A stretch of 64,000 nucleotides of DNA from Sphingomonas lutea (GTDB lineage: Bacteria; Pseudomonadota; Alphaproteobacteria; Sphingomonadales; Sphingomonadaceae): positions 1,508,501 through 1,572,500 of the forward strand of contig NZ_CP060718.1 of NCBI RefSeq assembly GCF_014396785.1, given 5' to 3'. Position numbers and translations under genes: made by a program. Position 1 is the stretch's first letter; the number at the start of each line of letters is the position of its first letter. This document shows positions 1 to 64,000 of the stretch, piece by piece. The notes beneath the pieces were generated by a model. The model saw only the letters and a program-made list of their open reading frames with translations. It was not told the origin of the DNA and made no database searches.

Positions 1-746
1 GGCGAGCCCGGAGATCCACGCCGCGTTCGATGCCCAGTCACCTTGCGCGCCCTGCCGCCAGGTATCGGCGACGCGGCGCGAATTGGCGTCGTCACCATTC
101 ACATAATAGATCCAGGCGACACGCTGGGCGGCCTCGGCGCGCCCTTCCAGCGTCATCGTCGGGACGTAGGTGAGCAGCTGGGCTTCGGCGCCGGCGGCGT
201 CATTGGCGTCCACATAAGGCTCCAGCGCGGTGCGCAGCTGATCCGCCGCGGGATCGCCTGTCACGGGCCGGGTGCGGTAGCGGACGGGTGCAGAGCCGAG
301 ATTGATCAGCCGCTTGGGCTGGACGATCGGGGCGTGGTCACTGCCCCGCGACGCACGGCCATTGCGGCGAGTTGCGCGGCCTGGGGCAGGTCTGGCGCCT
401 GGGCCATCAGCGACTGGAGCGACCCTGCATCCACCGTCGGCGAGCCGCGCGCAGTGTAGAGCTCGGCCAAGGCGACGGGCGTCAGGATGTTGGCGGGCAG
501 CGTGGCAATGCCGGCACGGGCCGACGCCCAATTGCCCGCATAGATCGCGTCGAACACCCCGCGCCAGTCGCGCGGCACGACGACGGCGGGCGTGACCGGC
601 TGCGGTGCCGGCGCGGCGACGGGCGGGGCAGCGGTTGGCGGGATTGGCGAGGGGAGGTTGGGCAGCGGCGAAAGCGGATCCGCCGATTGCGCAAGCGCGG
701 TGCCGGAGCACATCAAGGCGCCCAATCCCAAGAGTGCGGCCCTCAA
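1..746 (-). CDS. Soluble lytic murein transglycosylase, N-terminal part (runs off window, frame broken)
   Basis: N-terminal portion of an Slt-type lytic transglycosylase, a periplasmic enzyme that cleaves peptidoglycan glycan strands. It begins with a signal peptide (MRAALLGLGALMCSGTALAQ) and a Pro/Ala-rich linker, followed by the helical superhelix region that precedes the catalytic domain. The catalytic domain would lie beyond base 1 and is not visible. The frame breaks near 329-347; beyond it the reading continues as VQPKRLINLGSAPVRYR and on to the window edge. Adding one base in the G/C run at 329-332 or 344-347 restores one frame, so this looks like a sequence error. The start overlaps the stop of the upstream glycosylase-like gene by 4 bases (ATGA), so the two are probably co-transcribed. 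The assignment rests on the recognisable mid-region and is fairly secure for the family. Confidence 0.75.
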
Positions 747-1438
747 GATTCGTCCTCCATCAGAAGCAGCAGGTCACGCCATGCCAGCGCCTTGTCTAAG
801 GGCCGATTAACGAGGTGACGGGGGTGAAAGGTGGCGACCGTTCGCACGCCTTCGATCTTGTGCACATGGCCGCGCGCCTGGACGAGCCGCTTGTCGAGCA
901 TCGCGGCGCAGGGGCCGTCGCCGAGCAGCAGCAGGCGCTGCGGCTTAACGAGGGCAATGTGGCGGCGGGCGATATCGGCGCAGGCCTTGCGCTCGGCCTC
1001 GGTCATGCGCGTGCCGGGCGAGTGGAAGCAGGACAGGCTCGCGCTATAGGCCTGCTCGCCGCTCAGCCCGATCGCCGCGAGCATGCGCAGGGCAAGCGCC
1101 CAGGCGACGCCGCCGATCGGCTGGCCCGAGGTGAAATCCTCGAGCGCGGGCGAATCGCTGAGCAGCATGACCGGCGCCTGTTCGGGGCCGTGGGGAAGGA
1201 TTCGCCGCGCGGTGGCCGAGGCGAGGGGCAGCTGGACGCTGCTCGACAGCCATTGCTGAAGTTCGGCCAGGGTTTCAGACGTCGGCTCGGCAAGGTTCGA
1301 AACCGGCTCCGGCGATGGCGCTACGGCTGGCGCGGGCTTTGCCGGGGCAAGCCAGTTGCGCGGCGCATCCTGGACGGCGGTGTCGACGCCGGCCTCCAGC
1401 CACCACGCCAGCGCGCTGCGCGCTTCGCCAAATTCCAT
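743..1438 (-). CDS. Uracil-DNA glycosylase superfamily protein
   Basis: About 231 residues of the UDG superfamily (family 4/5-like alpha/beta fold), predicted to act in base-excision repair of uracil in DNA. The C-terminal motif TFHPRHLVNRPLDK corresponds to the HPxxLL DNA-intercalating loop of the superfamily, and a hydrophobic LLLLGDGPCAAML strand precedes it. An N-terminal Pro/Ala-rich linker of about 50 residues follows the segment ALAWWLEAGVD. The regularly spaced cysteines that bind the 4Fe-4S cluster in family 4 enzymes are not evident (only isolated Cys), so catalytic activity is uncertain. I prefer the internal ATG at 1438 over one at 1495 because conservation seems to begin at MEFGEARS. 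The gene is divergent from ETF-QO and overlaps the transglycosylase by 4 bases. Confidence 0.7.
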   Translation of the reverse strand: MEFGEARSALAWWLEAGVDTAVQDAPRNWLAPAKPAPAVAPSPEPVSNLAEPTSETLAELQQWLSSSVQLPLASATARRILPHGPEQAPVMLLSDSPALEDFTSGQPIGGVAWALALRMLAAIGLSGEQAYSASLSCFHSPGTRMTEAERKACADIARRHIALVKPQRLLLLGDGPCAAMLDKRLVQARGHVHKIEGVRTVATFHPRHLVNRPLDKALAWRDLLLLMEDES

Positions 1439-1550
1439 CGTTTCGAGGTTCCCGCCCACGTTTGCGACACTCCCCGCCATTGACGGCTTGGTCAAGGAAT
1501 TGGCAGGGCTGCCGAGTCGAATTGTTCACCCGGCGCGACAAGAGGTGCGA

Positions 1551-3199
1551 ATGACCGAGCGCGAGTCCATGGCTTATGATGTCGTCGTCGTCGGCGGCGG
1601 CCCCGCGGGCTTGAGCGCCGCGATCCGTTTGAAACAGCTGGCTGCCAAGGCGGAGCGCGAGATTTCGGTGTGCGTGCTCGAAAAGGGGAGCGAGATCGGC
1701 GCCCACATCCTGTCGGGCGCAGTGATCGATCCCAAGGCGCTCGACGAGCTTCTTCCCGACTGGAAGGACCGGGGGTCGCCGCTGACCATGCCGGTGACCG
1801 ACAACCAGCACTGGTTCCTGACGAAAAAGCGCAAGTTCGGGCTGCCCGACATGCTGACGCCGCCCTTCATGCGCAACCGCGGCACCTATAGCGTCAGCCT
1901 GGGCAACGTCTGCCGCTGGCTCGCAGGGCAGGCGGAGGAGCTGGGCGTCGAAATCTTCCCCGGCTTTTCGGCGTCCGAGATCCTGTTCACCGAGGATGGC
2001 GCGGTGCGCGGGGTGGCGACCGGGGACATGGGCGTGGCGCGCGACGGCAGCCATCGCGCCGATTACCAGCCGGGGATCGAGCTGCACGCCCGCTATACCT
2101 TCTTCGCGGAAGGCGCGCGCGGCCATCTGACCAAGCGCCTGACCGAATTGTTCAACCTGCGCGAAAAGAGCGGACCCCAGGTTTTCGGTCTTGGCGTCAA
2201 GGAGTTGTGGGACATTCCTGCCGACAAGCATCAGCCCGGGCGAGTGATCCACACGCAGGGCTGGCCGCTCGACGACGCGTGGGGCGGGGGTTCCTCTACC
2301 ACCAGGACAACAACCAGGTCGCGCTCGGCTTCGTCGTCGCGCTCGATTACACCAACCCCTATCTGTCGCCGTTCGAGGAAATGCAGCGGTGGAAGACCCA
2401 TCCCGCAGTACGTGCCGAGATCGAGGGCGGGCGGCGCGTGTCCTATGGCGCGCGGGCAATCAACGAAGGCGGCTATCAGGCGATTCCCAAGCTTGTGTTC
2501 CCGGGCGGCGCGCTGATCGGATGCTCGGCGGGCTTCCTCAACGTGCCGCGGATCAAGGGCACGCATACGGCGATGAAGTCGGGCATGCTGGCCGCCGAGG
2601 CCGCGTTCGAAGCGGTCGCCGCCGACCGCTCGGGCGACACACTGGACGCCTATGAAACATCCTTGCATTCCAGTTGGATCGTCAAGGAACTGAAGATGGT
2701 GCGCAATGCGCAGCCGGCGGTCGCGCATTGGGGCGGCCTTGCAGGCACGCTCTATTCGGGGCTCGACCTGTGGCTCAACTATTGGCGGATCGGCTTCCCC
2801 TGGACGCTCAAGCACAAGGCCGACCACACACGCATCCGGCGCAAGGATCACGCTGCGCCGATTGCCTATCCCAAGCCCGACGGCGTGCTGACCTTCGACC
2901 GCCTGTCGAGCGTGTTCATTTCGAATACCAATCACGAGGAAGACCAGCCGGTTCACCTGACGCTCAAGGACGCCGACATACCGACCGCGATCAATCTTCC
3001 GGTTTTCGACGGGCCCGAGCAGCGCTATTGTCCCGCAGGGGTCTATGAATATGTCGAAGACGGCTCCGGAGCGCCAAGGCTGCAAATCAATGCCCAGAAT
3101 TGCGTCCACTGCAAAACCTGCGACATCAAGGACCCGACGCAGAACATCAATTGGGTCACACCGGAAGGCGGCGGAGGTCCGAATTATCCGAACATGTAG
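1551..3199 (+). CDS. Electron transfer flavoprotein-ubiquinone oxidoreductase (one frameshift)
   Basis: ETF-QO passes electrons from reduced ETF (fatty-acid and amino-acid dehydrogenases) to ubiquinone at the inner membrane. The N-terminus carries the FAD dinucleotide-binding motif [16 protein letters not shown], followed by the [16 protein letters not shown] segment typical of the family. The C-terminus has the ferredoxin-like 4Fe-4S region with [13 protein letters not shown]. The reading frame is lost at the five-G run 2286-2290. Inserting one G gives [18 protein letters not shown], exactly the family reading, and a 549-residue protein of normal length, so the break is almost certainly an assembly error. 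Start ATG 1551 has AGAGG upstream; ATG 1569 is an alternative. Its usual partner glutaryl-CoA dehydrogenase occurs elsewhere in the window. Confidence 0.92.
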
Positions 3200-3221
3200 T
3201 TGGCTGGGCGGGCTAAGCCTG

Positions 3222-4856
3222 ATGGCCATCGCGGCAAGCGCCCCACAGGCGGCACAGGCGCGGCTGACGACCGATTCGAGCGGCCCGATGACCTACGTGA
3301 AGGCGCGCGCGGCCGCCTTGTCCGGCGATCATGCGCGCTCGGCAACTCTGCTCGCCGATTTGTCGGCGTCGCGTCCCGACGACGCCGACCTGGCACGCAA
3401 GGCGCTGACCGAAGCGCTCGGCGCGGGACAAATGGATGTCGCGCTTAAGTTGGCGCACAGCGTGCCGGGGGCGCGGCTGACCAATGAGGCGCGGCTTCTG
3501 CTGGTGGCCGAAGAGGTCAAGCGCAAGCGGTACGACCAGGCACGGGCGTGGCTTGCCTACAAGGGCGAGACGGGCGACCTCAGTTTCCTGACTCCGCTGA
3601 TCGACGCCTGGGCCCTCGCCGAAGCCGGCCAGACCGACCTGGCGCTGCAGGCGGTAGAGCAGATTCCCCAAAACAGCCTCTTGGGACCCCTGAAACCGGA
3701 GCAGGCGGCGCTCATCAACCTGAAGGCGCGCCGCACGGCCGATGCCGAGCCTTTCGCACGCCGCGCGATCGGCGCCGCCGGGGCGCGGGAAACGCGCTTG
3801 CGGCTGGCACTGGCCGACGGCTTCCTTGCCGCGGGCGACAAGGCGCGCGCGCTGATCATGCTCGACGGCATGGGCGCCGAGGGTCCGGTCGCCCGCCGCC
3901 GCATCGAATCCGGCCGCCAAAGCGGACAGGCGATCGATACCTTGGCCAAGGCGCTGGGTGAGTCGCTGACCGCCTTCGCCGCCGACCTTGCACGAATGCA
4001 GCGCGGCGCGCCGCCGATCGGCCTGGTCCAGGTTGCGCGCTATGCCGACCCGACAAACAGCAGCACAATGCTGCTCCTCGCGCTGTTGCTTGATAGCGAC
4101 GAGCGCACGGCGGAGGCGTTGAGCCTGCTGCGTTCAATCCCGCCCAAGGACGCGCTGATCGCTCACGCGCGCGACGTCCAGGCGCGCACCTTCGCCGATG
4201 AAAAGCGCTTCGATGAAGCCTATGCGCTTGCCGCCAGCGCGGCGCGCGCGCCTGATGCCGGGGTTAGCGATTATTCGCGGCTGGGCGAAGTCTACCAGGC
4301 GATGGACCGTCACAATGAAGCGGCCGACGCTTATGGGCGCGCGGTCGCGATAGCGGCGCGCCTCGGGCTCAAGAACGAACAATGGACGCTTCATCTGCTT
4401 CGTGCGAGCGCGCTCGAAGACGCCAACCGCTGGCCCGAGGCGCGACAGGCGCTCCACGCGGGGCTGGCGATCGCGCCTGAACAGCCGTTGCTGCTCAATT
4501 TCCTCGGCTATGGTCAGCTCGAGCGGGGCGAGGATCTCGACAATGCCGAAGCGATGATTCGCAAGGCAAGCGCGCTTGCCCCGGAGGATGCCTCGATCAC
4601 CGATTCGCTGGGCTGGGCGCAGTTCAAGCGCGGCAAGCTTGCCGAGGCGATCGCGACGCTTCAGCGCGCCGCGGAAAAGGATCCGGACCAGGCTGAGATC
4701 CACGAGCATCTCGGCGATGCGCTCTACACATCGGGCCGCAAGTTCGAGGCGCGCTTTGCGTGGAGCGCGGCGCTGGTGACGGCCGAGGAGACGATGGCCA
4801 AGCGCATCCAGGCCAAGCTCGACGGCGGGCTCACCCCCGCCAACGCCGCGCCTTGA
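3222..4856 (+). CDS. Tetratricopeptide-repeat protein, exported
   Basis: About 544 residues rich in TPR helices (for example DYSRLGEVYQAMDRHNEAAD and DSLGWAQFKRGKLAEAIATL), ending with a canonical TPR block around residues 410-520. Such proteins are protein-protein interaction scaffolds; the substrate is unknown. A short hydrophobic N-terminus ending APQAAQA suggests export. The start is uncertain: ATG 3222 is the first usable codon after the ETF-QO stop, but the hydrophobic stretch continues upstream in frame (WLGGLSL), so the real start may lie 5' or be masked by an error in the G-rich sequence at 3202-3212. The stop overlaps the start of ispE (TTGA), indicating an operon. Confidence 0.75.
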   Translation: MAIAASAPQAAQARLTTDSSGPMTYVKARAAALSGDHARSATLLADLSASRPDDADLARKALTEALGAGQMDVALKLAHSVPGARLTNEARLLLVAEEVKRKRYDQARAWLAYKGETGDLSFLTPLIDAWALAEAGQTDLALQAVEQIPQNSLLGPLKPEQAALINLKARRTADAEPFARRAIGAAGARETRLRLALADGFLAAGDKARALIMLDGMGAEGPVARRRIESGRQSGQAIDTLAKALGESLTAFAADLARMQRGAPPIGLVQVARYADPTNSSTMLLLALLLDSDERTAEALSLLRSIPPKDALIAHARDVQARTFADEKRFDEAYALAASAARAPDAGVSDYSRLGEVYQAMDRHNEAADAYGRAVAIAARLGLKNEQWTLHLLRASALEDANRWPEARQALHAGLAIAPEQPLLLNFLGYGQLERGEDLDNAEAMIRKASALAPEDASITDSLGWAQFKRGKLAEAIATLQRAAEKDPDQAEIHEHLGDALYTSGRKFEARFAWSAALVTAEETMAKRIQAKLDGGLTPANAAP

Positions 4857-5662
4857 TCCCGCATCGGGAAATCGCGCCCGCCAAGCTCAATCTTGCGCTC
4901 CATGTCCGCGGAAAACGTCCCGACGGGCGCCACGATATCGAAACCGTCTTCGCCTTTTGCGTCGACGGCGACCGGTTGAGCGGCGAGGCGGCCGACACCC
5001 TGTCGCTCGAAGTGAAGGGGCCGTTCGCTGGGGAATTGGGGCCGAGCGAAAGCAATCTCGTCATTCGCGCGGCGGAGGCGCTGCGCGATGCCGCCGGCGT
5101 CAAGCAGGGGGCGGCCCTCGTGCTCGACAAGCGCTTGCCGGTCGCGTCGGGGCTGGGCGGGGGATCGGCCGATGCGGCGGCGGCACTGCGGTTACTCACG
5201 TCCATGTGGACGATCGACCCTAGCCATGCGCAGGCCGTTGCGCCGCAACTGGGAAGCGACGTGCCAGCATGCTTGCTGAGCCTGCCGGCGCGGGGCGAAG
5301 GCGCGGGTGACCAGCTGAGCCCGGTCGACCTGTCCGACCTGTCCGGTGCTGCTGTGTTGCTGGTCAATCCGCGCGTCCCATTGTCCACGGCGGAGGTCTT
5401 CGCCGGGTGGGACGGCGAAGATCGCGGGCCGCTGACCGATTGGCGGCATGGGCGCAACGACCTTGAGCAAGCCGCCATCCGCCAGGCGCCGCTGGTCACC
5501 ACGGTGCTTGCCTGGCTGTCTGCGCAGCGCGGCGCCAGCTTCGTGCGCATGTCAGGCAGCGGCGCGACCTGCTTCGCCTTGTTCGAAAATGACGCGCAGC
5601 GTGACCAGTCCGCGACGGCCGTCCCGCGCGAATGGTGGCACCTGGCGACCAGCCTGCGCTAA
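4853..5662 (+). CDS. ispE: 4-(cytidine 5'-diphospho)-2-C-methyl-D-erythritol kinase
   Basis: GHMP kinase of the non-mevalonate (MEP) isoprenoid pathway, phosphorylating the 2-hydroxyl of CDP-methylerythritol with ATP. Visible motifs are APAKLNLALHV at the N-terminus, the ATP-binding glycine-rich loop LPVASGLGGGSADAAAALRL, and a C-terminal MSGSGATCFALF. Length (269 aa) fits the family. The start is a TTG at 4853 overlapping the upstream TPR stop by four bases; no ATG occurs before the conserved APAKLN. The fused ispDF at 27.5-28.6 kb supplies two further steps of the same pathway. Confidence 0.92.
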   Translation: MIPHREIAPAKLNLALHVRGKRPDGRHDIETVFAFCVDGDRLSGEAADTLSLEVKGPFAGELGPSESNLVIRAAEALRDAAGVKQGAALVLDKRLPVASGLGGGSADAAAALRLLTSMWTIDPSHAQAVAPQLGSDVPACLLSLPARGEGAGDQLSPVDLSDLSGAAVLLVNPRVPLSTAEVFAGWDGEDRGPLTDWRHGRNDLEQAAIRQAPLVTTVLAWLSAQRGASFVRMSGSGATCFALFENDAQRDQSATAVPREWWHLATSLR

Positions 5663-5671
5663 GGCGCCGCG

Positions 5672-7024
5672 ATGCGCCCGATCCTCACTGCCGACCAGAT
5701 GCGTGCCGCCGAGGCGCGGGCGGTCGACGACGGAACGTCGGTCGAGCTTTTGATGGAGCGAGCAGGGGCGGCCCTTGCCGAAGCCGCGTTCCGCTTCGCC
5801 GGGAACATGCCGGCGCTGATCCTGTGCGGGCCGGGCAATAATGGCGGGGACGGCTATGTCGCGGCGCGTCACCTTGCAGCGCAAGGCGTGCCGGTGCGCG
5901 TCGCGGCGCTGGCCGATCCAAAGACGGAGGCCGCGCAGCACGCCGCGACGCAATGGGCGGGCGACGTCGAGCGCCTGTCCGACAATCCGCGTACAGCCCC
6001 GCTGCTGATCGATTGCCTGTTCGGTACTGGCTTGAAGCACGGGCTGGAAACCTCTGTTCAACAACAACTTTTCCGCCTTCGTAATGCGGCGCGCTTGGCC
6101 ATCGCCTGCGACGTGCCGAGCGGAATCGAAAGCGATAGCGGGGCGGCGCTGGGCGCGGTTCCGGCATTCGACATGACGGTCGCCTTGGGCGCGATGAAGC
6201 CGGCGCACCGTCTGATGCCCGCAATGGCGCTGTGCCGTCGCCTGGTCGTCGCCGACATCGGCGTGGACGCGACCAGCGACTGGCATGAGATCGCGCGGCC
6301 ATCGCTTCCGCCGCTCGATCCCGCGGGTCACAAATATTCGCGCGGGCTGGTCCATGCGCTGGCGGGCAAGATGCCCGGTGCGATCGCGCTTTCGGCAACC
6401 GCCGCGGCGCGCGCGGGCGCGGGCTATGTCCGGGTGAGCACGTCGCTGCCGATCTCCGGGCTGCCCGCGGCGATCGTGCAGCTCGACACCGCCGAAGTGA
6501 ACGATCCGCGCATCGGCTGCCTGCTGGTCGGGCCGGGGCTTGGCGACCTGCCGCAAGTGTTGACGCTCGCACTGACGTCCAAGGCGCCCAAGGTAATCGA
6601 CGCTGACGGCATTGGCTTGCTCGGCGATCCGGCGCGGCTGCAAGGCCAGGACGCGGTGATGACGCCGCATGAGGGCGAGTTTCGCCGGTTGTTCCCCGAC
6701 GTCGAGGGGTCGAAGCCCGAGCGCGCACTCGAAGCGGCGCGGCGGAGCGGGGCGGTCGTGGTGTTCAAGGGTCCCGACACGTTGGTCGCGGCGCCCGACG
6801 GGCGGCTCGGCTTCGCGCCGCCTGCGCCGGCTTGGCTGGCAAGCGCGGGGACGGGCGATGTCCTGGCCGGGATCATCGCCGCGCTACGCGCACGCGGCCT
6901 CCCCGCGTTCGAGGCCGCTTGTGCAGGAGTGTGGCTGCACGGCCGCGCCGCCGAGGCCGCGGGGCCGCACATGATCGCCGACGATCTCGTCGCCGCCATC
7001 GGCCAAGCGATCGACCAGCCGTGA
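5672..7024 (+). CDS. Bifunctional NAD(P)H-hydrate epimerase / ADP-dependent NAD(P)H-hydrate dehydratase
   Basis: Metabolite-repair enzyme that epimerises and dehydrates damaged NAD(P)H hydrates. The N-terminal YjeF_N half (about residues 1-205) has the CGPGNNGGDGYVAARHLA nucleotide loop and FGTGL; the C-terminal ribokinase-like half has the HKYSRG opening, TPHEGEFRRL and the GTGDVLAGIIAALRA anion hole. Length (450 aa) is a little short of the usual about 480 but both halves are complete. It lies 9 bases after ispE and overlaps the next gene by GTGA, so it belongs to the same run. Confidence 0.9.
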   Translation: MRPILTADQMRAAEARAVDDGTSVELLMERAGAALAEAAFRFAGNMPALILCGPGNNGGDGYVAARHLAAQGVPVRVAALADPKTEAAQHAATQWAGDVERLSDNPRTAPLLIDCLFGTGLKHGLETSVQQQLFRLRNAARLAIACDVPSGIESDSGAALGAVPAFDMTVALGAMKPAHRLMPAMALCRRLVVADIGVDATSDWHEIARPSLPPLDPAGHKYSRGLVHALAGKMPGAIALSATAAARAGAGYVRVSTSLPISGLPAAIVQLDTAEVNDPRIGCLLVGPGLGDLPQVLTLALTSKAPKVIDADGIGLLGDPARLQGQDAVMTPHEGEFRRLFPDVEGSKPERALEAARRSGAVVVFKGPDTLVAAPDGRLGFAPPAPAWLASAGTGDVLAGIIAALRARGLPAFEAACAGVWLHGRAAEAAGPHMIADDLVAAIGQAIDQP

Positions 7025-8193
7025 GCGGCGATCCGGTCGTGCGAATCGCCGCGAGAGGCGATGGCGTCACGGCGTCGGGCAAGCATGTTGCGTTCGGCGT
7101 GCCGGGCGACGTGCTGCTCGACGATGGCGCGCTTGCACCAGGTCCGCATCACCAGGATCCCCCGTGCCGGCACTTCCCCGAGTGCGGCGGATGCCAGCTG
7201 CAGCATGTCGATGACGAGGCCTATCGCGGCTATCTGACGTCACGCATCGCGGGCGCGCTGGCGCAACATGATCTGGAAACCGAGATTCGCGCACCGCATC
7301 TGTCGCCGCCCAACAGCCGGCGCCGCGCATCGCTGCGCGCGCTCAAGGTCGGGCAGGGCGCGGTGATCGGCTTCAACGCCGCCAAGTCGCACCGCATCGT
7401 CGACATGCGCGAGAATTTCATCCTGCGGCCCGAATTGCTAGCGCTGGTCGACCCGCTGCGCCGGCTGCTTGGCCGCATCCTTCTGCCCAAGCGCACCGCC
7501 GAGCTGCAGCTTGCTCTGATCGACCAGGGCGTCGACGTCATGATGAAGGGCGTCTCGGCCGACGGCCTTTCATCGATCGAAGCACTGACGTCCTTCGCGG
7601 CTGATAATCGGCTGGCGCGGCTGAGCATCGACCAGGGGCTTGGGCCCGAGGCGATCTACCAGCCGGAAGCGGCGACGATCACCCTGTCGGGCGTGCGCAC
7701 GGCCTTTCCCACCGGCGCCTTCCTGCAGGCGACCGAGGACGGCGAAGCGGCGCTGGTTGCAGCGGTGCGCGATGCCGTCGCGGGCGAAACCGTGATTGCC
7801 GACCTGTTCGCGGGGCTAGGGACGTTCGCGCTCGCCGTGCGCGCGTCCTATGCCGCCGAGGCGGGGCGCGATGCCGCCGCGGCACTCAAGGCGTCGGCGC
7901 CGAACGTGCTGGTCGAGCATCGCGACCTCTATCGCCGCCCGCTCGATGCCGGCGAGCTCGGCCGCTTCGGCGCCGTCATCCTCGATCCGCCCCGGGCGGG
8001 CGCGGAAGAGCAAGTGCGCGCGCTTGCCGCCTCGAGCGCCCGGCGCATCGCTTATGTCAGCTGCAATCCCGCGACCTTCGCGCGCGACGCAAAGGTCCTG
8101 ACCGACGGCGGCTACAACCTCCACTGGGTCGTGCCCGTCGGCCAGTTCCGCTGGTCGACCCATGTCGAACTGGCCGCCGCCTTCGCGCGCTAG
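7021..8193 (+). CDS. TrmA/RumA-family SAM-dependent RNA methyltransferase
   Basis: Class I methyltransferase related to RlmD/RlmC/TrmA, which make 5-methyluridine in RNA. Near the N-terminus are C49, C55 and C58 (CRHFPECGGCQLQ), three of the four ligands of the family's 4Fe-4S cluster. The SAM-binding motif is DLFAGLGTFAL, the catalytic region AYVSCNPATFARD, and the C-terminal general base lies in HVELAAAF. Oddly, the usual fourth cluster cysteine (family pattern V-x-x-C-P-x-L) reads DMRENFILRPEL, without Cys. Length is 390 aa. A GTG at 7021 overlapping the previous stop is the likely start. Which uridine (rRNA or tRNA) is modified cannot be told. The 3' end overlaps the convergent MAPEG gene by 4 bases. 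Confidence 0.85.
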   Translation: MSGDPVVRIAARGDGVTASGKHVAFGVPGDVLLDDGALAPGPHHQDPPCRHFPECGGCQLQHVDDEAYRGYLTSRIAGALAQHDLETEIRAPHLSPPNSRRRASLRALKVGQGAVIGFNAAKSHRIVDMRENFILRPELLALVDPLRRLLGRILLPKRTAELQLALIDQGVDVMMKGVSADGLSSIEALTSFAADNRLARLSIDQGLGPEAIYQPEAATITLSGVRTAFPTGAFLQATEDGEAALVAAVRDAVAGETVIADLFAGLGTFALAVRASYAAEAGRDAAAALKASAPNVLVEHRDLYRRPLDAGELGRFGAVILDPPRAGAEEQVRALAASSARRIAYVSCNPATFARDAKVLTDGGYNLHWVVPVGQFRWSTHVELAAAFAR

Positions 8194-8645
8194 AAGTTCA
8201 AGATCCCGCAATCGTGGAGGATGCGCGCCGCCGCATGGACGACCAGCCCGAGCAGGCAGAGCGAAGCGAGGGCGAATAATAGGAAGCGGATCGCGACGAT
8301 GTTGACCGTGCATTGCACGATGCTGTGGACGACACGGAACGCGACATAGCCCCAGGCGAGCCACAGGTTGATGCCGCCGCCGAAGTCCATCAGCGCGAGC
8401 GTCAGCGCGATCGCGTAGAAGATCGTCGGCTGTTCCATCAGGTGGTTGTAATTGTGCGAGGGCCATTGCGCCTGGTCGGGTGCCTTTCCGTCGAGGTTGG
8501 CGCCGCGCGATCCGCGCGGAATGGTGCCCCAGTTGATCCCCATTTGCGCAAAGGCGCGACGGCGCGCGGCGGCCATCCACACCATGATCACCAGTGTCCA
8601 CGCGACCAGCGCCACGACCGGCGCAAGAATTGGGCTATAGTCCAT
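8190..8645 (-). CDS. MAPEG family membrane protein
   Basis: A 151-residue integral membrane protein with about four hydrophobic helices (residues roughly 5-25, 75-90, 95-115, 120-140) and the segment HNYNHLMEQPTIFYAIAL, whose HNxxE-like pattern is typical of the MAPEG superfamily (membrane-associated eicosanoid and glutathione metabolism proteins). Bacterial members are mostly of unknown substrate; glutathione-dependent detoxification is the family precedent, not something shown here. It stands alone on the - strand with 59 bases to the amidohydrolase stop upstream. Confidence 0.8.
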   Translation of the reverse strand: MDYSPILAPVVALVAWTLVIMVWMAAARRRAFAQMGINWGTIPRGSRGANLDGKAPDQAQWPSHNYNHLMEQPTIFYAIALTLALMDFGGGINLWLAWGYVAFRVVHSIVQCTVNIVAIRFLLFALASLCLLGLVVHAAARILHDCGILNF

Positions 8646-8704
8646 CGAAACTCCCCCTTGTTGCGGGCGAGAGTGCGATACTTATCGTTTCGCGTCCAGA
8701 AGGG

Positions 8705-10114
8705 TTATCGGCCCGCTTTCGCCTTGGCGGCCGCAAGCAAGGCATCGAGCGCGGCGCGATCGAGGAATTTCCCCGTGAGCACGACACCGCGGACCTGCCG
8801 CGTAGCCGCGATATCCCGAAGCGGATTGGCGTCGAGGATGAGGATATCGGCGGCCTTGCCGGGCTTTACCGCGCCGTAGCGGGCCGAATGGCCGAGGAAG
8901 GCGGGGCCGGTGATGGTCGCGCTTGTCAGCGCCTGCTGCGGTGTAAGCCCGGCTTCGACATAGCGCTGGAGTTCGTCGTGGATTCCCTGGCCCGGATAGT
9001 TGAAGCTGTTGAGATAGCCTGCGTCGGTTCCGGCGAGGATCGGGATGCCTGCGGCGACGAGCATCGGTAGGACGCGCGCGCTCAGTTCATATTCCTTGTG
9101 GCGCGCGGCGACTTCGGCCGGGGTGGCCTTGGCGGCGCGCTCGACGCGCCAGTCGTAGGTCTTGCGCAGGCCCGGGTCGATATAGGCGAGGGCAGGGTCG
9201 CCACGGTGATCTTCGCGGTCGAGATAAGCGAGGATTCGGCCCATGTTGAGCGTCGGCGTGACGGCGATTCCGCGCCGGGCGAGTTGGCGGTAAACGCGGC
9301 GCGCATAAGCCGGGTCGAAGCTTTCGACGAAGGCGTCGGAAGCCTGGCCGTAGGTCAGCTTGCCGGCGACAAAATCCGCGCCGATCGCCGCTTCGCGCGG
9401 CGAGCCCGCCTTGATCAGATAATCGATATGCTCGATCGAACTGAGGCCGGCATCGGCGGCCTCGACGATGGTGAGCGCAAACGGGGTGTGCGCCGACGTC
9501 TTCAGGCCGCGCCGCTTCGCTTCCTTCACGGCGTAGAGAAAAATGTCGGGTTTCAGCGTGTTGTCGGTGATCTTGACGAAGTCGACGCGCATCGCCTGGA
9601 GGCGGTCGAGCGCGGCATTGACCTCTGCGGGGGTGCCGACTTCGATCGTGCCCTTCCACAGTGGCTTGTAGCCTTCAAGCTTGGGCCCCGAAGTGAAGAT
9701 GCGCGGGCCGAGGCGCTGGCCGCTCGCGACCTCGCCGCGCCATTGCAGCACCGACGGACTGATGTCCGCGGCAGCGTCGCGCACCGCGGTCACGCCATAG
9801 GCCACGTAGAGCGGCAACAAGTCGGCATTCTCGGCGATGAGCCCGGGCCCGCCGCCGAAATGGACGTGCATGTCCCACAGGCCGGGCATGACGAACTTGC
9901 CGCGTGCATCGATCTGCCTCGAGGCGCGGAAGCGGCGCGCGACCGCGCGATCCGGCCCCACCGCGCTTATGGTGTCCCCGCTGATCGCCACGGCCTGATC
10001 GGGAATGATCCGCCCACCGGCGATGTCGACGACCTTGGCGTGGCGGATCAGCAGCTCCTCGGCCGAGGCAGGCGCGGCCACGAGCGCGAGCGCTGCAAGG
10101 GCCGCGCGCAGCAT
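8705..10114 (-). CDS. Exported amidohydrolase-family (imidazolonepropionase-like) protein
   Basis: A 469-residue metal-dependent amidohydrolase with an N-terminal signal peptide (cleavage likely after APASA, residue 18). Metal-site signatures are H83-x-H85 (WDMHVHFG), a candidate carbamylated lysine in RVDFVKITDN, histidines in SAHTPF and EHIDYL, and the aspartate in AGTDAG. Related proteins include exported Xaa-Pro/Arg-Pro dipeptidases and imidazolonepropionase homologues; the substrate is not predictable. Its ATG overlaps the stop of the upstream DHS-like gene by one base (TGATG), making it the last gene of the polyamine operon. A role connected with polyamines is inference from position only. 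Confidence 0.82.
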   Translation of the reverse strand: MLRAALAALALVAAPASAEELLIRHAKVVDIAGGRIIPDQAVAISGDTISAVGPDRAVARRFRASRQIDARGKFVMPGLWDMHVHFGGGPGLIAENADLLPLYVAYGVTAVRDAAADISPSVLQWRGEVASGQRLGPRIFTSGPKLEGYKPLWKGTIEVGTPAEVNAALDRLQAMRVDFVKITDNTLKPDIFLYAVKEAKRRGLKTSAHTPFALTIVEAADAGLSSIEHIDYLIKAGSPREAAIGADFVAGKLTYGQASDAFVESFDPAYARRVYRQLARRGIAVTPTLNMGRILAYLDREDHRGDPALAYIDPGLRKTYDWRVERAAKATPAEVAARHKEYELSARVLPMLVAAGIPILAGTDAGYLNSFNYPGQGIHDELQRYVEAGLTPQQALTSATITGPAFLGHSARYGAVKPGKAADILILDANPLRDIAATRQVRGVVLTGKFLDRAALDALLAAAKAKAGR

Positions 10115-11196
10115 CAGTCGAACAGCTTGGCGAAGCGGCGCTTTTCGCGATTGCGCCAGGCGCCGCGGTGCCAGGCGTCGCTGACCATCAGCGGCAGAAC
10201 ACTGGTCGCTTCGGCGAACACCATCTGCTCCATCGCGGTCGACACCTTGCCCCAGCTCGCCGCTTCCTGAAGCGTCGAGGAGGAGCAGGCGCCATCGCGC
10301 ACGTCGGCGACGGTGATCTGCACCGCATATTTGTGCACCTCGACATCGTCATGGCCGAGGATTTCGGCGCAAACGACGGTGTCCTGCGTAAAATTTTTGG
10401 GCACGCCGCCGCCGATCATCAGCAGGCCCGTGGTGCCCGCCTTGATCTTGATGTCGGTTAGCTCGCGGAAATCGGCGATGGCGTCGAGCACCATATAATG
10501 ACCGCCGCGCTTCATCGCGTCGACCTGATGCTTGACGAGGCCGAAGCCGGCCGACGAGTCGACGAACGCCGGGCAGAAGATCGGCACGTCATGCTCATAG
10601 GCAAGCTGGACGAGGCTGCCCTGCTTCTTGGCGTTGCCGTCGGCGAGCCACTTGCCCATTTCGCGGATGAAGGCGCGGCTGCTGTACGCGCGCGGCTCCA
10701 GGCTGTCGGCGATCTTGCCGATGGTGAAGTCGCAATCCTGCAGCTGCTGCTCATCGATATAGGTGTCGTAGATGCGGTCGATGTAGAGCGAGCGCAGCGT
10801 ATCATCGTCAGGGATTTCATTGGCTTGGTAGTGCTTGTGGCCAAGCGCTTCGAAGAAATCCATGTCGACGATCGTGGCGCCCGTGGCGACGATCGCATCG
10901 ACCATGTTGGACTTCACCAGCTCGGCATAGAGGTCCATGCAGCCGCCGGCCGAGGTCGAACCCGCGATCACCAGGATGATTGAGCAGTCCTTGTCCTCCA
11001 GCATCTGGTTGTAGATGCCAGTGGCGCGCGCGAGGTCGCGGCTGGTGAAGCTCATCTTGCCCATCGAATCGATGATCGGGCGCGCGTCGAACGTGGTGAT
11101 GTCGATATGCTCGATCGGTGTCGCGAGCAGCTCGGCCTTGCGCGTGTCGTTGATGCGCTCGGCGTCCTGGACCTTGTTGAGGGTGTCGGTCGTCAT
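10114..11196 (-). CDS. Deoxyhypusine synthase-like protein (probable polyamine synthase)
   Basis: A 360-residue member of the deoxyhypusine synthase (DHS) fold family. The family uses NAD and an active-site lysine to move an aminobutyl group; here the motif EAASWGKVS keeps that lysine (K317). Other hallmarks are VIAGSTSAGGCMDL, FCPAFVDSSAGFG and GVPKNFTQDTV. Bacteria lack eIF5A hypusination, so bacterial homologues must act on other amines; with a decarboxylase immediately upstream, an aminobutyl transfer to putrescine giving homospermidine is the natural hypothesis. Sphingomonas species are known for homospermidine. A palindromic repeat lies between this gene and the decarboxylase; the amidohydrolase start overlaps its stop. 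Confidence 0.88.
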   Translation of the reverse strand: MTTDTLNKVQDAERINDTRKAELLATPIEHIDITTFDARPIIDSMGKMSFTSRDLARATGIYNQMLEDKDCSIILVIAGSTSAGGCMDLYAELVKSNMVDAIVATGATIVDMDFFEALGHKHYQANEIPDDDTLRSLYIDRIYDTYIDEQQLQDCDFTIGKIADSLEPRAYSSRAFIREMGKWLADGNAKKQGSLVQLAYEHDVPIFCPAFVDSSAGFGLVKHQVDAMKRGGHYMVLDAIADFRELTDIKIKAGTTGLLMIGGGVPKNFTQDTVVCAEILGHDDVEVHKYAVQITVADVRDGACSSSTLQEAASWGKVSTAMEQMVFAEATSVLPLMVSDAWHRGAWRNREKRRFAKLFD

Positions 11197-11215
11197 CTTT
11201 CATGCTCCATAGGTT

Positions 11216-11312
11216 CCCCTCCCGCTGGGCGGGAGGGGCTAGGGGAGGGCCTGTCGGGCGATTTTCGGGGAGGCACATGCCCTCCGCCGGCCCCTCCCGC
11301 AAGCGGGAGGGG
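11216..11312. repeat. Pair of REP-like palindromes between the decarboxylase and the DHS-like gene
   Basis: Two hairpins, 11216-11238 and 11291-11312, both built on CCCCTCCCGC / GCGGGAGGGG with a short loop, separated by about 50 bases of GC-rich sequence. They fill the gap between the stop of the decarboxylase and the start of the DHS-like gene. There is no T-tract, so they look like repetitive extragenic palindromes (mRNA stabilisers or attenuators) rather than a clean intrinsic terminator. Confidence 0.7.
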
Positions 11313-11318
11313 GGTAAG

Positions 11319-12548
11319 CTACAGCGTGACCACGTTGGACCGCCGCGGCTGCACGGCGGTGTAGAGGCTGGCCATCGGCTCGTCGGCGACGATTTCCGTA
11401 TGCGTGGCACCGAAGCCATTGAAGCCGGTGCGCATCGCCGAGCCATATGCGCCGAGCATCCCGATCTCGAGATAATCGCCGGCCTTGACGTCGCCCGGAA
11501 GCTCGAACGGTCCCGCCATATGGTCGAGGTCGTCGCAAGTCGGGCCGTAGAAGCTGAACGCCATCGGACGGACGTGCGAGGGCTCGTCACGAAGCAGTTC
11601 AACCGGGTAGCGCCAGCCGATATGCGCGGCGTCGAACAGCGCGCCATAAGCGCCGTCGTTGATGTACAGCTCATCCCCGCGGCGCTTTTCGACGCGGACG
11701 ACGATGCTGCTGTACTCGGCGCACAGCGCCCGGCCCGGCTCGCACCACAATTCGGCCGAGTAGCTGATCGGCAGATCCTCGAACGCCGCGTGGATGACTG
11801 CAAAATAGGTTTCGAGCGCCGGCGGCTCCATGCCCGGATACCAGGAGGGGAAACCACCCCCGACATCGACGATGTCGACCGTCACGGCCGCCTCGACGAT
11901 GGCGGCGCGCACGCGCGTCATCGCTTCGGCATAAGCCGCGGGGCTCATCGCCTGGCTACCGACGTGGAAGCAGATGCCGAGCGCGTCCGACGCCTGGCGC
12001 GCGGCCATGAGCAAGGGCTTCACGTCATGCGGGTCGGCGCCGAACTTGGCGGCAAGGCTGAGCTTGGCATGATCCGAGCTGACGCGCAGGCGCACCAGCA
12101 GGTTGAGGTCGCTCGCGGCGACTCCGTCGGTGGCGGTCGCGGCGGTGATCTTGTCGAGCTCTTCCAGCGTATCGAGCGAGAAGGTGCGCACGCCATGATC
12201 GAAATAGGCCTCGGCAATCGCCTCCTCGGCCTTCACCGGGTGCATGAAGCACAGCACCGCCTCAGGCAGCGTCTCCCGCACCAGGCGCACTTCGCCGATC
12301 GACGCGACATCGTAATGCGTGACGCCCGAATCCCACAGGATCTGGAGCAGATCGGGCGAAGGATTGGCCTTCACCGCATAAAGCGACCGCCCCGGAAACT
12401 TCTCGACGAAGAACCGGGCCGCCCGACGCGCGGCGTGCGGACGGAGAAGCGTCACCGGCTGAACCGGCTTCTGCTTCGCGATATCGGCACCGCCACGGGT
12501 ACCGGACGGGGTGGCAGCTAGCCCCAGCGCGCGATGATGCTTGTGCAA
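11319..12548 (-). CDS. Ornithine/lysine decarboxylase, PLP fold type III
   Basis: Alanine-racemase-fold decarboxylase that would make putrescine (from ornithine) or cadaverine (from lysine). K60 in SLYAVKANPSP is the PLP lysine. The HVGSQ motif, the phosphate-binding DVGGGFPSWYPG, CEPGRAL, and YGPTCDDLD with the catalytic cysteine of the dimer-completed active site all follow. Length about 409 aa. The start is not an ATG: TTG at 12548 lies 9 bases after GGAGG and begins just before the conserved region; an in-frame ATG far upstream (13094) would run through the divergent dehydratase gene and is rejected. First gene of a - strand operon with the DHS-like and amidohydrolase genes. Ornithine versus lysine preference cannot be read from sequence by eye. 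Confidence 0.9.
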   Translation of the reverse strand: MHKHHRALGLAATPSGTRGGADIAKQKPVQPVTLLRPHAARRAARFFVEKFPGRSLYAVKANPSPDLLQILWDSGVTHYDVASIGEVRLVRETLPEAVLCFMHPVKAEEAIAEAYFDHGVRTFSLDTLEELDKITAATATDGVAASDLNLLVRLRVSSDHAKLSLAAKFGADPHDVKPLLMAARQASDALGICFHVGSQAMSPAAYAEAMTRVRAAIVEAAVTVDIVDVGGGFPSWYPGMEPPALETYFAVIHAAFEDLPISYSAELWCEPGRALCAEYSSIVVRVEKRRGDELYINDGAYGALFDAAHIGWRYPVELLRDEPSHVRPMAFSFYGPTCDDLDHMAGPFELPGDVKAGDYLEIGMLGAYGSAMRTGFNGFGATHTEIVADEPMASLYTAVQPRRSNVVTL

Positions 12549-12756
12549 CTCAAGGGACCTCCAACAGGTAAGATCGGGTTCAAAGCTGCCTTGCGGTTGG
12601 AAGTCCCATGGGGCAGCGGGGCGCGATATAAGTTTGGGGGTCCCCCCACGCAAGAAATTTTGACCCGCAGTGGCGATTTCGGGCCTTTTTTGTCGCTGAT
12701 GCGCAACGCTTGATCGAAAGGACTTTAAGATCAACAGCTTAATCGAAGAGCGCAAG

Positions 12757-13707
12757 GTGGAGCGCGAAGATGTCCTCGCCGCACGCGATCGCATTTCGGG
12801 GCTGGTGCAGCGCACGCCGCTGATCGCGACGGAGATCGACGGTACGCGGCTTTGGCTGAAATGCGAATGCTTGCAGACCGGCGGCAGCTTCAAGCTGCGC
12901 GGCGCGACGAATCGGTTGCTGCAATTGTCCGCGGAGGAGCGGGCGCGCGGAGTCGTGGCCTTTTCCTCCGGCAACCACGCACGCGGAGTCGCCATCGCGG
13001 CGCGGCGGCTTGGCATTTCCGCAGTGATCGTGATGCCCGCCGATGCGCCCGCCGTGAAGGTCGAAGGCACGCGCGCGGAAGGCGCCGAGATCATCTTCTA
13101 CGACCGGCTGACCGAAAGCCGCGAGGACATCGCCGCGCGGCTGTCGGCCGACACCGGCGCGACGGTGGTGCCGAGCTTCGACGACCCCGCGATCGTCGCC
13201 GGGCAGGGGACCGTCGGCCTTGAGATCCTCGATCAGCTGGCGGACTCGGGTGAGGAGCCGCCGCAGGCGATCGTCGTACCCTGTGGCGGCGGAGGCCTCG
13301 CCTCCGGGATTGCACTGGCCTGCCCCGAGTCGGACGTGGTGATCGTCGAGCCGCGCGGGTGGGACGACATGGGCCGCTCGCTCGACCTCGGCCACATCGT
13401 CCCGGTCGAGCCCGGCGCACCGGCGACTTATTGCGATGCGCTGCAGACCTTGCGCGTTGCTCCGATCACCTTCGGCACGCTGGCGAACGCGCAAGCCGAA
13501 GCGACGTCGGTCAGCGACGACGAAGCGGCGGCAGCGATCCGCTTCGCCTGGGAGCGGCATCAATTGGTCGTCGAACCGGGCGGAGCGGTGGCATTGGCCG
13601 CGGTTCTCGCCGGCAAGGTCACGCCGGTCGCGGGCATGGTGGCGGTGCTGTCGGGCGGCAACCTCGATCCGGCGCTTCACGCGCGGATCGTCGGAAAGGC
13701 GGCTTAG
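12757..13707 (+). CDS. Threonine/serine dehydratase-like PLP enzyme
   Basis: A 316-residue fold type II PLP enzyme resembling threonine dehydratase and serine racemase. The PLP lysine is K46 in GGSFKLRGA; SSGNHARGVA, the glycine loop PCGGGGLASGIA and the C-terminal LSGGNLDP are all in place. There is no C-terminal ACT regulatory domain, so it is the short, catabolic or racemase-like form rather than the allosteric IlvA. The start is GTG at 12757, since no ATG precedes the conserved core. Divergent from the decarboxylase across a gap of about 210 bases that probably holds both promoters. Its 3' end overlaps the convergent small gene by 4 bases. Confidence 0.87.
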   Translation: MEREDVLAARDRISGLVQRTPLIATEIDGTRLWLKCECLQTGGSFKLRGATNRLLQLSAEERARGVVAFSSGNHARGVAIAARRLGISAVIVMPADAPAVKVEGTRAEGAEIIFYDRLTESREDIAARLSADTGATVVPSFDDPAIVAGQGTVGLEILDQLADSGEEPPQAIVVPCGGGGLASGIALACPESDVVIVEPRGWDDMGRSLDLGHIVPVEPGAPATYCDALQTLRVAPITFGTLANAQAEATSVSDDEAAAAIRFAWERHQLVVEPGGAVALAAVLAGKVTPVAGMVAVLSGGNLDPALHARIVGKAA

Positions 13708-13967
13708 GCAGCCCCGCGGGCGCGATATTCGCCGGGCTCGACGTGCGACGGGCTCGATTGTTCGACCGTCTTGGTCAAAGCCTCCAGCTCCGCCGACAGG
13801 GTCTTGAGCTCTCCGACAAGAAAACGGCGCTCCGCTTCCGGCACCGATTCGGATGCTTCAATGAGCGTATCGAGCATCATGCCGATGCACGGCAGGATCG
13901 TTTCCTCGATCCGCTCGAACGCCTCGGCAAGGCGCGCCTCCTTTTCGGCCATCGGCATGCCGTCCAT
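13704..13967 (-). CDS. Small conserved hypothetical protein, 87 aa
   Basis: Not recognised as a named family. It is an acidic, mostly helical 87-residue protein without signal peptide or membrane segment; heptad-like spacing in LVGELKTLSAELEALTKTV suggests a short coiled coil. It overlaps the stop of the dehydratase-like gene by 4 bases on the opposite strand. Coding is supported by the good start context and amino-acid composition, but function is unknown. Confidence 0.5.
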   Translation of the reverse strand: MDGMPMAEKEARLAEAFERIEETILPCIGMMLDTLIEASESVPEAERRFLVGELKTLSAELEALTKTVEQSSPSHVEPGEYRARGAA

Positions 13968-14012
13968 AATGGAGGCAGCGTGGTTAAGTGTTGGTGAAAG
14001 GCATTTCTGCGG

Positions 14013-14180
14013 ATGAACAGCTTCACGTCGGCCGCGCTGGCAATCGCAATGATCGCCGCCTTCCTGCTGATGATCGGCGGGATTCGCCTGCTTCGCGCGC
14101 CTCAGACCCGCAGCCGCGGCTGGCTGATGCTCGCCGCCGCGCTGGTGCTGGTCATGAACGTGATGATCTGGACAATGTAG
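14013..14180 (+). CDS. Small two-helix membrane protein, 55 aa
   Basis: A 55-residue frame beginning ATG 14013, with two hydrophobic segments (about residues 6-23, ALAIAMIAAFLLMIGGI, and 36-52, GWLMLAAALVLVMNVMI) separated by a basic turn with RAPQTRSRG. This is the layout of a small inner-membrane protein with a short positively charged loop. It overlaps the 3' end of the convergent hydrolase by 29 bases. Function unknown; support is the membrane-protein pattern and codon use. Confidence 0.5.
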   Translation: MNSFTSAALAIAMIAAFLLMIGGIRLLRAPQTRSRGWLMLAAALVLVMNVMIWTM

Positions 14181-14834
14181 GCGGCTTCACCGGGTCGGTC
14201 GCGAGCCGCATGTCGAGATAATCGTCGACGCTCTTCATCATCAGGTCGAGCTCATTGGCGAAGAAGTGATTCGCGCCCGGGATCGTGTCGTGATGGATGG
14301 TGATGTGCCGCTGGGTGCGCAGCTTGTCGACCAGCTTCTGGACCGCGCTCGGCGTCACCACCTCGTCCGCTTCACCCTGGATGATGATGCCCGACGAGGG
14401 GCAGGGGGCGAGGAAACTGAAGTCGTACATGTTGGCCGGCGGCGCGATCGAGATGAAGCCCTTGATCTCCGGCCGGCGCATGAGCAGCTGCATGCCGATC
14501 CACGCGCCGAAGCTGACGCCCGCGACCCAGGTCGTCTCGGCTTCGGGATGAATGCTCTGCACCCAGTCGAGCGCCGATGCCGCGTCGCTGAGTTCACCAA
14601 TGCCGTTGTCGAACACGCCCTGGCTCTTGCCGACGCCGCGGAAATTGAACCGCAAGGTGGCAAAGCCGCGCTTGACGAAGGTTTGGTAGAGCAATTGCAC
14701 GATCTTGTTGTTCATCGTGCCCCCGCCTGCGGGTGTGAATGCAGGATCAGCGCAACGGGTGCGCGCGGGCGGGGACCGGGATGAAAACGCCCTTCGAGGC
14801 GTCCCTCGGGACCGGGGAAAATCACTTCGGGCAT
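14152..14834 (-). CDS. Alpha/beta hydrolase, one frameshift
   Basis: Cytoplasmic alpha/beta hydrolase of the KANL3/Tex30-like group (dienelactone-hydrolase-like). The start at 14834 reads MPEVIFPGPEGRLEGRFHPG; after the break the sequence continues TMNNKIVQLLYQTF, FNFRGVGKSQG, the nucleophile elbow GVSFGAWIG (Ser), the acid-bearing QGEADEVV and the His region PGANHFF. The frame breaks at the five-C run 14720-14724; inserting one base gives SHPQAGGTMNNK and a 227-residue protein of normal length. Substrate unknown. It is divergent from the first cysteine desulfurase, about 117 bases away. Confidence 0.85.
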
Positions 14835-14951
14835 AAATAGCAAGGGCTCGCGTCAGGAACGTTGAAAGGCCGCACGTCGCGGATGCGTTGCGGCGGCGGC
14901 TTCTATATAGGGGCAGGCGTTCATGTGGCAATCGGCACGGAGTCGGCGGGT

Positions 14952-16028
14952 TTGACGGGATCGGATCGGGTATATTTGGATCATGCCGCAACCACGCCGG
15001 TGGTACCCGAGGCGCGCGCGGCCATCGTCGACGCGCTGCAAAGCTGGGCCAACCCGTCGTCGCCCCACGCCGAAGGGCGCAAGGCGCGCGCCGCCCTCGA
15101 GCAGGCACGAAGGACGATCGCCGACGGCCTTGGCTGGCGTCATGACGTCATCCTGACCAGCGGCGCGAGCGAAGCGGTCGAGATTGCGGCAAGGCGCGCC
15201 ACCGTTGCGGGCCGCGCCTATGGCGCAACCGAACATGCCATCGTCCCGCATGCGATGGGCGCCGACTCCAAGGTCATTGCCGTCGATGCAAATGGGCTGA
15301 TCGATCTGGATTCGCTGGACGCGGTGCTCGCCGAAGGACCGGCGCTGGTCGCGATCCAGCAGGTCAACAATGAAACCGGCGTCATTCAGCCGATGGACGA
15401 GATTGCAGCGCGGGTTCGCGCTGCGGGGTCGCTGCTGCTTGCCGATTGTGCGCAAAGCGCAGGCAAGATGCCGCTTCCGGACGCCGATTTCATCGCCGCC
15501 TGCGCGCACAAGCTGGGCGGTCCGCCGGGCGTTGGGGTGTTGCTGGCCCGGGATTTGTCCAAGCTCGAAGCGGTCGGGGGGCAGGAGAAAGGCTATCGGC
15601 GCGGGACGCAGGACGTGCCTGCAACGCTGGGCTTCGCCGCGGCGCTCGCCGCGAAGCCGTACGACATGGCGCGCCTGGCGTCGCTGCGCACCCGCCTGGA
15701 GGCGGAGATCAAGCGCAGCGGCGGCGTGGTGATCGCCGAGGAGGCGCCGCGCATTGCGACCATCGGCGCGGTCGCCATGCCCGGCGCCTCGAACAGCGCG
15801 CTCCTCATCCAGTTCGACAGCGCGGGCATCGCGGTTTCTGCCGGGAGCGCCTGCGCATCGGGCAAGATGCAGTCGAGCTCGGTGCTGGCGGCGATGCAGG
15901 TTGCGCCGGACATCGCCGGGTCATTTTTGCGCATCAGTTTCGGGCCCACGACGAGCGCGGCCGACGTCGATCGCTTCATCGAGGTCTGGAACGGCATTCG
16001 CGCCCGGGCGCAGGCGCGCGCCGCATGA
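14952..16028 (+). CDS. Cysteine desulfurase (NifS/IscS-like), first copy
   Basis: PLP-dependent aminotransferase class V enzyme that would mobilise sulfur from cysteine. It opens VYLDHAATTPV, has the PLP-lysine region in ACAHKLGGPPG and the catalytic-cysteine loop SAGSACASGKMQSS. Length about 358 aa. The start is uncertain: TTG 14952 (MTGSDRVYLDHA) fits the family best, but in-frame codons further upstream (GTG near 14922, ATG 14862) are possible. The stop overlaps the ATG of the second desulfurase by 4 bases. The central region is more divergent and slightly shorter than in the second copy, suggesting specialisation or weak activity. Confidence 0.88.
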   Translation: MTGSDRVYLDHAATTPVVPEARAAIVDALQSWANPSSPHAEGRKARAALEQARRTIADGLGWRHDVILTSGASEAVEIAARRATVAGRAYGATEHAIVPHAMGADSKVIAVDANGLIDLDSLDAVLAEGPALVAIQQVNNETGVIQPMDEIAARVRAAGSLLLADCAQSAGKMPLPDADFIAACAHKLGGPPGVGVLLARDLSKLEAVGGQEKGYRRGTQDVPATLGFAAALAAKPYDMARLASLRTRLEAEIKRSGGVVIAEEAPRIATIGAVAMPGASNSALLIQFDSAGIAVSAGSACASGKMQSSSVLAAMQVAPDIAGSFLRISFGPTTSAADVDRFIEVWNGIRARAQARAA

Positions 16029-17143
16029 TCTACCTCGACTATCAGGCGACCACGCCCATCGCGCCCGAAGTGGCGGCGGCGATGCGTCCCTGGGTGTCGG
16101 ATCATTTTGCCAACCCGCACTCGCCGTCGCGCTGGGGCCGCGAGGCCGCCGCGGCGATCGAAGTTGCACGCGGCGACGTCACAAAGGCGCTCGGCCTGCA
16201 AGGCGGGCGCCTGGCGTTCACCGGCAGCGCGACCGAAGCGCTCAATTGGGCGCTCAAGGGCGTTGCCGAGCAGGCGACCCCAGGGCGCAACCGAATCATC
16301 ACGCTGGCGACCGAGCATGCCGCCGTGCTCGACACCTGCGAATGGCTCGCCGGCCAGGGGATCGACCTGACCATCCTTCCCGTGGGCAAGGACGGGATCG
16401 TCGATCTCGACGATCTGTCGCGCGAGCTGGACGAGCGCACCTTGCTGGTCGCGGCGATGCTTGTGAACAACGAGATCGGGGTGCTCCAGCCGGTGTCGGA
16501 AATCGCGCAGATGGCGCATGCGGCGGGGGCGCTGATGCTGTGCGACGCCGTCCAGGCGTTCGGCCGCATCGATATTCCGCAAGGGCCGGACCTGGTCGCG
16601 ATCTCCGCGCACAAGATCCACGGGCCCAAAGGGATCGGCGCGCTGTGGATCCGGACGGGGGTCGATCCCGCGCCGCTGATCCATGGCGGCGGGCAGGAGC
16701 AGGGCCTGCGGTCGGGTACCTTGTCCCCGGCGCTGTGCGTCGGGTTCGGGGCGGCCGCCAAGCTGGCGCGGGAGCGGGCGACCCGGGATTACGATCATGT
16801 CGGCGGGCTGTGGCGCGCGGCGATCCAGACGCTTGGCAAGGGCTGGACGATCAACGGCAGCACCAGCCACCGTTATTGCGGCAACCTCAACATCCGCCGC
16901 GCCGGGCTCGACGGGGCGCGGCTGATCGCGGATTTGCGGGACGTCGCATTTTCCATGGGGTCCGCCTGCGCCAGCGGATCGGGCCGGTCAAGCCATGTGT
17001 TGAAGGCAATCGGGCTCGACCATCGCGCGGCGCGCTCGTCGATCCGCCTGGGCTTCGGGCGCTACACGACGGTCAATGAACTGACCGACGCCTGCCGCCG
17101 GATCGCCGCCGCCGCCCACGCGCAGGAGAAGCTGGACGCGTGA
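16025..17143 (+). CDS. Cysteine desulfurase (IscS-like), second copy
   Basis: A 372-residue class V aminotransferase-fold enzyme. MIYLDYQATTPIAPEV opens the protein; the PLP lysine is in ISAHKIHGPKG; the sulfur-accepting cysteine is in SMGSACASGSGRSSHVL. It closely follows group I (IscS-type) desulfurases used for Fe-S clusters and tRNA thiolation. It overlaps its neighbours at both ends by 4 bases (ATGA with the first copy, GTGA with the ferredoxin), so the three are one transcription and translation unit. Scaffold genes such as iscU are not in view. Confidence 0.93.
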   Translation: MIYLDYQATTPIAPEVAAAMRPWVSDHFANPHSPSRWGREAAAAIEVARGDVTKALGLQGGRLAFTGSATEALNWALKGVAEQATPGRNRIITLATEHAAVLDTCEWLAGQGIDLTILPVGKDGIVDLDDLSRELDERTLLVAAMLVNNEIGVLQPVSEIAQMAHAAGALMLCDAVQAFGRIDIPQGPDLVAISAHKIHGPKGIGALWIRTGVDPAPLIHGGGQEQGLRSGTLSPALCVGFGAAAKLARERATRDYDHVGGLWRAAIQTLGKGWTINGSTSHRYCGNLNIRRAGLDGARLIADLRDVAFSMGSACASGSGRSSHVLKAIGLDHRAARSSIRLGFGRYTTVNELTDACRRIAAAAHAQEKLDA

Positions 17144-17474
17144 CCCTGGTGCGGTTCTGCAGGGCGGACGGGACCCTGGACAAGGAAGTGCAAGCGGATC
17201 CAGGGCAACGGCTGCTCGACGTCGCCTGGGCCGCGCGCGAGCCGCTCGAGGGCGCGTGCGAAGGCGTGATGGCCTGCTCGACCTGCCACGTGCTGGTCGA
17301 TGCCGCGGACTTCGCGAAGCTCCCCCGGCGAGCGAGGAGGAAGAGGACATGCTCGACCTCGCCGCCCATGCCGCACGCACCTCGCGCCTGGCCTGCCAGA
17401 TCCTGCTGACCGAGGAGATGGAAAGCCTCACCGTGCGCATCCCGCCGAGCGCGGCGAACTGGATGGGGCGCTGA
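17140..17474 (+). CDS. 2Fe-2S ferredoxin, one frameshift
   Basis: Adrenodoxin-type (Isc-associated) 2Fe-2S ferredoxin, an electron donor in Fe-S cluster assembly. Ligand cysteines are in GACEGVMACSTCHVLVD (C-x5-C-x2-C) and in the later SRLACQILL. The frame breaks at the five-C run 17322-17326; adding one C restores AKLPPASEEEEDMLDLAAHA and gives 111 residues, the family's normal length. The GTG start overlaps the desulfurase stop. The adjacent desulfurases support a role in cluster assembly. Confidence 0.9.
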
Positions 17475-17514
17475 GCCTTGTCGAACGGGCCGTTCGCCGC
17501 CATATGCCGCCGCG

Positions 17515-17598
17515 GAAGTCGGTGGGCGGGGCTGTCGCCAACCTGGTCAGGTCCGGAAGGAAGCAGCCACAACGATTTCGTCCCGGGTCATCGGCTTC
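17515..17598 (+). ncRNA. ffs: Signal recognition particle RNA (4.5S, small bacterial type)
   Basis: The universally conserved SRP RNA domain IV is present as GGTCAGGTCCGGAAGGAAGC at about 17545-17564, with a GGAA tetraloop at 17555-17558 and the asymmetric internal loop that binds Ffh. The outer stem closes with ten pairs between GAAGTCGGTG (from 17515) and CATCGGCTTC (to 17598), allowing G-U pairs. The RNA pairs with Ffh to target membrane proteins co-translationally. True ends may extend a few bases either way. It lies between the ferredoxin and dnaX. Confidence 0.92.
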
Positions 17599-17617
17599 CA
17601 CCCGCATGAGGCGCAGC

Positions 17618-17637
17618 GAAATAGCGTCCGCTATTTC
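17618..17637. repeat. Perfect hairpin downstream of the SRP RNA
   Basis: GAAATAGCG and CGCTATTTC form a nine-base-pair perfect stem around a two-base loop, 20 bases after the SRP RNA. There is no T-tract on the + strand, so it may be an RNA-processing or 3'-end stabilising hairpin, or a repeat element. A second small hairpin (GTCACGG / CCGTGAC) lies at about 17692-17711. Confidence 0.5.
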
Positions 17638-17660
17638 CCAGGCGCCGAATGCCGGCCAGC

Positions 17661-17686
17661 GGTCCTGAGCCTGTCGAAGGGCCGAC
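17661..17686. repeat. Dispersed repeat of the CCTGAGCCTGTCGAAGG type
   Basis: GGTCCTGAGCCTGTCGAAGG followed by GCCGAC is a dispersed intergenic repeat familiar from alphaproteobacterial genomes. A degenerate version (CTGAGCCTTGTCGAACGGGC) covers the ferredoxin stop at 17471-17490, so diverged copies flank the SRP RNA gene. If read as protein it gives GPEPVEGP, a common sign of a wrongly extended N-terminus. Confidence 0.65.
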
Positions 17687-17742
17687 TGACGTCACGGATT
17701 TCTCCGTGACGGCCCCCGCACCGCCTCCTACATTATCAGGCA

Positions 17743-19478
17743 ATGAGCGATTCCCCCAAGACATTCCCGAAGACGACGCGCCGTCGGCAGCCGCGCTCGA
17801 GGCAGCAGGTCAGGCGGCGATGTTCGGCGACTTGCCGCAGCAGCCCCCGCCGGCGCCCGCGGCGACCGTCGCTGCCGCTGCCACGCAGTCCAGCGCGCCT
17901 TCGCCCAAGGACGCCGCCTATCGCGTGCTCGCCCGCAAATACCGTCCGCAGACCTTCGCCGAGCTGATCGGGCAGGATGCGATGGTGCAGACGCTCGCCA
18001 ACGCCATTGCGCGCGGCCGGATTGCCCACGCGTTCCTGCTCACCGGGGTGCGCGGGGTCGGCAAGACGTCGACCGCGCGGCTGATCGCCAAGGCGCTCAA
18101 TTGCATCGGTCCGGACGGGCAGGGCGGGCCGACGATCACGCCGTGCGGCGTATGCGAGCAGTGCCGCGCGATCGCCGAGGGGCGGCATATCGACGTCATC
18201 GAGATGGACGCCGCCAGCCACACCGGCGTCGACGACGTGCGGGAGATCATCGACGCCGTCCGCTACGCCTCGGTCAGTGCGCGCTACAAAATCTACATCA
18301 TCGACGAAGTCCACATGCTTTCGAAGCATGCTTTCAATGCGTTGCTCAAGACTCTTGAGGAGCCGCCCGAGCATGTGAAGTTCCTGTTCGCGACCACCGA
18401 GGTCGACAAGGTGCCGGTAACGATCCTGTCGCGCTGCCAGCGATTCGACCTGCGGCGGATCCCGGGCGACAAGCTCGCCGCGCATTTCGGCGAGGTCGCC
18501 AAGGCCGAGGGCGTCGAGGTTGAGCCCGAAGCGCTGGCGATGATTGCGCGCGCTGCGGAAGGCTCGGCGCGCGACGGGCTGTCGATCCTCGACCAGGCGA
18601 TCGCCCATGGCGCGGGCGCCGTCACTGCGACGCAAGTGCGTGACATGCTCGGCCTCGCCGACCGGGGACGCATCCGCCGCTTGCTTGAGATCGTCCTGAG
18701 GGGCGATGCCGAGACCGCATTGGCCCAGCTCGACGAAGCGCACGACCTGGGCATCGACCCGACACAGTTGCTGCGCGGGCTGATGGAAGCGCTGCACATG
18801 GCGACCCGGGCCAAGGCCGGCGCGCGTGCCGACACCTTGCTCTCCGCTGAGGAACGCGAGACTTCCGACGAGCTGGCGAAGCAACTCGGCTGGGGGATGA
18901 TCCACCGGCTGTGGCAGATGCTGCTCAAGGGACTGCAGGACGTATCGATCGCGCCCGACCCGCGCGAGGCCGCGGAAATGGCGCTACTGCGGCTGATCCA
19001 CGCCGCCGACATGCCCGACCCGACCGCCCTGCTGGCGAAGCTGAGCGGTGAGGGGGCCGCCGGCACCGCGCCCGCAAGTGCGGGGGCTCGCCCGGCGAGC
19101 GGCACGGTCGCGACCATCCCCGCAGACTTCCCCGCGCTGATCAAATTCCTCGATGACAATCGCAAGCAATTGCTGGCGCAGCAGCTGCACGACCAGGTCG
19201 GGCTGGTGCGATACGACCCGCCGGTCCTGGTGCTGAAGCCGACCAAGCCGCTCGGCGGGGATTGGTCGCGGCAGCTCGCGCTCGACCTCAAGGCGCTCAC
19301 TGGAAGCTCTTGGCAGGTGTCCTTTTCGGACGAGCAGGCCGAACCATCGCTTCTGGCCAAGGAGAAAATGGCCGAGGAAAGGGTTCGGGCAGATGTACTT
19401 GCCGACCCCAATGTTGCGGCGGTGATGGACGCGTTCCCCGGTGCAGAGCTGGAAACCCATTCAACAAGAGGCGGTTAG
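17743..19478 (+). CDS. dnaX: DNA polymerase III subunit gamma/tau, one frameshift near start
   Basis: Clamp-loader ATPase. The core opens YRVLARKYRPQTFAELIG; the Walker A is GVRGVGKTST (about residues 102-110 of the corrected protein); zinc-site cysteines are in LNC and CGVCEQC; Walker B is YIIDEVHML, the sensor-1 region FATTEVDKVP, and the SRC motif LSRCQRF. The C-terminal tau region (residues about 420-578) would bind the polymerase. The apparent long open frame starts upstream inside a dispersed repeat; the true start is ATG 17743, and adding one C to the run 17753-17757 joins MSDSPQDIPEDDAPS to the body (578 aa). The stop directly abuts the ybaB ATG. Confidence 0.93.
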
Positions 19479-19802
19479 ATGCCCGACTTCGATGAAATTC
19501 TGAAGATGGCGCAGAATGCGCAGAGCGAACTGCAAAAGGCGCAGGACAATCTCGACAAAATCGAGGTCGAGGGCGTCAGCGGCGGCGGGATGGTCAAGAT
19601 CAAGGCGACCGCGAAGGGCCGGATCCTCGGCGTCGATCTCGACGACAGCCTGATGCAGCCATCGGAAAAGACGATGCTTGAGGATCTCATCGCTGCCGCG
19701 ATCAACGATGCGCGCGGCAAGGCCGATGCCGCCGCGGCGACCGAGATGCAGAAGATGCAGAGCAGCCTTCCGCTACCGCCAGGGTTCAAGCTGCCCTTCT
19801 AG
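19479..19802 (+). CDS. ybaB: YbaB/EbfC nucleoid-associated protein
   Basis: A 107-residue DNA-binding protein of the YbaB/EbfC family. It begins PDFDEILKMAQNAQ with an N-terminal helix, then the beta-hairpin GVSGGGMVKIKATAKG and the helix with EKTMLEDLIAAAINDA, ending LPLPPGFKLPF as is typical of the family. It starts at the base after the dnaX stop, the classical dnaX-ybaB arrangement; recR, often next, is absent here. Confidence 0.93.
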   Translation: MPDFDEILKMAQNAQSELQKAQDNLDKIEVEGVSGGGMVKIKATAKGRILGVDLDDSLMQPSEKTMLEDLIAAAINDARGKADAAAATEMQKMQSSLPLPPGFKLPF

Positions 19803-19855
19803 GCGTGACGCGCGGATTGGGGCATGGTGAGCGCCGCCTTTGAGGGGAGGCGCTT

Positions 19856-21460
19856 ATGGCACTTGGCGCAATGCAGGATTTTCCGCTCCGCATCATGCGG
19901 CTGATGGACCATGCCGAGCGTGAGCACGGCCACCGCGAGATCGTGTCCGCGCGGGCCGACGGCACCGTCCATCGCACCAATTGGAAAGAGGTGACCGACC
20001 GCTCGCGCCGGCTGGCAGGGGCGCTTGAGCGGCTGGGCGTCGAGCCTGGCGAGCGCGTCGCGACTTTGGCGATGAACCACGACCGGCATCTCGTCGCCTG
20101 GTTCGGCGTGGTCGGCATGGGCGGCGTCCTCCACACGCTCAACCCGCGGCTGTTCGACGATCAGCTGACCTACATCGTCAATCACGCGGAAGACCGCGTC
20201 CTGCTCTACGACAAGGCTTTCGCACCAATCGTCGAGCGGCTGAAAGGACAGTGGCCGTCGGTCGCGCATTACGTCTGTTTCGATGACGAATTCGATGCCC
20301 TGCTCGCTGACGAGCCCGGTGAATATCGCTGGTACGAAGGCGACGAGCGCGACCCGTGCGGGCTCTGCTACACCAGCGGGACCACCGGCGACCCCAAGGG
20401 CGTGCTGTACGAGCACCGCTCGACCGTGCTCCACGCGATGTCGGTGGTCGTGCCCGACATTCTCGACGTTTCGGCGCGCGCGGTGATGTTGCCGGTGGTA
20501 CCGATGTTCCACGCCAACAGCTGGTGCATCCCGTACGCCGCGGCGCTCGCCGGCTTCAAGCTGGTGATGTGCGCCGACAACCGGCCCGAGCGGCTGTGCG
20601 AGTTGTTCCTGACGGAAGGCGTGACGCACTCCGCCGGCGTTCCCACCGTGTGGCTCGGAATCATTGACTATGTCGAGGAGACCGGCGCGAGCCTGGGCAA
20701 GCTGAACACGGTCGTGATCGGAGGCTCCTCGGCACCGCCCGCAACCATCCGCTGGTTTCGCAAGCGCGGCATCCGCGTCAATCATTTGTGGGGAATGACC
20801 GAAATGTCGCCGGTCGGCACCGTCGGGGCGCCGCCGTCCAACTGGGACGAGATGAGCGACGCGGAACAGGTCGACTATCTATCGCGTCCCGGGCGATCGA
20901 TGTTTGGTGTCGAGCTGCGCGTCGTGGACGAGGCTGGCAATGTGCTGCCGCGCGACGGGACCAGCTCCGGCCACCTGCAGACGCGCGGCGCGGCGGTAGT
21001 GAAGCGCTATTTCAAGAAGGATGCGGACGCTGTCGATGCGGACAATTGGTTCGACACCGGCGACATCGCCGTCATCCACCCCGACAACACGCTGCGCCTG
21101 ACCGACCGCGCCAAGGACGTGATCAAGTCCGGCGGCGAATGGATCAGCTCGATCGAACTGGAAAATGCCGCGGTCGGCTGCCCCGGCGTCGCCGAGGCCG
21201 CGGCGATCGGCATTCCGCATCCCAAATGGGACGAGCGGCCGCTGTTGCTGGTCGTCCGCGACGAGGGGAGCACGATCACCGCAGGGGAGGTCCGCGACTA
21301 TCTCGCGGGCGAGGTCGCCAAATGGTGGCTCCCCGACGCGATCGAGTTCGTCGACGAACTGCCCCACACCGGGACCGGCAAGCTCAGCAAGAAGGACCTG
21401 CGCGACAAATATCGCAACTATCGCTTCGCCGATGCGGAGGCGATGGTCGGGCGGGATTAG
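19856..21460 (+). CDS. Fatty-acyl-CoA ligase, AlkK-like
   Basis: A 534-residue ANL-superfamily enzyme that activates fatty acids as acyl-AMP and then acyl-CoA. The AMP-binding P-loop is [12 protein letters not shown], followed by [22 protein letters not shown], the hinge region [20 protein letters not shown] and the C-terminal lysine region [14 protein letters not shown]. The gene as a whole resembles AlkK-type medium-chain acyl-CoA synthetases. The ATG at 19856 lies shortly after GAGGGGAGG. It stands alone, 53 bases after ybaB, and is followed by a repeat element. Confidence 0.9.
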
Positions 21461-21464
21461 CGTT

Positions 21465-21593
21465 CCCCTGCGAAGGCAGGGGTCCAGCCAGGCTCCGTCA
21501 GGAGCCTTCTCCGGAAGAGCGTGAGCGCCGAAGAGAGAGAGCGAACTGCCGCTAAAGCGCCAGCTCGCGTATGGGCCCCTGCCTTCGCAGGGG
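21465..21593. repeat. 129-bp element bounded by inverted CCCCTGC...GCAGGGG repeats
   Basis: CCCCTGCGAAGGCAGGGG at 21465-21482 and its exact reverse complement at 21576-21593 bound about 93 bases of non-coding sequence between the acyl-CoA ligase stop and ettA. Each end is itself palindromic. This is the shape of a composite REP (BIME-like) or miniature non-autonomous element. No reading frame of note lies inside. Confidence 0.65.
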
Positions 21594-21666
21594 TACACTG
21601 GAAATCCGCACCGCCTTCGCCTAATTGCGCGGCAACCCCCGCTCTCAGCAAGGAATCCGCGACCCC

Positions 21667-23346
21667 ATGGCCGCCCAATATGCTTTTGTCATGAAGGACA
21701 TGACCAAGTCCTTCCCCGGCGCGCAGAAGCCGGTGCTCAGCAACATCAACCTGCAATTTTACCACGGCGCCAAGATTGGCATCGTCGGCCCCAACGGCGC
21801 CGGCAAGTCGACGTTGATGAAAATCATGGCGGGGATCGACAAGGACTTCTCGGGCGAGGCGTGGCCAGGCGAGAATGTGACCGTTGGCTATCTGCCGCAG
21901 GAGCCGCAGCTCGATCCAGCCAAGAACGTGCTCGAGAACGTCAAGGACGGCGCGCGCGAGGTTGCCGACATGGTCGACCGCTTCAACGCCATTTCGGCAG
22001 AGATGGGCGATCCCAAGGACGACACCGATTTCGACGCGCTGATGGAGGAAATGGGCGAGCTCCAGGGCAAGATCGACGCGGTCGACGGCTGGACGCTCGA
22101 CAACCAGCTCGAAGTCGCAATGGAGGCGCTCCGCTGCCCGCCCTCGGACTGGTCGGTGGACAGCCTGTCGGGCGGTGAAAAGCGCCGTATCGCGCTCACC
22201 CGCCTGCTGATCCAGAAGCCCTCGATTCTGCTCCTCGACGAGCCGACCAACCACCTCGACGCCGAAAGCGTCCAGTGGCTCGAACAGCATTTGAAGGAAT
22301 ATGCCGGCGCGGTGCTGATGATCACCCACGATCGCTACTTCCTCGACAATGTGGTGGAATGGATCCTCGAGATCGATCGCGGGAAATACTTCCCCTACGA
22401 AGGCAATTATTCGACCTATCTCGAGAAGAAGGCCAAGCGGCTCGAGCAGGAGGACCGCGAGGAATCCGGGCGCCAGAAGGCGATCAAGGACGAGCTCGAG
22501 TGGATCCGGCAGGGCGCCAAGGCGCGCCAGACCAAGTCGAAGGCGCGTATCGCCAAGTTCGACCAGCTTGTCGCGAGCCAGGAAAAGCGCGTTCCGGGCA
22601 AGGCGGAAATCCTCATCCAGGTGCCAGAGCGCCTGGGCGGCAAGGTGATCGAGGTCGAAAACATTTCAAAGGCTTACGGCGACAAGCTGCTGTTCGAAGG
22701 CTTGAGCTTCAACCTGCCGCCGGGCGGGATTGTCGGCGTGATCGGCCCCAATGGCGCGGGCAAGTCGACCCTGTTCAAGATCATCACCGGGCAGGAAAAG
22801 CCCGACAGCGGCAAGGTCGACATCGGGCCGACCGTGCACCTCGGCTACGTCGACCAGAGCCGCGATCACCTCAACGACAAGAACAATGTCTGGCAGGAGA
22901 TTTCGGACGGGCTCGATTACATGAAGGTCAACGGCCACGACCAATCGACGCGCGCCTATGTCGGCGCCTTCAACTTCAAGGGCCAGGACCAGCAGAAGAA
23001 CGTCGGCAAGCTGTCGGGCGGCGAGCGCAACCGCGTCAACATCGCCAAGATGCTCAAGCGCGGCGGCAACGTGCTGCTATTGGACGAGCCAACCAACGAC
23101 CTGGACGTCGAGACGCTCGGCGCGCTCGAGGAAGCGATCGAGAATTTTGCCGGCTGCGCAGTGGTCATCAGCCACGACCGCTTCTTCCTCGATCGCCTGG
23201 CGACGCATATCCTGGCGTTCGAAGGCGACAGCCACGTCGAATGGTTCGAGGGCAATTTCCAAGCCTATGAGGAAGACAAGGTCCGTCGCCTGGGTGAGGA
23301 AGCCACGCGCCCGCACCGGACGACGTATCGCAAGCTGACGCGTTAG
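21667..23346 (+). CDS. ettA: Energy-dependent translational throttle protein EttA (ABC-F)
   Basis: A 559-residue soluble ABC-F ATPase with two nucleotide-binding domains and no membrane segments, acting at the ribosomal E site. First domain: GPNGAGKSTLMKI, LSGGEKRRIALTRLL and LLDEPTNHLD. A charged linker with RQGAKARQTKSKARI separates it from the second: GPNGAGKSTLFKI, LSGGERNRVNIAKML and DEPTNDLDVETL. Length and the GDKLLFEGLSF opening of domain two fit EttA rather than Uup. I use ATG 21667 (MAAQYAFVMKDM); an in-frame ATG at 21625 precedes it but adds unconserved residues. Confidence 0.94.
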   Translation: MAAQYAFVMKDMTKSFPGAQKPVLSNINLQFYHGAKIGIVGPNGAGKSTLMKIMAGIDKDFSGEAWPGENVTVGYLPQEPQLDPAKNVLENVKDGAREVADMVDRFNAISAEMGDPKDDTDFDALMEEMGELQGKIDAVDGWTLDNQLEVAMEALRCPPSDWSVDSLSGGEKRRIALTRLLIQKPSILLLDEPTNHLDAESVQWLEQHLKEYAGAVLMITHDRYFLDNVVEWILEIDRGKYFPYEGNYSTYLEKKAKRLEQEDREESGRQKAIKDELEWIRQGAKARQTKSKARIAKFDQLVASQEKRVPGKAEILIQVPERLGGKVIEVENISKAYGDKLLFEGLSFNLPPGGIVGVIGPNGAGKSTLFKIITGQEKPDSGKVDIGPTVHLGYVDQSRDHLNDKNNVWQEISDGLDYMKVNGHDQSTRAYVGAFNFKGQDQQKNVGKLSGGERNRVNIAKMLKRGGNVLLLDEPTNDLDVETLGALEEAIENFAGCAVVISHDRFFLDRLATHILAFEGDSHVEWFEGNFQAYEEDKVRRLGEEATRPHRTTYRKLTR

Positions 23347-23350
23347 TGGC

Positions 23351-23539
23351 TTAGCCTGCCGCCTTGGCCTGGCGGTCGTAATCCTCGGCCATGAGGATGA
23401 GCATCTCGGAGGTCTTGCGGTCGGAGGTGGACTTGGACAGGCGCCGGCAACGCTCGGCCTGTTCGGCCGCATGTGCGCCTGGCTCGGCCGCCTTGAACGT
23501 GTTCGTTGGCCTTGTGATGCCCGTCATTGCCCGCGCCAT
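23351..23539 (-). CDS. Small hypothetical protein, 62 aa
   Basis: A 62-residue basic, helical protein with EQAERCRRLSKSTSDRKTSEM and ILMAEDYDRQAKAAG. This EQAERCRRLA-x-ST pattern occurs in a widespread class of short alphaproteobacterial proteins of unknown function. No signal peptide or membrane segment. It ends 4 bases from the convergent ettA stop. Confidence 0.55.
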   Translation of the reverse strand: MARAMTGITRPTNTFKAAEPGAHAAEQAERCRRLSKSTSDRKTSEMLILMAEDYDRQAKAAG

Positions 23540-23637
23540 GATGATCTAAGTTAAAAGCAGAAACCGAAAGCCGGGCATTCGTTCCGCCATCATGTGGCTT
23601 CGATCCAAGCTGTGTCACGCAGACAACAGTTCCCTGC

Positions 23638-24366
23638 CTAGCGCAGGCGTTTCACCAACAGGGCGCCGTCCGCGCCGGGCTTCACCTCGAAGTTCGGCAC
23701 CGCCTTGATCAGATCCGACAGGCGCGTGAAGCCATAGTTGCGTGCCGCGAAGCTGGAGACCGCCTTGGCCCGCTGCCCAAGCTCCGACAGCGTCGTATAG
23801 CCTTCCTCGTCGCGCTTCGACGCCTTGTAGGCGGCGCCCAGCACCTGCAGCAGCTCGGTGTCGACCGGGCGCTGTCCTTTCTCCGTGGCGGGCTGCTCGA
23901 GTTCCTCGGCATCGTCCAGCGCCAGCGCGCCCATGTCGAAGAAGCGGGTGCACGCTTGCTGGAAGGAGAGGGGCGTCTTGGCGGTGCCGAAGCCGTAAAC
24001 CGGCAACCCGTCCTCGCGGATGCGCTGGGCAAGGGGAAGGAAGTCGCTGTCGCTCGACATGATCCCAAACCCGTCGACATTCCCGCGGTAGAGCAGGTCC
24101 ATCGCGTCGATGGTCATGCGCATGTCGGTCGCGCTCTTGCCCTTGACCACATCGAACTGCTGCATGGGGATGATCGAATGCAGGCCGGTCAGCTGGCCCC
24201 ACCCCTTAAGGCTGGTCTTCGCCCAATTGCCGTAGGCGCGGCGGATGTTGATCGTCCCAAGCTCTCCCAGCACGAGCAGAAGCTCGTCGAGATGGTCGGG
24301 GCTGGCATTATCGGCGTCGATGAGCAGCGCGACATTCTTTTCGTTATCGTGATCGTAATCGCGCAT
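23638..24366 (-). CDS. NYN-domain (PIN-like) protein with C-terminal OST-HTH/LOTUS domain
   Basis: A 242-residue protein. The N-terminal NYN domain (about 1-150, DUF88/LabA-like) shows acidic positions expected for a PIN-like metal-dependent ribonuclease: LLIDADNAS, SATDMRMTIDAMDLL and MSSDSDFLPLAQRI. The C-terminal 75 residues (YTTLSELGQRAKAVSSFAARNYGF) match the OST-HTH/LOTUS winged-helix, an RNA-binding module. Probably an RNA-processing enzyme of unknown target. It is divergent from the lipoprotein gene at 24535. Confidence 0.85.
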   Translation of the reverse strand: MRDYDHDNEKNVALLIDADNASPDHLDELLLVLGELGTINIRRAYGNWAKTSLKGWGQLTGLHSIIPMQQFDVVKGKSATDMRMTIDAMDLLYRGNVDGFGIMSSDSDFLPLAQRIREDGLPVYGFGTAKTPLSFQQACTRFFDMGALALDDAEELEQPATEKGQRPVDTELLQVLGAAYKASKRDEEGYTTLSELGQRAKAVSSFAARNYGFTRLSDLIKAVPNFEVKPGADGALLVKRLR

Positions 24367-24534
24367 TCGTGCCGAGTCCCCGTCGATGGAGCCTGTCTAT
24401 CGCAGTGGCGCCAAATCGCCACACCCTGTCGACGAAAGTGCGTAGTCCCTGAACGCCGGATGATCGATGCGGGAACGAAACGCCTTGTGTTGCGCTTCTG
24501 CCAATTCAGGGGGTGAGTAAGGAAGGGACAGGGA

Positions 24535-24888
24535 ATGAAGAAGATTGGACTTAGCGTCGCTCTCGCCGCCAGTATTGCGGTGACCGGCTGTGCCAGCAAC
24601 CCTTATGGTTATGGCTATAACGACCCGTATTATGGCAATCAGTATCAGCGCAATCCGAATGTCGGTAATGCCGCGGCGGGCGCCGCGATCGGTGCCGTCG
24701 GCGGTGCCATCGCCGGCAGCGTAATTCCGGGCGTCAGCGGGACGCAGGGCGCAATCGCCGGCGCAGTGCTCGGCGGCGTTCTTGGCGCCACGATCAACGG
24801 TCGCCAATATTACCGCGATACGCGCGGCTATTGCTATTACGTCGACCAGTACGGTCAGCCGCACTACAATTATCAGGTGCGCTGCTAG
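24535..24888 (+). CDS. Glycine-zipper lipoprotein
   Basis: A 117-residue protein with an N-terminal signal sequence ending in the lipobox VTGC (Cys19), so probably an outer-membrane lipoprotein. A Tyr/Asn-rich spacer (NPYGYGYNDPYYGN) is followed by a glycine-zipper (AAAGAAIGAVGGAIAGSV and AIAGAVLGGVLGATI) and a Tyr-rich tail ending YNYQVRC. Related to the small 17-kDa-antigen/OsmB-like glycine-zipper envelope proteins, for which no enzymatic function is known. Upstream GGGACAGGGA is a plausible ribosome-binding site. Confidence 0.8.
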   Translation: MKKIGLSVALAASIAVTGCASNPYGYGYNDPYYGNQYQRNPNVGNAAAGAAIGAVGGAIAGSVIPGVSGTQGAIAGAVLGGVLGATINGRQYYRDTRGYCYYVDQYGQPHYNYQVRC

Positions 24889-24927
24889 TCGGTGCGTTCG
24901 AGCGGCGCCTTGCCGCTCGCACGAATG

Positions 24928-25563
24928 TTAGGCGGGGCGGAAGTTCTCTTCCGCCTCGTCGAGCACGTACAGGCGCCCCTCGGCGATCGAGAAATGCGCG
25001 CCATGCAGCGTGAGCCGCCCGTCGCGCTCGCGCTCTGCAACCCAAGGGAAGGTGCGCAGGTTTGCCAATGATGCGCGAACCGCGGCCCATTCCATTTCAA
25101 GCATCGCGTCGGGCCCAGGCTCCGGGAAGCGCGCCCGTACCGCTTCTCGTGCCTCGCGCAGCAGTTCGACCCATTCGGAAATGAAATAGCCGCCACCATG
25201 TGGTGCATCGTCGAATGCCCCGGTCAGCGCCGCCGCGCAGCCGCCGCACAGGCCGTGGCCCATGACCACGATCTCCTCGACCTCAAGCTGGGTCACCGCA
25301 AATTCCAGTGCGGCCGACACGCCGTGATAGCCTGGCGTCGTTTCGAACGGCGGTGCCAGCGCGGCGACATTGCGTACGACGAACATCTCGCCCGGCCGGG
25401 CATCGAAGATCGTCGCCGGCTCGACCCGGCTGTCGGAGCAGGCGATGACCATCACCTTTGGGCTCTGGCCCTCTGCCAATTCGGTCCAGCGCGCGCGCTC
25501 GGCAGGCCAGTCGGTTTCGCGAAAACGGCGGTAGCCGTCGATCAGGTCGGTGAATCGGGTCAT
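24928..25563 (-). CDS. Beta-class carbonic anhydrase
   Basis: A 211-residue zinc enzyme interconverting CO2 and bicarbonate in the cytoplasm. Zinc ligands are C42 with the catalytic dyad D44 and R46 (ACSDSRVEP), and H103 and C106 (GHGLCGGC). RNVAALAPP and GYHGVSAALEFAV follow the family pattern. The start at 25563 (MTRFTDLIDGYRRF) is typical. It is divergent from lipA. Confidence 0.93.
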   Translation of the reverse strand: MTRFTDLIDGYRRFRETDWPAERARWTELAEGQSPKVMVIACSDSRVEPATIFDARPGEMFVVRNVAALAPPFETTPGYHGVSAALEFAVTQLEVEEIVVMGHGLCGGCAAALTGAFDDAPHGGGYFISEWVELLREAREAVRARFPEPGPDAMLEMEWAAVRASLANLRTFPWVAERERDGRLTLHGAHFSIAEGRLYVLDEAEENFRPA

Positions 25564-25629
25564 GCCGCAGCGGCTAAACGCTGAAGGGCAGGGGTGGCAA
25601 GCCGTCCCTTCAATCGCTATCTGGCGCGC

Positions 25630-26547
25630 ATGAACGCTCCCGCGTCAGTTCCCAGGCAGCGCAAGCCCGATTGGATCCGCGTCAAGGCGCCGGTCAGCGA
25701 AGGCTATCACAATACCCGCAAGCTGATGCGCTCGCTCGGCCTCGCCACCGTCTGCGAGGAAGCGGCCTGCCCGAACATCGGCGAATGCTGGACCAAGAAG
25801 CACGCCACGGTGATGATCCTGGGCGACACGTGCACGCGGGCCTGCGCTTTCTGCAACGTTAAAACGGGCATGCCCCGCGCCGTCGATCCGCTCGAGCCCG
25901 AGCATGTCGCGGTCGCCGCGGCCGAGCTTGGGCTGGAGCATATCGTCGTCACCTCGGTCGACCGCGATGACCTGCCCGACGGCGGTGCGTCACAGTTCGT
26001 CAAGGTGATCCAGGCGCTGCGCCGAAACACCCCGAACACGACGATCGAGATCCTGACGCCCGATTTCCGCAACAAGCATGAAGCGGCGGTGAGCGCGATC
26101 GTCGAGGCTGGGCCCGACGTCTACAACCACAATCTGGAAACGGTGCCGCGGCTGTACCCGACGATCCGCCCCGGGGCGCGTTACTATGCATCCTTGCGCC
26201 TGCTTGAGAGCGTCAAGCGCCAAGCCCCGCATATCTTTACCAAATCGGGCGTCATGGTCGGGCTGGGCGAACAACGGCTCGAAGTTCACCAGGTGATGGA
26301 CGACATGCGCTCGGCCGGCGTCGATTTCCTGACCATGGGCCAGTACCTGCAGCCGACTCCGCGCCATGCCAAGGTCGAGGAGTTCGTTTCGCCGCAGGCG
26401 TTCGACGCCTATGCCGCGATCGCCCGCGCCAAGGGTTTCCTGCTCGTCGCGGCATCGCCGCTGACCCGCTCAAGCTATCACGCCGGCGACGATTTCAAGA
26501 AGATGCAGGCGAACCGGACGGCGCAGCTGGAGCGTATTCGCGCCTGA
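25630..26547 (+). CDS. lipA: Lipoyl synthase
   Basis: Radical SAM enzyme that inserts two sulfur atoms into octanoyl-carrier protein domains. The auxiliary cluster cysteines are C42, C47 and C53 ([13 protein letters not shown]); the SAM cluster is C68-x3-C72-x2-C75 (CTRACAFC). The C-terminal RSSYHA serine motif is present ([11 protein letters not shown]). Length 305 aa from ATG 25630; an in-frame ATG at 25594 adds 12 unconserved residues. The stop overlaps the next ATG by one base (TGATG). Confidence 0.96.
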
Positions 26548-27008
26548 TGCCTCGGCACAGCGAAACGAAGCATCTGCCCTATGCGCCCGAACAGATGTTC
26601 GACCTGGTAGCGGACGTCGCGCGCTACGATGAGTTCCTGCCCTGGGTCGTCGCGGTGCGCGTGCGCTCGTCGAGCGAGACGGAAACGGTCGCCGACCTGA
26701 TCGTCGGCTTCAACGCCTTCAAGGAGCGGTTCACCAGCCGGGTGGTCAAGCAGCGGCCGTCACGCATCTGCGTCGATTATATCGAGGGTCCGCTCAAGTT
26801 CCTGCACAACGAATGGCGCTTTGAGCCGGCGGCCGAGGGCAACACCAACGTCCATTTCTCGGTCGATTTTGCCTTCAAATCGCGATTGTTCGAAAGTTTG
26901 GCCGGCGCAATGTTCGACCGGGCGCTGCGCAAGATGACCGGGGCGTTCGAGCAACGCGCCGCCGCGCTTTACGGCATCAATAGCTCGAGCGCGCAAAGCG
27001 CTGCCTGA
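26547..27008 (+). CDS. RatA/COQ10-family START-domain protein
   Basis: A 153-residue single SRPBCC/START domain: [20 protein letters not shown] opens it and VADVARYDEFLPWV follows. The family includes mitochondrial COQ10 (ubiquinone-binding) and E. coli RatA. A coenzyme Q-binding role is the likelier one in alphaproteobacteria. It is coupled to lipA by a one-base overlap and its 3' end overlaps the convergent pncC by 40 bases. Confidence 0.87.
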   Translation: MPRHSETKHLPYAPEQMFDLVADVARYDEFLPWVVAVRVRSSSETETVADLIVGFNAFKERFTSRVVKQRPSRICVDYIEGPLKFLHNEWRFEPAAEGNTNVHFSVDFAFKSRLFESLAGAMFDRALRKMTGAFEQRAAALYGINSSSAQSAA

Positions 27009-27472
27009 AGCCGCACGCCCGACCGGGTCTGCTCATTGAAGAACTTCTGGTCGGCAACGATCTTGGCTGGGTCGGCATCGCGCTCGGCGCGGGCGAAGAC
27101 CACGGTGCCGACCGGCTTCGACGCCGATCCGCCGCCCGGGCCGGCAATGCCGGTGATCGCGACGGCAACATCGGCCTCGGACGCGATCAGGGCACCGCGC
27201 GCCATCGCCCAGGCCGTGGCCACGCTGACCGCGCCGAAGGTCTCGACGACCTCGGAACTGACCTTGAGCTGGGTTGCCTTCGACGCGTCCGAATAGGTGA
27301 CGTAGCCCGCTTCGAGCACTTCGGAGGAGCCCGGAATCTCGGTGATCGCGGCGCTGACCAGCCCGCCGGTGCAGCTTTCGGCGATCGCGACGCGACGCCC
27401 GGCAGCGCGGTTGGCGTCGACCACCTCGCGCGCCTTGTCGACCAGGATCTTGGGAAGGAGCATTTCGCTCAT
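26969..27472 (-). CDS. pncC: CinA-family nicotinamide-nucleotide amidohydrolase
   Basis: A 167-residue stand-alone CinA C-terminal domain, which deamidates NMN in pyridine-nucleotide recycling. The family motif AIAESCTGGLVSAAIT is near the N-terminus, followed by GYVTYSDASKATQL, VAVAITGIAGPGGG and KPVGTVVFA. Start ATG 27472 overlaps the ispDF stop by 4 bases (ATGA), so the two are co-transcribed. Confidence 0.9.
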   Translation of the reverse strand: MSEMLLPKILVDKAREVVDANRAAGRRVAIAESCTGGLVSAAITEIPGSSEVLEAGYVTYSDASKATQLKVSSEVVETFGAVSVATAWAMARGALIASEADVAVAITGIAGPGGGSASKPVGTVVFARAERDADPAKIVADQKFFNEQTRSGVRLQAALCALELLMP

Positions 27473-28611
27473 AGCGCCGGCCCCATGCGGATGCTGGCGA
27501 TGGCCTGCGCAGCCATGCCCTCGCGCCGGCCGGTGAAACCCAGGCCTTCGGTGGTCGTCGCCTTCACGCTCACCTGATCGAGCGCGAGCCCGGCAATCTC
27601 TGCAATGCGGGCGCGGATTTGTGCGCGGTACGGCCCCACCTTCGGCTCCTCGGCAATGATCGTACAATCCACATGATCGACAATCGCTCCCTTAGCACGA
27701 AGCAGGGTAACGGCGTGCGCCAGGAAGCGGTCGGACGACGCGCCTTTCCATTGCGGGTCCGACGGCGGGAAATGTTCGCCGATATCGCCGAAGCCGCCAG
27801 CGCCGAGCAGCGCATCGGTGATCGCGTGGAGCGCAACGTCGGCGTCGCTGTGTCCGGCGAGCCCGCGACTATGGGGAACGGCAATCCCGCCGAGCATCAC
27901 CGGGCCATCGCCCGCGAAGGCGTGGACGTCGAACCCCATGCCGATGCGCGGCACCAGCCGGCCGGCCAGCCATTGCTCGGCCCGCTGGAAATCGGCGTCC
28001 GTGGTGATCTTGTCGAGCGCGGGATCGCCCGCGACCGCGGCGACGCGCAGCCCCGCGGCGCGCGCGACGCTGCTTTCGTCGGTGGGGACGCCGCTGTGCC
28101 ACGCAGCATAAGCGCGGCGTAGCGGATCAAGGCGAAAGGCCTGCGGTGTCTGCACCCGGACGACGGCGGTGCGGTCGAGGGGATCGCCCAGCTCACTCTC
28201 GGCGCGGGCAATGGTGTCGCTGACGGGCAGCACGGGCACCGCGCCGTCGCTGAACTCCAGCTGCGCGATCAGGCGGTCGATTACCGCGGCGGGACAGAAG
28301 GGCCGCGCCGCGTCATGCACCAATACGGCATCGGCTTCGATGGCCCGCAGGCCCGCCTGGACCGAGTCCGCACGCTCGACGCCACCAGTCACCGGGGCGG
28401 GAAGGTCGAGGCCGCGGAGCGCCGCGGCGGCGAGTTCGCCCTGGCCCTCGCCAATCACGACCTGCACTTGCCTTACACCGGGATGGCGTATCAGCGCCTC
28501 GGCTGCCCAGCGCAGGACGGGCTTGCCGCCGATCGGGCGATATTGCTTGGGCACGCCCCCGCCGAGGCGTTCGCCTCTGCCGGCGGCTACGATGAGTGCG
28601 GTAACGGTCAT
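27469..28611 (-). CDS. ispDF: Bifunctional IspD/IspF
   Basis: Fused enzyme of the MEP isoprenoid pathway. The N-terminal half (about 1-220) is the CDP-methylerythritol synthase IspD, with VAAGRGERLGGGVPKQY and VHDAARPFC. The C-terminal half (about 222-380) is the MECDP synthase IspF, with RIGMGFDVHAF, SDADVALHAI, DIGEHFPPSD and TTTEGLGFTGRREG. The fusion is typical of alphaproteobacteria. I place the start at ATG 28611 (MTVTALIVAAGRGE); upstream in-frame sequence to 28770 is not conserved. With ispE at 4.9 kb, three enzymatic steps of the pathway lie in this window. Confidence 0.95.
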   Translation of the reverse strand: MTVTALIVAAGRGERLGGGVPKQYRPIGGKPVLRWAAEALIRHPGVRQVQVVIGEGQGELAAAALRGLDLPAPVTGGVERADSVQAGLRAIEADAVLVHDAARPFCPAAVIDRLIAQLEFSDGAVPVLPVSDTIARAESELGDPLDRTAVVRVQTPQAFRLDPLRRAYAAWHSGVPTDESSVARAAGLRVAAVAGDPALDKITTDADFQRAEQWLAGRLVPRIGMGFDVHAFAGDGPVMLGGIAVPHSRGLAGHSDADVALHAITDALLGAGGFGDIGEHFPPSDPQWKGASSDRFLAHAVTLLRAKGAIVDHVDCTIIAEEPKVGPYRAQIRARIAEIAGLALDQVSVKATTTEGLGFTGRREGMAAQAIASIRMGPAL

Positions 28612-28745
28612 GCACGCTCCAGGTTCGAAGGCGCGGCTAACAGAGTCTGAAGACCCTCGCAAAGCGGATGCGACGTTGACTTCAACGGCTTTACAGAGCC
28701 TGATGTCGTGCCGGAGAGCATAAACAACGGGCAGGGGAGGGTGAA

Positions 28746-28928
28746 ATGGCTGGATTAGAGGGCAATGCAAGCAACCTTGTCGTCAAGTTCGTAATCGTCG
28801 CCGCCTTGGGCGGGATCTTGGGAGCCATCATTGGACGTGCGGTTGGCGGCTTGCTCACTGGTGGTCTCCTCGGCGCTGTCGTTGGGGGGATTGTCGGCGG
28901 CATCGTAGGGTGGCTTGCTACCCGCTGA
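28746..28928 (+). CDS. Small glycine-zipper membrane protein, 60 aa
   Basis: A 60-residue protein, almost wholly hydrophobic after residue 10. It repeats small-xxx-small glycine patterns (LGGILGAIIGRAVGGLL and GAVVGGIVGGIVGWL) across two membrane-spanning stretches. A good ribosome-binding site (GGGGAGGG) precedes ATG 28746. Function unknown; such peptides are common envelope-stress or membrane-packing proteins. Confidence 0.6.
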   Translation: MAGLEGNASNLVVKFVIVAALGGILGAIIGRAVGGLLTGGLLGAVVGGIVGGIVGWLATR

Positions 28929-28992
28929 CATGGGGACCTGAATGGCAGGCGCCTTGTCCGCCAGGGGCTGTTCAACTATCTGGCGCCGACCC

Positions 28993-29991
28993 ATGACAGC
29001 GTTGAAGCCCATAAATATCGGCCCGGTCCGGATCGATGCGCCCGTGATTTTGGCGCCGATGACGGCCGTCACCGACTTGCCGTTCCGGCGGATCGTCAAG
29101 CGCTACGGTGCCGGCCTGACCGTGACCGAGATGATCGCCAGCCAGGCGATGGTCCGTGAAACGCGCCAGTCGCTGCAAAAGGCGATGTGGGATCCGGCCG
29201 AGGAGCCCGTATCGATGCAGCTCGCGGGGTGCGAGCCGCATGTGATGGCCGAAGCGGCAAAGCTCAACGAGCAGCGCGGCGCCGCGATCGTCGACATCAA
29301 CATGGGCTGCCCGGTCAAGAAGGTCGTTAACGGCGATGCCGGGTCGGCGCTGATGCGCGACTTGCCGCTTGCTGCCGCGATCATCGAGGCGACGGTCAAG
29401 GCGGTGAAGGTCCCCGTGACGCTCAAGATGCGCATGGGCTGGGATCACAACAGTCTCAACGCGCCCGAGCTGGCGCGCATCGCCCAGGACCTGGGCATTC
29501 AGATGATCACCGTCCACGGCCGCACCCGCTGCCAGATGTACAAGGGTGAGGCGGACTGGCGCTTCATTCGCCAGGTCAAGGACGCGGTGACGATCCCGGT
29601 GATCGCCAACGGCGACATCTGCTCGGTTGCCGACGCCCGCGCCGCGCTCGACCAGTCGGGCGCCGACGGGGTGATGATCGGCCGGGGCGCCTATGGCCGG
29701 CCGTGGCTGCTCGGGCAGGTGATGAGCGACCTCGGCGGAGGCGGGGCCCGACCCGAGCCGAGCCTCGATGAACAGCTGGCCGCGATGCTTGAACAATATC
29801 AAGGCATGCTGGAGCTTTACGGTACGCACACCGGCGTCAATCTCGCCCGCAAGCATGTCGGTTGGTACACCAAGGGCCTCCCGGGCTCGGCCGAGCTTCG
29901 CAACAGCGTCAACCAGCAGGATGACCCGGCGGTGGTGATGGCGATGCTGCGCGATTTTTACGCGCCCTGGCTCGCCCAGTCGGCAGCCTGA
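28993..29991 (+). CDS. dusB: tRNA-dihydrouridine synthase
   Basis: FMN-dependent enzyme reducing uridines in tRNA. A TIM barrel opens [17 protein letters not shown]; the catalytic cysteine lies in [34 protein letters not shown] and [12 protein letters not shown] follow, with [11 protein letters not shown] at the phosphate site. The NifR3/DusB-type length (332 aa) fits. Start ATG 28993 is preferred to 28942. In many alphaproteobacteria this gene precedes the ntrB/C or ntrY/X regulators, as it does here. Confidence 0.93.
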
Positions 29992-30049
29992 CGCCGCGCA
30001 CGTCACACAAGTGTGTTGTTAATGCAACGCTCGTGCTAGGCGGGCGCCG

Positions 30050-32304
30050 ATGGATGCGCGCACGGCCGAATCGCCGGTGAATTTGCAGCAGGAAAGCTGG
30101 CTCCGGCGTGAGCGGGCCAGCGGGCGCTTCTACGACCGATTGGCGGTCGTCATCGCCTTATTCCTGGTAGGTATGCTGTCGTACAGCGCCTGGCTGCTAA
30201 GCCGCAGTTCCAATCCTGGCACGATGCTGTCGCCCCCGTTGATCGCGCTGCTCCTGGTCGCAAATCTGCTGCCGGCGATTGCGCTGATGGTCCTGTTCTC
30301 GCGCCGGCTCGCGGTGCGCCGAGCCGAAGCCGGGGGGCTGGGGAGCGGCCGGCTTCACGTTCGCCTTGTCGGTCTCTTTTCGGTCATTGCCGCAGTGCCG
30401 ACCGTGCTCGTGGCGATCTTCGCATCCTTGCTGTTCCAGAGCGGGCTCGAATTCTGGTTTTCCGATCGTGCGCGAGGAATGATCGAAAATACGGTCGAGG
30501 TTGCGCGCGATACCTTCACGCGGGAAGTCGAGCGTGTCGCCAACGAAACCGTGACGATGAGCGGTGATCTGGCGGGCTATCTGAAGCTGGTCACGATTGA
30601 AGACCCGCGCTTCATCGAGGGCTTTGGGCGGCAGGTGCTCAACCGGAACCTGTCGGAAGCGATCATCATCAACGTCGGGCCGGACAATGTCCCGCGCTCG
30701 CTGGCGCTGGTTAACCCGTACGACCGCCCGCTGGAACGGATCATCACCTCGGCCAAGATCGCGCAATTGGGAAATGCGCAGAGCGTCCCGGTCAATTCGT
30801 CCGACCGGGTCGGGTCGCTTACTCGGCTCGATTACGGTCCGAACACCTACCTTTATGCGGCCCGCGTGTTCGAGCCGCAGTTCCGGCAGCAGATTCAGCG
30901 GGCCGACGCCGTCATGCGGGATTACCAGGTCTTGCTGTCGCGGTCGCGCGCGAACCAGCTACGCTTCAACGCCGCCCTTCTGCTCGGCGCCCTTGTCATT
31001 GTCGGCTTGTCGATCCTGACCGCCCTCAAGCTTGCCGACCGACTTGTTCGGCCAGTGGGCGAATTGGTCGGCGCCGCGGGCCAGATCGAGCAGGGGGATT
31101 TCTCGGCCCGCGTCCGGGTGGCCGAGACCGAGGACGAAGTGCAGACCTTGTCCGAAGCCTTCAACCGGATGGCCGGACGTCTTGAAGAGCAGACCGGTGA
31201 ACTGCGGACCGCAAACACGCAATTGGAGACTCGGCGCGCCTTCATCGAGGCGGTGTTGTCGAGCGTCACCGCCGGTGTGATCGCGATCGATACCGGCAAC
31301 CGCGTACTCCTCTTGAACCGTTCGGCCGAAACGCTTCTCCAGCGCAGCCAGCAAGACGTCGAAGGGCACAATCTCGCGGGTGTCTCCGCCGACCTCGACG
31401 AATTCATGCGCGGCGATCAATCGGAGGCTAACGTTCTCATTGTCGCGGATGCCGGTCAGCGCACGCTGGCGGTGAAGCGTGTGCGCTACAAGGACGGCAG
31501 CGTCCTGACCTTCGACGACATCACCGACCAATTGTTCGATCAGCGCCGGGCCGCCTGGTCGGACATCGCGCGCCGCATTGCGCATGAAATCCGCAACCCG
31601 CTGACCCCGATCCAGCTCGCCGCGGAGCGCCTGCAGCGGCGCTTCGGACAGGAAATCCAGTCTGACAAGGAGACGTTCGAGCGGCTGACGGGCACGATCG
31701 TCCGCCAGGTCGGTGACCTTCGCCGAATGGTCGACGAATTTTCCAACTTCGCGCGCATGCCCAAGCCGGTCTTCCGCGCGGAGAATGTGCACGAGATCGC
31801 GCGCCAGGCGCTGTTCCTGCACGAGGTCGCGCACCCCGCGATCACCTTCACCCTGGATCCGCCCCAGGGCGAGTTCGAGATGGTGTGCGACCGCCGCCAG
31901 CTCGCGCAGGCTCTTACCAACGTCGTTAAGAATGCCGTCGAAGCCATTGAAGGGCGGCGCAATCGCGGCGAACACAGCATTGCCGGCGACCGCGTCGACC
32001 TCCGCTTGCGGGCGGAAGAGCGGCAGCTGGTGATCGACTTGCTCGACACCGGTATTGGCCTTCCCGAAGACCGCGAACGGCTGACCGAACCCTATATGAC
32101 GACGCGCGTGCGCGGCACCGGCCTTGGCCTCGCCATCGTCAAGAAGATCGTCGAGGAGCATATGGGCGAGATCGCCTTCCTCGACCGGCCGGGCGGGGGC
32201 ACGCATGTACGCATCGCTTTCGATACCGAGCGCCTGGCCGCGCTGGCGACGGCCGAAGCCGGCGATTCAACCGACAATGACCGCAATCCCGAGGATGGTA
32301 ACTG

Positions 32305-32305
<1 letters not shown>
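30050..32305 (+). CDS. ntrY: NtrY-type sensor histidine kinase
   Basis: A 751-residue membrane sensor kinase. N-terminal helices (about 32-52, 65-85, 105-130) enclose a periplasmic sensor region; a further helix at about 305-325 is followed by a HAMP domain (DRLVRPVGELVGAAGQIEQG), a PAS domain and the HisKA region with the phosphorylated H512 in RIAHEIRNPLTPIQLAAERL. The ATPase domain has NVVKNAVEAIEGR (N box), LLDTGIGLPED (G1) and GTGLGLAIVKKIVEEH (G2). It partners NtrX, whose ATG overlaps its stop (TGATG). In alphaproteobacteria NtrYX responds to nitrogen or redox state; the signal here cannot be told. Confidence 0.94.
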
Positions 32306-33687
<1,382 letters not shown>

Positions 33688-33697
33688 GAGTACACGC

Positions 33698-34198
33698 ATG
33701 GCCCCGCGCGCGCTGAGCTTGCAGGATCACTTCCTCAACAGCATCCGCCGCGCCAAGCTGCCGGTCACCATCTTCCTCGTCAAAGGCGTCAAGCTTCAGG
33801 GCGTGGTGACGTGGTTCGACTCCTTCTCGCTGCTGCTGCGCCGCGATGGCGCATCGCAGCTCGTCTACAAGCATTCGATCTCGACCATCATGCCGGGCGA
33901 GCCGCCGCCCGACTTCGTCGCCAGCCTGCCGAAGGGCGAGCATGGGCAGGGCGGGCGCGCGGCGCTGCAGGACCTGTTCCTGGCCGCCGCCACGCGCGAC
34001 AGGGAGCGCATGACCCTGTTCCTCATCAACGGCGTGATGCTCCAGGGCAATATCAGCGCGTTCGATCAATTTTCGCTGATGCTCGAGCGCGGCGGGCAGG
34101 TGCAACTGGTGTACAAGCACGCCATATCGACGCTGCAGCCGGCCAATCCGCTCAAGCTCGACGGTGGCCACGACCTTGCGGAGAACGACGCTGAATAA
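33698..34198 (+). CDS. hfq: RNA chaperone Hfq with two tandem Sm domains
   Basis: A 166-residue protein made of two Hfq units. The first (about residues 5-68) has [20 protein letters not shown] and [12 protein letters not shown]; the second (about 88-150) has [20 protein letters not shown] and [12 protein letters not shown]. Both keep the QDxF proximal-face region (LQDHFL, LQDLFL) and the YKHxIST Sm2 signature. Normal Hfq is a single domain forming a hexamer; this double-length form should assemble as a trimer of pseudo-dimers. Tandem Hfq is reported for sphingomonads such as Novosphingobium. Placed between ntrX and hflX. Confidence 0.95.
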
Positions 34199-35498
34199 TT
34201 TCGACGGCAATGGCGCGATCGAGGTCGCGCGCGGCGAGCGCGCCATCCTGGTCGTTCCCGAGCTCCCGCGCGACGGTGCGCGGCGGTCGGTCGATGCGCG
34301 TCTCGACGAAGCCGCTGGCCTGGCCGAGGCGATCGGGATCGCGGTCGTCGGGTCGCGCGCCTTCCGCGTGCGCACAGTCCGCCCCGCCAGCCTGCTCGGC
34401 AAGGGCCAGGTCGAGGAGGTCGCCGACCTTGCGCGCGAGAAGGACGCGAAGCTGCTCATCGTCGATGCCGCCCTGACGCCAGTGCAGCAGAAGACGCTGG
34501 AGGACGAGGCCAAGACCAAGGTGATCGACCGTACCGGCCTGATCCTCGAAATTTTCGGCGAGCGCGCGGCGACGGCCGAGGGGCGGCTGCAGGTTGAACT
34601 CGCGCATCTCGACTATCAGGCCGGGCGCCTGGTGCGCAGCTGGACCCACCTCGAGCGGCAGCGCGGCGGCTTCGGCTTCCTCGGCGGCCCCGGCGAGACC
34701 CAGATCGAGGCCGACCGCCGCATGATCCGCGACCGAATGGCGCGCATCCGGCGGGAGCTCGACCAGGTCAAGCGCACGCGCTCGCTGCACCGTGATCGGC
34801 GCCAACGCGCGCCCTGGCCGGTGATTGCGCTCGTCGGTTACACCAACGCCGGAAAGTCGACGCTTTTCAACCGCTTGACGGGCGAAGATGTGTTCGCGCA
34901 AGACCTACTGTTCGCGACGCTCGACCCCACAATGCGGGACATTCGCCTGCCCGGGTTCGACAAGGTCATCCTGTCCGACACCGTCGGCTTCGTGTCCGAT
35001 TTGCCGACCGAATTGATCGCGGCATTCCGCGCGACGCTGGAGGAGGTCCGTTCGGCCGATCTCCTCGTTCACGTGCGCGACGTCGCGCATCCCGACAGCG
35101 AGGCGCAGCGCGACGATGTTGCCGACGTGCTCGCCTCGCTCGACCTGGCGGAGGAGGGGGCCCCGCCGCGGATCGAGGCATGGAACAAGATCGACTTGCT
35201 GACCGGCGACGAGCGCGAACGCGTTTTGGGCGAGGCGCAGCGCCGCGACGACGTGGTGCCCATTTCGGCCATCACTGGCGACGGGCTGGACGAATTGCGT
35301 CAGGCGATGGCGGTGCGGCTGCGGAGCGGGGAGGAAGTCCATCAGATCCGGCTCGCGGCGGGCGACGGCGGGAAGATCGCCTGGCTCCATTCGCGCGGCA
35401 AAGTGCTCGACCAGCGCATGGACGAGGACCAGGTCGAACTGTCGGTGCGCTTGTCACCCGACAATTGGGCGCGCTTTCAGGCGCTCGAATCCGCTTGA
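34164..35498 (+). CDS. hflX: GTPase HflX
   Basis: A 444-residue ribosome-associated GTPase (50S-binding, stress-linked ribosome splitting in E. coli). The HflX domain includes [23 protein letters not shown] VELAHLDYQ and [17 protein letters not shown]. The G domain has P-loop [14 protein letters not shown] (about 225-233), [10 protein letters not shown] and the NKID guanine-specificity motif. The GTG at 34164 would overlap hfq by 35 bases; TTG 34176 is an alternative. hfq-hflX is a classical pair. The 3' end overlaps the convergent mazG by 22 bases. Confidence 0.93.
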
Positions 35499-36223
35499 TC
35501 GGCCTTGGCGCGGACCCACAGCGCCTCTTTCTCCTCCAGGCTCAAGTTCGCAAAGCCGGGCTCGCCCTCAATCGCGCGGAAGCGACGTTCGAACTTCGCA
35601 TTGGCTTCACGCAGCGCAGCTTCGGCGTCGATATTGAGATGCCGTGCGAGGTTTACGACCGCGAACAGCAGGTCGCCAAGCTCCTCTAATTTACGCTGAT
35701 GGTCGGTCTCGCCATCGAGTTCGGCAAGTTCCTCGTCGACCTTGGCGCGCGGGCCAGCGACATCGGGCCAGTCGAAACCGACGCGGGCCGCGCGGCGCTG
35801 CAGCTTGGCCGCACGCTCCAGCGCCGGAAGAGCCAATGCAACGCCGGCCAATGCGCTGGAATCTGGTGATTTCTTACGCTCTGCTGCCTTCAGTTCCTCC
35901 CAACCGGGACTGTGCTCCGCATCACCGAAGATGTGCGGGTGGCGGCGCTCGAGCTTGTCGCAAATCCCGTCGAGCACGTCGTCGAGCCGGAAATGTCCAG
36001 CTTCCTCGGCCATTTGCGCATGGAACACGACCTGGAGTTGGAGATCGCCAAGCTCGTCGGCAAGCGCGTCCATGTCGTCGCGCGCGATCGCGTCGGCAAC
36101 CTCATAGGCTTCCTCGATCGTGTAGGGCGCGATCGTCGCGAAATTCTGCGCACGATCCCATTCGCAGCCGCGCTCCGGATCGCGCAGCCGCCGCATGATC
36201 GCAACGAGCCGCTCAAGCGACAT
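35477..36223 (-). CDS. mazG: Nucleoside triphosphate pyrophosphohydrolase MazG
   Basis: A 248-residue all-alpha NTP pyrophosphatase that removes non-canonical nucleotides and tunes ppGpp-related pools. Two MazG repeats are seen: the first with DPERGCEWDRAQNFATI, EEAYEVADAI and ELGDLQLQVVFHAQ; the second with ELGDLLFAVVNLARHL. Both have the ExxE...ExxD metal site. I use ATG 36223 (MSLERLVAIMRRLRDP); the ATG at 36253 adds ten unconserved residues. It follows the aspartic-protease gene by 66 bases on the same strand. Confidence 0.92.
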   Translation of the reverse strand: MSLERLVAIMRRLRDPERGCEWDRAQNFATIAPYTIEEAYEVADAIARDDMDALADELGDLQLQVVFHAQMAEEAGHFRLDDVLDGICDKLERRHPHIFGDAEHSPGWEELKAAERKKSPDSSALAGVALALPALERAAKLQRRAARVGFDWPDVAGPRAKVDEELAELDGETDHQRKLEELGDLLFAVVNLARHLNIDAEAALREANAKFERRFRAIEGEPGFANLSLEEKEALWVRAKADQADSSA

Positions 36224-36289
36224 GAAGGGGCCCCTGCGCCGCTTGATGCTCAAGTATGATAATATGCATTATGTAAATACCAAGGCGCA

Positions 36290-36871
36290 TCACGCGGTGA
36301 GAACCAGATGGTTGCCCTCGACCCGCCAGCTGCTCAGCGACGTCAGGAAGTTCATGCCAAGCACGTTCGTCCGGTCGCCCGGATTGACGAAGATGGTCAT
36401 GCCCTCGCGTCGGATCGGCCCAAGCTCGAAGTTGTCCGCGCGTGATCGCGCCATGTCGACCGTGCCATTGGCGGTCTGCACCGGCGCGCGCAGGCCGGAC
36501 GCAACGCCCGCGGCGCGTGCCGTCTCGCCCCCGATCGTGGTGATCGATGCACCGCTGTCGACTAGCAAGCGCACCGGCTGCCCATTGATTCGCGCATCGA
36601 CCCAAAAATGGCCGTCCTCGCTGATCGGAATGCGCAGCGTCTCGCCCGCCGCGATCGGTTCGCCGGTCAATTCGGCGCGGACTTGCTGTCCAAAGGCGGA
36701 AAAGTTCGATCGGAAGGCGAACAGGATGAACACGCCCGCGAATAGGGCGACCCAGATCATTGCCATCCGGAGCGCCTTGCCGAGCGGCAATTGGCTGCCG
36801 ATCAGCGATCCCAGCAGAAGCACGATCAGCAGGACGAGATAGACGGTGTTGGCGCCGTCGAAGCTGTTCAC
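36290..36871 (-). CDS. Membrane-anchored retropepsin-like aspartic protease
   Basis: A 193-residue protein with two N-terminal membrane helices (about 9-26 and 35-53) and a periplasmic retropepsin-like domain. The catalytic motif is LLVDSGAS with D105, followed by TIGGETARAAG and LGMNFLTSLSSWRVEGN. This is the clan AA, TIGR02281-type family; members would function as homodimers because each chain carries one aspartate. Its start overlaps the stop of the metallo-hydrolase by 4 bases. Confidence 0.87.
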   Translation of the reverse strand: MNSFDGANTVYLVLLIVLLLGSLIGSQLPLGKALRMAMIWVALFAGVFILFAFRSNFSAFGQQVRAELTGEPIAAGETLRIPISEDGHFWVDARINGQPVRLLVDSGASITTIGGETARAAGVASGLRAPVQTANGTVDMARSRADNFELGPIRREGMTIFVNPGDRTNVLGMNFLTSLSSWRVEGNHLVLTA

Positions 36872-37620
36872 AGCGCGATCTCCAGACCGTCATAGGCCGG
36901 CTCGGCCCAATCCGGCAGTTCCGCGACGAGCTTTCCATAGTCGAGGCCGTTGCCCATGTGCGTCAGATATAGGTGCCCCACTTGCAGCTCGCGAGCCCAG
37001 CCGAGAACGCCGTCGAGATGCGCATGAGTCGGATGCGGTTGGCGCGTCAGGCAATCGCTGATCATCACGTCCGCGCCCTCATAAAGCGCGCGCATGTCGT
37101 CGGTCATGTCGCTGTAATCGATCGCATAAACCAGCGAGTGCCCCTGGTCCTCGAAGCGCAGGCCGATGGACGTCGTGGTGCCGTGCGGCTGATCGACCGT
37201 TCTCACCTGCGCCCATGTTTCGCCCATCACTTCGGGCTGGACGATCGGGCGATAGAAGTCGCTCTGCTCGAACGCATAGGCGAAGCGGTGTGCAAGGCTG
37301 TCGAGCGTCTTCCGGCGGCCGAGTAACGGCACCGGGCCGCCGATCGCCTGCGAGACCGCGCGTAGCTCATCGATCCCATGCACATGATCGCCATGGTCGT
37401 GGGTGACGATCACCGCCGATAGTCGGTCGACATCGGCATCGAGCAATTGCTGACGAAGGTCGGGCCCGCAATCGACTAGGATCCGCTCCTCTCCGCTTTC
37501 GACCAGGATCGAGCTGCGCAGCCGCCGATTGCGCGGCTCGGCCGGGTCGCACTGGCCCCAGTGACCGCCGATCTTGGGCACCCCGGTCGACGTCCCGCAG
37601 CCGAGGACCCGGACCTTCAC
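36868..37620 (-). CDS. Metallo-beta-lactamase-fold hydrolase (PhnP-like)
   Basis: A 250-residue MBL-fold phosphodiesterase-like protein. It begins VKVRVLGCGTSTGVPKIGG, carries the metal-binding THDHGDHVHGIDEL motif, YAIDYSDMT and the C-terminal TH in LYLTHMGNGLDY. This pattern is typical of the PhnP/RNase Z-like class found after tatD. The GTG start at 37620 overlaps the tatD stop (GTGA). Substrate not predictable. Confidence 0.9.
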   Translation of the reverse strand: MKVRVLGCGTSTGVPKIGGHWGQCDPAEPRNRRLRSSILVESGEERILVDCGPDLRQQLLDADVDRLSAVIVTHDHGDHVHGIDELRAVSQAIGGPVPLLGRRKTLDSLAHRFAYAFEQSDFYRPIVQPEVMGETWAQVRTVDQPHGTTTSIGLRFEDQGHSLVYAIDYSDMTDDMRALYEGADVMISDCLTRQPHPTHAHLDGVLGWARELQVGHLYLTHMGNGLDYGKLVAELPDWAEPAYDGLEIAL

Positions 37621-38393
37621 GCGGCTTTCGGAAAGAGTCTGAAGAAGTTGGCGGTCGTCGTTGCCGCAAGCTGCTCGGGCGTTTCCCCGCGCAGGTTGGC
37701 GACGAAGGCGGCGGTGTCGGCGACGAACGCCGGCTCGCACTTTTGCCCGCGATGCGGAACGGGCGCGAGGAACGGCGCGTCGGTCTCGACCAGCATCTGG
37801 TCCGCCGGAAGCCATTTGGCGGTGTCCTGCAGGTCCGCGGCATTCTTGAACGTCACGATCCCCGACAGGGACACGTAAAAGCCAAGGTCGAGCCCCTTGC
37901 GCGCCAGATCGGCCGAACCGGTGAAGCAATGGAGAACGCCGGTTACGCCCCCTTCCCTGACCGCGGCGGACAGGATTTCGGCGGTGTCATCCTCGGCATC
38001 GCGGGTGTGGATGACGAGCGGCAGGCCGGTGCGCCGCGCGGCGTCAATATGCGCTTCGAACCGCTCACGCTGCGCGGCACGGTCGGACTTGTCGTAATAA
38101 TAATCGAGCCCGCATTCGCCGATGGCAATCACGCGCGGGTGATCGGCGGCCTCTGCCAATGCGCCTGCGCCCAAATCCGGGTGCGCATCGGCCTCATGTG
38201 GGTGGACGCCGACGCTCGCCCACACGTCGTCATGCCGTTCGGCCACGGCGATGACGTCATTCCATTCGCGCTGCCGCGTCGAGATATTGAGGAAACCGCC
38301 GATTCCACGGGCGCGCGCCGCATCGAGCACCTCGTCCTGGCGCTCGGCGAGCCCCTCGTAATTGAGGTGGCAGTGGCTATCGATCAGAGTCAC
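37617..38393 (-). CDS. tatD: TatD-family DNase/hydrolase
   Basis: A 258-residue TIM-barrel metal-dependent hydrolase (3'-5' exonuclease activity in characterised members). Opens LIDSHCHLNYEGLAE with the HxH metal pair; EcGLDYYYD, HTRDAEDDT, VLHCFTGSADLARKG and ETDAPFLAPVPHRG all match the family. Start and stop overlap metG and the MBL hydrolase by 4 bases each; the metG-tatD-MBL order is widespread in bacteria. Confidence 0.94.
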   Translation of the reverse strand: MTLIDSHCHLNYEGLAERQDEVLDAARARGIGGFLNISTRQREWNDVIAVAERHDDVWASVGVHPHEADAHPDLGAGALAEAADHPRVIAIGECGLDYYYDKSDRAAQRERFEAHIDAARRTGLPLVIHTRDAEDDTAEILSAAVREGGVTGVLHCFTGSADLARKGLDLGFYVSLSGIVTFKNAADLQDTAKWLPADQMLVETDAPFLAPVPHRGQKCEPAFVADTAAFVANLRGETPEQLAATTTANFFRLFPKAA

Positions 38394-39899
38394 GCGGCGG
38401 CGTCCTCGGGTTCAAGCTCGAGCCGAGGAAACAGCGGCGTCGGCGCAGCGATCGGTGCCCCGCCCGCGCCCGCGTCGATTGCCTGCATCAGCTTTTCCAC
38501 CGAAGCGGGAATAACCGGCGCAATTGCCTCGGCCAGCTGACGCACCGCGACCACCAGCGTGCCGAGCACCGCGGCCATTCGCGCCGGATCGGTCTTGCGC
38601 AGTGCCCACGGTGCCATCGCGTCGACATATTGGTTGCAGGCGAACACCGCGCGCATCCACGCCTCGATGCCCACCGAAAAGGCGAAGCGCTCGAACGCCT
38701 CGGGCACTTCGACACCGGTGGCCTGGGCAACCAAGGCGAGCAATTCCTTGTCCTCCGGCGCTTCGCCTGCATCCGGAAGAACGCCGTCTAAATTCTTGAA
38801 GATCATCGATAAAGTGCGCTGTGCCAGATTGCCGAAGCTGTTTGCCAGCTCGGCGTTCACGCGGTTGACGATCGCTTCGTTGCTGTAGCTGCCGTCCTGC
38901 CCGAACGGCACTTCGCGCAGCAGGAAATAGCGCAAGGCGTCGGCGCCATAGCGCGCGGCCAGCTCCATCGGATCGACGACATTGCCGAGCGACTTGGACA
39001 TCTTCTCCCCGCCGCGCGCGAGCAGGAAACCATGCGCGAAGATCTGGCGCGGGATCGGCAAGCCGGCCGACATCAGGAACGCCGGCCAATAGACCGCGTG
39101 GAAGCGGACGATGTCCTTGCCGATCAAATGGACGTTCGCGGGCCAGAAGCGTGCCCACTCCCCGCCCGGTCGGGAAAGCCGACGCCGGTCATGTAGGTCG
39201 TCAGCGCATCGACCCACACGTACATCACATGGTCGGGCGATCCCGGCACCGGCACGCCCCAGTCGAAGCTGGTACGCGACACGCTGAGATCCTTGAGCCC
39301 GCCTTCGACGAAGCGCATCACCTCGTTGCGGCGGCTTTCGGGGCGGATGAAGTCGGGCTGCTCTGCATAGAGGGCGAGCAGGCGGTCCTGATATCTGGAC
39401 AAGCGGAAGAACCAGGTTTCCTCCGCCGTCCACTCGACCGGAGTTCCCTGCGGAGAGACTTTCGCGCCCCCTCGCCCGCAATCAGCTCGCTTTCGTCGTA
39501 AAAGGCCTCGTCGCGCACCGAATACCAGCCCTCGTAGCGGTCGAGATAAAGGTCGCCCGCCGCCTCCATCGCCTTCCAGATGGCGATGCTCGCCTCATGG
39601 TGGCGCGGCTCGGACGTGCGCACAAAGCTATCGAACGAAATATTCAAGACCGCGCACATCTCACGGAAATATCCAGACATTTCGTCGGCAAACTCGAGCG
39701 TATCGCGGTCGTTGGCGCGCGCCGTCTGGACCATCTTCAGCCCATGTTCGTCGGTTCCGGTGACCAGCCGCACGTCGCGTCCGCGCGCGCGCTGGAACCG
39801 CGCGATCGCATCCGCGGCAATCCCTTCATAGGCGTGGCCGATATGCGGCCGCCCGTTGGGGTAATTGATCGCGGTGGTGATGAGGTAGGGCTCGGACAT
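38390..39899 (-). CDS. metG: Methionyl-tRNA synthetase (two frameshifts)
   Basis: Class I aminoacyl-tRNA synthetase, essential. The start [23 protein letters not shown] includes the HIGH motif (PHIGH); the KMSKS motif is in [15 protein letters not shown]; the anticodon-binding helical domain follows. The frame breaks twice, at the C run 39467-39471 and at 39160-39163. Adding one base at each gives [19 protein letters not shown] and [15 protein letters not shown], both exact family readings, and a 503-residue protein. Two independent breaks in an essential single-copy gene point to sequence error. It overlaps tatD by 4 bases. Confidence 0.93.
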
Positions 39900-39932
39900 G
39901 CCTGCCGCCCCTAGCCGCGCCCGCCTAGCGCA

Positions 39933-40900
39933 TCAACGTTCGCCGGCCACATCCGCAAGGATGCCGCCCAGCTGGAACACCGTCGCTGCGGGATCGAGCG
40001 ACAGGCGCGGCGCAATCGCCGCCAGCTCGCGCGCCTTGTCATAGGCGTTCAGCGCGCGTTCCCGTCCCGCCCCCTGCAGCCCCGCGCCTCGCGCGCGATC
40101 AGCGACGGCGCGAGGTCGAGGAAGGCCGCATAACGCTCGGCCGACGCCTTCTTACCAAGATCTTGCGCCAAGTCTGACCGACGGCCGTTGGTGGGATCGC
40201 CCTGGCGCAGGATGGTCAGCGCCGCATCCTCAAGCTTGGCCAAACCGAGCTCGGCGAAGGCCAGCGCGCGGCCCGCCGACCCTTCCGACATCGCCACCAC
40301 TCGCTGGCGCTCGGCGGCGCTGACATCGGGCGTTTCCCGCTCGAGGATCGACGCCATGACGTCATCGTCAAGCGATTGAAAATCCAGCCTTCTGCAGCGC
40401 GAGCGGATGGTCGGGAGGAGCCGGCCAGGCGCGTGGCTGACGAGGAGGAACAGGCTGTTGGGCGGCGGTTCCTCGAGGATCTTGAGCAAGGCATTCGCGG
40501 CGGATGTCTCAAGCTCGTCGATCGGATCGATGACGATCGCGCGCCAGTCCGACAGCGCCGGCGTAAGACCGAGGAATTCGCCGAGCTCGCGCACCTGCTT
40601 GACCGAAATGTTGCGCGCCAGCCCCTCGCCTTTCTCGCGCGGCAGGCGCTGGATCCAGCGCATGTCGGGATGGCTCTCGGCGGTGATCAGCCGGGCCATG
40701 GGATGTTCGGCGGGCGTGTCGAGCGGCGCGGCTTCGAACGCCGGCCCCGCCGCCTCGGCCAGCAGGCGCGTCGCAGCGGCCCGGGCGAAGCGCGCCTTGC
40801 CGACACCCCGCGGTCCGGCGAGCAGCCAGGCATGATGCAATTTGCGCATGGCCCAGGCGCTGCTGAACTGCTCAACCGCGCGATCGTGGCCGAGGATCAT
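39933..40900 (-). CDS. holB: DNA polymerase III subunit delta' (one frameshift)
   Basis: Clamp-loader subunit that stimulates delta to open the sliding clamp. Walker A region GPRGVGKARFARA, the delta'-typical LLKILEEPPPNSLFLLVSH and SRCRRLDFQSL are present. As read, the frame ends early; adding one G in the run 40080-40083 extends it through GRERALNAYDKARELAAIA to TGA at 39933-39935 (322 aa), a normal C-terminus. Overlaps tmk by 4 bases (tmk-holB is a classical pair) and precedes metG by 33 bases. Confidence 0.9.
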
Positions 40901-41535
40901 GGGAGAAGATCCGCCAACGCCGCGACCAAACGCGCGGTGACTGCCTCAAGCGTTCCTGTCGCGTCGACCAACGTCACCCGCTCGGGCTCGGCCGCTGCAA
41001 TCTCGCGAAAGGCGCGGTCGACCGCCTGATGATAGTCCGCCGGCCGGCCGCCGATGCGATCAGGCCGGTCACGATCGCGTGCCGCGGCGCGCTCGTTTCC
41101 ATCGGGCAGCAGGAGGATCAAGGTCCGGTCGGGGAAGCCGTTGCCGATGGCGAAGGCGTTGATCGCCCGCACCTCGGCCACCCCCAGTCCGCCCGCTCCG
41201 CCCTGATAGGCGAGCGAGCTATCGACGAAGCGGTCGCACAGCACCCATGCGCCCGCCGCCAGCGCGGGTTCGATCGTCTTGACCACATGGTCGGCGCGCG
41301 CCGCCGCGAACAGCAACGCCTCGGCGCGCGCGTTCCAGCGATCCTCGGCGCCCTGCAGCAGAAGATCACGGATGCGCTCGGCCCCCTCGCTTCCGCCCGG
41401 TTCGCGAGTCTCCACGACCTCCAGGCCGCGCTCGCGCAAGGCTTGGGCGAGCGCGCGGACCTGGGTCGACTTCCCGACTCCCTCCCCGCCCTCGAGGCTG
41501 ATGAATTTGCCGCGCGGTGTCGCCTGCGCGGTCAC
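40897..41535 (-). CDS. tmk: Thymidylate kinase
   Basis: P-loop kinase making dTDP from dTMP, 212 residues. FISLEGGEGVGKSTQVRAL is the P-loop, TREPGGSEGAERIRDLLL the DR/E region, and CDRFVDSSLAYQGGAGGLG the LID region. GTG at 41535 is the likely start (MTAQATPRGKFISLEGG) and overlaps the dacA stop by 4 bases; an apparent longer open frame to 41883 runs antisense-like through dacA and is not real. Confidence 0.94.
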   Translation of the reverse strand: MTAQATPRGKFISLEGGEGVGKSTQVRALAQALRERGLEVVETREPGGSEGAERIRDLLLQGAEDRWNARAEALLFAAARADHVVKTIEPALAAGAWVLCDRFVDSSLAYQGGAGGLGVAEVRAINAFAIGNGFPDRTLILLLPDGNERAAARDRDRPDRIGGRPADYHQAVDRAFREIAAAEPERVTLVDATGTLEAVTARLVAALADLLP

Positions 41536-42713
41536 GCCATCCCGACAAGCTGCTTGAGGCCGAGCCAGACGCGGCCGAAGAAGCCTGCCTGGCCGACGTC
41601 GGCACCGGCGACCAGCGGCACCACCTGCTCGCCCGTGTCCCCGGTCATGATCACCAGCTGCGCAACCTCCTGGCCCTCCTTGATCGGCGCAGCGATCGGC
41701 CCCTGGTAACGCACCTTCATGCGCACCGGCTGATTGACCGTCAGCCCGGCAGGGATGGTCACCGCCAGGTCGCGCGGCGCCATCAAGGGGACTTCGGCGT
41801 CGCTGCCCAGCTGCACCTGCGCCGATCCGACCTGCTGGCCCGCCTTGAACAGCGGCTTCGCCTGCCAGGAATTGAAGCCCCATTCCATCAGCCGCGTCGA
41901 TTCCTGCACGCGCGCATTCCAGCTATCGAGCCCGGCGACGACCTCGATCAGGCGGCGGCCGTTCTGCTCGGCCGACCCGGTGAAGCCGTAGCCCGCCTCG
42001 TCGGTGTGACCGGTCTTGAGACCGTCCGCGCCCGGCACCTTGCCAAGGATCGGGTTGCGGTTGCCCTGGGTGATCGCCTGCCCCGATCCCAGGGTTTTGC
42101 CCCAGGTGAAGCTCGGCTTGTTGTAGAATTGCTTGTACAGCTTGGGATGGCGCTCGACCGTCGCCCGCGCCAGCGTCGCCAGGTCGCGCGCGGTGACATA
42201 GGTGCAGCCCTCGTCGGGCCAGCCGTTGCTGTTGCAGAAGCGACTGTTGGTCAGTCCAAGCTCCTTGGCCAGCGCATTCATCTGGTTGGCGAACGCCTGC
42301 TCGGTCCCCGCAATGCACTCCGCCAGCACCACCGAGGCGTCGTTGCCCGACAGGGTGACGATGCCGTGAAGCAGGTTTTCGACGCTGACCTGTTCATTGA
42401 CCGACAGGAACATCGTCGATCCCGCGGCCGGCCCATGCCATTTCTGCCACGTTTCCGGGCGCACGGTGCACATCTTGTTCAACGGCAGCTTGCCCTGGTC
42501 GATCAGCTCGAACGCGACCTCGGTGGTCATCATCTTGGCCATCGATGCCGGCGGCATGCGCATGTCGGCGTTCTTGGCATAGAGAACCGCGCCCGACGAC
42601 AAGTCGACCAGGATCGCGGTCTTGGCCGGCGTGTCGAACGGCGGCGCGGCGGCGGGTGCGGCGCTGGCGAACAGCAGGGAGGCGGCGGTTGCGAACAGGA
42701 TGGAGCGCGGCAT
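41532..42713 (-). CDS. D-alanyl-D-alanine carboxypeptidase (PBP5/6-like)
   Basis: A 393-residue periplasmic penicillin-binding protein trimming the terminal D-Ala of peptidoglycan pentapeptides. Signal peptide ends SAAPAAA (about residue 23). Active-site motifs: S57-x-x-K60 in PPASMAKMMT, SGN in TLSGNDASV, and KTG in DGLKTGHTDEAG. The C-terminal domain (from about 280) ends GFFGRVWLGLKQLVG, an amphipathic membrane-anchor helix as in DacA/DacC. Leads the tmk-holB-metG run. Confidence 0.93.
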   Translation of the reverse strand: MPRSILFATAASLLFASAAPAAAPPFDTPAKTAILVDLSSGAVLYAKNADMRMPPASMAKMMTTEVAFELIDQGKLPLNKMCTVRPETWQKWHGPAAGSTMFLSVNEQVSVENLLHGIVTLSGNDASVVLAECIAGTEQAFANQMNALAKELGLTNSRFCNSNGWPDEGCTYVTARDLATLARATVERHPKLYKQFYNKPSFTWGKTLGSGQAITQGNRNPILGKVPGADGLKTGHTDEAGYGFTGSAEQNGRRLIEVVAGLDSWNARVQESTRLMEWGFNSWQAKPLFKAGQQVGSAQVQLGSDAEVPLMAPRDLAVTIPAGLTVNQPVRMKVRYQGPIAAPIKEGQEVAQLVIMTGDTGEQVVPLVAGADVGQAGFFGRVWLGLKQLVGMA

Positions 42714-42755
42714 GGAGAAGATGGGTTTCCTCGATTCAGGCGTGAGGAGACCTGT

Positions 42756-43883
42756 CTATCGCCGGGCGATGGCGTTCGCCAGCAGTCCGACGCCCATCGC
42801 GTAGTAATTCGAGCAATTATAATCGAGGATCGCGCGGTAATTGCCGGTCAGGAGATAGCCCTGGGCATAAGCGCCCGGCGTTTCCATAAGCGCCACCAGC
42901 TCGGTATCAGGCAAAGTCCGTCCTGTCGGCATCACGCCCATCGAACGCCATTGCGCGACCGTCAGCCAGCGGCTGTGCCTGCGATAGACGTTGGGGCATC
43001 GCGGCGGGTTGAGGCGCGATTGCACCGCGGCGCGGTTGAGCGTGCCCGGAATCGCCACCGGCACGCCCCACGGCATGTCACGCTTCCACCCCGCGTTACG
43101 CAGGTAATTGGCGATCGAAGCGAAGGCGTCGTCTTCGTTGCGCCAGATGTCGGCATAACCGTCGGCATCGCCGTCGGCGCGCAGGCGCAGCGCGACGGTC
43201 GGCATGAACTGCGGATAGCCAGTCGCGCCGGCATAGCTGCCCTTTAGCTGCCAGCGCTGCACGCCCTGGTCCATCAGCTTCAACGCGGCGAGGAATTCGT
43301 CCTCGAACATCTGCCGCCGCCGCCCTTCATAGGCGAGGCTGGCAAGCGCATCGAGCAGGTCGAAGCTGCCGGTCACCGCGCCGTAACTCGTTTCCTTGCC
43401 GTAGATTGCGATGATCACTGCGGGATCGACGCCGTACATCGCCTGGATGCGCGACAGATTCGCCCAGTGCGACGAATAGCGCGCCTGTCCGCGGCTGATC
43501 AGCGAACTAGTGATGTGGCGGGTCAGATACGGCCCGAACGATGCCGGCGCATAGTCAGTCCGGGTCGACGTCGGCCGCTGCGCGCGGTCGAGGTCCATCG
43601 CGCGCTGGTTGAGCCGCAAATAGGGAACGACTGCCTGGATGGTGGCCTCGCGCACCCCCTGCTGCCGCGCGAGCGCCGCGAGCCGCACCTTGTAGCCGTC
43701 CCACGCACTCTGCGGCGGCGGTGCATAAGCGGGCTGTGGATAGACCGGCTGCGGATAGACCGGCTGCGGATAGACCGGGGTGAGCTGCGCGACCTGGACC
43801 GGCGCGGGGCCTGCCACGATGGCGGACGGGCGCGGTTGCGCCGAAGGTGTCGCAAGCGCCATCGCCGACGTCACCGCCAGCAT
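42756..43883 (-). CDS. Lytic murein transglycosylase, MltB-like
   Basis: About 375 residues. A signal-like N-terminus (LAVTSAMALATPSAQ) and a Pro/Tyr-rich linker of repeated VYPQP lead to an MltB/SLT_2 domain: VDPAVIIAIYGKETSYG carries the catalytic Glu; MFEDEFLAALKLMDQG and GSYAGATGYPQFMP follow the family. The C-terminus (SMGVMPTGRTLPD ... TGNYRAILDYNCSNYYAMGV) matches the peptidoglycan-binding extension of this group. I start at ATG 43883; in-frame codons up to 43967 are possible. Together with dacA it forms a small cell-wall neighbourhood. Confidence 0.88.
   Translation of the reverse strand: MLAVTSAMALATPSAQPRPSAIVAGPAPVQVAQLTPVYPQPVYPQPVYPQPAYAPPPQSAWDGYKVRLAALARQQGVREATIQAVVPYLRLNQRAMDLDRAQRPTSTRTDYAPASFGPYLTRHITSSLISRGQARYSSHWANLSRIQAMYGVDPAVIIAIYGKETSYGAVTGSFDLLDALASLAYEGRRRQMFEDEFLAALKLMDQGVQRWQLKGSYAGATGYPQFMPTVALRLRADGDADGYADIWRNEDDAFASIANYLRNAGWKRDMPWGVPVAIPGTLNRAAVQSRLNPPRCPNVYRRHSRWLTVAQWRSMGVMPTGRTLPDTELVALMETPGAYAQGYLLTGNYRAILDYNCSNYYAMGVGLLANAIARR
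43731..43775. repeat. Three 15-bp tandem repeats inside the MltB-like gene
   Basis: Units at 43731-43745, 43746-43760 and 43761-43775 follow CGGCTGCGGATAGAC on the + strand, the first with two changes. In the protein they encode the repeated VYPQP linker between signal peptide and catalytic domain. The count is likely to vary between strains. Confidence 0.8.
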
Positions 43884-44054
43884 TACTCCCCAATCACTCG
43901 CAACTCCACGCTCCTCATCACAACCGAGGCTAGTCCGGACAACCCACGAGACGCCAGCATGGTTCATCGCGCGCCTTGCACAGCCCGGCTTACCAAGCGA
44001 TATCGCGCGGCAGATGAAGGAGAGGTGGCCAGCCGTTCGGCCACCGTCCGCGCT

Positions 44055-44144
<90 letters not shown>

Positions 44145-44216
44145 CGCCTGGCCCAGCGCCGATTGCCCGCATTCGCCGTTCGTCGAATTAACGCTTCCAT
44201 TCATCGGGCGTTCACG

Positions 44217-44246
44217 CTACAAATGTAGCACTGTCTACAAATGTAG
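44217..44246 (+). promoter_or_regulatory. Two BlaI-type operators upstream of the blaI-like gene
   Basis: The palindrome CTACAAATGTAG occurs twice, at 44217-44228 and 44235-44246, 18 bases centre to centre, 16 bases before the blaI-like ATG. It contains the TACA/TGTA half-sites bound by BlaI/MecI-family repressors. This strongly implies autoregulation of the blaI-M56 operon. CAGGAG at 44251-44256 is the ribosome-binding site. No other copies of the palindrome were seen upstream of the later genes. Confidence 0.85.
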
Positions 44247-44261
44247 TGTCCAGGAGTCGCA

Positions 44262-44642
44262 ATGCTCAGCAAGCTTCCGCCCCGCGAACGTCAGATCGTC
44301 GACATCCTTTATGAGCGCGGCCCCGTAGCCGTGTCCGACATCTGCGAAGCGCTTCCCGACCAGCTGAGCGGATCCGCCGTCCGCGCCATGCTCAAGCGGC
44401 TCGAGGACAAGGGCTTCGTCCAGCGCACCGATTCGGACCGCGGCTTCCTCTACAGCCCGTCGGTGTCCGAGACTGCCGCGAAGAAGTCCGCCTTGAGCGA
44501 GATCGTCCGCGTGTTCTTCAACGGCTCGCCGGCCAGCGCCGCCTCTGCGCTGCTCGGCATGTCGGACCGCCTCGAAGGCAAGGACCTCGACGAGCTCGAG
44601 GCGATGATTGCCCGCGCTCGCGAGGTAAAGGGGGGCAAATGA
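44262..44642 (+). CDS. BlaI/MecI/CopY-family transcriptional regulator
   Basis: A 126-residue winged-helix repressor. The DNA-binding half has LPPRERQIVDILYERGPVAV and GSAVRAMLKRLEDKGFVQRT; the C-terminal half dimerises. In the beta-lactamase model, BlaR1 metalloprotease activity leads to cleavage of such repressors. The stop overlaps the next ATG by 4 bases, and two operators sit in front of it. No beta-lactamase or PBP2a gene is adjacent, so the regulon is unknown. Confidence 0.92.
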   Translation: MLSKLPPRERQIVDILYERGPVAVSDICEALPDQLSGSAVRAMLKRLEDKGFVQRTDSDRGFLYSPSVSETAAKKSALSEIVRVFFNGSPASAASALLGMSDRLEGKDLDELEAMIARAREVKGGK

Positions 44643-46513
44643 TCTCCATCCTGCTGTCGATTGCGCTCAAGTCGGTGATCGTCGCCGGCGGCACGCTCGG
44701 CCTCCTCGCCCTGCTCAAGAACCGCTCCGCGGCGGAGCGGTCGTGGGTCGCGCACGTCGGGCTCGTGGCGCTGTTGCTGCTCGCTTTCGCACCGCTGGTG
44801 CTCCCCAACCTCGCGGTTGAAACGCCGGCCTGGATGAGCCCGTCGGCGCCGGTCGCGAACGCACCGCAAGCCACGACGCCCGCCCCCGCCGTGCCCGATG
44901 CCGCGCCAACGTCTGCCGCCTCGCCTATGCCTGCGGACCCGGTCGATTCCGGCTGGACAATCAGCACCGCCGCCGCGGCCGGCGCGATCTACGCCCTTCC
45001 CGCCGCGATCCTGCTGATCATCACCTTCCTTGCGCTGGCGCGCTTGATCGCCCTGCGCGCCCGCGCCGACGTGCTGGTCGACGGCCACTGGCTGAGCGCC
45101 CTTGCCCGCGCCCAGCGCCGCATGGGCTTCAAGCATGGCACCGCCTTGCTCACCAGCGACGATTTGTCCTCGCCGATCAGCTGGGGGCTGATGCGCCCGG
45201 TGATCCTCCTGAATTCGCGCGCGGTCGAGGCCGCCGGCGAAGCCGAAGCGATCATCGCGCATGAGCTTGCGCACGTTGCTCGGCTCGACTGGGCCAAGCT
45301 GCTGCTGGCACGCGTCGCCACCGCGCTTTTCTGGTTCAATCCGCTGGTATGGATGCTCGCCCGCGAAGCGCATCAGCTGCGCGAAGAAGCGGCCGACGAT
45401 GCCGTCCTCGGCGCCGATATCCAGGATACCGATTATGCCCAGCTGCTGGTCGGCGTCGCCCGGCACGAATGTTCGGGCCTGCTGCTCGGCGCGCATGGCG
45501 TCGCTCCGTCCAAGAGCTCGCTTGCCCGCCGTGTCGCGCGCGTTCTCGACGGCCGCTCGGCGCGCGGTCCCGGCGCGCGCTCGTTCACGCTCGGCGTCTT
45601 GAGCGGTGCGATGCTCGTCGCCGCTCCGCTCGCCGCGCTGACGCTCGTGCCCGGCGGCAGGTCAGCGGTCCCGGCTGCGCCCGCGCTGGCGGTTGCTGCG
45701 AACGGTGAGCCGACCGCGCCTTATTACCCTGCCGCCGACCTTCCGACCGATCTGCCAAGCATCATCGCGGATGGCGTTTCGACCTCGGTCACGACCGCGC
45801 TCGCCGTGGCCGCCGTCGCGCATCCGCATGAGGCAGACGACCCCGCCGACGCCCTCGCCGATGCGCGCGAACGCCGCGAAGATGCACTCGACGCCGCGCA
45901 AGAGGCTCGGTCCGCGGCGCTCGAAGCCGCTGCCGAGGCGCGCGAGCAGGCGGCGCACGCCCGTGCCCAGGCCGCCGACGGCCGCCGCGCCGCACGGGCC
46001 GCGCGTGGCCAGGAAGCACTCATCGAGCAGGCGATCGAGCTGCGCGCGCTCGGGGTCACCTCCGAATATGTCAACGCCATGCGCGCCGCGGCGCCGCAAT
46101 TGCGCGGGCTCGACGCGTCCGCCTTTACCGGCCTGAAGGCCGTCGGCGTCACTCCCGATTATGCGCGCGAGATGGCGGCCGCACTGCCGCGCGTGACGCC
46201 CGGCGACCTGACCCAGTTGCGCGCCGTCGGCGTGACCGGCAGCTACGTGCGTGCGATGAACGAAGCGGGAATCCGCGCGGGCGTCGATGAATATGTCGAG
46301 ATGCGCGCTGTTGGCGTCAGCCCGTCCTATGTGAAGAAGCTGCGCGAGGCCGGCTACGTCTTCCGCGGCGATGTCGACAAACTTGTCGAGCTGTACGTGC
46401 TGGGGGTTTCGCCCAGCCAGTTGCGCGGCCTGCGCAATGTGCCGCCCAGGCCGCCCGCCCCGCCGACGCCCTTGCCCAACTCGAGGCGGCCCGCAGACCC
46501 CGACGACGGCTAA
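44639..46513 (+). CDS. M56 (BlaR1/MecR1-like) membrane metallopeptidase with C-terminal helical repeats
   Basis: A 624-residue membrane protein. Hydrophobic segments lie at about 8-25, 38-58, 113-140 and 314-336; the zinc-site HELAH starts at H208 (IIAHELAHVARLDW), with FWFNPLVWMLAREAHQLREE supplying the third ligand region. There is no C-terminal penicillin-binding sensor domain as in BlaR1. Instead an Ala/Arg-rich coiled coil (about 400-460) is followed by about five roughly 29-residue repeats (about 461-605) of the pattern ELRALGVTSEYVNAM / LKAVGVTPDYAREM. It shares the operon with the repressor, so it likely inactivates the repressor on an unknown envelope signal. Confidence 0.88.
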   Translation: MISILLSIALKSVIVAGGTLGLLALLKNRSAAERSWVAHVGLVALLLLAFAPLVLPNLAVETPAWMSPSAPVANAPQATTPAPAVPDAAPTSAASPMPADPVDSGWTISTAAAAGAIYALPAAILLIITFLALARLIALRARADVLVDGHWLSALARAQRRMGFKHGTALLTSDDLSSPISWGLMRPVILLNSRAVEAAGEAEAIIAHELAHVARLDWAKLLLARVATALFWFNPLVWMLAREAHQLREEAADDAVLGADIQDTDYAQLLVGVARHECSGLLLGAHGVAPSKSSLARRVARVLDGRSARGPGARSFTLGVLSGAMLVAAPLAALTLVPGGRSAVPAAPALAVAANGEPTAPYYPAADLPTDLPSIIADGVSTSVTTALAVAAVAHPHEADDPADALADARERREDALDAAQEARSAALEAAAEAREQAAHARAQAADGRRAARAARGQEALIEQAIELRALGVTSEYVNAMRAAAPQLRGLDASAFTGLKAVGVTPDYAREMAAALPRVTPGDLTQLRAVGVTGSYVRAMNEAGIRAGVDEYVEMRAVGVSPSYVKKLREAGYVFRGDVDKLVELYVLGVSPSQLRGLRNVPPRPPAPPTPLPNSRRPADPDDG

Positions 46514-46611
46514 CCACCGCCCCGCCCGACTACCTCTGACCAGTAATTTTTGACGCCTGGCCCGGGCGAACGGGCGGACCTTGCCTGAATTCTCGCCAAA
46601 GGAGACCCGCC

Positions 46612-47490
46612 GTGACCCGCTCCCTCGCCTCGCTCTGCGCGATCTTCCTCACCACCGTGTCCGTCGCCGCGGCCTGCACGGCCGCCACGTCCGACACGAT
46701 CGCTTTCACGATGGAGGCGGCGCGGGAACCGAACCGAATCCACGCCACCTTTCGTGACAGCGACCGCGACGGCAAGCGGGACCACGACCGCTGGTCTAGC
46801 ACATTTGCGCTATCGGAATTCGCCGGCCTCGATGTGACCGCGTTCCGCGGCTCTGGGCAGCGACCGGTCCGCTTCGCCATCACGCGCGAAGCCGGTCAGT
46901 TGGATTGCGCTGGCCAGGGCGGCAGCGCCCTCGCCCGGGGCACCTGCCGCTTTACGCCGAATGCCGGCTTCCTCCAGCTGCTTGCCAACCGCGGGATCGC
47001 GCGGCCCACGGAGGATGAAAAGTTCGCGCTGATGGCGGTCGATGTCCGCCGCGCCCTCATCGATGTCATCGCCAGCGCGGGCTACCCGACGCCGGGCGTC
47101 GACGACCTCATCGCCGCCACCGCGGTCGGGGTGACCAGCGATTACATCCGGCAATTGGCGGAGATCGGCTACCGTCCCGCGTCGATCGACGACCTGGTCC
47201 AGTTCCGCGCGCTCAACATCACGCCCGATTATGTCGGTGGCTTCGCGCGCATCGGCTATCGGAAAATGGCGCCCGATGAGCTGGTCCAGCTCAAGGCGCT
47301 GGGCGTCACGCCGGAGTATGTGACCGCCTTCAATCGCGCGGGCTTCCGCAACCTCTCGGTCGACCAGCTTGTCCAGCTCAAGGCGCTCGGGATCACGCCC
47401 GAATTCGTGGCGGCAGTCGCTCAGCGCCCGGGTGAGCTTCCGCCGGTCGAGCAGATGGTTGTGCTCCAATCGCTTGATCGCCGCCGCTGA
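46612..47490 (+). CDS. Exported protein with the same helical repeats as the M56 peptidase
   Basis: A 292-residue protein with an N-terminal export signal ending around VAAACTAA. The middle (about 35-120) has a beta-rich look and no recognisable family. From about 160 to the end are four repeats of roughly 30 residues, such as LVQLKALGVTPEYVTAF and LVQFRALNITPDYVGGF, closely matching the C-terminal repeats of the M56 peptidase just upstream. GTG 46612 with AAAGGAG 7 bases before is the start. Function unknown. Sharing a repeat with the neighbouring sensor protease suggests a partner, decoy or ligand-presenting protein; this is inference. Confidence 0.75.
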   Translation: MTRSLASLCAIFLTTVSVAAACTAATSDTIAFTMEAAREPNRIHATFRDSDRDGKRDHDRWSSTFALSEFAGLDVTAFRGSGQRPVRFAITREAGQLDCAGQGGSALARGTCRFTPNAGFLQLLANRGIARPTEDEKFALMAVDVRRALIDVIASAGYPTPGVDDLIAATAVGVTSDYIRQLAEIGYRPASIDDLVQFRALNITPDYVGGFARIGYRKMAPDELVQLKALGVTPEYVTAFNRAGFRNLSVDQLVQLKALGITPEFVAAVAQRPGELPPVEQMVVLQSLDRRR

Positions 47491-47596
47491 TCCGTCCGGT
47501 GACGAGCTTCGGTCGAACCGTCTGTCGATTGGTCGAAGGCCGTTGGCGCCACCACAAACGCTGCATCAGTGGCGACGAAAGACAAAAGGGGAATAT

Positions 47597-49741
47597 ATGC
47601 GCTCGATCCTGCTGCTGAGTTCGGCGGCCTGTCTCGCTCTCAACGCCAGCGAAGCCGTCCGGGCGCAAACCCCCGCGGGTGACGAGCCGCCCGTCAACAG
47701 CGGGCAGACGGCGCGCTCTACCAGCTACGACGCGGCCTTCTTCGCCCAATATGCGCCTCGCACCGCGCTCGACATCGCGCGGCGCGTCCCTGGGTTCACG
47801 CTCGACCTTGGCAACACCGACACGCGCGGCTTCGCCGGCGCGGCGGGCAATGTCGTCATCAACGGCGCCCGCCCCAGCTCCAAGTCGGAATCGCTCGAAA
47901 CGACTCTCCAGCGCATCCCCGCCAGCAGCGTCACGCGGGTCGAGGTTGGACCCGGCGACCTTTACGGCGCGGATTATGCCAGCAAGAGCCAGGTGCTGAA
48001 CATTGTCATGTCCGCGGTCGGCGGGATCGACGGCAACGTCACCGCGTCGCTGCGCCGCCTGTACACCGGTCGCGTCGATCCTAATGCGTCGGCATCGATG
48101 CTGATCCGCCGCGGCGCGTCGAGCATCAACTTGTCGGCCGGCTTCAACAATGTCGTCAACGCCGAGGAAGGGTCCGACACGCTGCGCGGCTTCGAAGACG
48201 GCGAGCTGCGCGAGTTCCGGCGCAAGTTCAACATCTACAAGGACTTCAATCCTTATATCGGCGCCAGCTGGGCGCTTGAACGGGCGCAGGACAATGCGAT
48301 CCGCGTCAACGCCCGCTATTCGCCCGGTCAGTTCGACCTTGAACAGCGCAATCGCGTCACCGCGACGGGCGAGCCGCCGCATGATGACTCGCTCATCCAG
48401 GATTACGACAATTCGGTGTTCGAGCTGGGCGGCGACATCACCCGCCCGCTCGGCGGCGGCGCGATCAAGCTGGTCGGGCTCGCCACGCGCCGCAAGCGCA
48501 ACAATTTTGACGCCTACATCGCCCGCGATGGTCTGCTCGAAGACGACCCCGCGGTCGTCGGCGGCTCGGAGCAGACGCAAAAAGCCAAGTTCGGCGAAAC
48601 CATTGGCCGCCTCACCTGGACCCGGCAGGATGTCGCCGGCTTTTCGGTCGAGCTCGGCGGCGAGGCCGTGCTCAACACGCTCGACAACAGCACCGCACTG
48701 ACCCTCATCGAAGAGGACGGCACCAAGACGCCGGTCGATCTCGCGGGCGACAACGTGCAGGTGAAGGAGAAGCGCGGGGAAATTTTCTTGAACGCAGGCC
48801 GCAACCTGAGACCCGCCCTGCGTGTCGACGGTGGCCTGCGCTTCGAATATTCCGATCTCAAGGTCAGCGGCGATGCGGAAGCGAAGCGCAAGCTCAAATT
48901 CTTCAAGCCCAGCCTGACCATCGACTGGAAGCCCGGTAACGGCTGGCACACGCAATTTTCCGTCAAGCGCACCGTCGCGCAGCTCAACTTCTACGACTTC
49001 GTCAGCGTCGCCGAACTGTCGACCGACCGGGTCAATGCCGGCAATGAAAACCTCGTGCCGCAGCGCGCATGGGAATGGCGCCTGACCGCCGATCGCCCGA
49101 TCCTCGGCGACGGGGTCATCAAGCTCGATCTTGGCTACGACCACATCAGCCTGCTGCAGGACCGAGTCTTGGTTCCGGGCGAAAAGCCTGGGCAGTTCTT
49201 CGACGCCCCGGGCAATATCGGCACCGGCAAGCTGATGTTCGCGACTTTGAGCGTCGACGCGCCGCTCGGCCAATTGTGGAAGGGGCTCCGGCTCAAGGCC
49301 GACGGCACGTTGCGTCGCACCCGCGTCGAAGATCCGATCAGCGGCGAGATGCGCAACTTCAGCGATTTCTTCCCCGATTGGCAGTGGAATGTCGAAATGC
49401 GCCGCGATTCCGGCCCCTGGTCCTACGGCTTCACCGTCAGCGACCGCGACCGCTTCACCTTCTTCCGCACTGAGGAATTCGACATCAATTACAACGGCGG
49501 GCCTTACGGGACCGCATTCGTCGAATACCGCCCGGGCCCGCGCACATCGGTGACGCTCGATGTCGACAACGCGCTCAACACGCCCGGCAATCGCCACCGG
49601 ATCCGGTTCAATCCGAACCGCGCCGCACCGCTCGACATCATCGACGAGTTGCGCGAGCGCAACCGCCATCTCAATGTCGGGCTGACGATCAAGCAGACCT
49701 TCGGCGGCGGCGCCGCCAAGGCATCCCCGTCCGGCCCCTAG
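47597..49741 (+). CDS. TonB-dependent receptor / outer-membrane beta-barrel protein
   Basis: A 714-residue outer-membrane protein. Signal peptide (about 1-23) is followed by a plug domain with ALDIARRVPGFTLDLG, GNVVINGARPSSKSESL and SSVTRVEVGPGDLYGADYAS, then a 22-strand-type barrel rich in aromatic/Gly strands. It ends NVGLTIKQTF with a short unusual extension (GGGAAKASPSGP) beyond the normal terminal phenylalanine. Ligand not predictable; no siderophore or sugar genes adjoin. Start ATG 47597 after AAAGGGGA. It follows the repeat protein by about 106 bases. Confidence 0.87.
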   Translation: MRSILLLSSAACLALNASEAVRAQTPAGDEPPVNSGQTARSTSYDAAFFAQYAPRTALDIARRVPGFTLDLGNTDTRGFAGAAGNVVINGARPSSKSESLETTLQRIPASSVTRVEVGPGDLYGADYASKSQVLNIVMSAVGGIDGNVTASLRRLYTGRVDPNASASMLIRRGASSINLSAGFNNVVNAEEGSDTLRGFEDGELREFRRKFNIYKDFNPYIGASWALERAQDNAIRVNARYSPGQFDLEQRNRVTATGEPPHDDSLIQDYDNSVFELGGDITRPLGGGAIKLVGLATRRKRNNFDAYIARDGLLEDDPAVVGGSEQTQKAKFGETIGRLTWTRQDVAGFSVELGGEAVLNTLDNSTALTLIEEDGTKTPVDLAGDNVQVKEKRGEIFLNAGRNLRPALRVDGGLRFEYSDLKVSGDAEAKRKLKFFKPSLTIDWKPGNGWHTQFSVKRTVAQLNFYDFVSVAELSTDRVNAGNENLVPQRAWEWRLTADRPILGDGVIKLDLGYDHISLLQDRVLVPGEKPGQFFDAPGNIGTGKLMFATLSVDAPLGQLWKGLRLKADGTLRRTRVEDPISGEMRNFSDFFPDWQWNVEMRRDSGPWSYGFTVSDRDRFTFFRTEEFDINYNGGPYGTAFVEYRPGPRTSVTLDVDNALNTPGNRHRIRFNPNRAAPLDIIDELRERNRHLNVGLTIKQTFGGGAAKASPSGP

Positions 49742-49828
49742 ACGCCAGGATTTCCTTCTGGCCGCGCGCTTCTGTAATTCAGGCGAGCCCGCGGCGAATC
49801 TCTGCGGCGTCCACTGGTTAGGATTCGA

Positions 49829-50442
49829 ATGCCGCTCCCTTCCTTCATGATGGTCGACGACTTCCTGTCCGATCCGCAACGGGCCCGGCGCAGTGCGCTG
49901 GCGCTCAACTACGATCGTGCGAAGAAGGACGGCAATTACCCGGGCGTGCTGTCGGACCGGCCTCTGCCGATCGCCGGGTTCGATCAAAGCGTGTCGCAGC
50001 TGATCGGCATGCCGGTGCGCGCGGCCTCCGGAACGGTGCACGGCCAATGCCGCATCACCTTCCGCAACGAAAAAGGCCTTAGCGGCGTGCACATCGACCC
50101 CGCATTCTATTCAGGCATCCTCTACCTCAGCAGGCCGGAGGATTGCCGGGGTGGGACCGACTTTTACCGCCATCGCCGCACCGGCCTCGATCGCGTGCCC
50201 GACGATCCGTTGGCCATCGCGCGCGCCGGCTACGGCGACATCAACGAGCTGATCGAGGGGTGGTCAATGCGGACACGCTCAAGCCTTCCAAGTGGGAGCG
50301 GACGTTCACGGCGCCGATGCGCTTCAACCGCCTGATCTTGTTCAGCCCGTGGATGTTCCACAACAGCGCCGCAGGGTTCGGCTCTACGGCCGAAGATGGG
50401 CGACTGGTCTATCTGATGTTCTTCGAGCGCGCCGACGCCTGA
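49829..50442 (+). CDS. DUF6445-like protein, 2OG-Fe(II)-oxygenase-like (one frameshift)
   Basis: About 204 residues after correction. MPLPSFMMVDDFLSDPQRAR opens the protein; GLSGVHIDPAFYSGILYLSR carries an HxD pair, and SPWMFHNSAAGFG with GRLVYLMFF gives the distal His and a candidate 2-oxoglutarate Arg, the classical double-stranded beta-helix layout. The frame breaks at the G run 50257-50260; adding one G gives IEGVVNADTLKPSKW. Such proteins often lie beside TonB receptors in sphingomonads and caulobacters, as here. Substrate unknown. Confidence 0.75.
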
Positions 50443-50480
50443 CATCATCGAATAGCGACGGTCGATCTGGGTGCGGCAAC

Positions 50481-50508
50481 AAAAAAGGCCGGGCGTTGCG
50501 GCCCGGCC
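50481..50508 (-). terminator. Intrinsic terminator of autotransporter protease 1
   Basis: GGCCGGGC / GCCCGGCC stem (50487-50508) with loop GTTGCG; on the - strand it is followed by six T residues (50486-50481). It lies about 25 bases after the stop of the first autotransporter. The same hairpin follows the second autotransporter. On the + strand it may also end the DUF6445 transcript, with a weak TTTCT tail. Confidence 0.85.
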
Positions 50509-50533
50509 TTTCTCGTGGCGGTGATGGCGTGGG

Positions 50534-53500
50534 TTAGAAGCGCAGCTTCATTTCCACCGCGCCGCGCTGATCGCTCAGCGGGGCGTCGCCGGCAGTCGCC
50601 TGGCCGGTAAGGCCAAGGCTGAACTTGCCGCGGGTCATCTCGACCCCGCCCTTCATCTCCATCCAGCCCGAGCCGCCGCCGGTCAGCGGAAGCGCGAAGC
50701 TGTGCTCCGGCGCCGCCGCAAAGGCGACGTTAAGACCCGCATTGGCACCCGACAGCAAGCGGACATAATCGGCCTGCAGGCTCGGACGCACCGACCATTT
50801 GCCGATGCTCGTCGCCCCGTCGAGCTTGGCGCCGAAGCGGCTCTCGATCCGGTTGACCTTGAGCGTGTCGAGCGCCAGCGCCGTCTCGCCACCCGCCTCG
50901 CGGAACCCGCCCAGCGCATAATGGCTGAAGCCAAGCTGCGCACGCGGGTTGAGGTAAAGGCCGCTGCCGATCGCCTTGCGCACGCCGGCCTCGAGGTTCG
51001 CCATGTAGCGCGCCGAATGCGTCGCGCCCGACAAGCGGAACATCGAGGTCGTGTCGGTGGTCAGGCGGTTGCTGTCGCTCTGCGCCCGCTCGGCCGCGAC
51101 GACACCGCCGACATAGGCCGACTTGCCCACCGGCAGGCTGGCATAAGCCGCGGCCTGCGTCAGCTTGGTGCTTGCCTCGTCCTGGCCGATCATCGCCCGC
51201 GTCTCGGCATAGCCGATGGCGGTGCCGACCATCGCATCGCCGAACGGCGCTTCGATACCCGACGCGAAGTAGCGGCTGTGCTGGCCCGAACCGGCACGGT
51301 CGGCGTCGCCATAGGTCGACCCGATCGTGTCGCCGCCCATCGCCACAAAGCCCGACAAACCGCCCGGCGCCGCAATGTTCGCCGCCTGCCCTTCGGTGAG
51401 CCCGAGCTGCGCCGAGGCCGACAGACCCTCACGGCTCTGCTCGAGCGCCGAGGCGCCACCAACAAAGCTGATGCCCTGCGCACGCCCGGTACCCATCAGC
51501 GACAGACGGTCGCCGACATTGCCGAGCAGCTTCTGGCTCTGCCGATCCTGCATCGCCCGGACTTCGCCGACCATGTTCACCGGCGACAGCGCCGAGAAGG
51601 TCGCTGCCAGCTGACCGGCATTCATCCAGTCGACGTTGCCGTAGAGGTTGTAGAGCTTGTCGTAGAAACCGTTGCGAAGCTGATCGAGCGCCGATGCGAA
51701 GGCGATCTCGGTCGCGTTGCCGCCGTCCAGGATCTCGACGAGCGAGCCGGCGCGCATTTCGGCAACGATCTCGTTAGCGAGAGTGTCAGCGTCTGCACTC
51801 GTGTCGATATAGGTCAGCTCGGGACGCAAGACGCCCTGGAACGTATAGGCCTTCAGGAACGTACCCTGCACGTTACCGGTAGCGGTAGCGATCGTGTACT
51901 TCTGCCCGTGGCGCGGGGCCGGGGCGTCGGTTACCTTGTTAAAAACGACCGAAGCGCGCTCCGCGGGATCATCGTCCGGCGACGACAGCGACAGAACGCC
52001 TTCGACGACGAGCTTATCGGCACCGTTGCGAGCGACATCGACAAACAGCGACGAAGCCGACGCGAGGACCGTGTCGGCCTTGACGGTGAACGTCCCGACC
52101 TTGTCGCCGCCGCCCGGAGCGACCGCCCCGGCGGCAACCGTCAGGTAGCTCGGGTCGAACACACCCTTACCGCTGAGCAAGCCGCTCCACACGAATGCTT
52201 CGTCAGCAGTGAGCTTGCCGTCGATGTTGGTCCAGCCGCTGTCCTGAGTGAAGTCGGACCAAACCTTGAGATCGCCCGCCGTGGCGATGTTGAGGCGCGC
52301 AGAGCCATCGATCGTCAGCTTGTCGATTGTCGCTGCGCTCGACAAGGTCGTCTTGCCGGCTTCGCGTAGCGTAACGTCGTAATATTTGGCCTTGACGGTA
52401 TTGACCACAGCCGTCGGGCCGGAGCCCGAGACCAGCGTGTTGGACGGCTCGACGTTGTGGGGCACGAAATTGGTCGATCCGGGCCCGCCGGCAACGACCA
52501 GATGACCGCCGACACCGGTCGGGTTCGTGCCCGACTCAAAGTCTGTGCACTGCCCGTAACTGGCCTGAAAGTTCGCGAAATTATAGACGCCCGTCGTCGT
52601 CAAGGCGCAGACTGTGCCGAATTGCTCGACGGCCCCGTCAGCGCCGCCCTGATTATAATTGGGCAGGCTGTTCGCCAGCTGGCCATCCGGGCCGATGATG
52701 CCGTAATTCGGATCCATGTCCTGGATCCAGTGCATCTCATCTTCCCAATTGCCGTCCCCGGCCTTTGCCGAGACATACTTGTAGGGATTGTTCTGGACGA
52801 TCTCTTCCCAGAATTGGAACAACGGCGGGTAGAGGTTGAACTGGCCGTAAAAGGATCGCCCCTGAGTGTAAGAATAGCTTCCTGTGAGAACGCCAATGAC
52901 AACGGGCTTATGGAAACGGGTATCCGCAATCAGCGGTCCGCCCGAATCGCCGCCTGCAGTTGTGGCTTCATTCGGAAGCGCCTGGCCAGCAGGTCCATGA
53001 CCGCCTAGGCCACCGAAATCCGTGCATCGCACCAAGACGAAATAGCACGTCGGATCGAGATCGGCTCCGGTCGCGGGGCGACCTGGGCCGTCGAAGTCCA
53101 TCCAATAGGCCGCGTGATTGTTTGCGCCCGTCGGGGACTTGTCGGCCAAATTCCAGAAATTGTTTGCGCTGATCAAGGCATCGATCATGTTCTCGGCAGA
53201 GCGCCGGCGGTAATCGATGTTGTATCCAACCAGCGCGCCATATTGGCCCGAGCCGGTCCCGCCGTATCCGGTGATGGTCGCATGCGTCGGTCCATCGAGC
53301 GGCGAGAACAACATTGTCCACGTCGGAATGCCCTTGGCATGCCTATCCAGTGTAACGAGCGCGATATCCTTATTCGCGAATTCGCCGCCAGCATTCGGGT
53401 GGACCGAGGTATCGAACCAGACTTGATTGGCATTGAAGATGTTCATCGACGGAATCGACGATCGATCTGCACTGTCGCGCCACGTCTCGTAAGCGCCCTT

Positions 53501-54160
53501 AACGGTCGCGTCTGCGCCTGGGTAGCAAGGCACCTGCTGACCAGCGATCGGAGTTCCTGCAGCGCCCGCTCCACATTGGTTGCGATTGCTCGCGTTGAAG
53601 GCGTAGGCGAGCGGAATGGCGAGCGTGCCGGTCTTGGCGCCATATTCATGAGGCTGGCGGAAGACACGCAGCGCCGGATTCGTCGCGTGTGCCGTGCCAT
53701 AATAGCAGTGAGCGGCCGAGATGACGGTGCGCGGGTTGATCAATGTCCCCGAGCATAGGCCCAGTCCCCCACCGGGACTCAGCTGGAGCGACTGGCCGAC
53801 GCCGGTAATCCCGCTGCTCAGAAGCTGCGGCGAATTCGCAATATCGGAACCAAGGAGTGGCACGCCGGGAAGCGGGTTGCTGGTGATAGGCGGCTGCGGA
53901 TTGCCACGCCGCGGGTCACCGTAAACAGGAACCACCGGTGTGCCGGGGGTAATCGTGTGATTGCCGACGACATCCAGGTTCTCACCCCATTGCGAGAGAA
54001 CCTGCGCTGACTCGCTGAAGTCCAGCGTTGCCTCACTGGCAGCGTAAGTGTTTTCTACCCAGTTCGCCCCCGCGACCGCCGGGCTTGCGAATGCGAGCGC
54101 AGAAACAGACGTGGCAGCAAGAAGCGCGACGCGGGTCGCGGCACAACGGTTCACTTTCAC
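50534..54160 (-). CDS. Autotransporter serine protease, copy 1
   Basis: A 1208-residue type V secreted protein. Signal peptide (SALAFASPAVAG) is followed by a trypsin-like S1 protease domain: catalytic H151 (TVISAAHCYYG), D265 ([10 protein letters not shown]) and S406 ([11 protein letters not shown]). A beta-helical passenger with autotransporter-type strands (TVKADTVLASASSLFVDVA) leads to a C-terminal barrel of about 300 residues ending VEMKLRF, the terminal Phe that signals BAM insertion. GTG 54160 follows GGAGGGG. Paralogue of the next gene; the barrel half is nearly identical. Confidence 0.9.
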   Translation of the reverse strand: MKVNRCAATRVALLAATSVSALAFASPAVAGANWVENTYAASEATLDFSESAQVLSQWGENLDVVGNHTITPGTPVVPVYGDPRRGNPQPPITSNPLPGVPLLGSDIANSPQLLSSGITGVGQSLQLSPGGGLGLCSGTLINPRTVISAAHCYYGTAHATNPALRVFRQPHEYGAKTGTLAIPLAYAFNASNRNQCGAGAAGTPIAGQQVPCYPGADATVKGAYETWRDSADRSSIPSMNIFNANQVWFDTSVHPNAGGEFANKDIALVTLDRHAKGIPTWTMLFSPLDGPTHATITGYGGTGSGQYGALVGYNIDYRRRSAENMIDALISANNFWNLADKSPTGANNHAAYWMDFDGPGRPATGADLDPTCYFVLVRCTDFGGLGGHGPAGQALPNEATTAGGDSGGPLIADTRFHKPVVIGVLTGSYSYTQGRSFYGQFNLYPPLFQFWEEIVQNNPYKYVSAKAGDGNWEDEMHWIQDMDPNYGIIGPDGQLANSLPNYNQGGADGAVEQFGTVCALTTTGVYNFANFQASYGQCTDFESGTNPTGVGGHLVVAGGPGSTNFVPHNVEPSNTLVSGSGPTAVVNTVKAKYYDVTLREAGKTTLSSAATIDKLTIDGSARLNIATAGDLKVWSDFTQDSGWTNIDGKLTADEAFVWSGLLSGKGVFDPSYLTVAAGAVAPGGGDKVGTFTVKADTVLASASSLFVDVARNGADKLVVEGVLSLSSPDDDPAERASVVFNKVTDAPAPRHGQKYTIATATGNVQGTFLKAYTFQGVLRPELTYIDTSADADTLANEIVAEMRAGSLVEILDGGNATEIAFASALDQLRNGFYDKLYNLYGNVDWMNAGQLAATFSALSPVNMVGEVRAMQDRQSQKLLGNVGDRLSLMGTGRAQGISFVGGASALEQSREGLSASAQLGLTEGQAANIAAPGGLSGFVAMGGDTIGSTYGDADRAGSGQHSRYFASGIEAPFGDAMVGTAIGYAETRAMIGQDEASTKLTQAAAYASLPVGKSAYVGGVVAAERAQSDSNRLTTDTTSMFRLSGATHSARYMANLEAGVRKAIGSGLYLNPRAQLGFSHYALGGFREAGGETALALDTLKVNRIESRFGAKLDGATSIGKWSVRPSLQADYVRLLSGANAGLNVAFAAAPEHSFALPLTGGGSGWMEMKGGVEMTRGKFSLGLTGQATAGDAPLSDQRGAVEMKLRF
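51137..51640. repeat. 504-bp tract identical to 55002-55505
   Basis: Inside the autotransporter domain of copy 1. By row-by-row comparison the tract matches 55002-55505 of copy 2 at every base (offset 3865). Just outside (position 51136 against 55001, and 51641 against 55506) differences resume, and the flanking barrel sequence differs at many sites. Length may be extended or reduced by a base-exact alignment. Confidence 0.9.
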
Positions 54161-54219
54161 AGATACCCCTCCAAAGAACGGATTTTGAGGGTACCCCAGC
54201 GAACCCCCTCCGATTCGGC

Positions 54220-54260
54220 ACCTTATCGTGCAAAATCAAAGGGAAAAGACTTTTGTTAAG
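54220..54260 (-). promoter_or_regulatory. Conserved upstream block of autotransporter 1
   Basis: A 22-base core (54220-54241) is identical to 57915-57936 in front of copy 2, and GTTAAG follows at the same 14-base spacing in both. It lies about 60 bases upstream of each start codon. A promoter or regulator site is likely; exact -35/-10 assignment is not secure. Confidence 0.55.
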
Positions 54261-54344
54261 AGTTTCGAAAGTTTTTTTAGTCCCAGTTCGAGACAGGCCT
54301 AAATATCTGAATGTAAAAGTTTATCCTTGTGTCGGTAAGGCGAC

Positions 54345-54372
54345 AAAAAAGGCCGGGCGTTGCGGCCCGGCC
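54345..54372 (-). terminator. Intrinsic terminator of autotransporter protease 2
   Basis: The same GGCCGGGC-loop-GCCCGGCC stem (54351-54372) as at 50487-50508, with six T residues after it on the - strand, about 27 bases after the stop of copy 2. Its duplication shows the copied unit included the 3' flank. Confidence 0.85.
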
Positions 54373-54398
54373 TTTCTCGTTGGCGGTGAGGCTGTGGG

Positions 54399-57300
54399 TT
54401 AGAAGCGCAGCTTCATTTCCACCGCGCCGCGCTGGTCGGCGAGCGGAGCGTCGCCCGCGGTCGCCTGGCCCGTGAGGCCGAGGCTGAACTTGCCACGGCT
54501 CATCTCGACCCCGCCCTTCATCTCCATCCAGCCCGAGCCGCCCCCGGTCAGCGGAAGCGCGAAGCTGTACTCGGGCGCCGCCGCGAACGCGACGTTGAGG
54601 CCGTTGTCGGCACCCGACAGCAGGCGGACGTAATCGGCCTGGAGGCTCGGACGCACCGACCACTTGCCGAGGCTCGTCGCGCCATCGAGCCTGGCGCCGA
54701 AGCGGCTCTCGATCCGGTTGACCTTGAGCGTGTCGAGCGCCAGCGCGGTCTCCCCGCCCGTCTCGCGGAACCCGCCCAGCGCATAATGGCTGAAGCCGAG
54801 CTGCGCGCGCGGGTTGAGGTAGAGGCCCGAACCGATGGCCTTGCGAATGCCGGCCTCGAGGTTCGCCATGTAGCGCGCCGAATGGGTGGCGCCCGACAGG
54901 CGGAACATCGAGGTCGTGTCGGTGGTCATGCGGTTGCTGTCGCTCGCCGAACGCTCGGCCGCGACGACGCCGCCGACGTACCCCGACTTGCCCACCGGCA
55001 AGCTGGCATAAGCCGCGGCCTGCGTCAGCTTGGTGCTTGCCTCGTCCTGGCCGATCATCGCCCGCGTCTCGGCATAGCCGATGGCGGTGCCGACCATCGC
55101 ATCGCCGAACGGCGCTTCGATACCCGACGCGAAGTAGCGGCTGTGCTGGCCCGAACCGGCACGGTCGGCGTCGCCATAGGTCGACCCGATCGTGTCGCCG
55201 CCCATCGCCACAAAGCCCGACAAACCGCCCGGCGCCGCAATGTTCGCCGCCTGCCCTTCGGTGAGCCCGAGCTGCGCCGAGGCCGACAGACCCTCACGGC
55301 TCTGCTCGAGCGCCGAGGCGCCACCAACAAAGCTGATGCCCTGCGCACGCCCGGTACCCATCAGCGACAGACGGTCGCCGACATTGCCGAGCAGCTTCTG
55401 GCTCTGCCGATCCTGCATCGCCCGGACTTCGCCGACCATGTTCACCGGCGACAGCGCCGAGAAGGTCGCTGCCAGCTGACCGGCATTCATCCAGTCGACG
55501 TTGCCATATAGGTTGTAGAGCTTGCTGTAGGACGTTGCGCGCAGGCTATCGAGCGCGCCGGCGAAGGCCTGCACGGTCGCATTGCTGCTGCCGGCCGCCG
55601 TCTTGAGGCTTCCCGCTTCGAGGGTCATCGCGACCTGGTTGCCGGCATAGCTGAGCTTGGGCTTGAGCACGCCGGAGTTGGTGCCGGCGCTGACGAAGCT
55701 GCCGTTGAGGCCGCCCTGCGCCGTCGCCACGACGAACTTGTCGCCGGCGCGCGCCGTGCCGCCCTTGCCCTGGCTGATCAGCAGCGACCCGTTGAGCGCC
55801 AGCGCACCGGCATTGCCGGCGTCGGCAATGACGTTGAGCTTGTCGGCGCCGCTCGACGTTACGTCGATCAGCAGGCCCGACGCCGAAGACATGATCATGT
55901 TGCCCTTGACGGTCAGCGTCCCGACGCCGCCGCCGCCCGGCGCGACCGCGCCGCTGACCACCGTCAGATAGGTCGGATCGATCACGCCCGAGCCGCTGAG
56001 GATGCCGCCGCCCATGAACATTTCGCCCGTGGTCAGCGTGCCGTTGACGTTGGTCCAGCCACCCAGCTGGTTATAGTCGCCATGCACCTTGAGGTTGCCG
56101 GTCGAGGTGATGTTGAGCGTCGCCGCGCCGTCGACGGTCAAGCGGTCGATCGTCGCCGACTTGCTCAGCGTCGTCGTTCCCGCGCGGTGCAGGGTGACGT
56201 CGTAATAACGCGCCCACACGTGCCGCGACTTGTTGAGGCTGTTGACCGGCTCGACATTGTTGGGGACGAAATTGGTCGTTCCCGGCATGCCTTCCAGCGT
56301 CTTGCCGTAGGCATTGGCTTGCGGCTTGTCGGTACCTTCGACCTCGGAGCACAGGGTGCCGAGATAGCATTGCTTGCCGAAGCGGCCCCACGGGTCGTTG
56401 TTGTTGAACGACGGCGAGGTCGGCAGCGCATTCACCAGTTCGCCATCGGCGCCGATGATCGCATAATTGGGATCCATGTCCTGGACCCAGTGCGTGGGAT
56501 CGAACCAATCGCCATCGCCGGCCAGCGCCGACACATATTTGTACGGGTTCTGGCGGACGATGTCCTGCCAGTAGAGGAACAGCGGCGGGTACACCGAATA
56601 TTCGCCGTAGGTGCCGATCCCGCCATTGTACGACCAGCCGCCGGTCAGCACGCCCGCGACGACCGGCTTGAAGCCGCCGTTGCCGTCGCTGAACGTCTGG
56701 TCGATGATCAGCGGGCCGCCGGAATCGCCGCCGGCCGTCGAGCCTTCGAGATCGAGCGCGGTGCCGCCAAGGCCGTTGAAGTCGTAATAACCATTGTCGC
56801 GGCCGCAATAATTGTTGGCCAGGGTCGGCGTCTGGCCGGGCGCGCAAGGTTGCGACGTGTCGACGAAGAAATTGTCCGGCAGGTTGTCGTAGTCGAGCGT
56901 GGGATCGTCGAAGTCCATCCAGTAGAGCGAATGGGCATAGTGGCTGAAGCCCTGGTAGCGGCCCTGCGCCGGGCTCGACGCCCAATCGTCGGACGACATC
57001 AGCGCATCCACCATATTTTCCGCGACGCGGCGGCGGTAATCGATCCCGGCGAGGTCGCCGAGCGGCGTCAGGCCAACGCCGGCGCCACCGTAACCGGTGA
57101 TCGTGGCATGTGCCGGACCTTGCAGCGGCGAGAACAACAGCGTCCAGGTCGGAATGTTGTCGGCGTGGGTATCGAGCGTCACCAGCGCGATATCGCCGAG
57201 GCCGAATTCCTTGGTCGCTTCCTCGTGATACCAGACCTGGTTGCCGTTATAGATGCTGAGCGCGGTCTGGGTCTTGTACCCGCTGTCGCGCCACACCTCA

Positions 57301-57854
57301 TACGGGCCGGTGCCGTTGACGCAGCCATTGACCGCGATCCCGCGGCAGCGGTTGGTCGCTTGGAAACCGAAGCTGATCGGGATGCCGTTGGATGCCGGCA
57401 GGCCCTGCCCTGCGGGAACGCCGCCACCGACGCCGGTCACGCTGCCGTAAAATTCCTGCGGCGCATCATAAACGCAGTGCGCGGCAGTGATCACCGTGCG
57501 CGGATTGATGAGCGTGCCGGTGCACAGCCCAAGGAACGGGAAATCGATGCTGATCTGCTGGCCGACGCCGTTGACGCCGCTGGTGTCCAGCACCTGGCTG
57601 CTGTTCGCATAATTCGCGCCCGTGGTGGCATCGCCAACCCCTGGCGTGACGAGGTGGTTGATGATGATGCGATGGTCGGCATTCCACCCGGTTCCGGTCG
57701 ACATGCCGGCCAGGGCCTGCTGCGCGTTGCGGCGATCCTTCTCGTCACTAAGGCTGCCATAGGCATTGGCCGAAGCGGGCGCCGCCATGGCGATCATCGA
57801 CAGCGAAGTTGCGGCCAGCAGCGCGACACGCGCGGACATGTGAGACATTTTCAT
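54399..57854 (-). CDS. Autotransporter serine protease, copy 2
   Basis: An 1151-residue paralogue of the previous gene. Signal peptide ([13 protein letters not shown]), S1 protease domain with H126 ([11 protein letters not shown]), DIALVTLD and [11 protein letters not shown], passenger strands and a C-terminal barrel ending VEMKLRF. The protease domain is clearly diverged from copy 1 while the barrel is almost the same. ATG 57854 ([17 protein letters not shown]) follows GGAGGGG; the longer frame to 57905 is not needed. Divergent from gcdH. Confidence 0.9.
55002..55505. repeat. 504-bp tract identical to 51137-51640
   Basis: Partner of the tract in copy 1, covering the segment between the passenger and the middle of the barrel (from [18 protein letters not shown] to [10 protein letters not shown]). 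Identity across third codon positions indicates recent homogenisation. Confidence 0.9.
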
Positions 57855-57914
57855 TTGAACCCCTCCAAAACCGATTGGTGGGGCCCGTCCGAATCGTACC
57901 CCCATCGAATCACT

Positions 57915-57955
57915 ACCTTATCGTGCAAAATCAAAGCGCAAAGCGATTTGTTAAG
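57915..57955 (-). promoter_or_regulatory. Conserved upstream block of autotransporter 2
   Basis: Contains the 22-base core 57915-57936 shared with 54220-54241, then GTTAAG at the same spacing. It sits in the 225-base divergent region shared with gcdH. Confidence 0.55.
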
Positions 57956-58079
57956 ATTTATGAAAGGAATCGGCCGTCTCGTTGCGGGACGGCCACATGT
58001 CTTTGGAAAGACTAGGGTTTTGCATGGATCGCAGGGCCGGTCTAAGGCGCAGTCGATTTCCGTGATCTGGAGTGACCAA

Positions 58080-59270
58080 GTGGGCGAGCCCAAACTCCTG
58101 CCGTTCGACTGGCAGGATCCCTTCGACCTCAACCATCAATTGACCGATGAGGAGCGGCTCGTCCGCGACACCGCCGAAGGCTATGCGCAGGAGAAGCTCC
58201 TGCCGCGCGTCACTTCGGCCTATCTCGAGGAACGCTTCGACCGCGAGATCATGAGCGAGTTCGGTGAGCTTGGCCTGCTCGGCGCGACCGTTCCGCCCGA
58301 ATATGGCGGCGCGGGGCTGGGTTACGTCAGCTATGGCCTGATCGCGCGCGCGGTCGAGCGCGTCGACAGCGGCTACCGCTCGGCGATGTCGGTCCAGTCG
58401 AGCCTCGTGATGTACCCGATCTTCGCCTACGGATCGGAAGAGCAGCGCAAGAAATACCTTCCCAAGCTGGCATCGGGCGAATGGGTCGGCTGCTTCGGTC
58501 TGACCGAGCCCGACGCGGGCTCCGATCCCGGCGGCATGCGCACGCGCGCGCAGAAGGTCGACGGCGGCTATCGCCTGTCGGGCTCCAAGATGTGGATCAC
58601 CAATTCACCGATCGCCGACGTCTTCGTGGTCTGGGCCAAGTCCGACGCGCATGACGGCAAGATCCGCGGCTTCGTCCTCGAAAAAGGCATGGCCGGCCTG
58701 ACCGCCCCCAAGATCAAGGAAAAGCTGTCCCTCCGCGCCTCGATCACCGGCGAGATCGTGATGGATGGCGTCGAGGTCGGCAAGGACGCGCTCCTTCCCA
58801 ACGTCGAAGGATTGAAGGGGCCGTTCGGCTGCCTCAACCGCGCGCGCTACGGCATCAGCTGGGGCTCGATGGGCGCGGCCGAGGCCTGCTACGCCGCCGC
58901 GCGCCAGTACACGCTCGACCGCAAGCAGTTCGGACGTCCCCTCGCCGCCACCCAGCTCGTCCAGCTGAAGCTCGCCAACATGGCGACCGAAATCACGCTC
59001 GGCCTGCAGGCGTCCCTGCGCGTCGGCCGCCGGCTCGAGGAGGGCGAACTGGTGCCCGAGACGATCAGCCTGGTGAAGCGCAACAATTGCGGCAAGGCGC
59101 TCGACATCGCCCGCATCGCCCGCGACATGCACGGCGGCAACGGCATCAGCGCCGAATTCCACGTCATGCGGCACGCCGCCAACCTGGAAACCGTCAACAC
59201 CTACGAAGGCACCCACGACGTCCACGCCCTCATCATGGGCCGCGCCATCACGGGGCTGGCCGCCTTCTAA
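58080..59270 (+). CDS. gcdH: Glutaryl-CoA dehydrogenase-like acyl-CoA dehydrogenase
   Basis: A 396-residue FAD enzyme oxidising (and decarboxylating) glutaryl-CoA in lysine and tryptophan breakdown, with electrons passing to ETF and [25 protein letters not shown] at the N-terminus, [33 protein letters not shown], and the catalytic Glu in [20 protein letters not shown] are all glutaryl-CoA-type. GTG 58080, 7 bases after GGAG, is the start; a very long apparent frame to 56082 runs antisense through the autotransporter and is an artefact of GC-rich sequence. Confidence 0.92.
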
Positions 59271-59275
59271 TGTCC

Positions 59276-59305
59276 GTCATCCCGGCCTTGAGCCGGGACC
59301 CGCCT
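59276..59305. repeat. Palindromic repeat, copy 1 (forward)
   Basis: GTCATCCCGGCCTTGAGCCG followed by GGACCCGCCT; the core CCCGG..CCGGG is palindromic. Lies just after the gcdH stop and before the GIY-YIG gene. This repeat type is dispersed in sphingomonad genomes. Confidence 0.75.
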
Positions 59306-59322
59306 TGTTCTTGGCTAGGAAG

Positions 59323-59634
59323 ATGGAAAAAGTACCCTGCGTATATATTCTGGCGAAGTCGTCGCACGGAACTCTCTACACCGGCGTAACGTCAGATCTT
59401 GTCGGGCGGATTTGGCAGCACCGCGAAGGGCTCGTTAGCGGCTTCACGCGCGACTACGGTATCAAGCGGCTGGTATGGTTCGAGCGCCACGAAGATATGG
59501 AAGCTGCTATTCAGCGGGAGAAGCGGATTAAGCGCTGGCTGCGCGCGTGGAAATATGAGCTGATCCACAAGGACAACCCGACCTGGCGTGATTTGGCTGA
59601 AGATTTCGGACTTCCGCCTCTGCCCCGGAAGTGA
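59323..59634 (+). CDS. GIY-YIG domain nuclease-like protein
   Basis: A 103-residue single-domain GIY-YIG protein (UPF0213/YhbQ-like). CVYILAKSSHGTLYTGVTSD supplies the YIL...YTG core, with VGRIWQHREG holding the catalytic Arg region, and ETF-like acidic EAAIQREKRIKRW carrying the Glu. Length typical of stand-alone members. It sits between inverted palindromic repeats (59276-59305 and 59636-59664), which suggests it belongs to a small mobile or repeat-linked unit. I choose ATG 59323 over 59305. Confidence 0.85.
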   Translation: MEKVPCVYILAKSSHGTLYTGVTSDLVGRIWQHREGLVSGFTRDYGIKRLVWFERHEDMEAAIQREKRIKRWLRAWKYELIHKDNPTWRDLAEDFGLPPLPRK

Positions 59635-59635
59635 A

Positions 59636-59664
59636 GGCAGGTCCCGGCTCAAGGCCGGGATGAC
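59636..59664. repeat. Palindromic repeat, copy 2 (reverse)
   Basis: Reverse complement of copy 1 starting 2 bases after the GIY-YIG stop: AGGCAGGTCCCGGCTCAAGG then CCGGGATGAC. Confidence 0.75.
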
Positions 59665-59722
59665 GACGGGTCAGACGCCTCTCGAAGACCGGCTAAGCTA
59701 ATGCCGCGTTTGCAACCCAAGC

Positions 59723-59758
59723 GGTCATCCCGGCCTTGAGCCGGGACCCGCCTGACCT
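59723..59758. repeat. Palindromic repeat, copy 3 (forward)
   Basis: A third copy in the same orientation as copy 1, beginning GTCATCCCGGCCTTGAGCCG, between the GIY-YIG gene and lemA. Confidence 0.75.
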
Positions 59759-59832
59759 CCGTCAAACTTTAAATCCCGCATGACGCTCTCCCGAAATTGA
59801 ATTATGCCGACCGCAACAAACGCGGGGCGGGC

Positions 59833-60405
59833 ATGGGCATTTTCGGTTGGGTTATCCTCGGAGCCGTCGCGCTCCTCCTCGTGCTTGCAATCGCGATCTA
59901 CAACCGCCTCGTCCGCCTGCGTGCGCTGGCCAAGGAAGGCTTCAGCGGGATCACCGTGCAGCTCCGCCGCCGCGCCGACCTGGTTCCCAACCTGGTCGAG
60001 GCAGTGAAGGGCTATGCGACGCATGAGCGCGAGACGCTCGACCAGGTCACCGCGCGCCGCGCCGAGACGACGCGCACCGGCAGCGTCGAGGAGACCGCCC
60101 GGGCAGACGCGCAAATGACCAGCCTGCTCGGCCGCGTGATGGTGATCGCGGAGGCCTATCCCGAGCTCAAGGCCAACACCAACTTCCTCCAGCTGCAGGA
60201 CCAGCTGGCGAATATCGAAACCGAGTTGCAGAGCGCGCGGCGCTATTACAACGCCACCGTCCGCGACCTCAATTCGAGCATCCAAAGTTTTCCGCCGGTG
60301 CTCATCGCGCGGCCCCTGGGCTTCACCGAAGAGCCCTTTTACAATGACGAGGACCCCGCGATCCAAAGCGCGCCGAAAGTGTCGTTCGACCGCCCGGCGG
60401 CGTGA
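59833..60405 (+). CDS. lemA: LemA family protein
   Basis: A 190-residue protein with one N-terminal membrane helix (GWVILGAVALLLVLAIAIYN) and a long four-helix cytoplasmic/periplasmic domain: LRRRADLVPNLVEAVKGYATHE and NTNFLQLQDQLANIETELQSARRYYN match LemA precisely. Function unknown, but it is nearly always paired with a DUF2207/TPM gene, as here. ATG 59833 (MGIFGWVIL) is preferred to a TTG at 59797. The stop overlaps the next GTG. Confidence 0.9.
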   Translation: MGIFGWVILGAVALLLVLAIAIYNRLVRLRALAKEGFSGITVQLRRRADLVPNLVEAVKGYATHERETLDQVTARRAETTRTGSVEETARADAQMTSLLGRVMVIAEAYPELKANTNFLQLQDQLANIETELQSARRYYNATVRDLNSSIQSFPPVLIARPLGFTEEPFYNDEDPAIQSAPKVSFDRPAA

Positions 60406-62471
60406 ACACACGGTGCTTCCAAAATAGGATTTGGCTCGCCACCATGCGCTGCATGATCACGGCGCGCCTCCGCTTCCTGTCCGGAACGGCGCAACCGGCT
60501 AAAGGTCACGCCAAAAGCGCCGCACACCATGACATTAATGACCGTAAGCGCGCCTCTTCTCTTGTGCGCACCTGGCTAGTCCGCTGCATTGCTGCGCTTT
60601 TCATGCTTTTTGCGCCGTTTTCGGCCGCAAATGCCGAAGAAAGGATCACGCACTTCGTCAGCGACGTCCGGATCCAGCCCGATTCCTCAATCGAGGTCAC
60701 TGAGACCATCGAGGTCCGCGCTGAACGCGATGCGATCAACCACGGCATCTACCGCGACTTCCCGACGCGCTATCGCGGCCGGCACGGCGGGTTCGTTCGC
60801 GTTGGATTCACCTTCCACGGCGCCACGCTCGACGGGCAAGCCGTGCCAGCCGCGGTTGAGGCGTTCGGCAACGGTGTCCGCATCAAGCTCGGCGACCCGG
60901 AAGAATATGTGGACGTGGGCGACCACCGCTACGTCCTGCGCTATCGCACGACGCGGCAGATTGGACGTTTTGGCGACTATGACGAGCTCTACTGGAACGC
61001 CACCGGCAACGGCTGGATGTTACCGATCGACACCGCCGAAGCGCGCATTCGCTTGCCGGGCGCGGTGCGGTTCGGACAGCGCGCAGCCTATACGGGCCCC
61101 GCCGGCGCAAGCGGGTCGGATGCCGAGGTGGTCGATGAACGGCCGGGCGAAATTGCGTTCCGGACGACGCGAAGTCTGGCGCCGTACGAAGGCCTGACCA
61201 TCGCCGTCGCCTTCCCCAAGGGGGCCGTCGCCGAAGCAAACAGCGGTAGCCGGCTCGCGTCATGGCTGGCCGACAACGGACCGCCCCTTGTCGGCGGCCT
61301 CAGCTTCCTCGGCCTCCTCGCGTTCTACTATGTCGCCTGGGCGCGCGTCGGCCGCGATCCGCGCAAGGGCACGGTCGTCCCGCTCTTCGCGCCGCCCGAC
61401 GACCTCTCCCCCGCGGCGATGCGCTACGTGACACGCATGGGCCTCGACAATCGCGCATTTGCCGCGGCGCTGGTCGACATGGGCGTGCGCGGGCACATCC
61501 GCATGACCGAGGTTGAAGGCGGCCTGTTGTCGCGCGAGCGGCGAAGGATCGAGCGCTTGCCCTCCGCAAGTCCCCTCCCCGCCGACGAGGCGGCGGCGCT
61601 CGAAGCGCTGCTCGACCCCGGCGAGACTATCTTCATGGAACAGGCTAACCATGGAAAGTTCTCCTCTGCCAAGAAGGGCTTGGAAGAGGTCTTGCAGTCG
61701 GCGCATCAGGGGCGGTTGTTCAACAAGAATTGGGGCTGGGCGGTCGCCGGTGCGCTTCTGCTCATTGCCGCTCTCTGGCTTGTGGCGGCCTCGATCGTCG
61801 CCGCCATGGGGCTCGATGTGACGATGGTCCTGGTCCCGCTTGGTGCCGCCATCGTCGTCGCGCTGCTCCTGTGGTGGATTCAGTCGGCGACGGCGGTCGG
61901 CAAATGCCTGGCGATCGTCATCGCCTTCGTCTTCGCGGCGCTGGCCTTCACCACTGGCGCGCCGGTGCTGTTCCAGGCGCTTGCGACGGGCTGGCTCCTG
62001 CCCTTCGCATTGCCTGCGCTTACCCTGCCGCTGGTCCTGTCCGCCTTCGCCTGGATCGACGCGCCGACCAAGGAAGGCCGCGCGGTTCTCGACCGCATCG
62101 CGGGGTTCAAGCAATATCTGTCGATCACCGAGGGCGAGCGGCTCGACCGCATGCACCCGCCCGAAGCCGATACGCCCGAATTGTTCGAGAAATATTTGCC
62201 CTATGCGGTCGCGCTGGGGGTTGAGAACCGCTGGGCCGACCGCTTCGCCGGCGTCCTCGCCGCGGCTGCTGCGCGGGGTCACAGCGGAATGGCCTGGTAT
62301 TCCGGCAGCCACAGTCCGTGGTCCGACCCCGGCGGCTTCGCCGACAGCATCGGCTCGTCGCTCACCAACAGTATCAGCTCGGCGTCGACGGCGCCGGGGT
62401 CACGGAGCGGTTCGGGAGGTGGCGGGTCGTCGGGGGGTGGCGACGGCGGAGGAGGCGGCGGCGGCTGGTAG
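60402..62471 (+). CDS. DUF2207 membrane protein
   Basis: Up to 689 residues. A signal-like helix (TWLVRCIAALFMLFAPFSAANA) precedes the DUF2207 beta domain (ERITHFVSDVRIQPDSSIEV, NHGIYRDFPTRY). Membrane helices follow at about 290-310, 450-480 and 500-550; the C-terminal tail is Gly/Ser-rich (GGGGSSGGGDGGGGGGG), as in the family. The start is unclear: GTG 60402 overlaps the lemA stop but puts about 50 residues before the signal helix; a later start near 60564 is possible. Co-transcribed with lemA; function unknown. Confidence 0.82.
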   Translation: MNTRCFQNRIWLATMRCMITARLRFLSGTAQPAKGHAKSAAHHDINDRKRASSLVRTWLVRCIAALFMLFAPFSAANAEERITHFVSDVRIQPDSSIEVTETIEVRAERDAINHGIYRDFPTRYRGRHGGFVRVGFTFHGATLDGQAVPAAVEAFGNGVRIKLGDPEEYVDVGDHRYVLRYRTTRQIGRFGDYDELYWNATGNGWMLPIDTAEARIRLPGAVRFGQRAAYTGPAGASGSDAEVVDERPGEIAFRTTRSLAPYEGLTIAVAFPKGAVAEANSGSRLASWLADNGPPLVGGLSFLGLLAFYYVAWARVGRDPRKGTVVPLFAPPDDLSPAAMRYVTRMGLDNRAFAAALVDMGVRGHIRMTEVEGGLLSRERRRIERLPSASPLPADEAAALEALLDPGETIFMEQANHGKFSSAKKGLEEVLQSAHQGRLFNKNWGWAVAGALLLIAALWLVAASIVAAMGLDVTMVLVPLGAAIVVALLLWWIQSATAVGKCLAIVIAFVFAALAFTTGAPVLFQALATGWLLPFALPALTLPLVLSAFAWIDAPTKEGRAVLDRIAGFKQYLSITEGERLDRMHPPEADTPELFEKYLPYAVALGVENRWADRFAGVLAAAAARGHSGMAWYSGSHSPWSDPGGFADSIGSSLTNSISSASTAPGSRSGSGGGGSSGGGDGGGGGGGW

Positions 62472-62472
62472 T

Positions 62473-63015
62473 TCAGGCCCAGGCCGGGCGCTTCAAGACC
62501 AGGATCGGGTCGTCCTTGTACCGCGTCTCATGGATGTGCTCGAAGCCGAGCTTCTCGGCGAGCTTGATCGACGGTGCATTGGCGGGGGCGATGATCGCCC
62601 AGATCGGGCTCGGCGGCAGGTTCGCCTCGGCCCAGTGCAGCGCCGCGCGGCATGCTTCCCCCGCAAGCCCTTGGCCGTGCGCCTCGGTGGCGAAGATCCA
62701 CCCCATCTCAGGATCGTGGCCGAATTCGGGGTCAAGGTCGCGCCAGCCGGTAAACATGGCGAGCATGCCGACCAGCTTGCCGTCGCTTCGCCGTTCGACC
62801 GCCCAGCCGCCGAAGCCGTTAAGCAGCCAGCTTCCCGCCGCCGCGTTCACGCGCCGCCAGCTCTCCTCCATCCCCATCGGATCCGGCCCGAAGTGGCGGA
62901 ACACCGCGGGTTCCTGGAGGATAGCGAAATAGGGTTCGCGGTCGTCCCGGCGCCAGGCGCGCAGGACCAATCGCTCGGTCTCCAGCGTCGGAGCCGAGCG
63001 ACTAGCGTCCGTCAT
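62473..63015 (-). CDS. GNAT-family N-acetyltransferase (RimJ/RimL-like)
   Basis: A 180-residue acyltransferase domain. TERLVLRAWRRDDREPYFAI at the N-terminus, EFGHDPEMGWIFATEAHGQG at the acetyl-CoA loop and NAPSIKLAEKLGFEHIHETR at the C-terminal strand are typical of the RimJ/RimL group. Substrate unknown. Convergent with DUF2207, leaving one base between the stops. Confidence 0.85.
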   Translation of the reverse strand: MTDASRSAPTLETERLVLRAWRRDDREPYFAILQEPAVFRHFGPDPMGMEESWRRVNAAAGSWLLNGFGGWAVERRSDGKLVGMLAMFTGWRDLDPEFGHDPEMGWIFATEAHGQGLAGEACRAALHWAEANLPPSPIWAIIAPANAPSIKLAEKLGFEHIHETRYKDDPILVLKRPAWA

Positions 63016-63027
63016 GCCGCGAACGGC

Positions 63028-63258
63028 TTACTTCTTGCCGAGGGTAAGACCGCCGAAGCGCTTGTTGAAGCGCGCAACCTGGCCGCCGGTGTCAAGCAGC
63101 TTCTGGTTGCCGCCGGTCCACGCCGGGTGCGAGGTGGGATCGATGTCGAGGTGCAGCGTGTCGCCCTCTTTGCCCCAGGTCGAGCGCGTCTGGAACTTGG
63201 TCCCGTCGGTCATCTCGACGTTGATCGTGTGATATTCGGGGTGGATACCGGACTTCAT
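63028..63258 (-). CDS. rpmE: 50S ribosomal protein L31
   Basis: A 76-residue bL31. [20 protein letters not shown] opens it, then [38 protein letters not shown] and NKRFGGL at the end, all family hallmarks. The zinc-binding cysteines of the C+ form are absent (C- type). Standard start at 63258. Confidence 0.95.
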
Positions 63259-63355
63259 CAGATTTTCCTTGGTTTCGCGGCTGGTTCCGACCAGCTCCGC
63301 AAGGTTGCGGGCGCGCCTTACAAAAGGCCCGCGCAACTTGCAACCGAAGCCCCGA

Positions 63356-63883
63356 TCAGGCGGTCGTCGGCCGAAGTGCCGGCACTTGTCGTTCGAGCAG
63401 AGCGAAACCGCCGAACAGGACGCCTGAAAAGAACAGGTCGCCGGCAACGCTGTTCTGGAAGAACGGGATCGCCGCGACATAGCAGGCCTGCAGCCCAGCC
63501 AGCGTCATGGGATAGTATCCGCTCGACAGCCACATGCCGAAATTGGTCAGGACGAAGAACACGATCGAGCTTGCCAGGGCCGCGCCCGCCACCCGGAACA
63601 GCGAACGGCGCTGCAGCGCGAGCCACCCGATCAGCACCACCAAAGCCGTGCTGAAATAGACCGTCGCCATCCCCGCATAGAAACCAAGGATGAGGTCGCT
63701 GAGCAGCAAGGCGCCGAGCGGCGCGGCCAATGCGATCGCGCCCTTCCGCCCCAGATAGGCGCCGCTGAACAAGGCCATCGCGCCGATCGGCGTGAAATTG
63801 GGCGGATGCGGGACAAGGCGCAATGCGGCCGCTGCGACGATCGCGGCGAGCAGCACCAGCAGGCGGGCGTGATTGGTCGTCAT
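63356..63883 (-). CDS. DUF6580-like multi-pass membrane protein
   Basis: A 175-residue hydrophobic protein with about five membrane helices. [20 protein letters not shown] near the N-terminus and [20 protein letters not shown] at the end are typical of DUF6580, proposed to be related to small transport proteins. Start ATG 63883 ([16 protein letters not shown]). The remaining bases to 64000 hold no gene I can support. Confidence 0.75.
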
Positions 63884-64000
63884 GACGCGCTGAATAGCGC
63901 CGGCCGCGGGGATTTGACAGCCCGCCCGGTCGCCGCCAATCACGCGGGCGGATCAAGGTGCCGTCCACAGGCCCTCGGGCTTGCCGGGGACGGTTCAAAG

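Follow-up and report, generated by a model that had tools for sequence, protein, structure and literature searches.

The locus raises the question of what a BlaI/BlaR1-type switch senses once the penicillin-binding sensor is gone. In the window (the whole stretch of DNA analysed, 64,000 nucleotides), a blaI gene is followed by the gene for an M56 membrane peptidase that ends in a repeat array, and by the gene for an exported protein with similar repeats. In the open-licence literature, we found no paper on the role of M56 peptidases without a penicillin sensor.

Organization of the locus

The earlier note on this DNA described a locus of operators, blaI, M56 gene and exported repeat protein at 44217-47490. 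The sequence confirms these elements (Table 1), but the end at 47490 was set too early, because the conserved operon takes in a gene for a TonB-dependent receptor. The end of blaI overlaps the start of the M56 gene by 4 bp. BlaI is encoded upstream of the repeat-M56 in all ten loci that were read (in the window's own by Pfam), the secreted repeat gene comes directly after it in 8/10, and 8/10 loci continue with the gene for a TonB receptor that belongs to one of two related types. The operon is also present in the genome of the environmental strain Sphingomonas hankyongi SE220. By this comparison, the gene order blaI - repeat-M56 - secreted repeat protein - TonB receptor is conserved. The statement that a beta-lactamase is missing is right for the operon, among the genes of which Pfam gave no such match. 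A DD-carboxypeptidase gene (PF00768, 41532-42713) lies upstream on the opposite strand and has no dyad.

Table 1. Features of the operon, in window coordinates
Feature	Position	Strand	Basis
BlaI operator 1 (candidate), CTACAAATGTAG, inside GCTACAAATGTAGC	44217..44228		sequence; aligned across 7 loci
BlaI operator 2 (candidate), CTACAAATGTAG	44235..44246		sequence; operator 1 18 bp away
BlaI/MecI-family repressor, 126 aa	44262..44642	+	Pfam PF03965 Penicillinase_R 80.6 bits, cut-off 22.6
M56 (BlaR1-type) membrane metallopeptidase, 624 aa	44639..46513	+	Pfam PF05569 Peptidase_M56 108.8 bits, cut-off 31
M56 long helix, coiled-coil-like, residues 402-470	45842..46048	+	AlphaFold2 model
M56 alpha-hairpin repeats, n=5, residues about 462-606	46022..46456	+	AlphaFold2 model, by-eye segmentation, BLASTP
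Exported repeat protein, 292 aa	46612..47490	+	AlphaFold2 mean pLDDT 90.1, pTM 0.80
TonB-dependent receptor / outer-membrane barrel, 714 aa, fourth operon gene	47597..49741	+	Pfam PF14905, PF00593, PF07715

The peptidase and the exported repeat protein

The Pfam Peptidase_M56 match spans residues 4-300 of the peptidase, with the HExxH motif at residue 208. Matches to BlaR1 structures (E 0.008-0.010) fall within residues 162-299, and the NCBIfam model blaR1_generic aligns with residues 38-303 only, at 62.8 of 400 bits. Penicillin-binding, transpeptidase or beta-lactamase domains were not matched in the protein by Pfam at E up to 1, and the C-terminus carries hairpin repeats instead. The earlier note's picture of a peptidase that lacks the BlaR1 penicillin-binding sensor and has a coiled coil and about five repeats agrees with these matches and with the AlphaFold2 model, which has the long helix and five repeats. 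Four hydrophobic segments are strong and a fifth is borderline (residues 375-393, score 1.63); this stretch could place the repeats in the cytoplasm.

The exported protein has a signal-peptide-like start, a beta domain (residues 29-116) and hairpin repeats (residues 118-291). Segmentation, done by eye on the helices of the AlphaFold2 models, yielded four clear 29-residue units, matching the four copies counted earlier, together with one degenerate and one partial unit. BLASTP aligns this array with that of the M56 peptidase at E 3e-18, with 35% identity over 134 columns, which shows them to be homologous. Neither Pfam nor NCBIfam has a model that covers the repeat.

Distribution in the family

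Among 149 genomes of the family, six encode the secreted repeat protein and six a repeat-M56, and in five of them both genes are present side by side (Fisher p 6e-8, for detections that are not independent, because one query found both). Random scatter of the repeat without co-occurrence was not seen. In G081, two stand-alone repeat proteins were detected and no repeat-M56; G101 and G727 have a repeat-M56, with no secreted partner found, and in G727 the M56 is accompanied by the receptor. The system is rare: any repeat protein occurs in 7/149 genomes, and both sampled genomes of the same genus have none. M56 peptidases as such were found in 106/149 genomes at E 0.001, in 104 above the Pfam cut-off.

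Operators and candidate regulon

Dyads of the TACANNTGTA kind, which we take to be the BlaI dyad operator consensus, are present before blaI. The two operators described earlier as perfect are indeed exact copies of CTACAAATGTAG. When up to two mismatches were allowed, CTACAAATGTAG had four strand-matches in the window, all at the two operator sites, against 0.62 expected, and 0/100 shuffles reached four. In an alignment of seven blaI upstream regions, the dyads stand out against diverging flanks; they differ slightly in G010 and in G080, where imperfect dyads precede blaI and no exact dyad occurs; a second dyad, sometimes imperfect, recurs 16-18 bp away in the aligned relatives. Because of shared synteny, these footprints are less than independent. 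A match to a sigma-70-type promoter was not found at the operators. Their location before blaI suggests that the operon regulates itself.

In the 2.4-Mb genome of the window (G000), exact CTACAWWTGTAG occurs at nine sites in six loci, against none for the backward control. For the wider pattern CTACAWNTGTAG, the control itself matched twice in G000 (one strand) and at most twice in any other genome searched. Across all 149 genomes, CTACAWWTGTAG is hardly above control (31 sites vs 23). In 133/149 genomes, whatever their M56, an exact copy is missing, so these genomes give no sign of a wide regulon of this dyad. BlaI and M56 stand beside the dyad at only 4 of 12 further dyad loci, and G101 and G081 have no dyad.

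The operator-tagged genes of G000 encode exported or membrane proteins: a second TonB receptor, a DUF2807/Toastrack protein, a PF00144 serine hydrolase, a coiled-coil protein and PspC (0.2 kb off). Over the genomes compared, the tagged genes include an HlyD-ABC exporter as well. In G000, the dyads stand 14-47 bp upstream of the exported-protein genes (four loci); for blaI the distances are 15 and 33 bp, and for a small membrane ORF with pspC 211 bp (208 bp in G530). The link to DUF2807 recurs in five genomes, and the paired dyads at dapE/receptor 2 in three; the links to the small ORF and pspC, to the coiled-coil protein, and to the exporter/sigma-54 regulator (with 1 mismatch in one genome) recur in two each. 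Some genes are tagged in one genome only.

The second receptor of G000 is unlinked to the operon, keeps its paired dyads, and is the closer relative (44-49%) of the in-operon receptor of G010, G042, G080 and G727. The 714-aa receptor of the window has Plug and barrel Pfam matches only, without an STN signalling domain, and no PDB relatives by sequence at E 0.01. The PF00144 protein, encoded elsewhere in the genome, carries two operators; it scores 72.2 bits with the general class C beta-lactamase model (cut-off 415), far below all class C cut-offs shown. For the coiled-coil protein, the eight best foreign hits are M56 C-termini (8/8). By these matches, this output is, like the repeat protein, a stand-alone version of a domain that is fused to M56 peptidases.

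The envelope role that the earlier note had proposed is supported by the tagged envelope genes (DUF2807/Toastrack, PspC, TonB receptor, exported proteins). Its idea of a BlaI/M56 pair with a new sensor tied to a secreted repeat protein holds in its core, by the homologous arrays, BlaI in 10/10 loci and five adjacent pairs, and is strengthened because a second operator-tagged protein likewise matches an M56 C-terminal domain in secreted form; the two repeat regions may, as the note also proposed, interact or bind a common ligand.

A candidate envelope-monitoring switch

We estimate a probability of about 50% that the locus encodes a one-component proteolytic BlaI/M56 switch in which the sensor has been exchanged, and which monitors the cell envelope instead of penicillin. 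Our reading is that this beta-lactam-independent switch would control an envelope regulon. A BlaI dimer on each dyad would repress the regulon and its own operon. An envelope-derived ligand would bind the periplasmic hairpin array of the M56 peptidase, and the signal would cross TM4, turn on the cytoplasmic zinc protease and lead to the inactivation of BlaI. Repressor cleavage and ligand, like the feedback below, are parts that we infer from the operon, the operators and the homologies. Known BlaI proteins have a specific cleavage dipeptide, which is not visibly kept in the BlaI alignment. Outer-membrane barrels, Toastrack and PspC proteins and the serine hydrolase, as products of the regulon, would then repair the envelope or remodel it. 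As detached sensor-domain copies, the secreted repeat and coiled-coil proteins probably share the ligand of the sensor (our first choice) or bind the sensor itself, and would damp or tune the signal and so close a feedback loop.

Homologous arrays in two adjacent genes, adjacency in 5/6 family genomes with the secreted gene, and the self-regulation suggested by the operators could also point to a secreted repeat protein that is the direct periplasmic partner of the sensor. The hairpin arrays would stack and keep the protease off until envelope material that is misfolded or in the wrong place titrates the protein away, in analogy to CpxP and RseB-type inhibitors, which hold their sensors off. 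The repeat-M56 proteins of G727 and G101, for which no secreted partner was found, and the stand-alone repeat proteins of G081, where no repeat-M56 was found, leave this alternative a minor, though real, chance. It is unlikely that the locus is a substrate-specific uptake switch for nutrient acquisition rather than envelope stress, with TonB receptors importing a ligand that repeat proteins carry in the periplasm and M56 reads. The TonB receptor in 8/10 repeat-M56 operons and the second tagged receptor in G000 would fit, but DUF2807/Toastrack, PspC, the PF00144 hydrolase and the HlyD-ABC exporter are not obvious uptake genes, and for the receptor neither an STN domain nor a sequence relative in the PDB (E 0.01) was found.

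The operator copies outside the operon might be sites of another BlaI-like repressor, or chance matches. The genome does contain two more BlaI-like genes (C1:2159742 and C1:2160301), but the 14-kb stretch around them has no TACANNTGTA, the exact dyad outnumbers its backward control by 9 to 0 in G000, and a number of these targets are found again in genomes that have the same blaI, which makes this explanation improbable. We would be very surprised to find an ordinary beta-lactam BlaR1 system with a sensor diverged past recognition. BlaI, M56 and operator are canonical and the PF00144 protein carries the operator, but that protein falls far short of the class C cut-off, and in the AlphaFold2 model the M56 C-terminus forms a helical repeat array, the homologue of which is a protein without a Pfam enzyme match.

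The presence of the switch's DNA tag on other cell-envelope genes suggests a general envelope-monitoring circuit. The locus is a concrete testable case, in which a short operator reads out a candidate regulon by sequence, the outputs suggest the envelope, and two of the secreted proteins resemble sensor domains in detached form. If the envelope-monitoring reading is true, environmental bacteria would have in BlaI/M56 an envelope-stress pathway to set next to Cpx, Rcs, sigma-E and Psp, and penicillin induction would become one application of a broader design. More tentatively, M56/BlaI switches may form a modular class of envelope sensors with an interchangeable C-terminal sensor, the regulons of which secrete stand-alone sensor copies (hairpin-repeat or coiled-coil) for the same ligand and so complete a feedback loop; BlaR1, which senses penicillin, would then be a special case.

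Comparison with known systems

The alpha-hairpin arrays show no more than a resemblance to TALE and mTERF solenoids, with scores of a kind common for unrelated helical repeats. Unlike these, the arrays occur in an exported context, with no sign of nucleic-acid binding. The receptor differs from those of TonB cell-surface signalling (FecA-FecR-ECF type) in the missing STN domain.

PMC11237479 reports DUF2807 (Toastrack) and PspC as partners in PSP envelope stress and ties the domains to membrane stress, which places both in the PSP/Lia network. Here the same dyad precedes both genes in G000 and G530, at a distance of 0.2 kb from pspC, and the two may be under common control. In contrast, the main text of PMC11237479 does not mention BlaI or M56, and it predicts Toastrack to be intracellular, whereas the DUF2807 protein here has an apparent signal peptide (by eye). 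Roles of BlaI wider than the control of one beta-lactamase have been described in Mycobacterium and Staphylococcus (PMC8265638, PMC12565901, PMC4549145). That work concerns other phyla, and the parts of it considered here name no repeat sensor or secreted sensor copy.

The common M56-BlaI pairs of Sphingomonadaceae have the same kind of M56 peptidase. A full M56 frame was read at 16 such loci, and at 10 of these TACANNTGTA stands upstream of M56 at roughly the distance that a blaI would fill. Unlike the repeat-M56, these 16 proteins show no hairpin repeats by eye in their last 110 residues.

With BlaI-BlaR1 and MecI-MecR1, the locus shares a BlaI-family winged-helix repressor, an M56 HExxH membrane peptidase, TACANNTGTA dyads and an overlapping two-gene unit. 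It differs in the sensor, where hairpin repeats take the place of a penicillin-binding (class D-like) domain, and in the operon, which has a TonB receptor and a secreted sensor-like protein and no linked beta-lactamase or PBP2a gene; the tagged genes encode envelope proteins. The bla system has a sensor domain similar to a class D beta-lactamase and an output that removes the ligand. The logic of the proposed circuit, with outputs that look like the sensor, would resemble that of bla.

Organization of the operon and its products

The operon is preceded by two putative BlaI-binding sequences, here called dyads. It lies on the single contig of the 2.42-Mb S. lutea genome (G000), of which the window covers C1:1508501-1572500, and its homologues with an organism name are mostly from Sphingomicrobium or Sphingomonas. 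Look-alikes of the carboxypeptidase and transglycosylase genes upstream of it occupy the same position in three related genomes (G529, G530 and G531).

Coordinates of the operon, its surroundings (window positions) and the dyad-tagged loci of S. lutea (contig C1)
Feature	Position	Remark
D-Ala-D-Ala carboxypeptidase (PF00768) and lytic transglycosylase (SLT_2)	41532-43967	opposite strand, immediately upstream of operon
tRNA-Ser	44055-44144	precedes dyads
Dyad 1	44217-44228	exact CTACAAATGTAG
Dyad 2	44235-44246	exact CTACAAATGTAG
blaI	44262-44642	
M56 peptidase gene	44639-46513	4-bp overlap with blaI
Exported repeat protein gene	46612-47490	
TonB-dependent receptor gene	47597-49741	
DUF6445 protein gene	49829-50335	next after receptor
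1208-aa ORF	50534-54160	reverse strand; trypsin-type autotransporter by eye
Dyads of BlaI/repeat-M56 operon		one of 6 loci
PF00144 serine hydrolase	C1:503581 and 503595	two dyads
TonB receptor (receptor 2), divergent from dapE	C1:1739567 and 1739584	two dyads; dapE named by eye
DUF2807 protein	C1:2199494	
Secreted coiled-coil protein	C1:1459971	coiled coil named by eye
Small membrane ORF and pspC, behind SDR gene	C1:241374	211 bp upstream; SDR named by eye

In the M56 protein, Pfam assigns residues 4-300 to Peptidase_M56, with the HExxH motif at residue 208, and gives no match over the cut-off for the remainder. The strong hydrophobic segments are 8-26, 37-55, 116-134 and 319-337. A borderline hydrophobic stretch after TM4 (375-393, IIADGVSTSVTTALAVAAV), mostly preserved in close relatives, is relevant to the membrane side of the repeats. 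BlaR1 is described in PMC7593790 as having a cytosolic protease domain and an extracellular C-terminal sensor; by analogy, the M56 tail beyond residue 337 should be periplasmic. In the AlphaFold2 model this tail contains one long helix (402-470) and five hairpin repeats, for which the ten-residue mean pLDDT is mostly above 90.

The AlphaFold2 model of the exported protein (mean pLDDT 90.1, pTM 0.80) shows a beta domain (29-116) between an N-terminal helix and a hairpin solenoid (118-291), whose period is 29 residues. C99 and C112 of the beta domain are nearly invariant across 51 sequences, in keeping with an oxidising compartment. The repeat arrays of the two proteins are homologous (E 3e-18). 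The family profile of the exported protein weakly resembles TALE repeats and both models weakly resemble TALE/mTERF solenoids, which we take as a resemblance of fold and nothing more. Besides the exported protein of the operon, S. lutea encodes one further stand-alone repeat protein, which is longer (354 aa, C1:2031270-2032319; L081:7262-8326, minus strand) and has a signal-peptide-like start; CTACANNTGTAG is absent from the 9.5-kb stretch around it.

Co-occurrence of the repeat proteins with BlaI and M56

Among 149 genomes of the family, the secreted repeat protein and the repeat-M56 (M56 with C-terminal hairpin repeats) were each found in six: both in G000, G010, G012, G042 and G080, the former also in G081 and the latter in G101. 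The two are adjacent in 5/149 (Fisher p 6e-8, with detection not independent, as one query detected both). Two genomes of the same genus (G077, G145) have neither, and G012 has an additional weak repeat match within a 167-aa frame. Ten repeat-M56 loci were read, the window and nine more checked by tblastn, after G529, G530, G531 and G727 had been added to the sample. BlaI lies immediately upstream in all ten. The random scatter of repeats named in the earlier note as a refuting sign was not seen. The secreted repeat gene neighbours the repeat-M56 in eight of the ten, with one ORF intervening in G529 (130 aa, no Pfam match, L121:4723-5115), and was not found at the G727 and G101 loci. A TonB receptor follows in eight (G000, G010, G042, G080, G529, G530, G531 and G727; frame interrupted by a stop in G531 and cut by the stretch end in G727). 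None follows at the locus of G101 or on G012:C58, where the contig ends shortly past the repeat gene.

M56 proteins as a whole are widespread in the family (106/149 genomes). The 30 strongest M56 matches were fetched as loci; a scripted frame search gave a full M56 frame for 16 of them and not for the other 14. No hairpin repeats were seen by eye in the last 110 residues of these 16 proteins, and TACANNTGTA lies about one blaI-length upstream of M56 in ten of the 16 loci.

Dyad-tagged genes and their recurrence in relatives

Exact CTACAWWTGTAG occurs at 31 sites in 16 of the 149 family genomes, against 23 sites in 17 for the backward-read control, so the motif is hardly enriched family-wide. 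S. lutea has nine sites at six loci, and G012 and G042 have four each, with no control site in any; all three carry the repeat system. The expectation per genome is 0.014 from a first-order Markov model versus about 0.15 from the empirical control. No M56 gene besides that of the window was found in S. lutea. Its two other, divergent BlaI-like genes (C1:2159742-2160579, L019) adjoin a 1069-aa ORF resembling a TonB receptor by eye; they probably read a different site, since TACANNTGTA is absent from their 14-kb neighbourhood.

Several dyad links recur. A dyad lies 8-28 bases ahead of the DUF2807 frame in G000, G012, G529, G530 and G531 (as CTACATCTGTAG in G531). G012 has a second system (L126:3826-8936) in which dyad, DUF2807, blaI and M56 follow one another in this order, and its divergent TonB receptor shares 48% identity with that of the window; hairpin repeats were not detected in its M56. 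Paired dyads stand beside dapE in G000, G529 and G531, the receptor being truncated by the contig end in G529 and not seen in G531. The dyad-tagged coiled-coil protein is shared with G012 (50% identity), the small ORF and pspC with G530 (dyad at 208 bp). The region between a sigma-54 response regulator and an HlyD-ABC exporter, whose ABC parts were named by eye, has an exact dyad in G529 and one with a single mismatch in S. lutea (C1:2038677). Links to PF00144 (G000), an M13 peptidase (G012), an S41 peptidase (G042), DUF5694 (G531) and an 88-aa ORF (G529) were each seen in a single genome. In spacer alignments the dyad is the conserved block, for DUF2807 in five genomes and for blaI in seven, with minor changes in G010 and G080. 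At 12 other dyad loci (L129-L140), BlaI and M56 lie beside the dyad in four and not in eight. S. hankyongi has a second, distant BlaI-M56-like pair (L114:1613-3210), whose own dyad, CTACAACTGTAG, begins 5 bases before the repressor frame.

The receptors provide a telling case. The operon receptors of G000, G529, G530 and G531 are of the window's type (52-69% to the window's receptor), and those of G010, G042, G080 and G727 are of another (28-29% to it, 44-49% to receptor 2 of S. lutea). Receptor 2, the closer relative of the operon receptor in the latter four genomes, lies away from the operon in S. lutea, yet its paired dyads are retained.

Proposed detached sensor domains

The dyad-tagged coiled-coil protein, used as a query against 398 genomes of the phylum, gave matches in 13, S. 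lutea included. The eight best foreign matches (E 1.6e-12 or better) are all C-terminal parts, from residues 363-453, of frames with HExxH at 202-213, and PF05569 is above the cut-off in all eight. Three weaker matches (L157-L159) showed no M56 frame. Two unrelated families thus occur both as an M56-fused tail and as a secreted protein under a BlaI dyad, which we regard as the most telling observation. In the bla system, too, a common fold of sensor and output is possible, since the sensor there resembles a class D beta-lactamase (PMC7593790).

Proposed mechanism and relation to known systems

Genes, dyads, conservation and homology are established at the level of sequence; the mechanism is modelled on BlaI/BlaR1. 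BlaI would repress the dyad-tagged genes, the M56 protease would be switched on through TM4, and the repressor would then be cleaved. The secreted proteins may, to judge by homology, share the sensor's ligand or bind the sensor. The identity of the tagged genes suggests an envelope function of the regulon; DUF2807 (Toastrack) and PspC are named as partners in PSP stress systems (PMC11237479).

Among open-access papers, no such system was found described under BlaI regulons, M56 proteins without a penicillin sensor, or BlaI with TonB receptors in sphingomonads. In Mycobacterium and Staphylococcus the reach of BlaI reportedly extends past a single beta-lactamase (PMC8265638, PMC12565901, PMC4549145), and a broad BlaI regulon is therefore in itself not new. 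The system of the window resembles BlaI-BlaR1 in its layout, but lacks the sensor feature by which BlaI-BlaR1 is defined.
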